Of a DNA stretch of 43,519 nt, positions 1 to 43,519 are shown piece by piece. This DNA is from a bacterium BMS3Abin01. Its GTDB lineage: Bacteria > Actinomycetota > Thermoleophilia > BMS3ABIN01. Position 1 is the stretch's first letter; each line of letters opens with the position of its first letter. Below the pieces are notes generated by a model, which was not told the origin of the DNA, did no database searches, and was given only the letters and a program-made list of their open reading frames with translations. The translations under genes were made by a program, and so were the position numbers. The stretch is from contig BDUA01000050.1 of assembly GCA_002897715.1 (NCBI GenBank), positions 1 to 43,519 on the forward strand, in the 5' to 3' direction.

Positions 1-222
1 GGCTCGGTGGCACGACTTACTTCATCAGCGAGGCGCTTGCCGGAGAGCACGTGGCGATCGAGCCGCTGGAACAGACCATTCTGGTCAAGTACAGGCACAT
101 GTACATCAGAGAACTGGAAATAAAAACAGGGAGATCCAAACCACTGGTTCTCCCTGTTTCATTGCCCTAGACTGTAACGCATGTCCTGATACAAGGTGTA
201 ACGGATCTACTGATACCGTACA
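1..222 (+). mobile_element. Right end of an IS481-like insertion sequence
   Basis: The window opens inside an insertion sequence. The 3' end of its transposase gene (3-170) is followed by two imperfect direct repeats, 173-192 and 197-216, that match at 17 of 20 positions. Each starts TGTAACG and ends CTGATAC, and the block ends in CGTACA at 222. Read inward on the other strand the terminus begins TGTACGGTATCAG, a form I associate with IS481-family ends. The left end lies outside the window, so target-site duplication and completeness cannot be judged. Confidence 0.7.
3..170 (+). CDS. Transposase, C-terminal part (IS481-like DDE integrase)
   Basis: Only the last 55 residues are in the window, in frame from base 3 to a TAG at 168-170. 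The segment YFISEALAGEHVAIEPLE fits the C-terminal region of IS481-type integrase-core transposases, where a 'Y-x-SEAL-x-GE-x-V' stretch follows the catalytic core. The DDE residues lie upstream, outside the window. The terminal repeats start three bases after the stop codon, as is usual for a single-gene IS. Whether the whole gene is intact cannot be seen. Confidence 0.65.
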   Translation, partial: LGGTTYFISEALAGEHVAIEPLEQTILVKYRHMYIRELEIKTGRSKPLVLPVSLP

Positions 223-264
223 CCCGCGGGCCGCCTCTTGGTTGTCATCTGCGCTCTTTCGCCT

Positions 265-774
265 TTAGCGGCGCCGTCGTGTTATTAATACACCCGCGCC
301 CATGGCCAGCAGACCCGCCGCCGGCAGCAGGAACACGCCGGTGCTGGGCATGGCGGTGCGGGCCTGGGTGTAGGCGTCGGGCTGGACTCCTTCGCCGCCC
401 GTCGCCGCAGTCACCGTGAAGGTCCGAGTGCACGTGACGATCTCCTCTGTTTCAGAGGTTCCAAAGAAAACAACGCCGTGGGCCCCCTCAGACGCCCCGG
501 CGGGGATGGTGATGTCAGCGCTGAAATCGCCGCTCGCGGCAGATGTCCCGGATGCCAGAAGATCACCAGAGATTGATTCCCAGTAAAGTTCGAAGGGAAA
601 GCTGCCCATCGCGCCGGTGCCGCCTACGGCAACCTGCGTCCCCGCGGGACCCTGGTCAGGAGTCATGGTGAAGGCGACGGTGTCGCAATCTGCATTCAGC
701 GCGGCGGCGGGAGCCGCCGACGCCATCACAACCAATAGTGTCAAAACCGATACAACCAACCATTTCGTCTTCAT
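265..774 (-). CDS. Secreted surface protein with C-terminal MPSTG sorting signal
   Basis: This is a 169-residue exported protein. It has a signal peptide (residues 1-25, ending APAAA), a probable Ig/IPT-like beta domain (about 33-122, opening MTPDQGPAGTQVAVGGTG) and a cell-wall sorting signal: MPSTG at 142-146, a hydrophobic stretch, then RRRR at the C-terminus. MPSTG is an LPxTG variant, so a sortase would be expected to cleave between T and G and anchor it to the wall. I chose the ATG at 774 because AAGGAG sits six bases upstream; an in-frame ATG at 780 overlaps that site. A truncated copy of the same anchor lies just upstream (816-1100). The ectodomain's function is unknown. Confidence 0.8.
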   Translation of the reverse strand: MKTKWLVVSVLTLLVVMASAAPAAALNADCDTVAFTMTPDQGPAGTQVAVGGTGAMGSFPFELYWESISGDLLASGTSAASGDFSADITIPAGASEGAHGVVFFGTSETEEIVTCTRTFTVTAATGGEGVQPDAYTQARTAMPSTGVFLLPAAGLLAMGAGVLITRRRR

Positions 775-815
775 AGCCATCTCCTTCTTCCGATAGATAT
801 ATTCCGTTATGTGCA

Positions 816-1100
816 TCAACCACGCCGGCGATGAACCAGTATGCCCGCACCCAGGACCGTCAGCCCCGCCGCCGGCAGCAGGAAGATGCCGGTGCTGGGC
901 ATGGAAGTGCGAGCTTCTGTTGCCGTATACGCATCCTGCTGCACGGTCTGTTCAGTAGTCTGCTGCGTTATCTCCCGCGTTATCTGTTCGCATACAGATG
1001 ATGCTCCTTCCCCAGGCATTTTTTCAAGCGCCCGCCGATTCAAACGGGGTTGAATGTTACCAATCAGATTATAATTCGTCAATAGTTGAGCCGGCGCCAC
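816..1100 (-). pseudogene. Truncated MPSTG surface protein (anchor-only remnant)
   Basis: This frame encodes a second C-terminal sorting signal: SMPSTGIFLLPAAGL, a hydrophobic stretch and HRRRG. It is nearly identical in DNA to the anchor of the neighbouring gene (compare 316-333 with 867-884). There is no signal peptide and no ectodomain. The longest frame (94 residues) opens with a GTG at 1100, only three bases after the folD stop and with no ribosome-binding site; a later in-frame ATG also lacks an export signal. A protein without export cannot reach a sortase, so I read it as the remnant of a tandem duplication. A short cytoplasmic product cannot be excluded. Confidence 0.5.
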
Positions 1101-1103
1101 CGG

Positions 1104-1952
1104 TCATAAGGCCAGATCCGCCGCCTTGAGCGTGTTCCTCATCAACATGGCGATGGTCATGGGGCCGACGCCGCCGGGGACGGGGGTTATGGCCCGGGCC
1201 CGCTCGGCGGCGGCCTCGAACTCCACATCTCCCACCAGGCCGTCTTCCGTGCGGTTGATGCCCACATCTATGATGGTAGCGCCCTCCTTGACCCAGTCGC
1301 CCTTGACCATCTCCGGCACACCCACGGCGGCCACCAGCACATCGGCCTGGCGACAGACCGCGGCCAGGTCCCGGGTGCGGGAGTGGCAGATGGTCACCGT
1401 GCAGTTCTCTCCCAGCAGCAGCAGCGCCACCGGTTTGCCGACGATGTTGCTGCGTCCCACCACCACGGCGTTGGCGCCCTCCAGTTCCGCGCCGCTGCGC
1501 TTCAGCAGCTCGATCACCCCAGCCGGCGTGCAGGAAACGAACACCGGAGCGCCCACCACCAGCCGGCCTACGTTCATGGGATGGAACCCGTCCACATCCT
1601 TGTCGGGGTCGATGTTGAGCAGCACGCGCTCCTCGTCGATCTGGTCCGGCAGCGGCAGCTGTACCAGGATGCCGTGTATGTCAGCCCTGCCGTTGAGCTC
1701 TTCCACCAGTTTAATCAGGTCATCTTCGCTGGTGTTGGCCGGCAGTTCATATTTTATGGAATTGAACCCCACCTCGTTGCAGGCCTTCTCCTTGTTGTTG
1801 ACATAGACCTGCGATGCCGGGTCCTCCCCTACCAGCACCACCGCCAGTCCGGGGGTAAGTCCGTGTTCTTCCTGCATCTTCTGGACATCAAGCGCCACCT
1901 CGGCGCGGATGTCAGCGGAGATCTGTTTGCCGTCGATAATCTGCGCTGTCAT
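1104..1952 (-). CDS. folD: Bifunctional methylenetetrahydrofolate dehydrogenase / methenyltetrahydrofolate cyclohydrolase
   Basis: FolD interconverts 5,10-methylene-, 5,10-methenyl- and 10-formyl-tetrahydrofolate in the cytoplasm, the middle steps of the Wood-Ljungdahl methyl branch. The 282-residue length is normal. Visible motifs are the catalytic Y50/K54 pair (YVNNK), GILVQLPLP near 94-102, DKDVDGFHP near 117-125, GRSNIVGKP near 166-174 in the dinucleotide-binding domain, and PGGVGPMT near the C-terminus. The ATG at 1952 was preferred over upstream starts because AAAGGA lies five bases before it. It follows the RACo and cooC genes on the same strand after a 145-base gap, so it may be in the same transcript. 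Confidence 0.95.
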
Positions 1953-2097
1953 CTTCATCCTTTCTGTTTGCCGGTCGGGAATACTCCGCGTGTGCGCAAT
2001 ATTAATCAATAATCAGGACGATGAATAGAAGCCTTGTCTCCCAATGGAAAAGGCAATAAGGAAACATCAGCCCTCGGCCCTCAGCTCTGCTTGCGGG

Positions 2098-2856
2098 TCA
2101 GACCGTGCCGAAAATCTTATCAAATAACGGGGCGGCGGCGTCAACCGACGGAGAGCCGTCAGGCAACTCCAGCAGGGAGCGTCCGGCGACCTCGGCCTCG
2201 AACAGGGCCGGGTCCTCGGGTATCACGGCCGCCAGCGGCAGCTTGAGCCTCTCGATCTCCGGCATCAGCGCGTCCCGCGCCTTATCTCCGGCCCGGTTCA
2301 GCACGAACAGGCTCTCCCCCACTTCCAGCTCCATCTCCGCCGCCAGGTCGAGCACGTTACGAGCGGCGTCCACGCCCCTTATGCCGGCATCGGCGATGAC
2401 CAGCAGCACATCGGTCCTGCGCGTGGTCCTGCGGGAAAGGTGTTCCAGCCCGGCCTCATTGTCCATGACCACGTGGCAATAGTCGTCGGCCAGGGCATCC
2501 ATATACCGGCGGATGATGTTATTGGCGAAACAGTAACAGCCGGCGCCCTCCGGGCGGCCCATGGTGAGCAGATCGAAACCCTCCGCCTCCGCCAGCGCCT
2601 CCTGTATCTTGTACTGGACGAAATCGTCCTTGGTCATGCCTGAGGGGATTTCACGGTCGCCGGTAAAGCCCTGCTCGCGGGCGGAGCCCACGGTGATGCC
2701 CACCTCCACGCCCAGGGTCTGTCCCAGGTTGGAGTTGGGATCGGCATCCACCGCCAGCACCGGCGTCTCACCCCGGGCCAGCAGATACCGCACCACCAGC
2801 GCGCAGATGGTAGTCTTGCCGGTGCCACCCTTGCCCGCAACCGCGATCGTAGCCAT
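2098..2856 (-). CDS. cooC: CooC/AcsF-type nickel-insertion ATPase
   Basis: This is a MinD/SIMIBI-class P-loop ATPase of 252 residues. It has a deviant Walker A motif near 8-16 (GKGGTGKTT), VDADPNSNLG near 36-45, and the CxC pair C107/C109 (GCYC) that in CooC binds nickel at the dimer interface. The family supplies Ni to carbon monoxide dehydrogenase or acetyl-CoA synthase (CooC, AcsF). The gene begins eight bases after the RACo stop codon. That pairing is common in acetyl-CoA pathway operons and supports the AcsF/CooC role. CODH/ACS itself is not in the window, so the actual client is inferred. Confidence 0.85.
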   Translation of the reverse strand: MATIAVAGKGGTGKTTICALVVRYLLARGETPVLAVDADPNSNLGQTLGVEVGITVGSAREQGFTGDREIPSGMTKDDFVQYKIQEALAEAEGFDLLTMGRPEGAGCYCFANNIIRRYMDALADDYCHVVMDNEAGLEHLSRRTTRRTDVLLVIADAGIRGVDAARNVLDLAAEMELEVGESLFVLNRAGDKARDALMPEIERLKLPLAAVIPEDPALFEAEVAGRSLLELPDGSPSVDAAAPLFDKIFGTV

Positions 2857-2864
2857 GCCCGGCC

Positions 2865-4814
2865 CTACTTCAACTTTCCCAGTATCTTTTCCATGCGCGG
2901 AAACCACTTCATGTTCGTATGGGGGAAGAACAGAGCCGCCATATACTCATCCATGAACCGCTGGTTGTCGGAGAGCTCGATGTTGGTCATCATGCGCGCC
3001 ACGTTCTCCGCCGCCGCCAGCATGTCACGGGAGAAGGAGACCAGCCGCGCCCCCAGCAGCGAACCGTTGCCTACGAAGGTGAAGCGTTCCGCGTCCATCT
3101 CCGGGAAAAGGCCGATGGCCGCCGCCCGGTCCAGTTGCAGATACTTGCCGAAACCGCCGGCCACGTAGACCTGCTCCACGGCGTCCATCTCCATGCCCAC
3201 ACTGTCCAGCAGGGTGCTGATACCGGCGAAGATGGCTCCCTTGGCCCGCATCAGGTTATCGATATCCGGTTCGGTGATGACTATATCCTGCACACCGGAG
3301 GCGGTAAACTCGTCACGCACCAGCACGTATTCCCATCGACCGTCCTGGTCACGCCTGAGCCACTCGCTTTCAGCCTCCCCGTTGAACTTGCCGTTCTGCT
3401 CCAGGATGCCCGCTTCCAGCAACTCCGCCACCGCGTCGATGATTCCCGAACCGCAGATACCCAGAGCCTTCCTGCCGCCGATGGTGAGGATGTGAGGCTC
3501 GCCGGTGGACGGCTCCACCTGTACCGCCTCGATGGCACCCCGGGTCGCCCTCATGCCGTGTTTGATGCCGCCGCCTTCGAAGGCGGGCCCGGCGCTGCAG
3601 GAGGTCGCCACCAGCCACTCGCTATTGCCAACCACTACCTCGCCGTTGGTGCCGATGTCGATATACAGCGTCACCTTTTCCGTCTGAAAGACACCGGAGC
3701 CGACGATGCCGCTGACGATATCGCCGCCGACATAGCTGGCAATGCACGGGAAAGTATAGAGGTGCACGTGACCGCAGGCGTCGATACCCAGGCTGTCCGC
3801 CCTCACCGGCGGCAGGAAGGCCGCCGCCGGCACATAGGGATCGACGCGGATATAGGCCGGGTCGACGCCGGTGAGCAGGTGCGTCATAGTGGTGTTGCCC
3901 GCCGCCACCATATGGGACACCTGGCAGCTGTCGATGCCGGTCTTCTCCAGTACTTTGCCGATGACGCCGTTGATGGTCGCTACCACCGCCTCCCGCAGCC
4001 GCTTCCTGCCGCCGGGCTTGCGGGCATGGACGATACGCGTGATGACGTCTTCGCCGTAGCTTATCTGGCCGTTGTAGTCGGAAGCCTCGGCCAGGGTCCG
4101 GCCGCTGTTCAGGTCCAGCAGCTGCGCGTAGATACTGGTGGTGCCGATATCCAGCGCGATGGAATAGTCGTCGCTGGTCAGGTCTCCCGGAGTAACCTGG
4201 ATCACCTTGGGGCCACGTGAAGTCTCCACCACGGTAGCGGTTACCGACCAGTCCTGTTCGCGCAGGGCTGACGGCAGGTCCTTGATGACCTCGAAATCCA
4301 CCGAGACTTCCTCTAACTTATGCTGCGACTTCAGCCCCAGCTTGAGGCGGTCCAGGTCGTTGATGTTATTGGCCGCGTCCGGTGCGGTCAGCTCCAGCAG
4401 ATACTTGCGCACCACGGGGGCGACGCTCCAGCCCTCGACCAGCTGCTCCAGGTCCTGGGCGGTGAGCACCCGGCCCGGTCCCGGCCGCCGCTCGTGGGTG
4501 AGGGCGACGGCGTCCCCCATGCGGGATTCCTCGGGTATGGTCACGGTAAGATCACCCATGACCTTGACGCGGCAGGCCAGCCGGAGTCCGGCCTCGAAAT
4601 CCTCATCGGAGAGTTTGGCGGAACGGCCACCCTCGAAATCACCGGAATCCATGGAAACCTTGCACTTGCCGCAGCCGCCGGTGCCGCCGCAGGAGGCGTT
4701 GATATGTACCCCCTCCAGCAGAGCCACCCGCAGCAGGTTCGCCTCGTGGGGCACCCCTTCGCAGACTATGTCGCCGGGCTGGAAGGTCACAGTATGCTGT
4801 TGGTCAACGCTCAT
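2865..4814 (-). CDS. RACo-type reductive activator of corrinoid proteins (2Fe-2S plus ASKHA ATPase)
   Basis: A 649-residue protein with an N-terminal plant-type [2Fe-2S] ferredoxin domain (C42, C48, C51, C81; core CGGTGGCGKC), a linker domain and a large C-terminal ASKHA ATPase domain (DIGTT near the middle, DIGTNGE, AAGNTT). This is the architecture of RACo, which uses ATP to return inactive Co(II) corrinoid to Co(I), for example in the corrinoid iron-sulfur protein of the acetyl-CoA pathway. It heads a leftward set with cooC and folD. The ATG at 4814 has no Shine-Dalgarno sequence, but a strong -10 element lies a few bases upstream, which suggests a leaderless or nearly leaderless mRNA. Confidence 0.9.
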   Translation of the reverse strand: MSVDQQHTVTFQPGDIVCEGVPHEANLLRVALLEGVHINASCGGTGGCGKCKVSMDSGDFEGGRSAKLSDEDFEAGLRLACRVKVMGDLTVTIPEESRMGDAVALTHERRPGPGRVLTAQDLEQLVEGWSVAPVVRKYLLELTAPDAANNINDLDRLKLGLKSQHKLEEVSVDFEVIKDLPSALREQDWSVTATVVETSRGPKVIQVTPGDLTSDDYSIALDIGTTSIYAQLLDLNSGRTLAEASDYNGQISYGEDVITRIVHARKPGGRKRLREAVVATINGVIGKVLEKTGIDSCQVSHMVAAGNTTMTHLLTGVDPAYIRVDPYVPAAAFLPPVRADSLGIDACGHVHLYTFPCIASYVGGDIVSGIVGSGVFQTEKVTLYIDIGTNGEVVVGNSEWLVATSCSAGPAFEGGGIKHGMRATRGAIEAVQVEPSTGEPHILTIGGRKALGICGSGIIDAVAELLEAGILEQNGKFNGEAESEWLRRDQDGRWEYVLVRDEFTASGVQDIVITEPDIDNLMRAKGAIFAGISTLLDSVGMEMDAVEQVYVAGGFGKYLQLDRAAAIGLFPEMDAERFTFVGNGSLLGARLVSFSRDMLAAAENVARMMTNIELSDNQRFMDEYMAALFFPHTNMKWFPRMEKILGKLK

Positions 4815-4822
4815 GATGGTTA

Positions 4823-4832
4823 ATTATATACA
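4823..4832 (-). promoter_or_regulatory. Extended -10 promoter element for the RACo gene
   Basis: On the minus strand the sequence TGTATATAAT ends nine bases before the RACo ATG. It contains a perfect TATAAT and an upstream TG in about the extended -10 position. No convincing -35 is seen. Initiation six or seven bases downstream would start the transcript within a few bases of the ATG, in line with the absence of a ribosome-binding site. Confidence 0.45.
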
Positions 4833-4937
4833 TCTGCCATGGAAAGAGATGAAATATTCACGTAAATCCCGGCGGCCACCTGTTTGATTACCATGAATTT
4901 GGGTATTGATATGAAAACTCTGACACGGGAGGCATCA

Positions 4938-5306
4938 ATGGAAGAATATCCTCTGTTAAACCTGTTCTGGACCATGCTCATGATCTTCGTCTTCGTAATA
5001 TGGATCTGGGTGGTCATCTCGGTGTTCGCCGATAATTTCCGACGCACCGATCATTCCGGCTGGGCCAAGGCCGGCTGGACGCTGCTGATAGTCTTGTTCC
5101 CCATCGTCGGTGTGCTTATCTACATGATCGCCCGCCCCCGGATGACCGAACAGGACAAACAGATCATCGAACAATACGAACAGCAACAGAAGCGGCTCGC
5201 CGGCACCACCCCCGCCCAGGAGATTGAGAGGCTTCACAAGCTCAAGGACCAGGGAGCCATCACCGCCGAGGAGTATGAGAAGCTGAAGGCCCAGGCGATG
5301 GCCTGA
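4938..5306 (+). CDS. Small membrane protein with PLDc_N-like and SHOCT domains
   Basis: A 122-residue protein with two membrane helices (about 7-32 and 44-66) joined by a segment with the W-x-K-A-GW pattern typical of PLDc_N (phospholipase D nuclease N-terminal) regions. A short C-terminal SHOCT motif (LKDQGAITAEEYEKLKAQ) follows a polar linker. No catalytic domain is present. Such proteins are widespread in actinobacteria and their role is unknown; SHOCT is thought to mediate oligomerisation. The ATG at 4938 was chosen for GGGAGG five bases upstream. It stands alone between leftward genes and ends at a bidirectional terminator. Confidence 0.8.
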   Translation: MEEYPLLNLFWTMLMIFVFVIWIWVVISVFADNFRRTDHSGWAKAGWTLLIVLFPIVGVLIYMIARPRMTEQDKQIIEQYEQQQKRLAGTTPAQEIERLHKLKDQGAITAEEYEKLKAQAMA

Positions 5307-5326
5307 TAGTTACGTCTGAAAACAGG

Positions 5327-5360
5327 AAAAGGCGGCGCCCGGCGGGCGCCGCCTTTTCTT
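5327..5360. terminator. Bidirectional intrinsic terminator
   Basis: A GC-rich hairpin with nine-base arms (GGCGGCGCC / GGCGCCGCC, around 5331-5352) is flanked by AAAA on the left and TTTTCTT on the right. It lies between the convergent SHOCT-protein gene and fhs and can serve both strands. Confidence 0.85.
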
Positions 5361-5375
5361 CTTAAAAAACCCCTT

Positions 5376-7079
5376 CTAGAACAGTCCCTTGATCCTGCCG
5401 GTCTCCACGTCGATGTCCACATCCATCGCCGCCGGATGCTCCGACAGGCCGGGCATGGTGCTCATGGCGCCCAGTATGGGATAGAGGAAGCCGGCGCCGA
5501 TGGAGGGGCGGATGTCGCGGATAGGCACCCGGAAGCCGGTGGGCCGGTTCTTTAGCAGCGGGTCGTGGGACAGCGACAGGTGCGTCTTGGCCATGCAGAT
5601 GGGCAGCTTGTCCCAGCCCGCCCTGGTGAAGGCTTCGATCTTCTGTTCCGCCTCGGGCATGTAGTCCACACCGTCGGCGCCGTACATCCTGGTGGCGATG
5701 GTCTCGATCTTCTCCTTGATGGGAGCATCATCGGCATACAGGAACCGGAAGTCGCTGTCGCGTTCGCAGGCTTCCACCACCGCATTGGCGGCGTCTATGC
5801 CGCCGTCGCCGCCGTCGCGATGTACGGTGATGGGATTGCAGGCCTCAGCGCCGAACTCCAGCGCCTTCTTCTGCACCAACTCCACCTCGGCGTCAGTGTC
5901 CGCGGCGAAACGGTTCACCGTCACTACCACGGGAATGCCGAACTGCTTCATGTTCTCAATCTGTTTGGCCAGGTTCTGGCAACCCTCCTCCAGCTTCTCC
6001 AGGTCCTCCTTCTCCAGTTCCTCGCGGGTGCAGGTGCGGCCGAAGCCGTGCATCTTCAGCGCCCGTATGGTAGCCGTGATGTTCACGGTGTCGGCACTGA
6101 AACCACCGTAACGGCAGGTGATATCCATGAACTTCTCCGCTCCCAGGTCGGCGCCGAAACCGGACTCGGTGACAACGTAGTCGGCCAGCTTGAGCGCCAC
6201 CTTGGTAGCCAGCACCGAGTTGTTGCCGTGGGCGATATTGGCGAAGGGACCGGCGTGCATGAATACCGGACCGTGCTCCAGGGTCTGGATGAGATTGGGC
6301 TTGAGCGCGTCTTTCATCAGCACGGTCATGGCGCCGGCGGCGCCGATATCCTCGGCCGTCAGGGGATTGCCATCGCGGTCGTAGGCGAACACGATGCGGC
6401 CCATGCGCTCGCGCAGGTCCTTGAGGCTGGTCGCCAGCGCCAGGATGGCCATTACTTCGGAGGCTACGGCGATGTCGAAGCCGGTCTCCCGGGGCGTACC
6501 GTTGAGATAACCGCCCAGGCCGGCGACAATGTGCCTGAGCGCCCTGTCGTTCATATCCACTACACGCCGCCAGCTCACTGTCAGCGGGTTGATGTTGAGC
6601 TTGTTGCGCCCTTCCATCAGCTGGGTGTCGATCATGGCTGCCAGCAGGTTATTGGCTACGCCGACCGCGTGGATGTCGCCGGTAAAGTGCAGGTTAAGGT
6701 CTTCCATGGGAATCGCCTGGGCGTAACCGCCGCCGGCCGCCCCGCCCTTGATACCGAACACCGGGCCCAGCGAGGGCTCGCGCAGGCAGAGGAAGACCTT
6801 CTTGCCGATCTTCCTCAGCGCCTGGGCCAGGCCCAGGGAGGTTACCGTCTTGCCTTCGCCCCAGGGGGTCGGTGTGATGGCGGTGACATCGATGAGCTTG
6901 CCGTCCGGTTCGTCCTTGAGGCGCTCCAGGATCTTCATGTAGTCGACCTTGGCCTTGTAGTTGCCGTAAAGCTCCAGCTCATCCTCGAGGATACCGGCCT
7001 CCGCCGCAATGTCGGTGATACGCTTCATCTCCGCCGCCTGGGCGATGTCGATATCCGGTGGTGTCTTGGTCTCAGGCAC
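5376..7079 (-). CDS. fhs: Formate-tetrahydrofolate ligase
   Basis: Fhs joins formate to tetrahydrofolate using ATP to give 10-formyl-tetrahydrofolate, the entry step of the Wood-Ljungdahl methyl branch. The protein is 567 residues, close to the usual 555-560. The nucleotide-binding loop TPTPWGEGKT lies at 69-78, and conserved stretches such as GGAAGGGYAQ, HAVGVANNLL and VTVNRF are present. The start is a GTG at 7079 with AAAGGAG seven bases upstream. With FolD, RACo and CooC on the same strand, this supports an acetyl-CoA pathway organism, although methylene-tetrahydrofolate reductase and CODH/ACS are not in the window. Confidence 0.96.
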   Translation of the reverse strand: MPETKTPPDIDIAQAAEMKRITDIAAEAGILEDELELYGNYKAKVDYMKILERLKDEPDGKLIDVTAITPTPWGEGKTVTSLGLAQALRKIGKKVFLCLREPSLGPVFGIKGGAAGGGYAQAIPMEDLNLHFTGDIHAVGVANNLLAAMIDTQLMEGRNKLNINPLTVSWRRVVDMNDRALRHIVAGLGGYLNGTPRETGFDIAVASEVMAILALATSLKDLRERMGRIVFAYDRDGNPLTAEDIGAAGAMTVLMKDALKPNLIQTLEHGPVFMHAGPFANIAHGNNSVLATKVALKLADYVVTESGFGADLGAEKFMDITCRYGGFSADTVNITATIRALKMHGFGRTCTREELEKEDLEKLEEGCQNLAKQIENMKQFGIPVVVTVNRFAADTDAEVELVQKKALEFGAEACNPITVHRDGGDGGIDAANAVVEACERDSDFRFLYADDAPIKEKIETIATRMYGADGVDYMPEAEQKIEAFTRAGWDKLPICMAKTHLSLSHDPLLKNRPTGFRVPIRDIRPSIGAGFLYPILGAMSTMPGLSEHPAAMDVDIDVETGRIKGLF

Positions 7080-7172
7080 CGTAACGCTCCTTTCAGCTCA
7101 TGGGTTGTGAAATTGGGAACTTACCGAGTGTGAAACAGGAATTATATTCGTTCAGGCTGTTTGGCGTCAATT

Positions 7173-7240
7173 CAGGGGACAGTAAAGGCATTTGGGCCGG
7201 CCCAGCCCCCGAAAGTTCAACAAGTTAGCAGCGTCCCCTG
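7173..7240. repeat. Short inverted-repeat element between larC and fhs
   Basis: CAGGGGAC at 7173-7180 and its exact complement GTCCCCTG at 7233-7240 bound a 68-base segment with a GGGCCGGCCC palindrome inside. It resembles the small non-coding 'GGGGAC...GTCCCC' elements often seen near REP-associated transposases, but that link is from memory. No coding capacity is seen in the 174-base gap. Confidence 0.35.
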
Positions 7241-7253
7241 GCATCTATTGAAT

Positions 7254-8432
7254 CTATTGCATGGCCTTCTTCGCTGCCTCGAACACCGTATGGAGAGTAA
7301 CCCCGTGCTCCGCCGCCGCACGGCGGCAGTCCTCGTATTCCGGTGACATGGTCACATTCTTGCCGTGGCGATGACCGACCTTGACCGATATCATGCCGTA
7401 GGGTGTCTTCACCTTCTCGATGCGACGCTCCAGGCAGTGGCGCTCCACCGTGTCGATACGGACACCGAAAGTGGACGATTCCTCGAAGATCGTGTCCAGG
7501 TTACGCTCGATGTCACTGTAGGCGCAGAGCACTGACAGCGACACCCCCGGCCTCCCTTTCTTCATTATCACCGGCGTGAGCCAGGCGTCGGTGGCGCTCT
7601 CCGCCAGCAACCGCTCCAGCAGGTACGCCAACTCTTCCGGGGTACTGTCGTCGATGTTGGTTTCCAGCAGCACCTGCTGCTCCACCAGCTCCGGCTCGCC
7701 GGTGACATCTATCTTTCCCGAGAGCACCCTGAGCAGGTTGGGTCCGGCTTTCTCCCCGCTCCCGGCGCCGTAACCGACGGCGTCCAGCCGCATGGCGGGA
7801 AGAGGCCCGTATTCGTCGGCGAAATAGGCGACCAGCGCCGCCCCGGTGGGCGTTGCCAGCTCGCACCTTTCCGCCCCCTGTACTACCGGGACACCCATGA
7901 GCAGGATGGTCGTTGCCGGTGCCGGCACCGGCATGACGCCGTGGCTGGTGTCCACTACCCCCTGCCCCAACGCTACCGGCGAAGTGACCACCTTGAACGG
8001 CGACAGCTCGTCCATCAACAGGCAGGCGCAGACGATGTCGATGATGCTGTCCACCATGCCCACCTCATGGAAGTGCACCGTCTCCAGCGTCTCACCGTGA
8101 GCTGCCGCCTCGGCTCGGGCCACCCGGCTGAAGACAGCCATCACGTTGGAGCGGATGTTCTCATCCATACTGCTGGAGGAGATCAATGTCTGGATATCGG
8201 AGAGGCTGCGCGGCTCCTGCTTGCCGTCCGACAGCTCCACCCGGAAGCGGGTGGAGGCGATTCCCACCACCTTCACCGGCTCCGCTTCGATGGCCCAGCC
8301 GTCGAAATCGATTTTCTCCAGTTCGCCCCGGAGGAAGCCCACCGAACCCACGCCCATGTCCAGCAGGGCGGCCACGAACATGTCACCGGCCACACCTGAG
8401 AAGCAGTCAAAGTAGAGAATATTATCCGACAT
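7254..8432 (-). CDS. larC: LarC-type nickel insertion protein (nickel-pincer cofactor synthesis)
   Basis: LarC inserts nickel into pyridinium-3,5-bisthiocarboxylic acid mononucleotide, the last step in making the nickel-pincer nucleotide cofactor of lactate racemase (LarA) and relatives. The 392-residue frame is continuous and full length. It starts YFDCFSGVAGDMFVAALLDMG and contains VHFHEVGMVDSIIDIV and LLETNIDDSTPEELAYLLE, both characteristic. Some lactobacilli make this protein by programmed frameshifting between two frames; here it is one. No larA, larB or larE lies nearby, so the client enzyme is unknown. The start at 8432 has only a weak ribosome-binding site (AGGA). Confidence 0.9.
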   Translation of the reverse strand: MSDNILYFDCFSGVAGDMFVAALLDMGVGSVGFLRGELEKIDFDGWAIEAEPVKVVGIASTRFRVELSDGKQEPRSLSDIQTLISSSSMDENIRSNVMAVFSRVARAEAAAHGETLETVHFHEVGMVDSIIDIVCACLLMDELSPFKVVTSPVALGQGVVDTSHGVMPVPAPATTILLMGVPVVQGAERCELATPTGAALVAYFADEYGPLPAMRLDAVGYGAGSGEKAGPNLLRVLSGKIDVTGEPELVEQQVLLETNIDDSTPEELAYLLERLLAESATDAWLTPVIMKKGRPGVSLSVLCAYSDIERNLDTIFEESSTFGVRIDTVERHCLERRIEKVKTPYGMISVKVGHRHGKNVTMSPEYEDCRRAAAEHGVTLHTVFEAAKKAMQ

Positions 8433-8490
8433 GCGCTAATCCTATTGGACGTGGCTACAGGAGACAAGGGCATCAACGGAGTATATATTG

Positions 8491-9486
8491 ATGATGAACT
8501 ACAGGCCGCCACCCAGAGAATCTTTTGAATACAGCGCTCTGATCAGCGAGACCACCCGGATGATATGGCGCTACAAGTTCCTGTGGTTTTTCGGTCTCTT
8601 CGCCGGAACCGGCACCAGCCTGGGCGGGTGGAACTGCAGTTTCTCCACCGGTGACCTTCCCGTGGGGGAGGGCAGCGGCTTCGCCCGGGCCACTTCCGGC
8701 TGGTTCCACGCACATCTGGCCCTGATGATATCTCTCATCGCCGCTGCCGTCTTCGTCCTGCTCCTGTTCTGGCTGTGGTCGCTGTTCTGCAAGGGCGCGG
8801 TGTTTGAATCGGTACGTGACAGCCGCGGGGGCCGGCCCCTCAGCTTCGGCGCCGCTTTCCGCCACGGCCGGGAGCACTTCGGCCGCCTGCTGCTGTTTAA
8901 TCTTTTCCTGCTGCTGATCCTGGCCGGTTTGGTAGTCATCATCGGCGCCATCTTCGTGCTGGTGGCGTTTCTGGCCGCTTCAGGGGGGGCCGGTTCCATC
9001 ATCGGCGGCATCCTCAGAGCCATCCTGCTCCTGGGGGCCACCGGCCTGCTGCTGACGAGCTTCGGTTACCTTACCTGCATCTCCATATGGATAGTCTTCC
9101 CCCTCCTCCTGGTTATCGTCATGCTTTACGCTGAAAGGGCGGTGGTGCTGGAGGGACTTCGCCCCACGGCCGCCATCCGCAGGGGCGCGCAGATTCTCCT
9201 GGGCAATATCCCTCAGACGCTTCTGCTGTTCCTCATCAGCCTCGGCCTCAGCATCGGCGCCGGCATCGGCGTCATCTCCCTCACCATCGCCGCCGCCATC
9301 CCCTCTGCCATCTCCTGGATCGTGGCCTACAACCTGGGCTTCCCCCTGGTGTGGACCGTCGTAGCTTCGGTGCTGATCCTTCCAGTATTGCTGGTAAGCA
9401 TCACCGTGATCGCGGCGGTGAACACCTTCTTCGCGGTCTACTGGACCGACGCCTATCTGAGACTTTCCGGCCTGCCCCGGTTATAG
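8491..9486 (+). CDS. Polytopic membrane protein of unknown function
   Basis: A protein of about 331 residues with about six hydrophobic segments and no obvious catalytic motif. The N-terminus (SALISETTRMIWRYKFLWFFGLF) and the later pattern 'W-x-V-F-P ... AE-R-A-V-V-LEG' with a run of glycine-, isoleucine- and leucine-rich helices resemble DUF975/YciC-like integral membrane proteins, which are often annotated only as hypothetical. The ATG at 8491 has GGAG nine bases upstream; TTG 8488 and ATG 8494 are alternatives. Its stop codon overlaps that of the convergent lipoprotein gene (TTATAG, 9481-9486), leaving no room for a terminator. Confidence 0.75.
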   Translation: MMNYRPPPRESFEYSALISETTRMIWRYKFLWFFGLFAGTGTSLGGWNCSFSTGDLPVGEGSGFARATSGWFHAHLALMISLIAAAVFVLLLFWLWSLFCKGAVFESVRDSRGGRPLSFGAAFRHGREHFGRLLLFNLFLLLILAGLVVIIGAIFVLVAFLAASGGAGSIIGGILRAILLLGATGLLLTSFGYLTCISIWIVFPLLLVIVMLYAERAVVLEGLRPTAAIRRGAQILLGNIPQTLLLFLISLGLSIGAGIGVISLTIAAAIPSAISWIVAYNLGFPLVWTVVASVLILPVLLVSITVIAAVNTFFAVYWTDAYLRLSGLPRL

Positions 9487-10782
9487 TCCCAGGATGAGCC
9501 TGGCGACGCTGTCGCCCGTTCCGTCATCCGGAGCCCGTACCAGGGCTACGACGCTGCCATGCTGCGCCATCACCCAGGTGCCCGAAACCGTGGTAAGACC
9601 GGGCAGGCGACCGGCCGCGAACACGAAAGCGGAGCCTGTCTGCTCCTCCAGGCTCGACTGCATGGTCAGCGTGAACTCGTCGGCTTCACTCACCGAATCC
9701 CAGGCAAGCGCCAGAGCCGTGAGTTGCTCCCCGCCGGCACGTTCCAGGTATTCCAGCCGGCCGCCGCCCCAACCGGCGGCGGCGCGTGATGCCCGGGACG
9801 AGCTCACGCCCTCGGCCAGTATCTCCTTGAGATCGAATTCACCCATGACCGTCCCGTACCTGCTCTCCCAGCCGTTTCCCAGGGCGGCGGCGATGTCCGG
9901 CTCCCGCACCTCCACCGGCGGCTCTCCCGCCAGGTATTTCTGCGGATGCATGATCTGCTCCGTCGACTGCGGCGGATCGGCGTACGCCCGGTTTACCGCG
10001 TCCCAGCCACCCTCTTTCAGGAGGACGGAGACAAACTCCCCGCCCTCGATATAGGGAAAGGTGAGGCTGTGTTCCACATAGGAGGACGGGCCCGGGCCCA
10101 GCGGGGTGCCCAGAGACTCCAGCAGCAGGTTGAAGGCATCCGCCAGCCCCATACGCTCGGCGGCGTAGCTCTCCTCGGTAGCCGTGGCATCTCCCTCGAT
10201 CAGGGCCAGCACCGCCAGGTCGCGATCATCATTGCCGCTCCCCTCGTTTGGGAGCAAACCGGTTATGGAGAAGCTCTGGTCCTGTAACGCGTGAGTGATC
10301 TCGTGCGCCAGGGTTATCTCGTTGATAGCGCTGATCTCCTCCGTACCGCTCACCACCTTGAGCTCCCCCGTCTGGTTGTCGTAGTACCCCAGGATACTCC
10401 CGCCCAGCAGGCCGCCCAGCAGTTCCACCAGGTCCGCATCCTCATCCAGCAGCCCCAGGTGTTTGAGTACCTTCTCCTCCACTGCCACTTCCCCGGGGGG
10501 ATATTCCCCGGCCAGTTCGCCTTCCAGCTCCACGCCCAGTTCCTCCCGGGTTATATAAGCGGTGTCTATGGCCCGGAGGACCGGTAGTCCCCGTAGCCGG
10601 GATACGTCATCAGTGATGGTGGCGATGCTCGTTTCGCGACCGCCCGCCGCCGCTGTCGCAGTCTCCGCACCGGCCCCGTTGGCATCCACGCCGGACGAAG
10701 TATCTCCGCCGCCGCAGGCCACGGCCCCGATCAGCAGCACAAGAAGGGCAGCCGCCGCCACAGCGGTTCTCATCCTATCCAT
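9481..10782 (-). CDS. Secreted HExxH lipoprotein, putative zinc metallopeptidase
   Basis: A 433-residue lipoprotein. The signal peptide ends in a lipobox (AVAC, C23) and is followed by a low-complexity linker. The gluzincin-like motif HEITH lies at 160-164 (LAHEITHALQDQSF) and a downstream ALIEGDATATEESYA supplies E196, a likely third zinc ligand. This fits a zinc-dependent peptidase fold seen in uncharacterised actinobacterial and chloroflexal exported proteins. The C-terminal half has no motif I recognise. Start: ATG 10782 with GGAGG five bases upstream. Substrate unknown. Confidence 0.8.
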   Translation of the reverse strand: MDRMRTAVAAAALLVLLIGAVACGGGDTSSGVDANGAGAETATAAAGGRETSIATITDDVSRLRGLPVLRAIDTAYITREELGVELEGELAGEYPPGEVAVEEKVLKHLGLLDEDADLVELLGGLLGGSILGYYDNQTGELKVVSGTEEISAINEITLAHEITHALQDQSFSITGLLPNEGSGNDDRDLAVLALIEGDATATEESYAAERMGLADAFNLLLESLGTPLGPGPSSYVEHSLTFPYIEGGEFVSVLLKEGGWDAVNRAYADPPQSTEQIMHPQKYLAGEPPVEVREPDIAAALGNGWESRYGTVMGEFDLKEILAEGVSSSRASRAAAGWGGGRLEYLERAGGEQLTALALAWDSVSEADEFTLTMQSSLEEQTGSAFVFAAGRLPGLTTVSGTWVMAQHGSVVALVRAPDDGTGDSVARLILGL

Positions 10783-10951
10783 GGTATCCTCCGTACGCGC
10801 CGTCCATGTCCCTCCTGCCGGTTTGCCTGCCGGACCGCCCGCCCTCCGGCCCTCTGGGGATTATAGATGGCATCGGCCGGCTTTGCCTCTTCCAACATCC
10901 GGGCCGATGGGCTAAGATTCTCTGCGAAAACAAAGCGGGAGGTAAGAGCCA

Positions 10952-11947
10952 ATGCCATCATTAGCCGATCCCCTGACCGGGGGAAAACTCCAACTCAAGA
11001 ACCGCATCGTCATGCCGCCCATGGCAAATGATTTTTCCGACGAGACCGGCGCGGTAAATGACCGTCATCTGGACCACTACCGTGCCAGGGCCGGGGCCGG
11101 CGTGGGACTGATGATCGTCGAGCACAGTTACATCAACCCCAACGGCAAGATGACCACCAGGCAACTGGGCATCCATGACGATAGCCTGATACCCGGCCTC
11201 AGGCGGCTGGCCGATACCATCCGCGAGGCCGGGGCCAGGAGCGCCATCCAGCTTACCCACGCCGGCGCCAATACCTCTTCCGGGGTCTGCGGCTGCCAGC
11301 CACTGGCCCCGTCGGACGTCGCCATGCCGGGCCGCGAGGAAGCGCCGCGGCCGATGACGCTCCAGGATATCGCCGACCTCAAGGAGGACTACCGCGCCGC
11401 CGCCCGTCGCGCCCGCGACGCCGGCTTCGATTCCATAGAGATACACGGCGCCCACGGGTTCCTGCTGTGCGAGTTCGTGTCGCCCCATACCAACCGCCGG
11501 AACGATGAGTACGGGGGCGGCATGGAAGGCCGCATCCGCCTGCCCCTGGAGGTCATCGCCACCGTGCGTGACGAGGTAGGTCCGGACTATCCCCTGCTCT
11601 ACCGATTCGGCGCCAGCGACTTCCTGGAAGACGGCCTGGATCTGGAGGAAGCCAGGAAGATAGCGCCCCGGCTGGTGGCGGCCGGCGTAGACATCCTCGA
11701 TATCTCCGGCGGCCTTTGCGGCTCACGCCCCCAGGGCCTCGCCGACATCCAGGGTTTCTTCGTGCCCCTGGCCGCCAGCATCAAATCGGTTGTCGATGTT
11801 CCAGTTATCGGCGTGGGCGGCATCACCGAAGCCGTTGCCGCCAACAGCTTTATCGAGGCAGGGAAAGTGGACCTGGTGGCGGTGGGACGCGCTCTGCTCA
11901 AGAACCCCGACTGGGCCCGTGAGGCGCTGGCCGAACTGGCCGGGTGA
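10952..11947 (+). CDS. Old Yellow Enzyme family NADH:flavin oxidoreductase, single domain
   Basis: A 331-residue FMN-binding TIM barrel. Motifs include KNRIVMPPMAN near the N-terminus, IQLTHAG, the active-site stretch IHGAHGFLLCEFVSPHTNRR followed by DEYGG, and the phosphate-binding end VIGVGGI and VAVGRALLKNPDW. It lacks the C-terminal iron-sulfur and NAD-binding domains of 2,4-dienoyl-CoA reductase, so it is the short OYE form, reducing enones or enoyl compounds. GGAGGTAAG precedes the ATG. The stop overlaps the GTG start of the acyl-CoA ligase gene (GTGA, 11944-11947), implying coupled translation and a shared substrate route, perhaps an acyl or aromatic acid. Confidence 0.9.
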   Translation: MPSLADPLTGGKLQLKNRIVMPPMANDFSDETGAVNDRHLDHYRARAGAGVGLMIVEHSYINPNGKMTTRQLGIHDDSLIPGLRRLADTIREAGARSAIQLTHAGANTSSGVCGCQPLAPSDVAMPGREEAPRPMTLQDIADLKEDYRAAARRARDAGFDSIEIHGAHGFLLCEFVSPHTNRRNDEYGGGMEGRIRLPLEVIATVRDEVGPDYPLLYRFGASDFLEDGLDLEEARKIAPRLVAAGVDILDISGGLCGSRPQGLADIQGFFVPLAASIKSVVDVPVIGVGGITEAVAANSFIEAGKVDLVAVGRALLKNPDWAREALAELAG

Positions 11948-13629
11948 ACAGGGAGGCTGCCATCTACTATCCCGGAGAGGTACCGCGACACCTTACCTAT
12001 CCCCATGTCACTCTCCATGGTGTGCTGGAGGAATCCGCCCGGCGCCATCCTGACGCCACTGCCACCATCTTCTACGGCGCCACCATGACCTATGGCGGGC
12101 TTGACCGTGAGGCCAACCGCTTCGCCCATGCTCTGGCCGGCCTGGGAGTGGAGCCCGGCGACCGGGTGGCCATCCACCTGCCCAACTCGCCGCAGATGCT
12201 CATATGCCTTTACGGCACCCTCAAGGCCGGCGCCCTGGTCACCATGCTCAACCCGCTGTACGAGACCAGGGAGCTGGTCTATCAGCTGGAGGACGCCGGC
12301 GCGCGGTTAATGGTGACTCTGAGCCAGCGGGAGATCTTCGGCAAGGCCGCAGCCGCCGCCGCACAGGCCCACCTGCATCACCTCATCGTCACCAACATCA
12401 AGGATTACTTCCCGCCGGCGCTGCGCGCCCTGTTCACCATGTTCAAGGAGAAGAAGGATGGACACCGCGCCGACCTGGACGCTTCCCGCGGACAGCTTTG
12501 GCTGAAGGACCTGCTCAGGAAGCAGCCGGCCGGCTCGCCCCAGGTCACCGTGGACTCTGCCGCTACCGCTATCCTGCAATATACCGGCGGCACCACCGGC
12601 CTACCCAAGGCAGCGGAGCTGACCCATGACAACCTGGTGGCCAACCTCACCCAGGCGCGAGCCTGGATCTTCGATCTCAAGGAAGCCGGCGAGAACATCT
12701 TCATGGTGCTGCCGCTATTCCATGTCTACGCCCTGACCTGCTGTAACCTGGCGGTAAGCCTTGCCGCCAAGGTCACCCTGGTACCCCGTTTCGACCTGAA
12801 AGAGGTGCTCAAGGCCATCGAACAGCACAGGCCCACCGTCTTTCCGGGCATCCCCGCCATGTACGCCGCCATCAACCATTCGCTCCTCTGCGATGATGAC
12901 GGCAGCAAAAAGACCAACATCTCATCCATCCGTGTCTGCGTCAGCGGCTCCGACAAGCTGCCCGGTGATGTCAAACAGGATTTCGAGCGGCTTTCCGGCG
13001 GCAAGCTGGTGGAGGGTTACGGTCTGACCGAGGCCGCGCCGATCACCCACGTCAACCCCATCTACGGCAAGAACAAGATCGGCAGCATCGGCCTGCCTCT
13101 GCCGGACACCGAGGTTCGCATCGTCGATTTCAGGAACGGCCGCGACGTGGAGCCCGGCGATGTGGGCGAGATGCTGGTTCGGGGACCACAGGTGATGAAA
13201 AGCTACTGGCATAACCCCGGGGAGACGCGCAAGGTCCTTTCGGACGACGGCTGGCTGGACACGGGCGACGTGGCCCGTTGTGACGAAGATGGCTTCTACT
13301 ACATCGTCGACCGCATGAAGGATGTCATCATCACCGGCGGACTCAACGTCTTCCCCCGCGAGGTCGAAGAGGTGCTGGGCCAGTTCCACAAGATCAGCGA
13401 GGTGGCGGTCAAGGGGATCCCCGGCCGCATCAAGGGCGAGACCATCAAGGCCTACGTGGTGCTCAAGGACAACGAGCAGGCGACCGCCGGCGAGATACGC
13501 GAGTTCGCCCGCCAGAAGCTGGCCGCCTACAAGATCCCCCAGCAGGTGGAGTTCCGCCAGGAGCTTCCCAGGAGCTTCCTGCGCAAGGTGCTCAAGCGCA
13601 AGCTGGACGAGGCTGAACCGGCGGAATAA
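11944..13629 (+). CDS. Long-chain fatty-acid (or related acid) CoA ligase, FadD-like
   Basis: A 561-residue ANL-superfamily adenylate-forming enzyme that activates a carboxylic acid to its CoA thioester through an acyl-AMP. Motifs: P-loop YTGGTTGLPKAAELTH, GYGLTEAAP, GWLDTGDVA, and the C-terminal hinge/catalytic region DRMKDVIITGGLNVFPREVE with the late lysine in RSFLRKVLKRKL. The P-loop reads PKAAELTH where PKGAMLTH is usual; the catalytic lysine is kept, so activity is still expected. GTG start at 11944 overlaps the OYE stop. Substrate chain length cannot be read from the sequence. Confidence 0.9.
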   Translation: MNREAAIYYPGEVPRHLTYPHVTLHGVLEESARRHPDATATIFYGATMTYGGLDREANRFAHALAGLGVEPGDRVAIHLPNSPQMLICLYGTLKAGALVTMLNPLYETRELVYQLEDAGARLMVTLSQREIFGKAAAAAAQAHLHHLIVTNIKDYFPPALRALFTMFKEKKDGHRADLDASRGQLWLKDLLRKQPAGSPQVTVDSAATAILQYTGGTTGLPKAAELTHDNLVANLTQARAWIFDLKEAGENIFMVLPLFHVYALTCCNLAVSLAAKVTLVPRFDLKEVLKAIEQHRPTVFPGIPAMYAAINHSLLCDDDGSKKTNISSIRVCVSGSDKLPGDVKQDFERLSGGKLVEGYGLTEAAPITHVNPIYGKNKIGSIGLPLPDTEVRIVDFRNGRDVEPGDVGEMLVRGPQVMKSYWHNPGETRKVLSDDGWLDTGDVARCDEDGFYYIVDRMKDVIITGGLNVFPREVEEVLGQFHKISEVAVKGIPGRIKGETIKAYVVLKDNEQATAGEIREFARQKLAAYKIPQQVEFRQELPRSFLRKVLKRKLDEAEPAE

Positions 13630-13692
13630 CTCTCCTGTTTACCCGACCCGGGCCGATATTAGTGTTAAGGGGGGAGGCCTGGGAGGGATTAA

Positions 13693-14616
13693 GTGGGGAG
13701 TTTCACACCAACTTATCCCGGGCCGTCCGGAAATAACCATAACCGTTGCCCGGTGCATCCATCAGAGCCGCTGGTCGGCATGTGTGGATGCGGAACCTTT
13801 TTCTGCCGCAAGTGCTCAGCTTCGTCAGTCTTCTGTTCCAGCTGCCACGAAAAGAGCCGCTCCCTTTCCCGGAGCGGCCGGCAGATGACCCTGGCGCCCG
13901 CCGGTTTCAGTAGCGGCCACGCCGTCCACGCGCCGATCCGCCCCGTTTCCCGCCGGCTGCTGATCGAGGCCGTCCTCACCCTGGTGCTGGCGACCCTGGC
14001 CCTGGCAACCGTGTTCACCCTGCAGGAGAGAAGCTTCGCCTACAGTCCCAACCCGCTGGTCAGTTACGGTATCAACGCCGGCAAGGAACCCCTGCAGCAG
14101 AGCGTCTACCCCTTCGAGGATACGATCCGCTATAACGGCGCGAGAGCGACACTTTCCGGTGATGCCACCTATATCGTCAACGCGCGCGTACAGAGCACTC
14201 ACGCCTACGGCGACGAGATCAGCGTTATCATGCCCTACGATTTCCTGCTTGCCTGGGGGGACATGGCCGACGAGGACATCAGTTCCCGCTTTACCTGGGA
14301 ACAGTCCGACCGCCGGGGAGAGGTGTCCGGCACCCTCGGAGGGGCCGGCGGTGTCGATATAACTTCCGACTACGTAGTCTCACACGTGAGCAACAGCCAT
14401 CTAATCCCCGCCAACGAGGGCATACGCCAGGCCCTGGCGCAGGTGGAGCCCGGCGACATGGTGCGCATCAAGGGCCGCCTGGTGGATGTGCGGGCCTACG
14501 TCAGCGAGGGCCGGGTTCTGACCGTCTCCACCAGCAAGTCCAGAACCGATCAGGGCGACGGTGCCTGTGAGGTCATCTTTGTGGAGACGCTGCGGGTGAA
14601 CGGCGAGTCCTTCTGA
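13693..14616 (+). CDS. Membrane protein with N-terminal B-box-like zinc finger
   Basis: A 307-residue protein in three parts. Residues about 19-52 form a Cys/His cluster (CPVHP, CGCGTFFCRKC, CSSCHE) resembling a B-box-type zinc finger, probably cytoplasmic. A single membrane helix follows (about 88-109). The rest is an extracytoplasmic domain of about 190 residues, ending in a segment with SNSHLIPANEGIRQAL and GDMVRIKGRLVDV, a pattern I associate with uncharacterised exported bacterial proteins. The start is GTG 13693 with GGGAGGG upstream. B-box zinc fingers fused to membrane domains occur in many bacteria without known role. Function unassigned. Confidence 0.7.
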   Translation: MGSFTPTYPGPSGNNHNRCPVHPSEPLVGMCGCGTFFCRKCSASSVFCSSCHEKSRSLSRSGRQMTLAPAGFSSGHAVHAPIRPVSRRLLIEAVLTLVLATLALATVFTLQERSFAYSPNPLVSYGINAGKEPLQQSVYPFEDTIRYNGARATLSGDATYIVNARVQSTHAYGDEISVIMPYDFLLAWGDMADEDISSRFTWEQSDRRGEVSGTLGGAGGVDITSDYVVSHVSNSHLIPANEGIRQALAQVEPGDMVRIKGRLVDVRAYVSEGRVLTVSTSKSRTDQGDGACEVIFVETLRVNGESF

Positions 14617-14676
14617 GCACACCCCGGTTACTGATTCTGATTTGTTACTCTGATCTATTCCCGGTAGCGCCTGTGA

Positions 14677-15105
14677 CTAGCTACGGCGATACGTCTTGGT
14701 GCTTTTCACTTTGGCGGGGGTCATGATCAGCCTGATCATGCTGGTGATCACCCAGGCGATGAACAGGTATACCAGCATGGCTATCAGCGATGACGCCTCC
14801 AGAACGCTGCCGTTCGATGACGGTGTGCCGACGATGCCGAAGAACGGCGCCAGGAACGGATAGGTGATGTCGTAGACAAAGTTCACGAAGCCGTTGTAGG
14901 GATTGGCTTCCAGCAGCTTCAGGATCACCCGCATGCCGATGAGCGCCTCCAGGATACCGAACAGCAACCAGATGATGCCGTTTATCTTGGCTATCAGGTT
15001 CATGCGCTCGGCCGCCGCGTCCTCGGTGGTCTGCTGCACATACTCGCCGCCCTCGTCCCTCCTGACTTCCGTGTAATCCTGTTTATCTGATGGGGGCCGG
15101 TTCAT
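14677..15105 (-). CDS. YggT-family membrane protein
   Basis: A 142-residue protein with a hydrophilic N-terminal tail (about 1-38) and two or three hydrophobic segments (about 42-62 and 102-125), with a central LLEANPYNGFVNFVYDITYP region typical of YggT proteins. The family is small, found in the inner membrane, and linked loosely to cell division or osmotic response. A good ribosome-binding site (GGAGG, five bases before the ATG) supports the start. Nothing in the neighbourhood defines its role. Confidence 0.75.
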   Translation of the reverse strand: MNRPPSDKQDYTEVRRDEGGEYVQQTTEDAAAERMNLIAKINGIIWLLFGILEALIGMRVILKLLEANPYNGFVNFVYDITYPFLAPFFGIVGTPSSNGSVLEASSLIAMLVYLFIAWVITSMIRLIMTPAKVKSTKTYRRS

Positions 15106-15167
15106 CTGTTCCTCCCTGTTGTGACGTTTCAGGTATCTTTCGCAGGTCCGGACCTAATCCCTGCTGT

Positions 15168-15593
15168 TTATTCCCCGATGATCTTCACCAACACCCGTTT
15201 GCGGCGGCGCCCGTCGAACTCGCCGTAGAAGACGCGCTCCCAGGTCCCCAGGTCCAGCCGGCCGTCGGTGACAGCCACTACCACTTCCCTGCCCATTATC
15301 TGCCGCTTGAGATGGGCGTCGCCGTTGTCCTCACGCAAAGCGTTCAGATTATGACGATAGCGGTCGGTGGGCTCGTGGGGCGCCAGCTGCTCCAGCCAAT
15401 CCTCGTAATCCTGAAGCAGGCCGGGCTCATCGTCATTGATGAACACCGAGGCGGTGATGTGCATGGCGTTCACCAGCACCAGGCCCTCCCGCACCCCCGA
15501 TTCAGCCAGGCATCCCTCGACCTGCGGCGTGATATGGACAAAGGCGCGGCGCGTGGGTACCTCGAACCACAGCTCCCGGCGATAGCTTTTCAT
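15168..15593 (-). CDS. YjbQ-family protein (UPF0047, secondary thiamine-phosphate synthase)
   Basis: A 141-residue protein of the YjbQ/UPF0047 family, marked by [20 protein letters not shown], the histidine-rich [13 protein letters not shown] region and the closing [18 protein letters not shown]. The family forms trimers, and E. coli YjbQ has weak thiamine-phosphate synthase activity; its main role is unsettled. GAAAGGA precedes the ATG. It lies 13 bases downstream of the SRAP gene on the same strand and is likely cotranscribed with it. Confidence 0.9.
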
Positions 15594-15606
15594 GGGTTGT
15601 TTCCTT

Positions 15607-16269
15607 TCAAAAGGGTTGGCTCGGCGGCGGGCTGCTTTCCGCCGCCCTTACCCGGTTCATCTTTTGCGCGTCATAGGGCCTGATCATGTCCAGCAACTGT
15701 TCATAAACGGTTATGTCCCTGTTCAACCAATCCCCGACCCGGGCGGCGGGGATGATAAACGGCATGCGGTCGTGAACTTCAGCTACCAGCGAATTGGGTT
15801 CCGTGGTTATGATGCTGCAACTGCAACGCCGGCCGCTGCCGTCTTCGGGGTTGGTCCAGATAGAGTAGATGCCGCCCAGGGGGATGATAGTACGATCTTT
15901 CAGGGTGAACTCGTAAGGCTCCTTGCGGGTTTCGTAGAAACCGGAGGCAGGGAAGACGCAGCGACGGCGCTCCAGCAGGTCACGGTTGTGGCGTTTGTGC
16001 AGCGACTCCACCCGGGTGTTGAACTGGGTATAAGGTGACTTGAACTCCCTCTCCCAGTAATGGATGAGCTGCCAGTACATCGGGCGCACGCGGGTCCGCC
16101 CCTCACTGTCCGTGCAGAATACCGGCACATCGTGGAAGGGCAGGAAGGTAACACTGCTCTCCGGCAGGGCAGGCTCCCCGCCGTCCGGCCCGGCCACCTC
16201 CACGCCGTATTCCTGCCTGAATCTGAGCAGGAGCCGGCTGCCACCGGTTAACCTGAACCTGCCGCACAT
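15607..16269 (-). CDS. yedK: SRAP-family abasic-site DNA-protein crosslink protein (YedK/HMCES)
   Basis: SRAP proteins covalently trap abasic sites in single-stranded DNA through their N-terminal cysteine. All key residues are present in this 220-residue protein: Cys2 (MCGRF, exposed after Met removal), N84 (FNTRVE), E112 (ASGFYE) and H166 (VHDRMP). The length matches E. coli YedK. GGAGGGGA lies upstream of the ATG. It starts a short leftward unit with the YjbQ gene and is divergent from the small gene at 16383. Confidence 0.92.
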
Positions 16270-16313
16270 GTCATCCCCTCCCTTCCATCATGGACGTCAT
16301 GCCACGGCGCCAC

Positions 16314-16344
16314 TTGAAATTCCGCCTAAAACCCTTTTTATAAT
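16314..16344 (+). promoter_or_regulatory. Putative sigma-70-type promoter
   Basis: TTGAAA at 16314-16319 and a perfect TATAAT at 16339-16344, 19 bases apart, lie 38 bases upstream of the ATG at 16383. The spacing is a little longer than the usual 17, so activity is probable but not certain. Confidence 0.45.
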
Positions 16345-16382
16345 TGTAAACCAGACCATTATCCCCCAAACAAGGTAATCAC

Positions 16383-16655
16383 ATGCAAGTAACCGTTGAC
16401 GCCATCTGCAAGGAGTTCGACATCCGGCCCGAAGAGGTGTTCGCCTTCATGGACGAGCACAACATCCAACTTGGCGGCGATTTCATGCATGACATCGCCA
16501 TCGACCTCCCGGACTTCCGCAAGTTCGTCGAGTTCCGCCGCCGGATGCTCAGGGAACAGATATCACGGGCGGAGACGGACCTGGAACAACTGGACAGCAG
16601 GGCCCGGGCCTTTCTTGAACAGCAGAAGAACAGCCGTTTTCAGGACTTCGAATAG
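16383..16655 (+). CDS. Small hypothetical protein with C-terminal helix
   Basis: A 90-residue acidic protein I do not recognise. The first 50 residues look like a small helical fold (AICKEFDIRPEEVFAFMDEH). Residues about 52-85 are charged and likely form a long amphipathic or coiled-coil helix. There is a weak ribosome-binding site (AAGG) and a good promoter upstream. It is convergent with zwf, with a ten-base gap. It may be a DNA-binding or scaffold protein, but nothing here shows it. Confidence 0.65.
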   Translation: MQVTVDAICKEFDIRPEEVFAFMDEHNIQLGGDFMHDIAIDLPDFRKFVEFRRRMLREQISRAETDLEQLDSRARAFLEQQKNSRFQDFE

Positions 16656-16665
16656 TCTCTTTTTC

Positions 16666-18153
16666 TTATCTGACAATGCCGGACTCGTCCTCCTTTTTGC
16701 CGCACCCCTGTAACCACTCACGACCGTCACGCCCGATCAGCCGGTCAGCCCCGGCCGTACCCCAGGTATCCGGCTCGTAGGTTTCCAGCGGCGGTCCCTG
16801 CGGGGACTGAAACCCCTCTATTATGGGATCCATCAACTCCCAGCCCATCTCTACGCCGTCATTGCGGATAAACAGGGAACGGTCGCCGGCAAAGGCGTCT
16901 AGCAGCAACCTCTCATAGGCCTGGGGGATGGCGCTGGCGCCGAACGACTCCTCGTAATGAAACTCCATGTCTACTGAACGCATCCCGGCGAAGGTGTCAG
17001 GGACCCTGGCTTCGAAGCGCAGATGGATACCCTCGTCAGGCTGCAGGCAGATGGCAAGCATGTCCGGCGTCGGCCGAGACCCCTCCGGCACCGGGAACAT
17101 GATGTGCGGCGGGGATTTGAACTGGATCATCACCTCCGAGTATTTCTTTTTCACTCGCTTGCCGGAGCGCAGATAGAAGAGAACGTCATGCCAACGCCAG
17201 TTGTCTATATGGAGTTTTATGGCGGCGAACGTCTCTGTCCGGGACTCCGGGGAGACCCCGGGCTCTTCACGGAAACCCCGGTATTGACCGCGCGCCGCGT
17301 ATTTGCCGACCTCCGCGGCAGGGACCGGACGCACCGCTCGCAGCAGTTTGACCTTCTCGTTATGCAGGGCATCCGCCGTGAACGAGGCCGGCGGCTCCAT
17401 GGCCACCAGCGCCAGCAGTTGCATCATGTGGTTCTGGAAGATATCCCTGACCACCCCCACCTGGTCATAGAATCCCCCCCGGTTCTCGACGCCGATCTCT
17501 TCCGCCAGGGTGATCTGGATATGGTCGACGAAGTTCCGGTTCCATAGCGGTTCAAATATGGTATTGGCGAATCTGAATACCAGTATGTTCTGAACGGTCT
17601 CTTTGGCCACATAGTGATCGATGCGATAGATCTGGCTCTCGTCCAGTACTTTGTGCATCTCCCCGTTCAACTCTCTCGCCGAAGCCAGGTCATGGCCGAA
17701 GGGTTTCTCCACCACCACCCGCCGCCAGGCATCGTCCTTTGCCAGGAGGCCGGCGCGCCCCAGTTTGGCGACTACATCGGCAACGAAGCCCGGCGGTATG
17801 GCCAGATAGAAAAGATATCCTGCCGCCGGTTCCTTGTGTTGACCTAGAAGCTCCGCCAGCTTCCCATAACCCGCCATGTCTTTGCATCCGGCGCTCAGCC
17901 CGGATATCAGCGCTGCGAACCTGGACCATTGGCCGTCATCGAAACCCTGCCCGGTGTTTTCCCTGACCCAATCGCGATAGGAGCCTCGCAGCTCGTCGAT
18001 GTTTATCCCGTGCCTGGAAACGGCGATGATATGAAGCTCCTCAGGCAGGCGGCCCTTGAGGTACAGGTTGAACAACGCCGGTATCAGTTTCCTGTGGGTC
18101 AGATCGCCGGTGGCGCCCAGGATAACCATGAACACAGGCCCCGCCGTCATCAT
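16666..18153 (-). CDS. zwf: Glucose-6-phosphate 1-dehydrogenase
   Basis: Zwf oxidises glucose-6-phosphate to 6-phosphogluconolactone, making NAD(P)H and starting the oxidative pentose phosphate pathway. The 495-residue protein has the N-terminal dinucleotide fold ([11 protein letters not shown] near 13-23), the lysine-containing [11 protein letters not shown] and the signature [11 protein letters not shown]. The last is usually RIDHYLGKE; the catalytic histidine is kept. The start overlaps the gnd stop by four bases (ATGA), so the two are translationally coupled; two adjacent ATGs (18153, 18150) are possible. Confidence 0.95.
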
Positions 18154-19058
18154 TCAACCGTCTTGACGTCGTGTCCGCCGAACTGGTTGCGCAACGCCGC
18201 CAGCAATCTGTCCGCGAAACAGTCGTCCTCCCGCGAGCGAAAGCGGCTTTGCAGCGACAGGGTGATCACCGGAGCGGGTACATTGAGGTCGATGGATTCC
18301 AGCACGGTCCAGCGACCCTCACCGGTGTCATCGACCCAACCTTTGATATGGCTCAGGTTCTCGTCATCCGCCAAAGCCCTCGATACCAGCTCCAGCAACC
18401 ACGAACGGACCACACTGCCATAGCTCCAGATATCTGCCACCTGCTTCAGGCTGAGACCGAACTCTTCCTTGGCCTTCATAATCTCGAAACCCTCCGCGTA
18501 GGCCTCCATCAGGCCATACTCGATGCCGTTGTGCACCATCTTGACGAAATGTCCGGCGCCGTTCTCCCCCACACGGCCCCAGCCCTTGTCCGGCGCCGGC
18601 GCCAGTGTCTCGAATATGGGCCGGTGGCGCTCGACGTTCTCCGTGTCGCCGCCCACCATCATGCTATAGCCCTCCGTAAGCCCCCAGACGCCGCCGCTGG
18701 TCCCGACGTCGATGAACTTTATCCCCTTGGAGCGAAGAGCTTCCGCCCGGCTCTGCGATTCCCTGTAGTTGCAATTGCCGCCGTCTATCACAGTATCTCC
18801 GGTTGACAGCAGCTCCGACAGTGTCTCCACGGTCTTTTCGGTGACATTGCCGGAAGGCACCATCACCCACACTGTTCGCGGCGGGGCCAGTTTCTCCACC
18901 AGCTCCGCCAGCGAGGCCGAGCCCGCCGCTCCCTCCTCTACCAGCTTCGCCACATGCGCGGGGGTCGGTGCGTATACCACGACCTTGTGCCCACCCGCTA
19001 GCAATCTGCGGGTCATGTTGCCGCCCATCTTCCCCAAACCGATCATTCCCAGTTCCAT
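18150..19058 (-). CDS. gnd: 6-phosphogluconate dehydrogenase, short (YqeC/GndA-like) form
   Basis: Oxidatively decarboxylates 6-phosphogluconate to ribulose-5-phosphate. The 302-residue length identifies the short form, often NAD-dependent, rather than the 470-residue NADP enzyme. Visible: [12 protein letters not shown] near the N-terminus, the substrate motif [11 protein letters not shown], and [17 protein letters not shown] with the catalytic lysine. GGAGG lies five bases before the ATG. It lies between tal and zwf; the three genes together cover the oxidative branch and its link to glycolysis (the lactonase is not seen here). Confidence 0.93.
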
Positions 19059-19091
19059 AATGCCCTCCGATATAGTTGTTCATATTTCAGT

Positions 19092-19109
19092 CCGGTCTTG
19101 CCCGACCGG
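19092..19109. promoter_or_regulatory. Perfect inverted repeat upstream of gnd
   Basis: CCGGTC and its complement GACCGG, six bases apart, lie 33 bases before the gnd start inside the 250-base tal-gnd gap. It could be an operator or a small leader hairpin. No poly-U follows on either strand, so it is not an intrinsic terminator. No gene is seen in the rest of the gap. Confidence 0.3.
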
Positions 19110-19308
19110 GTCCGGTTGCAATCTCTACTGTTATTCAAAATCAGATCTTCTCCGTTCTCCAGGTCGTGACTCAGTCATCCCCACAGACCTCGCCGGCGTG
19201 CCTGCCGCAACCGTGCAGCCGGTTGCGCCCGTCCCTGCCGGAGCAACGGCCGCCGGCTGCCGGGTTCATGGCTTCCCTGGTTCACTTGCGGCGGCACCAG
19301 GACCGTGG

Positions 19309-20430
19309 CTATTCAGCCAGTATCCGGCTGCGTTTCTTGTCGATGCTTTCCAGTAATTGGTCCAGTGACTGCGAGAAGAGCTTCACGCCCTCCTTTAGCA
19401 GATCGTCGGTCACCTGTTTGAGGTCGATGCCGGCGGCAAACAGGTTCTTGATTACTTCCTTGGCTTCATCATCGATGCCGGATTCGAGCGTCGATGCGGC
19501 TATCCCGTGATCCTTGAACGCCTCCAGCGTCACCCTGGGCAGGGTATTCACCGTATCGGGCCCGATCAGGCTGTTCACATACATGGTATCGCTGTAACCG
19601 GGATTCTTGGTGCTGGTGCTGGCCCAGAGCGGTCGCTGCACCCGGGCGCCCTTTTCCTTCAGCCTGGCGAAGCGCTCACTGCCGAAGATGTTCTGGAAGC
19701 GTTTGTATGCCCGCTTGCAGTTGGCGATAGCGGCGGTCCCCAGAAGGATCTTCAGGTTCTCGTGCCCCTGGTTGTCGATAAGTTCCTCCAGCTGCTTATC
19801 CACCGCCGTGTCCACCCTGCTGACGAAGAAGGATGCGACCGAGGCCACTTGCGACAGGTCCCCTCCCCCGGCATCCAGTTTTTCCAGGGCCGACACATAG
19901 GCGTTGGCCACCTCTTCGTAAATAAACGGGGAGAAAAGCAGCGTGATATTGATATTGTAACCTTCGCTGAGCAGCTGCTCGATGGCGGGAACCGCCTCCG
20001 GAGTTCCTGGCGCCTTGGCCATGACATTGGGCCTGTCCAGCGTGTTCAGCAGTCTGCGGATCTCTTTGACCGTTCCCTCGACATCGTAGGCGAGGGCCGG
20101 GTTGGGCTCTATGGATACATAGCCGTCCCGCCCCCCGGTGCGGTCATAGACCGGCCTCAGGATATCCGCCGCGCCGGCTATGTCCTCCAGGACCAGCCTG
20201 TCATATATTTCATAGGCCTCCAGTCCCTGCCGCGCCAGCCGGCGGATGGCCTCGTCATAGGCGTCGCTGCCGGTTATCGCCTTCATGAATATGGTCGGAT
20301 TGGAGGTGACCCCGGTTATGCCGTCATCGATCAGGCTCTGCATCTCACCCGACTCCAGGGCTCCACGTTCGATGTTGTCATACCAAAAGGACTGTCCCAG
20401 TGCCTGCACTTCCTTGATCTTTTCGTTCAC
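19309..20430 (-). CDS. tal: Transaldolase
   Basis: Moves a dihydroxyacetone unit from sedoheptulose-7-phosphate to glyceraldehyde-3-phosphate in the non-oxidative pentose phosphate pathway. About 373 residues, the longer type found in actinobacteria and cyanobacteria. Motifs: GVTSNPTIFMKAI, YVSIEPNPALAYD, the Schiff-base lysine region NVMAKAPGT, NITLLFSPF and RPLWASTSTKNP. GTG 20439 abuts the AGGAG site, so I prefer the GTG at 20430, eight bases downstream of it. Upstream gene of the leftward tal-gnd-zwf group. Confidence 0.93.
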   Translation of the reverse strand: MNEKIKEVQALGQSFWYDNIERGALESGEMQSLIDDGITGVTSNPTIFMKAITGSDAYDEAIRRLARQGLEAYEIYDRLVLEDIAGAADILRPVYDRTGGRDGYVSIEPNPALAYDVEGTVKEIRRLLNTLDRPNVMAKAPGTPEAVPAIEQLLSEGYNINITLLFSPFIYEEVANAYVSALEKLDAGGGDLSQVASVASFFVSRVDTAVDKQLEELIDNQGHENLKILLGTAAIANCKRAYKRFQNIFGSERFARLKEKGARVQRPLWASTSTKNPGYSDTMYVNSLIGPDTVNTLPRVTLEAFKDHGIAASTLESGIDDEAKEVIKNLFAAGIDLKQVTDDLLKEGVKLFSQSLDQLLESIDKKRSRILAE

Positions 20431-20671
20431 GTCATCCACTCCTGTCCGTATATGATGATGCTGGAAGCATACCCGGTGCCACCCATTAGTTAACAGCTGT
20501 CCGTCTCCTGTTCCCGGCGGCCCCGTTTCGCGCCTAATATTATCTCAAATCTGCCGCTGCTTCATTTCCTCATTCCCGGCGTCTCCGGCCGTCTTTCCGG
20601 GTTAAACCTCCGCCTTCGGGGAATAACAGATAGACTGGATAAATATTCCATGATGAACCAGGGAGGTTTCC

Positions 20672-20902
20672 ATGAGCGGCAAAGCGGCAGGGAAAAAACG
20701 CAACCGCGCGGCGCAGAGCGAGCAGCACGGCTACCAGGAGAGCCCCACGGATATCGCCGACAAGAGCGGCACCGTCGGCGTCAATGGCAGCGGGGGTACC
20801 CCTGAGACAGAAGAGAGGAAACGGGTCAGCGAGAAGCTGCGTAACCTGGAGCGGCGCCGCCGGGACAAGGACCAGGGCAAAGACCGCGACCAACCACATT
20901 AG
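20672..20902 (+). CDS. Small, highly charged hypothetical protein
   Basis: A 76-residue hydrophilic protein rich in K, R, E, D and Q, with an almost certainly disordered N-terminal half and a charged helical tail (RKRVSEKLRNLERRRRDKD). A clear ribosome-binding site (GGAGG, five bases before the ATG) supports it as real. It resembles small stress- or nucleic-acid-associated proteins in composition only; no family is recognised. The 241 bases before it, shared with divergent tal, hold no other gene that I can see. Confidence 0.6.
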   Translation: MSGKAAGKKRNRAAQSEQHGYQESPTDIADKSGTVGVNGSGGTPETEERKRVSEKLRNLERRRRDKDQGKDRDQPH

Positions 20903-20953
20903 CCCCGCAAATCTGCTAACCTTTTTTCCGGCTGTACATCATGGAGGGAACCG

Positions 20954-21568
20954 ATGCTTGCCGGAGAAAAAGCTGCTTGGGAAAAACTGGAATTGCGTGA
21001 CCCCTACGAGGTCGCGGAGTTGGCTGAAGCCGAATACTGGGAGGACGACGATGTGCTGGTCCTTACCGTTTTCGGACAGGCCTACCTGGTGAACACCGCC
21101 GAGCGTGAGATCCGGGAGATCGGCGTCCATGATCTCCACCTGGAAGACACCACCCATCTCAACTTGCTGGTACCCCTGTACCTGGCGTCATCTGCGCCGC
21201 CGGTGCCCGGCGGACGCCTGGTCAAGCCGGAAGCGCTGCCCGGCGGTTCCGCGTTCTTCAAGGGGCCCCACGAGTTACCCACGGAAGTCATCGCCCACCA
21301 TTTCTGCTCAACGCCCGATCGCTTCATCGAGGTCGGGCTGAAGCTGGGCGGCAGCCGCACCGATGGCGGCGACGCGGCGGTCGTCATTCCCACCTTCACC
21401 AAGATACCGGTTACCGTAATGCTGTGGCTGGGAGACCTGGAATTCCCGGCACGGGCCCAGTTGCTGCTTGACGCCACCGCCATCCAGCTGTTGCCGCTGG
21501 ATGCCCTGTGGGCCACCCTGGTAATGACCTCGCAAGCCATGATACAGGTGGCCGGGTCGCACCATTGA
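20954..21568 (+). CDS. DUF3786-like protein
   Basis: A 204-residue soluble protein. The pattern DVLVLTVFGQAYLVNTAEREI followed by a LLVPLYLASSA region and VAIPTF-like and VTVMLWLGDLEFPARAQLLLDATA segments matches my recollection of DUF3786, a family of anaerobes and CO2-fixing bacteria with unknown function. GGAGGGAA precedes the ATG. It is separated by 51 bases from the small charged protein and may share its transcript. No metal-binding cysteine cluster is present. Confidence 0.7.
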   Translation: MLAGEKAAWEKLELRDPYEVAELAEAEYWEDDDVLVLTVFGQAYLVNTAEREIREIGVHDLHLEDTTHLNLLVPLYLASSAPPVPGGRLVKPEALPGGSAFFKGPHELPTEVIAHHFCSTPDRFIEVGLKLGGSRTDGGDAAVVIPTFTKIPVTVMLWLGDLEFPARAQLLLDATAIQLLPLDALWATLVMTSQAMIQVAGSHH

Positions 21569-21605
21569 TCGCCTCACCCGGCGCGCCGAGCCTGGCGGAC
21601 CGCCG

Positions 21606-22103
21606 CTACTTCAGGTTGTCCAGGGCGTCCTTGTAGTTTCCGGCATGGCGGGTCTCGTCACCGGCGACTGAACGAAGGTATTGGGCTATCTGGGCGAAAC
21701 CTTCTTCTTCGGCGTCCCTCTGGAACCCGGGGTACATGTCCTCTTTCTCGTACGTCTCTCCCTCCAGCGCCGCGCCCAGGTTGGCGGTGCTGTCCCTGAC
21801 CATACCCAGATAAGCCAGATGTGAATGGGCGTGCAGTGTCTCGTCCGCCGCCGCCGCTTCAAACACCGCCGCCACATCCTCCAGACCAGCGGCCCTGGCC
21901 GCCTGGGCGAAGGCCAAATAACGCCGGTTGGCCTGTGACTCGCCGGCGAAAGCCGTTTTGAGATTCTCCTCGGTTTTGCTGCCGGCCAGACCGTCGATAC
22001 CGCTGAAAGGTTCAAACCTGGATTTGGGCGCACCACACATGGGGCACTTGTCCGGGTTCTGACCCGGCAACATGATGTTTCCGCAAACACTGCATCTTTG
22101 CAT
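21606..22103 (-). CDS. Rubrerythrin with N-terminal rubredoxin domain (reverse type)
   Basis: A 165-residue peroxide-reducing protein of anaerobes. The rubredoxin-like iron site is N-terminal (C4, C7, C20, C23: CSVCG, CPMCG) instead of C-terminal, the 'reverse' arrangement. The four-helix di-iron domain follows, with ligands visible in FAGESQANRRYLAFA, ADETLHAHSHL, AEEEGFAQIA and GDETRHAGNY. It would take electrons from NAD(P)H via rubredoxin reductase to reduce hydrogen peroxide, in line with a strict anaerobe. AGGAGGAAG lies upstream of the ATG. It stands alone. Confidence 0.93.
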   Translation of the reverse strand: MQRCSVCGNIMLPGQNPDKCPMCGAPKSRFEPFSGIDGLAGSKTEENLKTAFAGESQANRRYLAFAQAARAAGLEDVAAVFEAAAADETLHAHSHLAYLGMVRDSTANLGAALEGETYEKEDMYPGFQRDAEEEGFAQIAQYLRSVAGDETRHAGNYKDALDNLK

Positions 22104-22293
22104 CGCTTCCTCCTTGTTTTCCCATAATCCTACCCCGGGTGATGCTTTCTAATCCAGCATCGCTTGGCGGCCGGGCCGGGGGAAAGGAAGGTCTTTATGC
22201 TCCAGAGCCACCAATATATTGATGCAGAGAGGCACAGCAAGTAATATCTATTGTAAACTCATACCTTCAAACCTGTTCCCGGGGGTAAGATTG

Positions 22294-22662
22294 ATGAAAA
22301 TCTCCATCACCATAACCGGCCTGGAACTCGAGGCTGAACTGGATGAATGCACCACATCCTTCGCCGCCTATAACGCGCTGCCCTGCGAAAGCTCGGTCAA
22401 CCGCTGGGGGGACGAGATCTACTTCGACTTTCCCATACCGGCGGTACCGGAGAACCTTAAGCAGACCATGGACATCGGCGATCTGGGATACTGGCTGGAA
22501 GGTCAGGCGCTGGCCATCTTCTTCGGTTCCACTCCCGCCAGCATGGACGGCAAGCCCCGGGCCGCCGTACCCGTAATATACATGGGCCGTATTATCGGTG
22601 ACACCAGGGTCCTCAGGGACGTCGAGTCCGGCGCCGTCATCACCCTGAAAACCTGCGACTAG
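22294..22662 (+). CDS. Cyclophilin-like fold protein (PF04126/DUF369 type)
   Basis: A 122-residue protein with the pattern of the cyclophilin-like DUF369 family: KISITITGLELEAEL, WGDEIYFDFPIP, DLGYWLEGQALAIFFGSTP and IYMGRIIGD. These proteins share the cyclophilin beta barrel but lack proven prolyl isomerase activity. I start at ATG 22294, where GGGGGTAAG lies upstream and the conserved domain begins; the frame extends 25 codons further up without support. It is followed 55 bases later by the PP2C regulator. Confidence 0.85.
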   Translation: MKISITITGLELEAELDECTTSFAAYNALPCESSVNRWGDEIYFDFPIPAVPENLKQTMDIGDLGYWLEGQALAIFFGSTPASMDGKPRAAVPVIYMGRIIGDTRVLRDVESGAVITLKTCD

Positions 22663-22717
22663 GCGGACCGGGACGTCTGCCCCTGTTGAGCTTGTTCACC
22701 ATCATCCACCACGGGAT

Positions 22718-25366
22718 ATGAAAGACAGATTCAAATCCAGGAAGAGCCTGATCGAAGAGCTGTCGCTGGCACGCCGGCGCCTGGCCGAGCTGAAGGCCGG
22801 CGGTGCGTCGGCGAACGGCGGCGTCGCCGGGAGCGTCCCCGGAGGCCACTGTTTTACCGAAACCCTCATCAACACCCTTCCCGGCATATTCTACCTCCTG
22901 GACGAACAGCTGCGCATGGTGCTCTGGAACCGTAACCTGGAGAAGGTTTCCGGCTATACCCACGAAGAGATCGCCTCCATGAGCCCCCTGGATCTCATCG
23001 CCGAGGACGACCGCGGACTCATGGCCGGCATGCTGCGGGAGGTGGCCCGGACCGGAAGCGTAACCGCCGAAGCCCGCAGCCTTACCAGGGACGGCGTGGA
23101 GATACCCTACTTTTTCACCGGCACCCGCCTGGAAGATGAAGGCAAGGTTTACTTCGCGGGCACCGGCATCGACATCTCGGAGCATAAAGACAAGGACGAC
23201 TCCCTGAGATACGCCCTGGAAGAGTCCCAGCTCCACCGCCTGGAGACCTCGGCTTTGCTGGCTGCGGCACGTTCGGTGATCGAATATCAGGACTTTGAAA
23301 AGGCAGCGCGCACCATTTTCGATATCTGCAAGGACCTTACCGGGGCCACCAGCGGCTATGTAGCCCTGATAAACAGGGACAGCGACGAGAACGATGTGGT
23401 CTTCCTGGATTCCGGGGGTCTCCCGTGCACGGTGGACGATTCCCTTCCCATGCCCGTCCGTGGCCTCCGCGGCAAGGCGGTAGAGTCGGGGCGGACCGTT
23501 TACGACAATGACTTCTCCGAAAGCGGGTGGAAGGAGTTCATGCCGGAGGGGCATGTCAGGCTGGACAATGTACTGTTCGCCCCCCTGATGGTGAAGGGAG
23601 AGGCCGTGGGACTGCTGGGACTGGCCAACAAACCCGGTGGATTCACCGAAGAAGATACCCGGCTGGCGACGGCTTTCGGCGAACTGGTGGCCGTAGCCCT
23701 GGTCAACGACTGGACCTTTGAATCGCTGGAGAAGAGCGAGGAGAGATACCGCTCACTGGCGCAATCAGCCAACGACGCCATAATATCCGCCGACAGCGAC
23801 AGCAGGATCATCTACTGGAACCAGGGCGCCGAGCGTATATTCGCCTATACCGATGCGGAGGCGCTGGGCAAACCGCTTTCCATGCTCATGCCGGAACAGT
23901 TCCGGCAGCGTCATGACGGCGGCATGGAGCGTTTCCTCAGGACCAGGGAACCGCACATGATAGGCCGCACCGTGGAGATGGAGGGGCTGAGAAAAGACGG
24001 CTCCGTTTTTCCCATGGAGCTGTCGCTGTCCACCTGGACCACCAAGGACGGGGATTTCTTCACCGGCATCATCCGTGACATAACCGCGAGGAAGCGCGCG
24101 GTGAAGAGCGAGGTGGACGCCCGCGCCCAGGTGCAGAGCTATGCCACCCGCCTGTCCATCCTGCACAAGATCGGTCTCTCCCTCAATCGGGAGACCGACA
24201 AACGGCGCCTGCTGCGGTCCGTACTCAAGGCCGCCGCGGAGATCACCTCCGCCGGTATCGGCGTGATGACCCTCATCAAGGAGGGACAGACCGAGATCAT
24301 CTCCATCTATTACGCGCCCTGGTACGAACAGAGGTGCGAGATAGGCGAGGAGATACCGGCCCTGCACATGCGAATCGCCGCGCTGATGGAGAAAGATGAC
24401 GATGCCGCCATTATCCACAATACAGCCAGCCTGGAGCAGCTGCCTGAAGGACATCTGAAGCTGAAAGACCTGCTCATCGGCACCATCAAGGATACCAAGG
24501 GACGGATTATGGGCCATTTTATGCTTAGCGACAAGGCCGACGGCGCCGACTTCACCAGTGAAGACCAGGAGATCATCGCCCTGCTGGCGGCACAGAGTTC
24601 GGTGGCCCTGGTGAGTGCGGAGAATTTCGAGCGTGAGCATATTGTCGCGGAGTCGCTGCAGGACGCACTTCTGCCGGACGCGATTATCCGTGACGACCTG
24701 GAGATCGGGCTGCTGTATCAGTCATCAGGACCGCTGGGCAAGATAGGGGGCGACTTTTATGATTTCATCGAACTGGACCAGAACCGTCTTGCCGTCCTGG
24801 TCGGCGATGTGTGCGGCAAGGGCCTGGCCGCCGCCACCTATACCGCCATGATCAAATATATGCTTCGCGCCTACCTGGGTGAGGGTATGGAGCCGGAAGA
24901 GTGCCTGACCAAGCTCAATGCCGCCGTACACCGCCAGGTTCCTATCGAGAAGTTCGTGACCCTGGGCCTCTCCATCATCGATACCAGCGCCGGGACCGTC
25001 ACCCATTCCTCCGCCGGCCATCCACCGCCGCTGGTCTGCCGCCAGAATAAGGCCAGTTTCATCCATATCGAACAGGCGGTCCCCCTGGGTGTCCTCAAGG
25101 AACACCGGTACGACTCCAACCGGTATTCCATCGCCGGCGCCTGCTCGTTTTCATTGTATACCGACGGACTTCTGGACGCGCGATCGGAAGGCGCGGAACC
25201 ATTCGGCGAGAAACGCCTGCTGGAAACCTTTTCCGGCTGCTGTTGCCAGCGTCCGCAGCAGGTTGCAAAGGAGGTCATCCAGGCTGTCCTGGACTATTCC
25301 GGTGACAGACTTAGGGATGACATCGCCCTGGTGGTCATAGGCTTCCCGGACAAGACCCCCGATTAA
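22718..25366 (+). CDS. PAS-GAF-PAS-GAF-PP2C (SpoIIE-type) phosphatase
   Basis: An 882-residue cytoplasmic regulator. Domains in order: PAS (about 45-155), GAF (175-335), PAS (340-460, PAC end IIRDITARKRA), GAF (475-640), and a SpoIIE/RsbU-type PP2C serine phosphatase (650-880). Metal-binding motifs are intact: GGDFYD near 677-682, GDVCGKG at 696-702, SAGHPPPL near 765-772, YTDGLLDA near 814-821 and DDIALVVI near 867-874. Such proteins dephosphorylate anti-sigma-antagonist proteins and steer partner-switching sigma factors. No RsbV/RsbW partner is in the window. It is convergent with the sortase-like gene. Ribosome-binding site weak. Confidence 0.88.
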   Translation: MKDRFKSRKSLIEELSLARRRLAELKAGGASANGGVAGSVPGGHCFTETLINTLPGIFYLLDEQLRMVLWNRNLEKVSGYTHEEIASMSPLDLIAEDDRGLMAGMLREVARTGSVTAEARSLTRDGVEIPYFFTGTRLEDEGKVYFAGTGIDISEHKDKDDSLRYALEESQLHRLETSALLAAARSVIEYQDFEKAARTIFDICKDLTGATSGYVALINRDSDENDVVFLDSGGLPCTVDDSLPMPVRGLRGKAVESGRTVYDNDFSESGWKEFMPEGHVRLDNVLFAPLMVKGEAVGLLGLANKPGGFTEEDTRLATAFGELVAVALVNDWTFESLEKSEERYRSLAQSANDAIISADSDSRIIYWNQGAERIFAYTDAEALGKPLSMLMPEQFRQRHDGGMERFLRTREPHMIGRTVEMEGLRKDGSVFPMELSLSTWTTKDGDFFTGIIRDITARKRAVKSEVDARAQVQSYATRLSILHKIGLSLNRETDKRRLLRSVLKAAAEITSAGIGVMTLIKEGQTEIISIYYAPWYEQRCEIGEEIPALHMRIAALMEKDDDAAIIHNTASLEQLPEGHLKLKDLLIGTIKDTKGRIMGHFMLSDKADGADFTSEDQEIIALLAAQSSVALVSAENFEREHIVAESLQDALLPDAIIRDDLEIGLLYQSSGPLGKIGGDFYDFIELDQNRLAVLVGDVCGKGLAAATYTAMIKYMLRAYLGEGMEPEECLTKLNAAVHRQVPIEKFVTLGLSIIDTSAGTVTHSSAGHPPPLVCRQNKASFIHIEQAVPLGVLKEHRYDSNRYSIAGACSFSLYTDGLLDARSEGAEPFGEKRLLETFSGCCCQRPQQVAKEVIQAVLDYSGDRLRDDIALVVIGFPDKTPD

Positions 25367-25455
25367 CCTCATGCTCCTCCGGCAGCCGCCGGGGCTGTCG
25401 CCGCCGTCATCATTGACGCCTGCATCGATGCCGGCGGGGAAAACTTGCGCGGGGT

Positions 25456-26214
25456 TCAGTACGTCGTACCCGCCGGCTGCACATCTTCCAGTTCACCGCG
25501 GATGATGATTCGCCGCTTGACGTCCCAGAGCGGATCGCAGGTGAGCAGCGTGATGGCCTCGTAACCCACCGGTTCAAGTACCGATGTGTCATCAGGCGTG
25601 ACAATGAAAGACTCTGTAACCCGGTAGGTGAATGTTGCATAAGGCGTCTTCACTGTGACAGTGTCGCCTACGGCGACATCGTCCAGGTGCAGGAAGGGTG
25701 CGCCGTAGAGCACGCGATCGCCGGCTACGGCGAAATTGCCGCCGGCGCCCGGCAGGGTCGTCTCCCGTATATGACCGGGGCCCTTCTTCAGCGCTTCACC
25801 ATCAGCACCCTCGACGATCATCCAGCGGGAGCCGATGCTGGGAATGTCGATCTCGCCCACCGGGTCCAGCTTATGGAGCCTCGCGTCCAGCGCTTCCGCT
25901 TCGCGCCGCAGGTAGTCCGGGTCCACCGAACCGTTACCGGTGATGGAGAACAGGGAGCGCATCGCCTGCTGACCGTTCCTGTTCTGCAGGTAGCCGTAGC
26001 CGATGCTGCCGGCCACGTACAGCACCACACCCAGGCTTACCACCATGAACAGGGTGGCTATCCACTTGATCACCCGCGCCGGATGGATGGAGTTACGCGC
26101 CGCAGAGGCGCGTCTGCCGGTGGAGGCCCTCTTTTCCGCCGCCGCCAATGAACGCAAGGGCCTGTTGGTCCTGAACCCGCCGGCACGATACCTGGTGTAG
26201 CATTTACTGGCCAT
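25456..26214 (-). CDS. Sortase-fold protein with catalytic His replaced by Asp
   Basis: A 252-residue membrane protein with a basic N-terminus, one helix (about 50-70) and a class D/E-like sortase domain. Typical landmarks are IDIPSIG, GPGHIRETTLPGAGGNFAVAG, YGAPF, LLTCDPLWDVKRRIIIRGEL. The active-site Cys (TLLTC in the family, LLTC here) and the late Arg are present. The residue after AVAG, the catalytic His in the usual AGHR motif, is Asp (AGDR; codon GAT at about 25718-25720). Sortases need His-Cys-Arg, so this copy is probably inactive or altered, or the base is an error. AGGAGG lies upstream. It follows the sigma/anti-sigma gene on the same strand. Confidence 0.82.
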   Translation of the reverse strand: MASKCYTRYRAGGFRTNRPLRSLAAAEKRASTGRRASAARNSIHPARVIKWIATLFMVVSLGVVLYVAGSIGYGYLQNRNGQQAMRSLFSITGNGSVDPDYLRREAEALDARLHKLDPVGEIDIPSIGSRWMIVEGADGEALKKGPGHIRETTLPGAGGNFAVAGDRVLYGAPFLHLDDVAVGDTVTVKTPYATFTYRVTESFIVTPDDTSVLEPVGYEAITLLTCDPLWDVKRRIIIRGELEDVQPAGTTY

Positions 26215-26266
26215 GTCTCCGCCTCCTCTTCGTATATATCCTTATGACGAAAGAGGCGGTGGAAAC

Positions 26267-27751
26267 TTACGGCTGAGGGGGACTCGCCACGGAGAACGAG
26301 AGCACTGTAAGGTTGCCGCCGTTCTGGCTGACGGACAGGCCCTGCGCGTCCATGGCGTTGATGAAAACCGGGAAGGTCCCGTAGCCGGCGGCTCTGGCAG
26401 TACCGCTCCAGGTCTCCAGGCCGGAGCTGCTGTACTGGTACACCAGGGGCATATCCAGCAGGCCCTGGATGTTCGCTGTCACCGATGCAGCGCTGCCCTG
26501 GACCACCGCGGTGACAGTGAACTGGCTGTCCTCCCAGACCGGGTTGGGACTGATGCTCACCCTGGCGATGGTTATGAGCGCTTGCTGCCGGCCTGCCGGA
26601 GGCTGATCGGTAGATTGTGGCGACGTTGGTATATTTTCCGGTTCCTTTACCGGTATCACCGCCGGCTCATCCGCCTGCGGCCGGGGCTCCTGCGTTAATC
26701 CCCCGCCTTCCGACGGCAGGTCGGGCGTTGCCATAGGCTGCTCTCCGACAGCAGACTCGTCGTTGAATGCCAGGTTATCCCTGCCGGTTTCGCCGGCAAT
26801 CAGGAAGGCGCCGATGGCGAATACCGCCACCGCCGCAGCCGTACCTAAAATGATCCTGCTGTGGAATATCCTTGAAAACAGGGACCTTCCGTCAACCGCA
26901 ACATCCGGGGAGGCAGCGACAGGCCGGACCGCAGCCGAAGCGCCGCCGCTCTGTGCAACCAGGTTCCTGAGATTCCCGGCAAAGGCCTCGGCCAGATCCG
27001 GCGGCGGTACTACCGGGATGAGCATTCGGAAGGAGCGTGACGCGTCACCCATCTCCTCCAGGGCCGCGGCGCAGAAGGTGCAATCCTCCAGGTGGGCATC
27101 AACTGCAGCACTGTCCTCACCGGACAGCTCATCATCGATATAGGGTGATAACATGTCGATGATCGTTTCGCAATCGGGGGGTACCTGTTCTGTCCTGACC
27201 TGTGCCATCCTGAGCTCCTCTCTTAACCTGAACCGGGCCCGGGAGAGCAGAGCCCCCACCGCGTTGCGGTTGGAACCCAGGACTTCAGACATCTGATCGT
27301 AGTTGAAGTCCTGCAACTCCCTCAGTATCAGCGCCGCCCGCTGGTTCTCATTGAGCCTGCCGGCGGCCCGTCGCACCCTGCCCATCTGCTCCTGCAGCAA
27401 CAGCGCCCGCTGCGGGTCCGCGTAGATGTTCGGGTCCTCCGGCGCCAGCAGCTCCAGGTCCGCATCCGCGTACCTGGAACGGCGTCGCATCTCGTCGTAG
27501 GCCAGGTTCCTGGCGGTCCGGTAGAGGTAGGCGGAGAAGTTCTGCACGTCCTTTCTCTCCCCCAGAACGGTATACATCTTCAGAAACGCGTTCTGGACGA
27601 CGTCGGACGCATCCTCGGCGTTGTTAACCAGCCGGTAGACGAAGTTGTATACCGGGTTCTGGTAGCGCTCAAACAGCCGGCGGTATGCTTCCGCGTCACC
27701 CCGGCCGGCGAGAGCCGCCAATTGGTTATCTGACAGATCCGCGCCTGACAT
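26267..27751 (-). CDS. ECF sigma factor fused to zinc-finger anti-sigma, membrane helix and Ig-like ectodomain
   Basis: A 494-residue single reading frame. Region 2 of an ECF sigma factor (about 17-90, DVVQNAFLKMY), region 4 (about 128-182, LNENQRAALILRELQDFNYDQMSEVLG), a zf-HC2 anti-sigma finger (C194, H220, C224, C227), a membrane helix (about 300-320), a proline-rich linker, and an extracytoplasmic beta domain (about 392-494). Normally sigma and anti-sigma are separate; here the sigma is tethered to the membrane by its own inhibitor. Release would need proteolysis or a conformational signal. AGGAGG five bases before the ATG supports the start. Next to the small sorted peptide gene and the sortase-like gene. 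Confidence 0.9.
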   Translation of the reverse strand: MSGADLSDNQLAALAGRGDAEAYRRLFERYQNPVYNFVYRLVNNAEDASDVVQNAFLKMYTVLGERKDVQNFSAYLYRTARNLAYDEMRRRSRYADADLELLAPEDPNIYADPQRALLLQEQMGRVRRAAGRLNENQRAALILRELQDFNYDQMSEVLGSNRNAVGALLSRARFRLREELRMAQVRTEQVPPDCETIIDMLSPYIDDELSGEDSAAVDAHLEDCTFCAAALEEMGDASRSFRMLIPVVPPPDLAEAFAGNLRNLVAQSGGASAAVRPVAASPDVAVDGRSLFSRIFHSRIILGTAAAVAVFAIGAFLIAGETGRDNLAFNDESAVGEQPMATPDLPSEGGGLTQEPRPQADEPAVIPVKEPENIPTSPQSTDQPPAGRQQALITIARVSISPNPVWEDSQFTVTAVVQGSAASVTANIQGLLDMPLVYQYSSSGLETWSGTARAAGYGTFPVFINAMDAQGLSVSQNGGNLTVLSFSVASPPQP

Positions 27752-27803
27752 CTCTGCCTCCTCTACACCTATGACGGTGAGGGGCGTAAAACATTACGAT
27801 AAA

Positions 27804-27835
27804 AAACGAGAGCTGCGGGTTCGCAGCTCTCGTAA
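27804..27835 (-). terminator. Intrinsic terminator after the small surface-peptide gene
   Basis: A perfect 12-base-pair hairpin (ACGAGAGCTGCG / CGCAGCTCTCGT) with a four-base loop, followed on the minus strand by a run of six Ts. It ends the transcript of the gene at 27933-28160, and read-through would enter the sigma/anti-sigma gene. Confidence 0.9.
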
Positions 27836-27932
27836 TAAACACGGGTATTTCCTATTGAACGTCCATGATCACTCTCATTCACGAACGCCCTGGATACCCA
27901 TTATGATGCACAATCAACCGGTCGACCCGTGA

Positions 27933-28160
27933 TTAAGCTTTGGACTTCCTGGTGAGAAAATAACCGGCGCCAACCAACGCGGCTCCGGCCAGAGCAAACA
28001 ACGCCAACTCAGCGCCGGTTCCTGGAGTACCAGTACCGCTGCTGACTCCGGCGGTCGCTCCATAGCTTTGTGCCTGGGCCGGGATGTTAAGCGACAGCAC
28101 CAACATCGTGGCGATGACGATACCCATTACCAGCATTATCGCAATCCGCTTCCTGTTCAT
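27933..28160 (-). CDS. Tiny exported peptide with TPGTG sorting-like signal
   Basis: A 75-residue protein made almost only of export and anchor signals. Signal peptide about 1-30 (ending PAQA), a short segment QSYGATAGVSSGTG, then TPGTG at 45-49, a hydrophobic helix and RKSKA. If both signal peptidase and a sortase act, only about 18 residues remain. GGGAGG upstream of the ATG and a strong terminator downstream show a genuine single-gene unit. It could be a wall-linked peptide, a signalling peptide, or simply a small two-helix membrane protein. It lies directly before the membrane-tethered sigma factor. Confidence 0.75.
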   Translation of the reverse strand: MNRKRIAIMLVMGIVIATMLVLSLNIPAQAQSYGATAGVSSGTGTPGTGAELALFALAGAALVGAGYFLTRKSKA

Positions 28161-28256
28161 CTTCCACCTCCCTTCAAATCTTCATCAACCCTTTACGGGG
28201 GAAATCACGAACTTCTGAGCCCCCTCCCCGAAAGCACTATGCTTCCGAATGTGGCG

Positions 28257-28285
28257 ATGCTACATTAAAGCACTTAGATTTTCAA
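28257..28285 (-). promoter_or_regulatory. Putative promoter of the small surface-peptide gene
   Basis: On the minus strand TTGAAA (28285-28280) and TAGCAT (28262-28257) are 17 bases apart. Initiation would give a leader of roughly 90 bases. The -35 overlaps the end of the upstream glycosyltransferase gene. The leader holds a G-rich and C-rich pair that could form a hairpin; I recognise no riboswitch class. Confidence 0.4.
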
Positions 28286-30015
28286 CTCCTGCCGGCTTTT
28301 TCCTCTGTATCGATATCGTGCCCGGTGGGCGGCACAACCCTGTAGACCAGGTATTCTTCCACGTTACCCGTATCAAACGAAAAGGGCAGCAACCCCCAGA
28401 AGTGGCCGTAGAAACCGGCGTGGGCTTCGAAACTGGTCACGCGGAGCGGCAGCAGGTCCCGGTAACCGATGATCTCCACCAGCTCCACCCTGTCCTCCAT
28501 CACCTCGGAGAAGGGCCGGGGGTCCGCCAGCGGTGATTGCAGGATAATGTCACCCTCCGGCACGATGGTGTCTTTGGGCAGCTCCCTGAATCCCTGTTCC
28601 TCCAGGTAATAACGGTAACCGAATTCACCCACAAACCATACATGGTTGCCCGTCAGAGCCGCCTGGCGCCCATATTCAACCGCCTGGTTGCGGGCGAACT
28701 GGCGGTTCGACACTGCAAGCTCGTAGTCCGCCTCAGCGACCAGCATCCCCCCCACCGCGGTCAGGACCACCGCCGCCAGCATCAGGTTCCTTATGGTGCG
28801 CTTGCCGGCGAAACGATCCTCCACCAACCGGATGAACAGGAGTATCAAAGGCGGGAACGCCGGCAGCAGGTACCTGACGGACGAATAGGGTAACAGTACG
28901 ATCACGTAGAACAGTACCCCTGACAGCCACAGAAGCAGAAACACTGTGTCGGCCCGCTTGTTCCTTCGCTCTTTCCTGAGCCGCTCCCAGCCGTCGGCGT
29001 AGATGCGGTATATCAGCAGGATGCCCAGGGGCAGGAACAGCATCGAGCCCAGGGCGGCGGCGGCGGTATAGCGGCCGGACAGATACTGGAAGACGAATGA
29101 GACCCACAGGGGGATAAGAAAGGCCAGGTAGACGACCATGTCCCAGCGGCGGGTCAGCAGGACCCTCATCAGTATGGCAAAGAAGATCATGGCGCCCCCC
29201 AGCGTCAGCATGGCGCTGCCGCCCTTCTGGACCACCGAATACCAGGCCAGCGGTTCACCGACACCGTAAGAGAAGCGAGGTGGAAAGCCCACCGCCACCC
29301 AATGCCAGACCGCGTAGCTGAAGAATGAGCTTAAAGGTAACACGAAGGGCAGAATGGACTGCAGGGAAAGAGACCGGCGCAGCAAGGCATACACGAACAG
29401 CAGCGGGATGACACTTAGCACCTGATATGAGGTGAACACACCCAGGGTGATGACCACGCCGCAGATGCTCATCAGCCCCAGGCTCTTTCGCCTGAGTCCG
29501 TGCATGTACAGGGCTATGCTCGCCAGCCACAGGGACAGTCCCGGCATGTCGCTCATGAGGCTGTGGGACATCACCATCACCCCCGGGGTCGCCATCAGCA
29601 ACAGCGCCGCCCACATGGCGTAGCGCGTAAACAGGCGCGCGAGGGAATACATGGACGCCGCCGCCAGCAGCGGGAAGATCAGGAATCCCAGGTGCAGCAG
29701 CGGCACGGATTCACCGCCGGATGCATCGATCAGCAGCGCCAGATAGGACGATGTAAGCGGCGGGTGCGTGTCGATGAAGTACTCGTTCTCCTGGCCGAAG
29801 AAGGTATAGTCCTCAAGCCGTATCTCCAGCGGCGCCTCCAGCCGCGCCCGGGCGAAATCGATGAAGCCGTTATCATCCATGTGCACCGGCTTGAAGATAA
29901 AGGGCAGGGTCACCAGCAGGGTGAAAACCATCAGGATGATGACCTCGTTACGCATGCGGGCAGACGGCCGTGGAGGTATTCTGCCCGGTTCAGGCGATAT
30001 TGAAGCGGCGTTCAT
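28282..30015 (-). CDS. PMT/GT39-like membrane glycosyltransferase (copy 3 of 3)
   Basis: A 577-residue polytopic protein of the GT-C fold (PMT/ArnT-like). The first loop carries the acidic pair in HMDDNGFIDFAR and a second motif THPPLTSSYLALLI, as in polyprenyl-phosphate sugar transferases. About ten hydrophobic segments follow, then a soluble C-terminal domain. It would move a sugar from a lipid carrier to a protein or glycan on the outer face of the membrane. It overlaps the preceding copy by four bases (ATGA), and a GGGA ribosome-binding site lies inside that gene. Acceptor unknown. Confidence 0.82.
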   Translation of the reverse strand: MNAASISPEPGRIPPRPSARMRNEVIILMVFTLLVTLPFIFKPVHMDDNGFIDFARARLEAPLEIRLEDYTFFGQENEYFIDTHPPLTSSYLALLIDASGGESVPLLHLGFLIFPLLAAASMYSLARLFTRYAMWAALLLMATPGVMVMSHSLMSDMPGLSLWLASIALYMHGLRRKSLGLMSICGVVITLGVFTSYQVLSVIPLLFVYALLRRSLSLQSILPFVLPLSSFFSYAVWHWVAVGFPPRFSYGVGEPLAWYSVVQKGGSAMLTLGGAMIFFAILMRVLLTRRWDMVVYLAFLIPLWVSFVFQYLSGRYTAAAALGSMLFLPLGILLIYRIYADGWERLRKERRNKRADTVFLLLWLSGVLFYVIVLLPYSSVRYLLPAFPPLILLFIRLVEDRFAGKRTIRNLMLAAVVLTAVGGMLVAEADYELAVSNRQFARNQAVEYGRQAALTGNHVWFVGEFGYRYYLEEQGFRELPKDTIVPEGDIILQSPLADPRPFSEVMEDRVELVEIIGYRDLLPLRVTSFEAHAGFYGHFWGLLPFSFDTGNVEEYLVYRVVPPTGHDIDTEEKAGRS

Positions 30016-31676
30016 TCGGTCTCCCAGTACAGCATGTTCACCGTTATCTCGTCCAGCTTGTCAGTGGAGGGAACGATCGGTATCGGTCCCATGAGGTTGC
30101 CGTAGAATCCAGCCCCGGCCCACGGATTCATTGTCCTCACCGGGAAAGCGCTTTCAGTCTCGATCCTGGAAACGACCGTATATGCACCTTCCGGCAAGGG
30201 GGCTACCACACCCTTGGAGCTGATATACGATACGACAACCAGATCCCCCGGCTCGGCGACTGAATCTACGCCAAGGTATTCGAACCCCGCCTGTTCCATG
30301 TAATAACGGAAACCGAATTCACCCAGCTCCCAGACTTTGGTCCCGTTATCCGCGTACTGAGCCCCCATCCCCCCGGCCAGGTCCCTGTAACTGTTGGCAA
30401 GCCGGTTATCGGCTATGGCGGCCGACAGACCCACGGCCAGCGTGAGAACCAGGGTCGTGATCACGAATATCCGCCGGGGCTTCAGCTGCATGGGCAGGAA
30501 CTCCTCAGACTCACGCACGAACATTAGTATGACAGGCGGGAACAGCGGCAGCAGATGACGAACAGCGACGAACGGCAGACTGGTAACAAAATATACCGCC
30601 AGGACACCGGCGAACCAGGCAAGCAGGAACAGCGAATCTGTGTCATATCTGCGTTTTCTCACCCACCGCATGAAGTCACGGACAACGTTGGCGATCATCT
30701 TGTAAGCCACCAGGAACCCGGCAGTTGCCAGGAAGGCGATGAAGATACCCTGGAACGTGGTGATCTCTCCCTTGCTGATCAAATACATCGCCGTCCAGGT
30801 CACCAGCGGCGGGACAAACAGGAAGGCGACCAGTACATCTACCTTCTTTCTCAGAAAAAGCACGTAATATGAAAGTGGGAATACGATAGTACTGCCGATG
30901 AATACGGTTATCCCGCCTATCTGCCAGTCGAGCCGCGAGTCGACCTGGTATGAGATGGCGGGAGCGAACCCGTATCGGCTTTGTATGAAGTATCTCCAGC
31001 CGAGGAAAGCGGCCAGGGGCAGCATGAAGGCAGTCACGGTCTTCCACCTGAACAGCCTCCACTTCAGCAGGGCATAGAAGACCAGCAGGGGGAACAGGCT
31101 CACTCCCTGGGCGAACGTCATCATGGCCGCCGCCATCAGGACACCGGAAGCCAGCAGCATCTTCAGGCTGCTTCTATCCACTCCCCAGACGAAAGTGGCT
31201 GTGGCGGCCAGCCAGAAGGCCGTACCCGGCAGATTGCCCATGATGGTGTGGGACATAACCAGGAAACCGGCCGAGAACAGCAGCAGCAGCGACGCCACCA
31301 GCGGCTGGCCGGTGAACCTTCTGCCCAGGGCGTACATGGATATCACCGCTATCAGGGGAAAGATAAGATAAGCGAGGTGGAAGAAAGTCTCACTAACCTT
31401 CCCCGCCAACCGGATGACCAGCCCCAGGTAGGTCGACAGCAGAGGCGGATGGCGGATTGGATACTCCTGTCTGTGCAACCCGCGATAGCTGTAATCTTCC
31501 AGATGGTACTGCGTCGGGTTCCTGGCCGAGACTTTAGCCGCCTCGACGAAATCGATGTCATCCCAGTGAAACGCCTGACTTATGAAAGGGACCGTCAGCG
31601 CCAGCGTGAAAACGACAAGCACTATGATCTCACGGAAATGTGGCCTGCTGGATATCTTCTGGAAATACTGTCTCAT
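30012..31676 (-). CDS. PMT/GT39-like membrane glycosyltransferase (copy 2 of 3)
   Basis: A 554-residue paralogue of its neighbours with the same layout: FHWDDIDFVEAAK in the first loop, RHPPLLSTYLGLVI, a chain of membrane helices, and a soluble C-terminal domain containing GEFGFRYYMEQAGFEYLGV, closely matched in the other two copies. I start at ATG 31676, which overlaps the stop of copy 1 by one base and has GGGGAGAAAG upstream; the frame remains open for 36 more codons but without signals. Function as for copy 3; different acceptor or donor specificities are possible. Confidence 0.82.
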   Translation of the reverse strand: MRQYFQKISSRPHFREIIVLVVFTLALTVPFISQAFHWDDIDFVEAAKVSARNPTQYHLEDYSYRGLHRQEYPIRHPPLLSTYLGLVIRLAGKVSETFFHLAYLIFPLIAVISMYALGRRFTGQPLVASLLLLFSAGFLVMSHTIMGNLPGTAFWLAATATFVWGVDRSSLKMLLASGVLMAAAMMTFAQGVSLFPLLVFYALLKWRLFRWKTVTAFMLPLAAFLGWRYFIQSRYGFAPAISYQVDSRLDWQIGGITVFIGSTIVFPLSYYVLFLRKKVDVLVAFLFVPPLVTWTAMYLISKGEITTFQGIFIAFLATAGFLVAYKMIANVVRDFMRWVRKRRYDTDSLFLLAWFAGVLAVYFVTSLPFVAVRHLLPLFPPVILMFVRESEEFLPMQLKPRRIFVITTLVLTLAVGLSAAIADNRLANSYRDLAGGMGAQYADNGTKVWELGEFGFRYYMEQAGFEYLGVDSVAEPGDLVVVSYISSKGVVAPLPEGAYTVVSRIETESAFPVRTMNPWAGAGFYGNLMGPIPIVPSTDKLDEITVNMLYWETE

Positions 31677-33343
31677 TAACTTTCTCCCCCGACCCTGAAT
31701 ATGGTGAAGATATTCAGTGGCGCCCTTGAAGGCGTGATCGGCAAGGGCCCCACCAGGTGGTTGTAGAATCCGGCGCCCGCCCAACCATTGTTGATTACCA
31801 GCGGATAATCATCGAACAGTAACTCCGAGTCGATCTCCACAGCCTCATGCGGCACCGGTGTGGAGAATGATCCTGTCAGTCCGGTGATGATCAGATCCCC
31901 GGGTTGTATCCGGCAACCCTGCGGATACAGATATTTGAAGCCCGCTTCCTGCATATAGTACCTGAAGCCGAACTCACCGATGAACCAGACCTGCTCCGTG
32001 GAGTCCTGAAATTCCTCCCCATAGCGCTGTGCCATGTACCGGTATGCATTGGCGTCCCGATAGTCCGCCACCGCTGCCGGCAGTGCCACCAGCAACCCAC
32101 CCAGGACAAGCGTTGCCGCCAGATAATATTGTATTATTCTGTCGCGACCGGGAAAAAGCCTTTCAACGCCCTTGATGAAGATAATGACCACGGCTGGGTA
32201 CATCAGCAGCAGATGCCGGACGCTGATGAAGGGCATCATCACAAAACTGAAGAACGCAAATCCCAATATCCACAGGGAGAATACGAGGACATCGGCGCTT
32301 TCGCCCGGCCCGTGGCCAAGATCAGCAAGTCCGGTAACAACCCCCCTGACGGCTCCGATAATCAGGAGCGCGCCGGCGATCACCATCGGCAGGAGCAGGA
32401 TGCCCTGCACAACGGACAGAGCATCCACCGCCACCGGGATGATGACGCCGGCGACCGCCGTCAACGCCAGCAACGGATACACGATTCTGCGCCCACCCCT
32501 GCCGGCCCATAACGCGGGGATCAACGCCAGAGGAAACACGGCTGTCGCTCCCAGGAAAGCCAGCAGAGCGCGTCCTTTTATCAGCTGGTCCACGAAGCCG
32601 GTCCAGTAATCTTCGTGGTAGCGCAATCTGGGAATCTCTCCCACTGCCTGGTATTGATACAAAAAGAAGAACACCATGGCCAGGACCGGAACCGTCAGGG
32701 GCAAGATATTCCGCAGCTTCATCTTCCTGTTCACAGCCAGATAAACCAAGATCAGGGGCACCAGCGCCAGGCTTTGATATAACGTCATCACTGCCAGCAG
32801 CAACAGCGACGCACCCAGCATCAGCAAACGCATGTCCGATCGGTCCACACCCCACACGTAGGCGGCCATAGCCGCCGTCATCAAAGCAATCGCGGGAGCA
32901 TCCCCCATAATGGTATGTGAGGTCACCAGAAAACCTGCCGACGTGATGAACAGCAATGCCGCCGCCAGCGGGTAGCGGCTGAAGCGCCTCCCCAGCGAAT
33001 ACATGCCGACGCCGCCGATCATCGGGAAGATAACGTAGCTGGAATGGAGAACTGTCTCTGAGATCCCGCCCTTGACCCAGATCATAAGGGCGAGGTACAG
33101 CCACAACAGCGGTGGATGAGTTGTGGTGAACAAGCCGTTCGGCCCGCCGGCCGGGCAATCCAGGCATCCGAGGTAGAATTTGAACGGCTGGCCGATCTGG
33201 GTCCTGGCGAACGCCAGAAACTCGGTATCATCCAGTTGAAATGCCTGTTTCAGGAATGGAAGTGTCAGGAGCAGGGCAGCCGCCAGGATGATGACTACAT
33301 GGCCCGTGGTGCTCTTCTTGAATATACAAAGTATTTTATGCAT
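31676..33343 (-). CDS. PMT/GT39-like membrane glycosyltransferase (copy 1 of 3)
   Basis: A 555-residue GT-C paralogue and first gene of the leftward triple. The catalytic-type loop reads FQLDDTEFLAFAR and the second motif TTHPPLLWLYLALMI. The loop between them is longer than in the other copies and contains a CLDCPAGG segment. The C-terminal domain again has GEFGFRYYMQEAGFKYLYP. The ATG at 33343 has no clear ribosome-binding site. It is divergent from the epimerase gene across a 206-base gap in which I see no other gene. Confidence 0.82.
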   Translation of the reverse strand: MHKILCIFKKSTTGHVVIILAAALLLTLPFLKQAFQLDDTEFLAFARTQIGQPFKFYLGCLDCPAGGPNGLFTTTHPPLLWLYLALMIWVKGGISETVLHSSYVIFPMIGGVGMYSLGRRFSRYPLAAALLFITSAGFLVTSHTIMGDAPAIALMTAAMAAYVWGVDRSDMRLLMLGASLLLLAVMTLYQSLALVPLILVYLAVNRKMKLRNILPLTVPVLAMVFFFLYQYQAVGEIPRLRYHEDYWTGFVDQLIKGRALLAFLGATAVFPLALIPALWAGRGGRRIVYPLLALTAVAGVIIPVAVDALSVVQGILLLPMVIAGALLIIGAVRGVVTGLADLGHGPGESADVLVFSLWILGFAFFSFVMMPFISVRHLLLMYPAVVIIFIKGVERLFPGRDRIIQYYLAATLVLGGLLVALPAAVADYRDANAYRYMAQRYGEEFQDSTEQVWFIGEFGFRYYMQEAGFKYLYPQGCRIQPGDLIITGLTGSFSTPVPHEAVEIDSELLFDDYPLVINNGWAGAGFYNHLVGPLPITPSRAPLNIFTIFRVGGES

Positions 33344-33549
33344 CCGGCTGCTCTTTATGGTTGATTGACGAAGCTTGCTTTCGGGCGTTCGTCACGGACG
33401 TGGTCAGCCATCTTACAAGGCCGGAAACGAGGTAACAATATCAATTTTGATACAGATGGTAAACCAGCACCTCCCCGTCCTCACCCGACAGGGCCCAGCG
33501 CCAACGGTCCTATCTTTCTTCCCATAAAATAATCAGATATTGTATCGTC

Positions 33550-34461
33550 ATGGATATCCTCGTTACCGGCGGGGCTGGTTTTATCGGCTCACATACATGC
33601 GAATGCCTGTTGCGCGCGGGTCATAAGGTCCGGGTTTTCGACAACATGTCGACAGGTAAACTCTCAAACCTGAAAGAGGTCAGAGCTGATGTGGACCTGC
33701 GTGAAGCGGATATCCGCGACTACGAATCGCTGGCCGATTCCTGCCGGGGCATGGACGCCGTCATCCACCTCGCGGCGGTCTCTTCGGTGGAGAAGTCGCT
33801 GGCCGAACCCCGATCCACCCAGCATATAAACGCCGGCGGCACCCTCAACATGATACAAGCAGCCGGTCGGCAGGATGTGAGGCGCATCGTTTTTTCCAGC
33901 TCCGCCGCGGTTTATGGCAACCATCCGGAGTTGCCGAAACGTGAGAACTCGCCGACACAGCCGCTGTCTCCCTATGGCTGGCAAAAAGTCACGGGCGAAT
34001 TCTACGGGAGCTTCTTCTGCCGCATTTACAGAAACGAGTTCACCGCCCTGAGGTATTTTAACGTATACGGCCCCAGGCAGGACCCTTCGTCTCCATATTC
34101 AGGCGTACTATCGATATTCGCCGACAAGTCCTTGAGAGGTGAGCCGCTCATTATCCAGGGAGATGGTCTGCAGACGCGGGACTTTATCCATGTCCTGGAT
34201 ATAGCCGAGGTCAACTTGCGAGCCGTGGAAGCAGGGCCGACCCCACCAAATATCCTGAATATCGCCACCGGCATCGAAACCAGCATAAACCATGTGGCCG
34301 AGATGATCAGTACGGCCGCAGCCCAAGGATCAGAGATCAGGCATGCGGCGGCGCGAGACAACGATATCCACAGGTCTTTCGCCGGTATCGATCTGATGAA
34401 AACATATTTTGACTATACGGCGACCATTGAAATGAATAAAGGTGTCCTGGACTTGTTATAG
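33550..34461 (+). CDS. NAD-dependent sugar-nucleotide epimerase (GalE-like)
   Basis: A 303-residue extended short-chain dehydrogenase. The NAD loop is TGGAGFIGSH near 6-15, followed by VIHLAAVSSVEKSL, the catalytic SSSAAVYG and Y-x3-K (SPYGWQK), and the RYFNVYGPRQ and DGLQTRDFIHVLD stretches typical of UDP-glucose 4-epimerases and related enzymes. It probably supplies a sugar nucleotide for surface glycans, in keeping with the flanking glycosyltransferases. The exact substrate cannot be read from the sequence. No clear ribosome-binding site precedes the ATG. Convergent with the histidine kinase gene, one base apart. Confidence 0.88.
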   Translation: MDILVTGGAGFIGSHTCECLLRAGHKVRVFDNMSTGKLSNLKEVRADVDLREADIRDYESLADSCRGMDAVIHLAAVSSVEKSLAEPRSTQHINAGGTLNMIQAAGRQDVRRIVFSSSAAVYGNHPELPKRENSPTQPLSPYGWQKVTGEFYGSFFCRIYRNEFTALRYFNVYGPRQDPSSPYSGVLSIFADKSLRGEPLIIQGDGLQTRDFIHVLDIAEVNLRAVEAGPTPPNILNIATGIETSINHVAEMISTAAAQGSEIRHAAARDNDIHRSFAGIDLMKTYFDYTATIEMNKGVLDLL

Positions 34462-34462
34462 A

Positions 34463-37400
34463 TCAGGAGTTTGTGTCCCCCAGGACGTCCTTGATGGTCT
34501 TCATCAGCACCTTCAGTGAGTAGGGCTTCTGCATGAACCGGTATCCATGCTGCTCTATCTCGACACGGTTGGTCTCGTCGCCGCTGTAACCGCTGGCGAG
34601 CAGCACCCGAAGCTCCGGCCTCTGACGGCGCAGGCGCCCCACGAAGCTGATACCATCCTCGCCGGGCAGGACCACATCGCTGAACACCAGGTCGAAGTCT
34701 CCCTTCTCCTTTTCAAAGATAGAACCCGCTTCATCGGCGTCACCGGCGGCGTATACCTGGTAACCGTGTTCGCTCAGCAGGCGGTTGGCCAGCGCCCTCA
34801 CCGCGGACTCGTCCTCCACCAGCAGGACCCGCTCACCGTTGCCCTTCAGGTCCTCCACCAGGCCCTGTACCCCCGGTTCCTGCTCCCGCTCCATGGGCAT
34901 GGCGGGAATGAACACGCGAAAGACGGCGCCGCGGCCCGGAGAACTGTCCGCATCGATCCAGCCGCCGTGCTGGGAGACGATGCCATAGACTACGGAAAGC
35001 CCCAGCCCCGTTCCTTCCTTGCCGCTCTTGGTGCTGAAGAACGGATCGAAGATATGGGACAGGGTTTGTTTATCCATGCCCGAACCCTCATCGCTGACTA
35101 TCAGGCACACATAGCTGCCCACCGTAGCGTCGGAGTGTTCCCTGGCGTAATCATCGTCCACCTGGACATTCTCCGTGCTTATCCTGATCTCACCGCCGCC
35201 CGGCATGGCGTCACGGGCGTTCACTATCAGGTTCATGATCACCTGTTCCAGATGGCCGGCGTCCGCCTTGACCGTCCAGGCACTCTCCTTCAGCTCAAGG
35301 GCCAGCGTGTACCTTTCTCCCAGCAGGCGGTCCATCATCTTTTGTATATCGCTGATGACGCGGCTGAGGTCGGTGGGCCTCAGATCCATGGGCTCTCGAC
35401 GGCTGAACAGCAGCAACTGGCGCGTGAGATTGGCGGCGCGGTCGGCTGAGCGGCGCGCCTCCAGCAGCTCCTCCCTTACGGGGTCGTTCTCGGGTATGTC
35501 CATCAGGACCAGGTCTATATAACCCTCAATGGCGGTAAGGTAATTGTTGAAATCATGGGCGATACCTCCGGCCATAGTGCCGACGCTCTCCATCTTCTGC
35601 GCCTGTCTCAGCTGCTCTTCCAGCTGCTTTCTCTCGGTGACGTCCTGGAAGGCTACCTGTACCGCCTTCTCGCCCTTATAGTTCACGGTCATCGCCGATA
35701 TCTCCACATCGATGACACTGCCGTCCAGTTTGATGAACTTCTCCTCCACCACCGGGAAGCGCGCTTCCTTGTACAACACCGCCTTCATTCTCTCCGACGC
35801 CATCTCCCGGTAGTCCGGATGCACGAATTCGATCACCTTGCCGCCGATAAGCTCTTCGGGAGAACCGGCGCCCATCAGATCGGCGGCGGCCTGATTGGTA
35901 TTGACGATGATGTCGTTGCTGTGAATCGCCAAGGCGAACGGTGATTCCTCAAACAGGGCCCGGTAGTTCTCCTCGCTCTCACGCAGCTCCACCTCCGCCT
36001 GCTTGCGCTCCGTGATATCACGGACGATCGCCTGGAAGATCCTGGAATCTCCGTGGGTTATCATCCTGGAGGTTATCTCCACCGGCATCCAGCTACCGTC
36101 CTTGCGCTTGTGCAGGGTATCGAAAGTAGTGGTCTCCCCCGCCGCCTGCCGCTCGACCCTCTTCTTTACGGCCAGCGGTACTTCCGGCGGATTGATCTCG
36201 GTGACCTTCATACCTATCATCTCTTCCTTCGAGTATCCCAGGCGGTCGAGGGCGAAGGTGTTCACGTCTATTATCTCCGACGTATCGGCGTCGATGACGA
36301 AAATTCCGTCAGTGGCCTGCTCGAAAAGTTCGCGGTACCTCATCTCCGATGCCCTGATGGCGTCTTCGGCCTGTTTTCGTTCGGTAATATCGCGGAAGGT
36401 GCCCTGGAATACCGGCTTGCCCTGGTGGTATATCATCTGCGCCGTTATCTCCACCGGTACCCGTACCCCGTCTGAACGGATGACCTCGCATTCGGTGGGA
36501 GCGACCTTGCCGTTCTCGATAGACTCACGGATATGCTGTTGGAAGACCTGCTGGGAACAATCATCCATTTCGGCGGGATGCAGTTGCGACTGGTGCATGC
36601 CTATCAGTTCGTTCACCGACCTTTTCACCAGTTCGGCGGCGGCCTCATTGGCTCCCACCAGCAAGCCCGTCTCCGGATCGGCCAGGTAGATGGCGTCCGG
36701 GGCGCCTTCGAAAAGATCACGGAACCGTTGTTCACTCCTGGAGATCTCCTCCTCAACCCGTTGCCGTTCGGTTATATCCTGGGCCGTGCCGCTTATGCGG
36801 ATTGGTTTGCCCGCTTCATCGCAGATCACCTCACCCAGCGCTTCCATCATCCACTCCGAGCCGTCCCCGCGGACAACGCGCACGTCGATCTTGTAGTGCG
36901 ACCTCTCGTCAATGGCCTGCTTGACCGCTCTGTCCAGCCTGTCCCTGTCCAGAGGATGAATCATGTCAAGCACAGCCTCGTAGGTGCTCTTGAATGTCTG
37001 GGGATCGATCCCGAAGATACGGTACAGTTCATCAGACCAGGTTATGTTGTCGCCGGCCATATCCCATTCCCAGCTGCCCAGGCGAGCCACTCTCTGGGAG
37101 GTCTCCAGTTGCCTTGTTTTCGTCCGCAGATCCTCCTCGCTCCGCTTCAGCCTGGTGATGTCGGTGATCGATATCAGCACGCGCGACAGGCTGTCCTCGA
37201 ACCCGGGCACCACCGACCACCTGACGATGCTGTCCATCCTTCTTCCCTTCAGGGTCTGAGTCACTGTCTCCACCTCCAGACTTGCTTCACCTTCACAGAT
37301 GGCGATCAGGTTCGATTTGAAGCAAGCCTGCGTCTCCTCGGTGAAAACCCGGGTAAGTCCGAGCAGCAACTCCTCCTTGCTTCCTGCTTCATACATGTCC

Positions 37401-38515
37401 AGCGTGACCTGGTTCACATCGATGACCCTCACCATCGAGGCGCAACTGAAAACCTCGTCCGGGTGTTCGTCAAAGTAGCCCTCCAGGTCTTCCGTGTCTC
37501 TCAGCCTCAGGTTGTCGATGTATGCCTTTACCCGTGAGAAATCTTCCTCCCAGATGGAGATAGGTGAGCTATCGAACAGGCCCCTCAGCCTCTCCTCGCT
37601 CCTCCCCAGGTCCGTCTCCGCCAGGCGCCGTTCCATATCGGCGTGGTCGATGGAGTCGTCGATGACCTGCACCAGCCTTACCACCAGCAACCCGGAGATT
37701 ATGATGAAGACCAGCGCCAGGGAAGAAGAAACCAGTGCAGGGTTGAAAGAATCTGTATAAGAATGCACCATGTGGATGACCCAGCCCTCGACCATGACGA
37801 TGATTACCGTCAGCGGCAGGAACACGCGCAGCAACCGGGCGCGGAGGGTGGGACCGACCAGGAACCTCAAGGGCCAGGACGCCGGACCCACCGCGGCCAG
37901 CAGCCCCAGACACAGAATGATGGTTGCCACGGCTGTCAGGAACGTCATGGGGATGATCCTGCCGTTATGAAGCAGGGGGACGCTGAACAGATAGGCGAAG
38001 CCGACGACCAGCGCGTTCAGGCCGGCCAGCAGGGAAAGTACTACCGAAGCCGTCGTAGCCTTGCTGGCTGTCGCTCCCAGATAAAGAAAAAGCATTGAAA
38101 CAGAGGCGAGGAACAGGCTGGCCGCGGTCATGGGTGAAGTGCTGTTGGCCGGCACGTTGCTTATTGCCATCCGGCTCGCGGGCAACAGGTCATAGAGACC
38201 GCCTTCCCAGCCGAACAGATACTGCGCCAGTACCGCCAGGGAAAAAACCGCGATAAGCACGCACCCGGCGCCGGCCAGGTACTTGCCATATTTACCGGGA
38301 GGACCATAAACCCGGACCAGGAGCAGCAAGCTCAGCGCTAGAAGCGCCAGGGCCGTTCCGGGAGCCATCCAAATATGGCCGGAGTGGATACCGGACATGT
38401 ATGACGGGGCAATGAGCCAGACCAGCAGCGTCGCCAGGCTCATCAGGCCAGCCGCCAGCGCAAGCGCCGCCGCCAGCAGCCTGAAGTTCTTGCAGGATTC
38501 CTTGCTGAAGTTCAA
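34463..38515 (-). CDS. Multi-PAS hybrid sensor histidine kinase with receiver domain
   Basis: Up to 1374 residues if started at TTG 38587; I prefer the in-frame TTG at 38515, just after a GGGGGAG site. An N-terminal membrane region of about eight helices (36-305 in the longer numbering) is followed by five PAS/PAC units (about 330-480, 495-605, 620-735, 745-862, 870-987). Then comes a HisKA domain (phospho-acceptor H1011 in GGIAHDFNN), an HATPase domain (NLIVNARDAM, DEGSGM, GTGLGLS) and a C-terminal receiver (phospho-acceptor D1304, K1354). The His-to-Asp pair within one protein suggests an unseen downstream relay or phosphatase control. No response regulator gene is adjacent. Signal unknown. 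Confidence 0.9.
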   Translation of the reverse strand: MNFSKESCKNFRLLAAALALAAGLMSLATLLVWLIAPSYMSGIHSGHIWMAPGTALALLALSLLLLVRVYGPPGKYGKYLAGAGCVLIAVFSLAVLAQYLFGWEGGLYDLLPASRMAISNVPANSTSPMTAASLFLASVSMLFLYLGATASKATTASVVLSLLAGLNALVVGFAYLFSVPLLHNGRIIPMTFLTAVATIILCLGLLAAVGPASWPLRFLVGPTLRARLLRVFLPLTVIIVMVEGWVIHMVHSYTDSFNPALVSSSLALVFIIISGLLVVRLVQVIDDSIDHADMERRLAETDLGRSEERLRGLFDSSPISIWEEDFSRVKAYIDNLRLRDTEDLEGYFDEHPDEVFSCASMVRVIDVNQVTLDMYEAGSKEELLLGLTRVFTEETQACFKSNLIAICEGEASLEVETVTQTLKGRRMDSIVRWSVVPGFEDSLSRVLISITDITRLKRSEEDLRTKTRQLETSQRVARLGSWEWDMAGDNITWSDELYRIFGIDPQTFKSTYEAVLDMIHPLDRDRLDRAVKQAIDERSHYKIDVRVVRGDGSEWMMEALGEVICDEAGKPIRISGTAQDITERQRVEEEISRSEQRFRDLFEGAPDAIYLADPETGLLVGANEAAAELVKRSVNELIGMHQSQLHPAEMDDCSQQVFQQHIRESIENGKVAPTECEVIRSDGVRVPVEITAQMIYHQGKPVFQGTFRDITERKQAEDAIRASEMRYRELFEQATDGIFVIDADTSEIIDVNTFALDRLGYSKEEMIGMKVTEINPPEVPLAVKKRVERQAAGETTTFDTLHKRKDGSWMPVEITSRMITHGDSRIFQAIVRDITERKQAEVELRESEENYRALFEESPFALAIHSNDIIVNTNQAAADLMGAGSPEELIGGKVIEFVHPDYREMASERMKAVLYKEARFPVVEEKFIKLDGSVIDVEISAMTVNYKGEKAVQVAFQDVTERKQLEEQLRQAQKMESVGTMAGGIAHDFNNYLTAIEGYIDLVLMDIPENDPVREELLEARRSADRAANLTRQLLLFSRREPMDLRPTDLSRVISDIQKMMDRLLGERYTLALELKESAWTVKADAGHLEQVIMNLIVNARDAMPGGGEIRISTENVQVDDDYAREHSDATVGSYVCLIVSDEGSGMDKQTLSHIFDPFFSTKSGKEGTGLGLSVVYGIVSQHGGWIDADSSPGRGAVFRVFIPAMPMEREQEPGVQGLVEDLKGNGERVLLVEDESAVRALANRLLSEHGYQVYAAGDADEAGSIFEKEKGDFDLVFSDVVLPGEDGISFVGRLRRQRPELRVLLASGYSGDETNRVEIEQHGYRFMQKPYSLKVLMKTIKDVLGDTNS

Positions 38516-38620
38516 TGCTCCCCCATCATCCCTACCGCCGTGAAGATGTTGAAACCTTGTTATCCTGTCGCCAGAACCCGGAAACAACTTGAATCAGGCT
38601 GGGGTATATTACCCCGGACT

Positions 38621-40141
38621 TTATCCGCGCGCAACGGCGAATCGCAGATACCGGGCAGCCGGCACCTCCCATGAATACAGGCGTCCGGCCAGATGGTGGA
38701 GAATAAGGCGATATTCATCGCTACCGGTAAACCGTGATTCCAGCAGCCTCACGACCGTGTCCGCCAGGGACTCTGTAAGGTCACAGCCCGGGGCCAGGCT
38801 TTGAAGCAGGGGCTCCCCCAGCTCATCGGCTACCGCGTCCATCGGATCCTTAAGACCGCTCTGGTATGTGGCCAGCGGCAGCACCCCGGCGGACATGGCC
38901 TCTGCTGCTACCAGGCCGAACGCCTCGGGAAAAACCGATGGCGCCAGCACCAGGTCGGACGCGGCCATCAGCGGCGCCAGCTGCCTGTGGGAAACATGCC
39001 CGAGAAAATAGATACGGTTTTTCAGGTTTCCCTTTACGGCGTCCAGGCATGACCGGTACCGGCGGCGGAGCTCACTTTCCGCTGCCGGCAGAACGGGGCC
39101 GAAACCCGCAGCCGCCGCAAGCTCTTCGGAAGACAGCAGCAGCGCTTCCGCCGCCGGGAGGTCGCCGGCGTCCAGGGTGTCGATGAGACCCAGGAGGGGC
39201 TCGCGCATGGGACCGTCGCCTGCCAGCAGCAGACGTAACCGCGGCCTCTCCCTCAGCATCAGCGGCAAAGCGGCTACGGCATATTGCAGCCCCTTGGTCC
39301 ATAACAGCCTGCCGGTGAATGTCAGGATATCGTCTCCGGCACTGATCCTGCCTGCTTCTTCATCGCTTTCAGCGTCGCTCCCCGCCGGCCCGGCGCTGAT
39401 ATCCGCCAGGGTTCTTCCCCGGTCGTAGCCGGGATGAAAGATTCCCGTATCCACTCCCGGGGGCAGGACATGGCTCTTGTTCTCTATATCGAGCCCTTCC
39501 TTCCGGGCGAATTCCACGACATCCGTGCGGCTGTCGCTGCTCAAAGCGGCTACAGCCGTCGCCTCCTCCAGGCCATCCAGGGCATATGGAACCATGCGCC
39601 TGTCCCGTCTCACGGTGAAGTTGAGCGCGCTGCCGTGTATGGTCACTATATAAGGTGTGCGGATAGCAGCCGGCGCTGAAACCGTTTCCCTCAGGGCCCG
39701 GCGCACCAGGTATGGCTGCATGACGGCGTGGTTGGCCTGAACCAGATCCGGCGGCCAGCTATTGAATATGGCAGCCAGCGCCTTACCGTTGGCTTCTATA
39801 TAAGCGTCGATCAGAGTATCGGGAGCATCCTGAAAGGGTCTTGCTTCAAACCCGGGGAACGGGCCCGCTACATAGGTTAGCAGACGTCCGCCCAGATGGG
39901 GCCTCACCAGGCGGCAGGAGCCGGCCTCGGTGACTTCCCGCGCGAATACCAGACGCAACTCCCCGTTGGTTTCATCCAGCTGGTAGGCGCTGTCGATAAA
40001 ATCGTATTGTTCCGGCTGCTGCTCCTGGCAGACAAGCGTAACCTCATGCCCCTGCTTCCGGAATTCGCGAGCCAGTTCCCGTACGTAGATGCCGCTGCCG
40101 GAATCGGACAGGAAATACCCATGGATGACGGCGATTCTCAT
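38621..40141 (-). CDS. GT4-family glycosyltransferase
   Basis: A 506-residue cytoplasmic GT-B glycosyltransferase. The N-terminal domain has SDSGSGIYVRELAREFRKQGHEV (a donor/acceptor loop pattern) and YIVTIHGS; the C-terminal domain has FTGRLLWTKGL, RLLLAGDGPMREPL, FLGHVSHRQLAPLMAASD and the donor-binding PSVFPEAFGLVAAEAMSAG. An insertion of about 40 residues lies between GDGPMREPL and the FLGHVS motif. Probably builds a surface or storage glycan from a nucleotide sugar. The ATG at 40141 has no good ribosome-binding site. It lies upstream of the histidine kinase gene on the same strand. Confidence 0.85.
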   Translation of the reverse strand: MRIAVIHGYFLSDSGSGIYVRELAREFRKQGHEVTLVCQEQQPEQYDFIDSAYQLDETNGELRLVFAREVTEAGSCRLVRPHLGGRLLTYVAGPFPGFEARPFQDAPDTLIDAYIEANGKALAAIFNSWPPDLVQANHAVMQPYLVRRALRETVSAPAAIRTPYIVTIHGSALNFTVRRDRRMVPYALDGLEEATAVAALSSDSRTDVVEFARKEGLDIENKSHVLPPGVDTGIFHPGYDRGRTLADISAGPAGSDAESDEEAGRISAGDDILTFTGRLLWTKGLQYAVAALPLMLRERPRLRLLLAGDGPMREPLLGLIDTLDAGDLPAAEALLLSSEELAAAAGFGPVLPAAESELRRRYRSCLDAVKGNLKNRIYFLGHVSHRQLAPLMAASDLVLAPSVFPEAFGLVAAEAMSAGVLPLATYQSGLKDPMDAVADELGEPLLQSLAPGCDLTESLADTVVRLLESRFTGSDEYRLILHHLAGRLYSWEVPAARYLRFAVARG

Positions 40142-40259
40142 GGGAGAGGACTACGGCGCCGCGGGAGAATAACCTGCCTGCGGCGACTCCCGGGGGTAAA
40201 TGATTCTTGTTCCCGTCCACCGGTTCTGTCATCATCCCCTGTAAGCAACCGTAAGGGTC

Positions 40260-40955
40260 ATGCGCCTACTTGCCATCCAACACATAGATTGCGAACCCCT
40301 GGGGTCATTGGAGAGTATCCTTTCCGGCAGAGGGGCCACAATAGAATATGTCCGTCCCTGCAATGACGAGCCGCTCCCCGAACGTCTGAGCGATTGGGAC
40401 GCAGCCGTGATCCTGGGCGGACCCATGGCTGTCTATGATGACAATATCTCCTGGATGGCCGGCGAACTGGAGCTGGTGGCCGCCGCTATCGTGGACGACC
40501 TGCCGCTGCTGGGTATCTGCCTCGGCTCACAAATCGTAGCCGCGGCCGCGGGCGCCAGGGTCTACGCCGGCACCGAACGCGAGGCCGGCTGGTCCAGCGT
40601 CGAACTGTCCGCCGCTGCTGAAACTGATCCGCTGTTCTCCGGTCTGCCGCGGCAACTGCCGGTATTTCAGCTGCACGGAGACAGCTTCGACCTCCCTGAC
40701 GGCGCGGTGCGTCTTGCCGGCAGCCCAGCCTATAATAATCAGGCTTTCCGTATCGGCACGCATGTCTACGGGTTACAGTTCCATGTAGAGCTTACCCCGG
40801 ACCTGGGGCGAACCTGGGCCCGTGTGTATCAAGACTATATAGCCGGCGCGGGTGTCGATGCTGACGGCATGCTCGACGACCTGGAGGCCAGGTGCCTTAC
40901 CCTGCAGCCATCCGTGGATGCTATATGCCACTGGCTGACGGGACTGTCCGCATAG
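40260..40955 (+). CDS. Class I glutamine amidotransferase (GMP synthase-like, stand-alone)
   Basis: A 231-residue single-domain amidotransferase. The nucleophile elbow is GICLGSQ (Cys about 88) and the His/Glu pair of the triad is in QFHVELTP. VILGGPMAVYDD supplies the oxyanion-side motif. The stand-alone form resembles YfeJ/GuaA-like family members, some of which are gamma-glutamyl hydrolases for polyamines or other conjugates; the partner here is unknown. TAAGGG lies close before the ATG. The 200 bases after it hold no gene or terminator that I can support. Confidence 0.85.
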   Translation: MRLLAIQHIDCEPLGSLESILSGRGATIEYVRPCNDEPLPERLSDWDAAVILGGPMAVYDDNISWMAGELELVAAAIVDDLPLLGICLGSQIVAAAAGARVYAGTEREAGWSSVELSAAAETDPLFSGLPRQLPVFQLHGDSFDLPDGAVRLAGSPAYNNQAFRIGTHVYGLQFHVELTPDLGRTWARVYQDYIAGAGVDADGMLDDLEARCLTLQPSVDAICHWLTGLSA

Positions 40956-41157
40956 GAGCCGTCGACCATGGCTGTCAGTCATCGGGAGCCCGCCTTCCGT
41001 GAGCCCCAAGGGGCCCGCCGGCTCCGGTTCCGGGCGATTGTGCCGGCCCTGAAAGACTACACGCTGCCATTGATTGCTCGGTTCTTAACAGGCAGATGAT
41101 CCGGCGGAGGCCTTGCCCGGTTTCTCCGTTATAACCACCGGCTTTCCAGGTCAAGCT

Positions 41158-42444
41158 TCAGTCGGTCTGTGACATGCAGGCCTCAGCCACTTCGATGGCG
41201 CACTGGTCACCGCACATGCTGCAGCCATCGCCGTCGCTGCCCGGCCTGTCGTCCCGGACGGCGCGGGCGCGCTCGGGGTCTATGGCCAACCGGTACTGTT
41301 CATCCCAGTCCAGACGGCGACGGGCATCACCCATGCGCAGATCGCGCCCGCGCCGTCCCAGTTTGACCGTATCACCGATATGGGCGGCGATACGCGCCGC
41401 CATCACTCCCTGGCGCACATCCTCGGCGTACGGCAGTCCCAGGTGCTCCGCCGGCGTCACATAGCAGATAAAATCGGTGCCATAGGCAACGGCCCAGGCT
41501 GAACCGATAGCGGCGGTGATGTGATCGTAACCGGGAGCGATATCGGTGGTGATGGGCCCCAGCATATAGAAGGGCTTACCACCGCTGAGGCGCTTCTGCA
41601 GGATGACATTGGCCTCAATCTCATCAATTGGGATATGACCCGGTCCCTCCAGCATGGCCTGGACACCGGCTTCCCGGGCCCTGTCAGCCAGCTCCGTGTT
41701 TATCAGAAGCTCCTGTATCTGAGCCTTGTCGGTGGCGTCGGCGATGGCGCCCGCCCGCATGCCGTTGCCCAGGCTGAGCACGACATCGTAGCGCCTCAGT
41801 ACCTCCAGCAGGCGATCGAACCGCTCATACAGGGGGTTCTCCCGCTGCTGCTTCTCCATCCATGCCACCATGAAGGCCCCACCGCGGCTCACCAGCCCGC
41901 CGTTACGTCTGTCCTGCCTCTTGAGCACCTCCACCGTCCGCTGGTTTACGCCACAGTGGATGGCCATGAAACCGATACCATCGGCCGCCTGTCGCTCAAC
42001 GACCTCGAACAGCAGCCCATCGGTCATGCCGGTTGCCGTACCCAGACGCTCTGCCGACTCCATACTGGCCTGGTACAGGGGGACACTGCCCGCGGGAAGT
42101 GTGACCGCGCCCAGGATCCGCCGCCGGATGTCATCGAGATCGCCGGCGGTGCTGAGCTCCATCAACGTATCGGCGCCGCTCTCTTCAGCAACCCGGGCCT
42201 TCCTGATCTCCATGTCCAGTTCGGCGATGTCGGATGATGTGCCGATACTGGCGTTGACCTTGGTACGAAGTCCCTTGCCTATGGCGACCGGTTTGACGCT
42301 GGCGCGGCTGCCGGCGACGACTACGATCTCACCCGAGGCCATCCCCCGCATGATCGTCTCTGTCTCCACCCCCTCCGCAGCAGCGACCTGCTCCATCGCC
42401 GCCGTGCTTTCCCCCGCTCTTGCTTTTTCCAGAGGTGTATCCAT
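41158..42444 (-). CDS. thiC/bzaF: ThiC-superfamily radical SAM enzyme; probable 5-hydroxybenzimidazole synthase (BzaF), alternatively HMP-P synthase (ThiC)
   Basis: A 428-residue enzyme that rearranges aminoimidazole ribotide with a [4Fe-4S]/SAM centre. ThiC makes the thiamin pyrimidine; its paralogue BzaF makes 5-hydroxybenzimidazole, a B12 lower-ligand precursor, without oxygen. Family marks: MLEGPGHIP near 264-272, GPITTDIAPGYDHI at 296-309, PAEHLGLP at 331-338, and the cluster cysteines C408, C411, C415 (CSMCGDQC). NASIGTS at 64-70 differs from the NANIGTS I expect in ThiC. The decisive context is a cobalamin riboswitch upstream, not a TPP riboswitch, which favours BzaF. ATG 42444 has AAAGGAA nearby; longer frames run into the riboswitch. 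Confidence 0.85.
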   Translation of the reverse strand: MDTPLEKARAGESTAAMEQVAAAEGVETETIMRGMASGEIVVVAGSRASVKPVAIGKGLRTKVNASIGTSSDIAELDMEIRKARVAEESGADTLMELSTAGDLDDIRRRILGAVTLPAGSVPLYQASMESAERLGTATGMTDGLLFEVVERQAADGIGFMAIHCGVNQRTVEVLKRQDRRNGGLVSRGGAFMVAWMEKQQRENPLYERFDRLLEVLRRYDVVLSLGNGMRAGAIADATDKAQIQELLINTELADRAREAGVQAMLEGPGHIPIDEIEANVILQKRLSGGKPFYMLGPITTDIAPGYDHITAAIGSAWAVAYGTDFICYVTPAEHLGLPYAEDVRQGVMAARIAAHIGDTVKLGRRGRDLRMGDARRRLDWDEQYRLAIDPERARAVRDDRPGSDGDGCSMCGDQCAIEVAEACMSQTD

Positions 42445-42473
42445 CTTCTGTTCCTTTCTGTAAGCACCCTCCC

Positions 42474-42510
42474 GAAAAAAGCAGAAACCCCCAGCCGTAA
42501 AGCATGGGGG
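42474..42510 (-). terminator. Riboswitch expression-platform terminator
   Basis: On the minus strand CCCCCA and TGGGGG form a short stem (42510-42488), followed by TTTCTGCTTTTTT. It lies between the cobalamin aptamer and the ThiC/BzaF start, with about 30 bases to spare, so it is placed to end transcription when the aptamer is occupied. Confidence 0.75.
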
Positions 42511-42563
42511 CAACAGGCCAAGGCCCGGCCCTCTCGCATCCTCGAAGAGCGGCTTACCGACAC

Positions 42564-42760
42564 GGCCGGGCAGGTCTTCTGGCTTCCGGATCCGGCTCAT
42601 TGCCTTCCCGGGTTGTTTTAACCCAGTGGCTTCCGTTGAGCCATCACCCCGTTATCGGACCATAGCCATCATCCGACGAAGGTGGATTATTCCGGTTACA
42701 GCGGCGGGCCCGCGCCGGATTCACACCGGCTTCCCTATTCTCCCTTTCGGGCACCCGACC
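42564..42760 (-). promoter_or_regulatory. Cobalamin (B12) riboswitch aptamer
   Basis: Read on the minus strand the class landmarks occur in order: GGTGCCCGAAAGGG-like 5' end, AATAGGGAAGCCGGTG, GAATCCGGCGCGG, the GCTGTAACCGG core, GCCACTGGG (42630-42618), and the B12 box AGCCAGAAGACCTGCC (42584-42569). The terminal stem P1 pairs 42760-42753 with 42571-42564. Known elements of this class bind adenosyl- or methylcobalamin and lower expression of B12 synthesis and uptake genes. Here it controls the ThiC/BzaF gene. Confidence 0.93.
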
Positions 42761-42843
42761 ATTATTAAGTTTCCGGATGATACCTTACCTGCTTTTTCAT
42801 CTCCTATCAAACCCGCGGTTCCGTCATCTGTGCGCGGTCCCGG

Positions 42844-43233
42844 TTAGTCCCCTGTCAGCATGATTATCAATATGTGTCCATCTCCGGGGGTAACCGGCAC
42901 CGCATTCAGCACCAGTACCTGCCGGCCGGCGCTGCTGTCCCGTGTCCAGCGGCCCATGCCGGGCACTGCCGCGTCATCCGGGTCCCAGCCACCCTCGACC
43001 AACGCCGACTGATAGAACCCATCAACCTGCCCCCGGCTCACACCTTCCGGCATCCAGAGGTACTGCACTTCGGCTCTCCCGGGATCGACCCCGAAGGCGC
43101 TCTCGGTGGCCATGACAGTATTGTCGAGCACCGTCTCCTCCGCCCCCTCATAGACCGCCAGGCCGGGCGCGACCGGAATATCGTTCAGACTGACCGGATC
43201 AGAGCCGCTCCCGCATCCCGCCAGCGCCAGCAA
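42844..43233 (-). CDS. Small lipoprotein, probably frameshifted at its signal peptide
   Basis: The intact frame (about 129 residues from a TTG at 43233) begins inside a hydrophobic signal core and runs through the lipobox LALAGC to a small folded domain with no family I recognise (YQSALVEGGWDP, WTRDSS). The natural start seems to be the ATG at 43291, with GGGCAGG before it, but that is one base out of frame. Removing one G from the GGG at 43272-43274 joins them into a normal signal peptide (MKQTNKVHILWLLAAILV and on to the lipobox). So this is either a young pseudogene or a sequence error. Confidence 0.6.
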   Translation of the reverse strand: MLALAGCGSGSDPVSLNDIPVAPGLAVYEGAEETVLDNTVMATESAFGVDPGRAEVQYLWMPEGVSRGQVDGFYQSALVEGGWDPDDAAVPGMGRWTRDSSAGRQVLVLNAVPVTPGDGHILIIMLTGD

Positions 43234-43333
43234 TATGACCAGGATAGCCGCCAGCAGCCACAGGATGTGAACCCTTGTTCGTCTGTTTCATCTGTTACCT
43301 GCCCTTCTCGCAAGTCCATTGCCTCTACTCTAC

Positions 43334-43362
43334 AAAAAAGCCGCCCGTACGGGCGGCTTTTT
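43334..43362. terminator. Intrinsic terminator after the 5S rRNA gene (bidirectional)
   Basis: A perfect palindrome with nine-base arms (GCCGCCCGT / ACGGGCGGC, 43340-43357) is flanked by six As and five Ts, so it can act on both strands. It lies directly after the 3' end of the leftward 5S rRNA and closes the rRNA operon. Confidence 0.9.
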
Positions 43363-43370
43363 AAATAATC

Positions 43371-43484
<114 letters not shown>

Positions 43485-43519
43485 AAAGGTGTATTCAGTT
43501 TCCGGGCCGGCCGCCGGAG

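Follow-up and report, generated by a model that had tools for sequence, protein, structure and literature searches.

In the class E sortase SrtE1 of Streptomyces coelicolor, the catalytic triad is formed by His251, Cys320, and Arg329, and Tyr229 is held to favor Ala in the LAXTG sorting signal (PMC5148588). The proton transfers of catalysis are assigned to the His in other sortases (PMC9520033), and in C. difficile SrtB the residue that follows the nucleophilic Cys (Cys+1) shields the catalytic His (PMC4371152). The role of the His is still debated (PMC13257024): S. aureus SrtA, as cited there, requires it, but some other sortases can do without it for cleavage. The H128A variant of Filifactor alocis SrtA still cleaves (PMC13257024), and so does a His-to-Ala mutant of C. 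difficile SrtB as cited in the same paper. Because such Ala mutants lacking the His still cleave, catalysis without the His is chemically plausible. Here, we describe a sortase gene with Asp at the position of the catalytic His in a bacterial genome sequence of 43,519 nucleotides (bacterium BMS3Abin01, contig BDUA01000050.1; "the window" refers to this whole stretch).

The window sortase and its catalytic residues

The protein has a basic cytoplasmic N terminus, one membrane segment (approximately residues 49–76, as read from the sequence), and, at residues 122–242 by PF04203, the sortase domain. It belongs to the PF04203 (MEROPS C60) sortase domain family (E 2.3e-30). The best NCBIfam model is the class E sortase (NF033747), with a score of 119.1 bits that does not reach the cut-off of 160, and the closest solved relatives by sequence are the Streptomyces avermitilis sortase E entries 5go6 and 5go5. 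Alignment with S. avermitilis sortase E is gapless through GNFAVAG[H/D]R..YG.PF, where the query reads GNFAVAGDR and the Streptomyces protein GNFAVAGHR; therefore, Asp166 is placed at the catalytic-His column. The original prediction of Asp, encoded by GAT, in place of the catalytic His is confirmed by this alignment and by the relatives described below, except that the codon had been located at 25718–25720, one base from its real position. The prediction that the Cys and Arg are still present was also correct: the catalytic Cys is kept within TLxTC (Cys226), as is the catalytic Arg (Arg235). By profile, Cys, and Arg the window protein is a member of the sortase superfamily; it lacks the catalytic His and the class E Tyr and falls short of the class E cut-off. 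A structure model built from a two-sequence alignment was of low confidence (pLDDT 58.8) and is too poor for Asp-Cys distances, but the best 50 Foldseek matches were all sortases (best E 1.6e-6).

Table 1. Positions of the sortase gene, its active-site codons, the neighboring sigma factor gene, and candidate substrates in the window
Feature	Position	Strand	Details
Asp-type sortase gene	25456..26214	(-)	252 aa; PF04203 E 2.3e-30, 105 bits, cut-off 26.6
Asp166 codon GAT	25717..25719	(-)	catalytic-His position; alignment to class E sortases and relatives
Cys226 codon TGC	25537..25539	(-)	nucleophile position
Asp227 codon, Cys+1	25534..25536	(-)	Asp in 31/31 of the bacterial family; His in 63/72 outside
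Arg235 codon CGA	25510..25512	(-)	catalytic-Arg position
ECF sigma factor fused to zf-HC2, hydrophobic segment, and C-terminal predicted outside domain	26267..27751	(-)	PF04542, PF08281, PF13490
Candidate substrate, 75-aa secreted mini-protein with TPGTG, hydrophobic stretch, and RKSKA end	27933..28160	(-)	TIGR01167 19.3 bits
Candidate substrate, 184-aa protein with MPSTG sorting signal end	265..819	(-)	TIGR01167 20.2 bits
Candidate substrate, 94-aa protein with MPSTG sorting signal end	816..1100	(-)	TIGR01167 16.2 bits

Distribution and origin of the Asp form

All PF04203 sortases were taken from 19 genomes of the bacterial family to which the window belongs, giving 31 proteins from seven genera that fall into three paralog groups. 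Every one of the 31 has Asp at the catalytic-His column (29 GAC codons and two GAT), the Cys is kept in 30, and the Arg is kept in all; none of the 19 genomes has a sortase of any other type. In contrast, the same column is His in 72/72 sortases from other families of the same class and phylum, a comparison set that was kept within one phylum and in which four rows are duplicate retrievals of the same gene.

In a tree calculated by a quick method without the Asp/His column, with SH-aLRT support, one branch (SH-aLRT 97) separates all 31 Asp sortases from the others, consistent with one change, and the six-member group that contains the window sortase is supported at 99. Because a single branch parts all Asp from all His sortases, these data indicate that the His-to-Asp change arose once, before the split of the three paralog groups and seven genera, and has been kept since. 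A motif survey of 397 genomes of the phylum used a DNA pattern for [AG]DRVLY..P, and among sortases the pattern was matched only in the window's bacterial family; Asp in other motif contexts was looked for within the 72 aligned sortases. Three further loci outside the family matched the pattern, but none is a sortase by profile, and two read as one glycosyltransferase-like protein. No Asp-sortase copies were found among viral contigs. No report of a natural Asp at the catalytic-His position of a sortase was found in the open-licence literature, although absence there is no proof.

Several other positions are diagnostic of the family: Val168-Leu169 replaces Thr-Thr (VL follows the Asp in at least 30 of the 31), position 175 is Leu, Asp227 replaces His at Cys+1 (Table 1), and Trp230 replaces Tyr/Phe. 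In the sister enzymes, both His residues near the nucleophile, the catalytic His and that at Cys+1, correspond to Asp166 and Asp227. Asp166 and Asp227 are probably close together in space because the Cys+1 residue shields the catalytic His in C. difficile SrtB. Following the conserved GH of the beta3/beta4 loop, all 31 family sortases have Ile/Leu/Met and 52 of the 72 outside have Tyr; the family therefore lacks the class E Tyr (Tyr229 of SrtE1), a loss consistent with a sorting motif that contains Pro instead of Ala (PMC5148588). All 31 family members have His148, which is equally kept in the His-type sortases (66/72), where the class E Tyr stands directly after it.

Selection was estimated by the NG86 method for pairs of sortases more than 85% identical. 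For most close family pairs dN/dS was approximately 0.03–0.1, with one pair near 0.3, and strong purifying selection acts on most of the close Asp-sortase pairs. A pair of shorter sortases (L078/L089) departs from the others: dN nearly equals dS (0.094 and 0.120), and dS is low. One family member, L093:7937-8608 (G009:C16), keeps the Asp but has Thr in place of the Cys and has lost the RVLY motif, and its genome also carries two intact Asp sortases. This copy is likely to be a pseudo-sortase, a decayed member apart from the other 30.

Gene neighborhoods and candidate substrates

The sigma factor gene (Table 1) lies directly upstream of the window sortase with 52 bases between, and the same gene order is found in L068, L075, and L076. 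Its ECF sigma domains, anti-sigma-type zf-HC2 domain, and hydrophobic segment, the last read from the sequence, bear out the membrane-tethered sigma factor that had been predicted next door. On the other side, a PAS/GAF/SpoIIE-type phosphatase gene (22718-25366, + strand) is convergent to the sortase gene, and their ends lie 89 bases apart. The paralog group of the window sortase is located behind this fused ECF sigma/zf-HC2 membrane protein and near TPxTG mini-proteins and PMT_2 glycosyltransferases. The second group adjoins CpsB/CapC phosphatase, sugar transferase, and Wzy/Wzz-like genes, and the third overlaps or abuts an O-antigen-ligase-like gene (PF04932). Exopolysaccharide-linked loci are L074:6775-14756, L078:7864-9914, L086, and L091. 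Linkage of two paralog groups to polysaccharide genes raises the question of the acceptor, and the exopolysaccharide-linked Asp sortases possibly use one other than peptidoglycan. In the window's assembly, the same weak match occurs at G000:C5:3290-3361 and G000:C35:3290-3361, which suggests a duplicated contig.

Sorting signals were called under strict criteria that required P-x-T-G, a hydrophobic stretch, and a basic tail at the C terminus, and shuffled tails served as the control. We relied on this combination because TIGR01167 alone is non-specific, exceeding its cut-off (15.9) in nine of 14 control genomes. Together, the window and the sortase loci have 2150 open reading frames, among which 10 strict signals were found compared with 0.01 expected from shuffled tails; three are in the window (Table 1), and all 10 are within the window or loci of the window sortase's paralog group. 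In L067, L068, L071, and L075, a gene for an LPNTG or LPKTG protein directly follows the orthologous Asp sortase; the sorting-signal protein of L068 passes the Pfam Gram_pos_anchor cut-off. The signals found were all of the Pro type (LPNTG, LPSTG, MPSTG, and TPGTG), and the LAXTG signal of class E was not among them in a non-exhaustive search. Mini-proteins of 73–75 aa (window 27933-28160 (-), L075:12228-12449, and L082:1943-2167) are conserved and consist of little beyond a signal peptide and a TPxTG sorting signal.

Three nearly or fully complete genomes each contain one PF04203 sortase, of the Asp type, together with sorting-signal proteins: MPNTG and TPATG proteins in G004 (100% complete), LPSTG and LPNTG proteins in G008 (97%), and an LPNTG protein in G010 (97%). 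In G003 and G014, no sorting-signal protein was seen in the few loci examined. An exosortase (PF09721) was considered as the real processor of the tails and rejected, with two weak matches only and none of the 19 family genomes over the cut-off. If the sorting-signal proteins are anchored, the Asp sortase would be the only known candidate enzyme.

Possible roles of Asp166 and comparison with known sortases

Judged from sequence, the window gene probably belongs to an active lineage of membrane-anchored sortases that would recognize Pro-type sorting signals with an Asp-Cys-Arg active site, Asp166 doing the acid/base work. Activity itself, whichever part Asp166 plays, is very likely, and the invariance of Asp166 suggests that the residue has a role. 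In the proposed mechanism, Cys226 would attack the Thr-Gly bond of a Pro-containing signal (LPxTG, MPSTG, and TPGTG types) to give an acyl-enzyme, Arg235 would hold the substrate, as in other sortases, and an acceptor would resolve the acyl-enzyme. Asp166 would take over the proton transfers done by His in other sortases, and its pKa could be raised by Asp227, the nearby second new acid. Catalysis by the enzyme, Asp166 as its acid/base, and the part given to Asp227 are what we infer here. The loss of the Cys in L093 counts against an active enzyme to the extent that decay can occur in the family. In a more specific and rather unlikely version, the lineage would be defined by an acid pair, with the carboxyls of Asp166 and Asp227 sharing a proton and Asp166 acting as the acid/base; the acceptor may also differ from lipid II because two of the three paralog groups are in or beside exopolysaccharide genes.

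The sortase could instead be active with Asp166 in a structural or electrostatic role, catalysis being left to Cys and Arg alone with water, His148, or the substrate. The cleavage retained by His-to-Ala F. alocis SrtA, and by C. difficile SrtB as cited in PMC13257024, is consistent with this arrangement, and so is the invariance of His148 in the 31 family members. However, His148 is no new compensating residue, being conserved to the same degree in the His-type sortases (66/72), and a dispensable position should vary, whereas all 31 members have Asp there; we consider this explanation quite improbable.

The original prediction had left the choice between an inactive sortase and a changed mechanism, and the second half of that claim is the better supported. 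An inactive enzyme would bind sorting signals without cleavage and might work as a sensor linked to the membrane-tethered sigma factor, as could be suggested by the essential His of S. aureus SrtA (as cited in PMC13257024), the sigma factor gene directly upstream in the window, L068, L075, and L076, and the truly decayed L093. Retention of the Cys in 30/31 and the Arg in 31/31 argues against a dead enzyme, two of the three paralog groups have no adjacent sigma factor, and genomes whose single sortase is of the Asp type keep many sorting-signal proteins. With dN/dS of approximately 0.03–0.1 and sorting-signal genes adjacent to the sole sortase type as well, a binding-only protein is not favored and seems very unlikely. 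A sequencing or assembly error behind Asp166 is of negligible probability, since 31 loci from 19 genomes agree and use two synonymous codons, and the lone error that had been offered as an alternative is refuted by the Asp in all 31 family sortases.

An Asp-Cys-Arg sortase with acid/base work by Asp166, our preferred reading, would bear on the debate over the His: a lineage with Asp fixed in every paralog and with Cys, Arg, and substrates kept allows the matter to be tested directly. Provided that they are active, the Asp enzymes would be natural sortases that differ in pH profile and mechanism and are useful for sortase-mediated ligation, and the His would be no obligatory mark of a working sortase in genome annotation.

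Among known systems, S. coelicolor SrtE1 (5cuw), S. avermitilis SrtE (5go5/5go6), and T. fusca SrtE (9iok) are the best family, sequence, and fold matches. The window sortase shares with the class E enzymes the cytoplasmic N-terminal part, the single membrane segment, the Cys, and the Arg. Unlike SrtE1, the Asp sortases have Asp for His251 and Ile/Leu/Met for Tyr229, and unlike class E, they are associated with Pro-type signals rather than LAXTG; the window protein scores under the NCBIfam class E cut-off. His-type sortases of other families in the same class (e.g., L022 and L023) are sister material in the tree, with 43–46% identity over the domain, and carry GHRTTYGAPF and TCHP where the Asp sortases carry GDRVLYGAPF and TCDP. 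Cleavage without a catalytic His has a precedent in F. alocis SrtA H128A and the C. difficile SrtB mutant (PMC13257024); those are laboratory Ala mutants of His enzymes, whereas the family described here carries a natural, fixed Asp.
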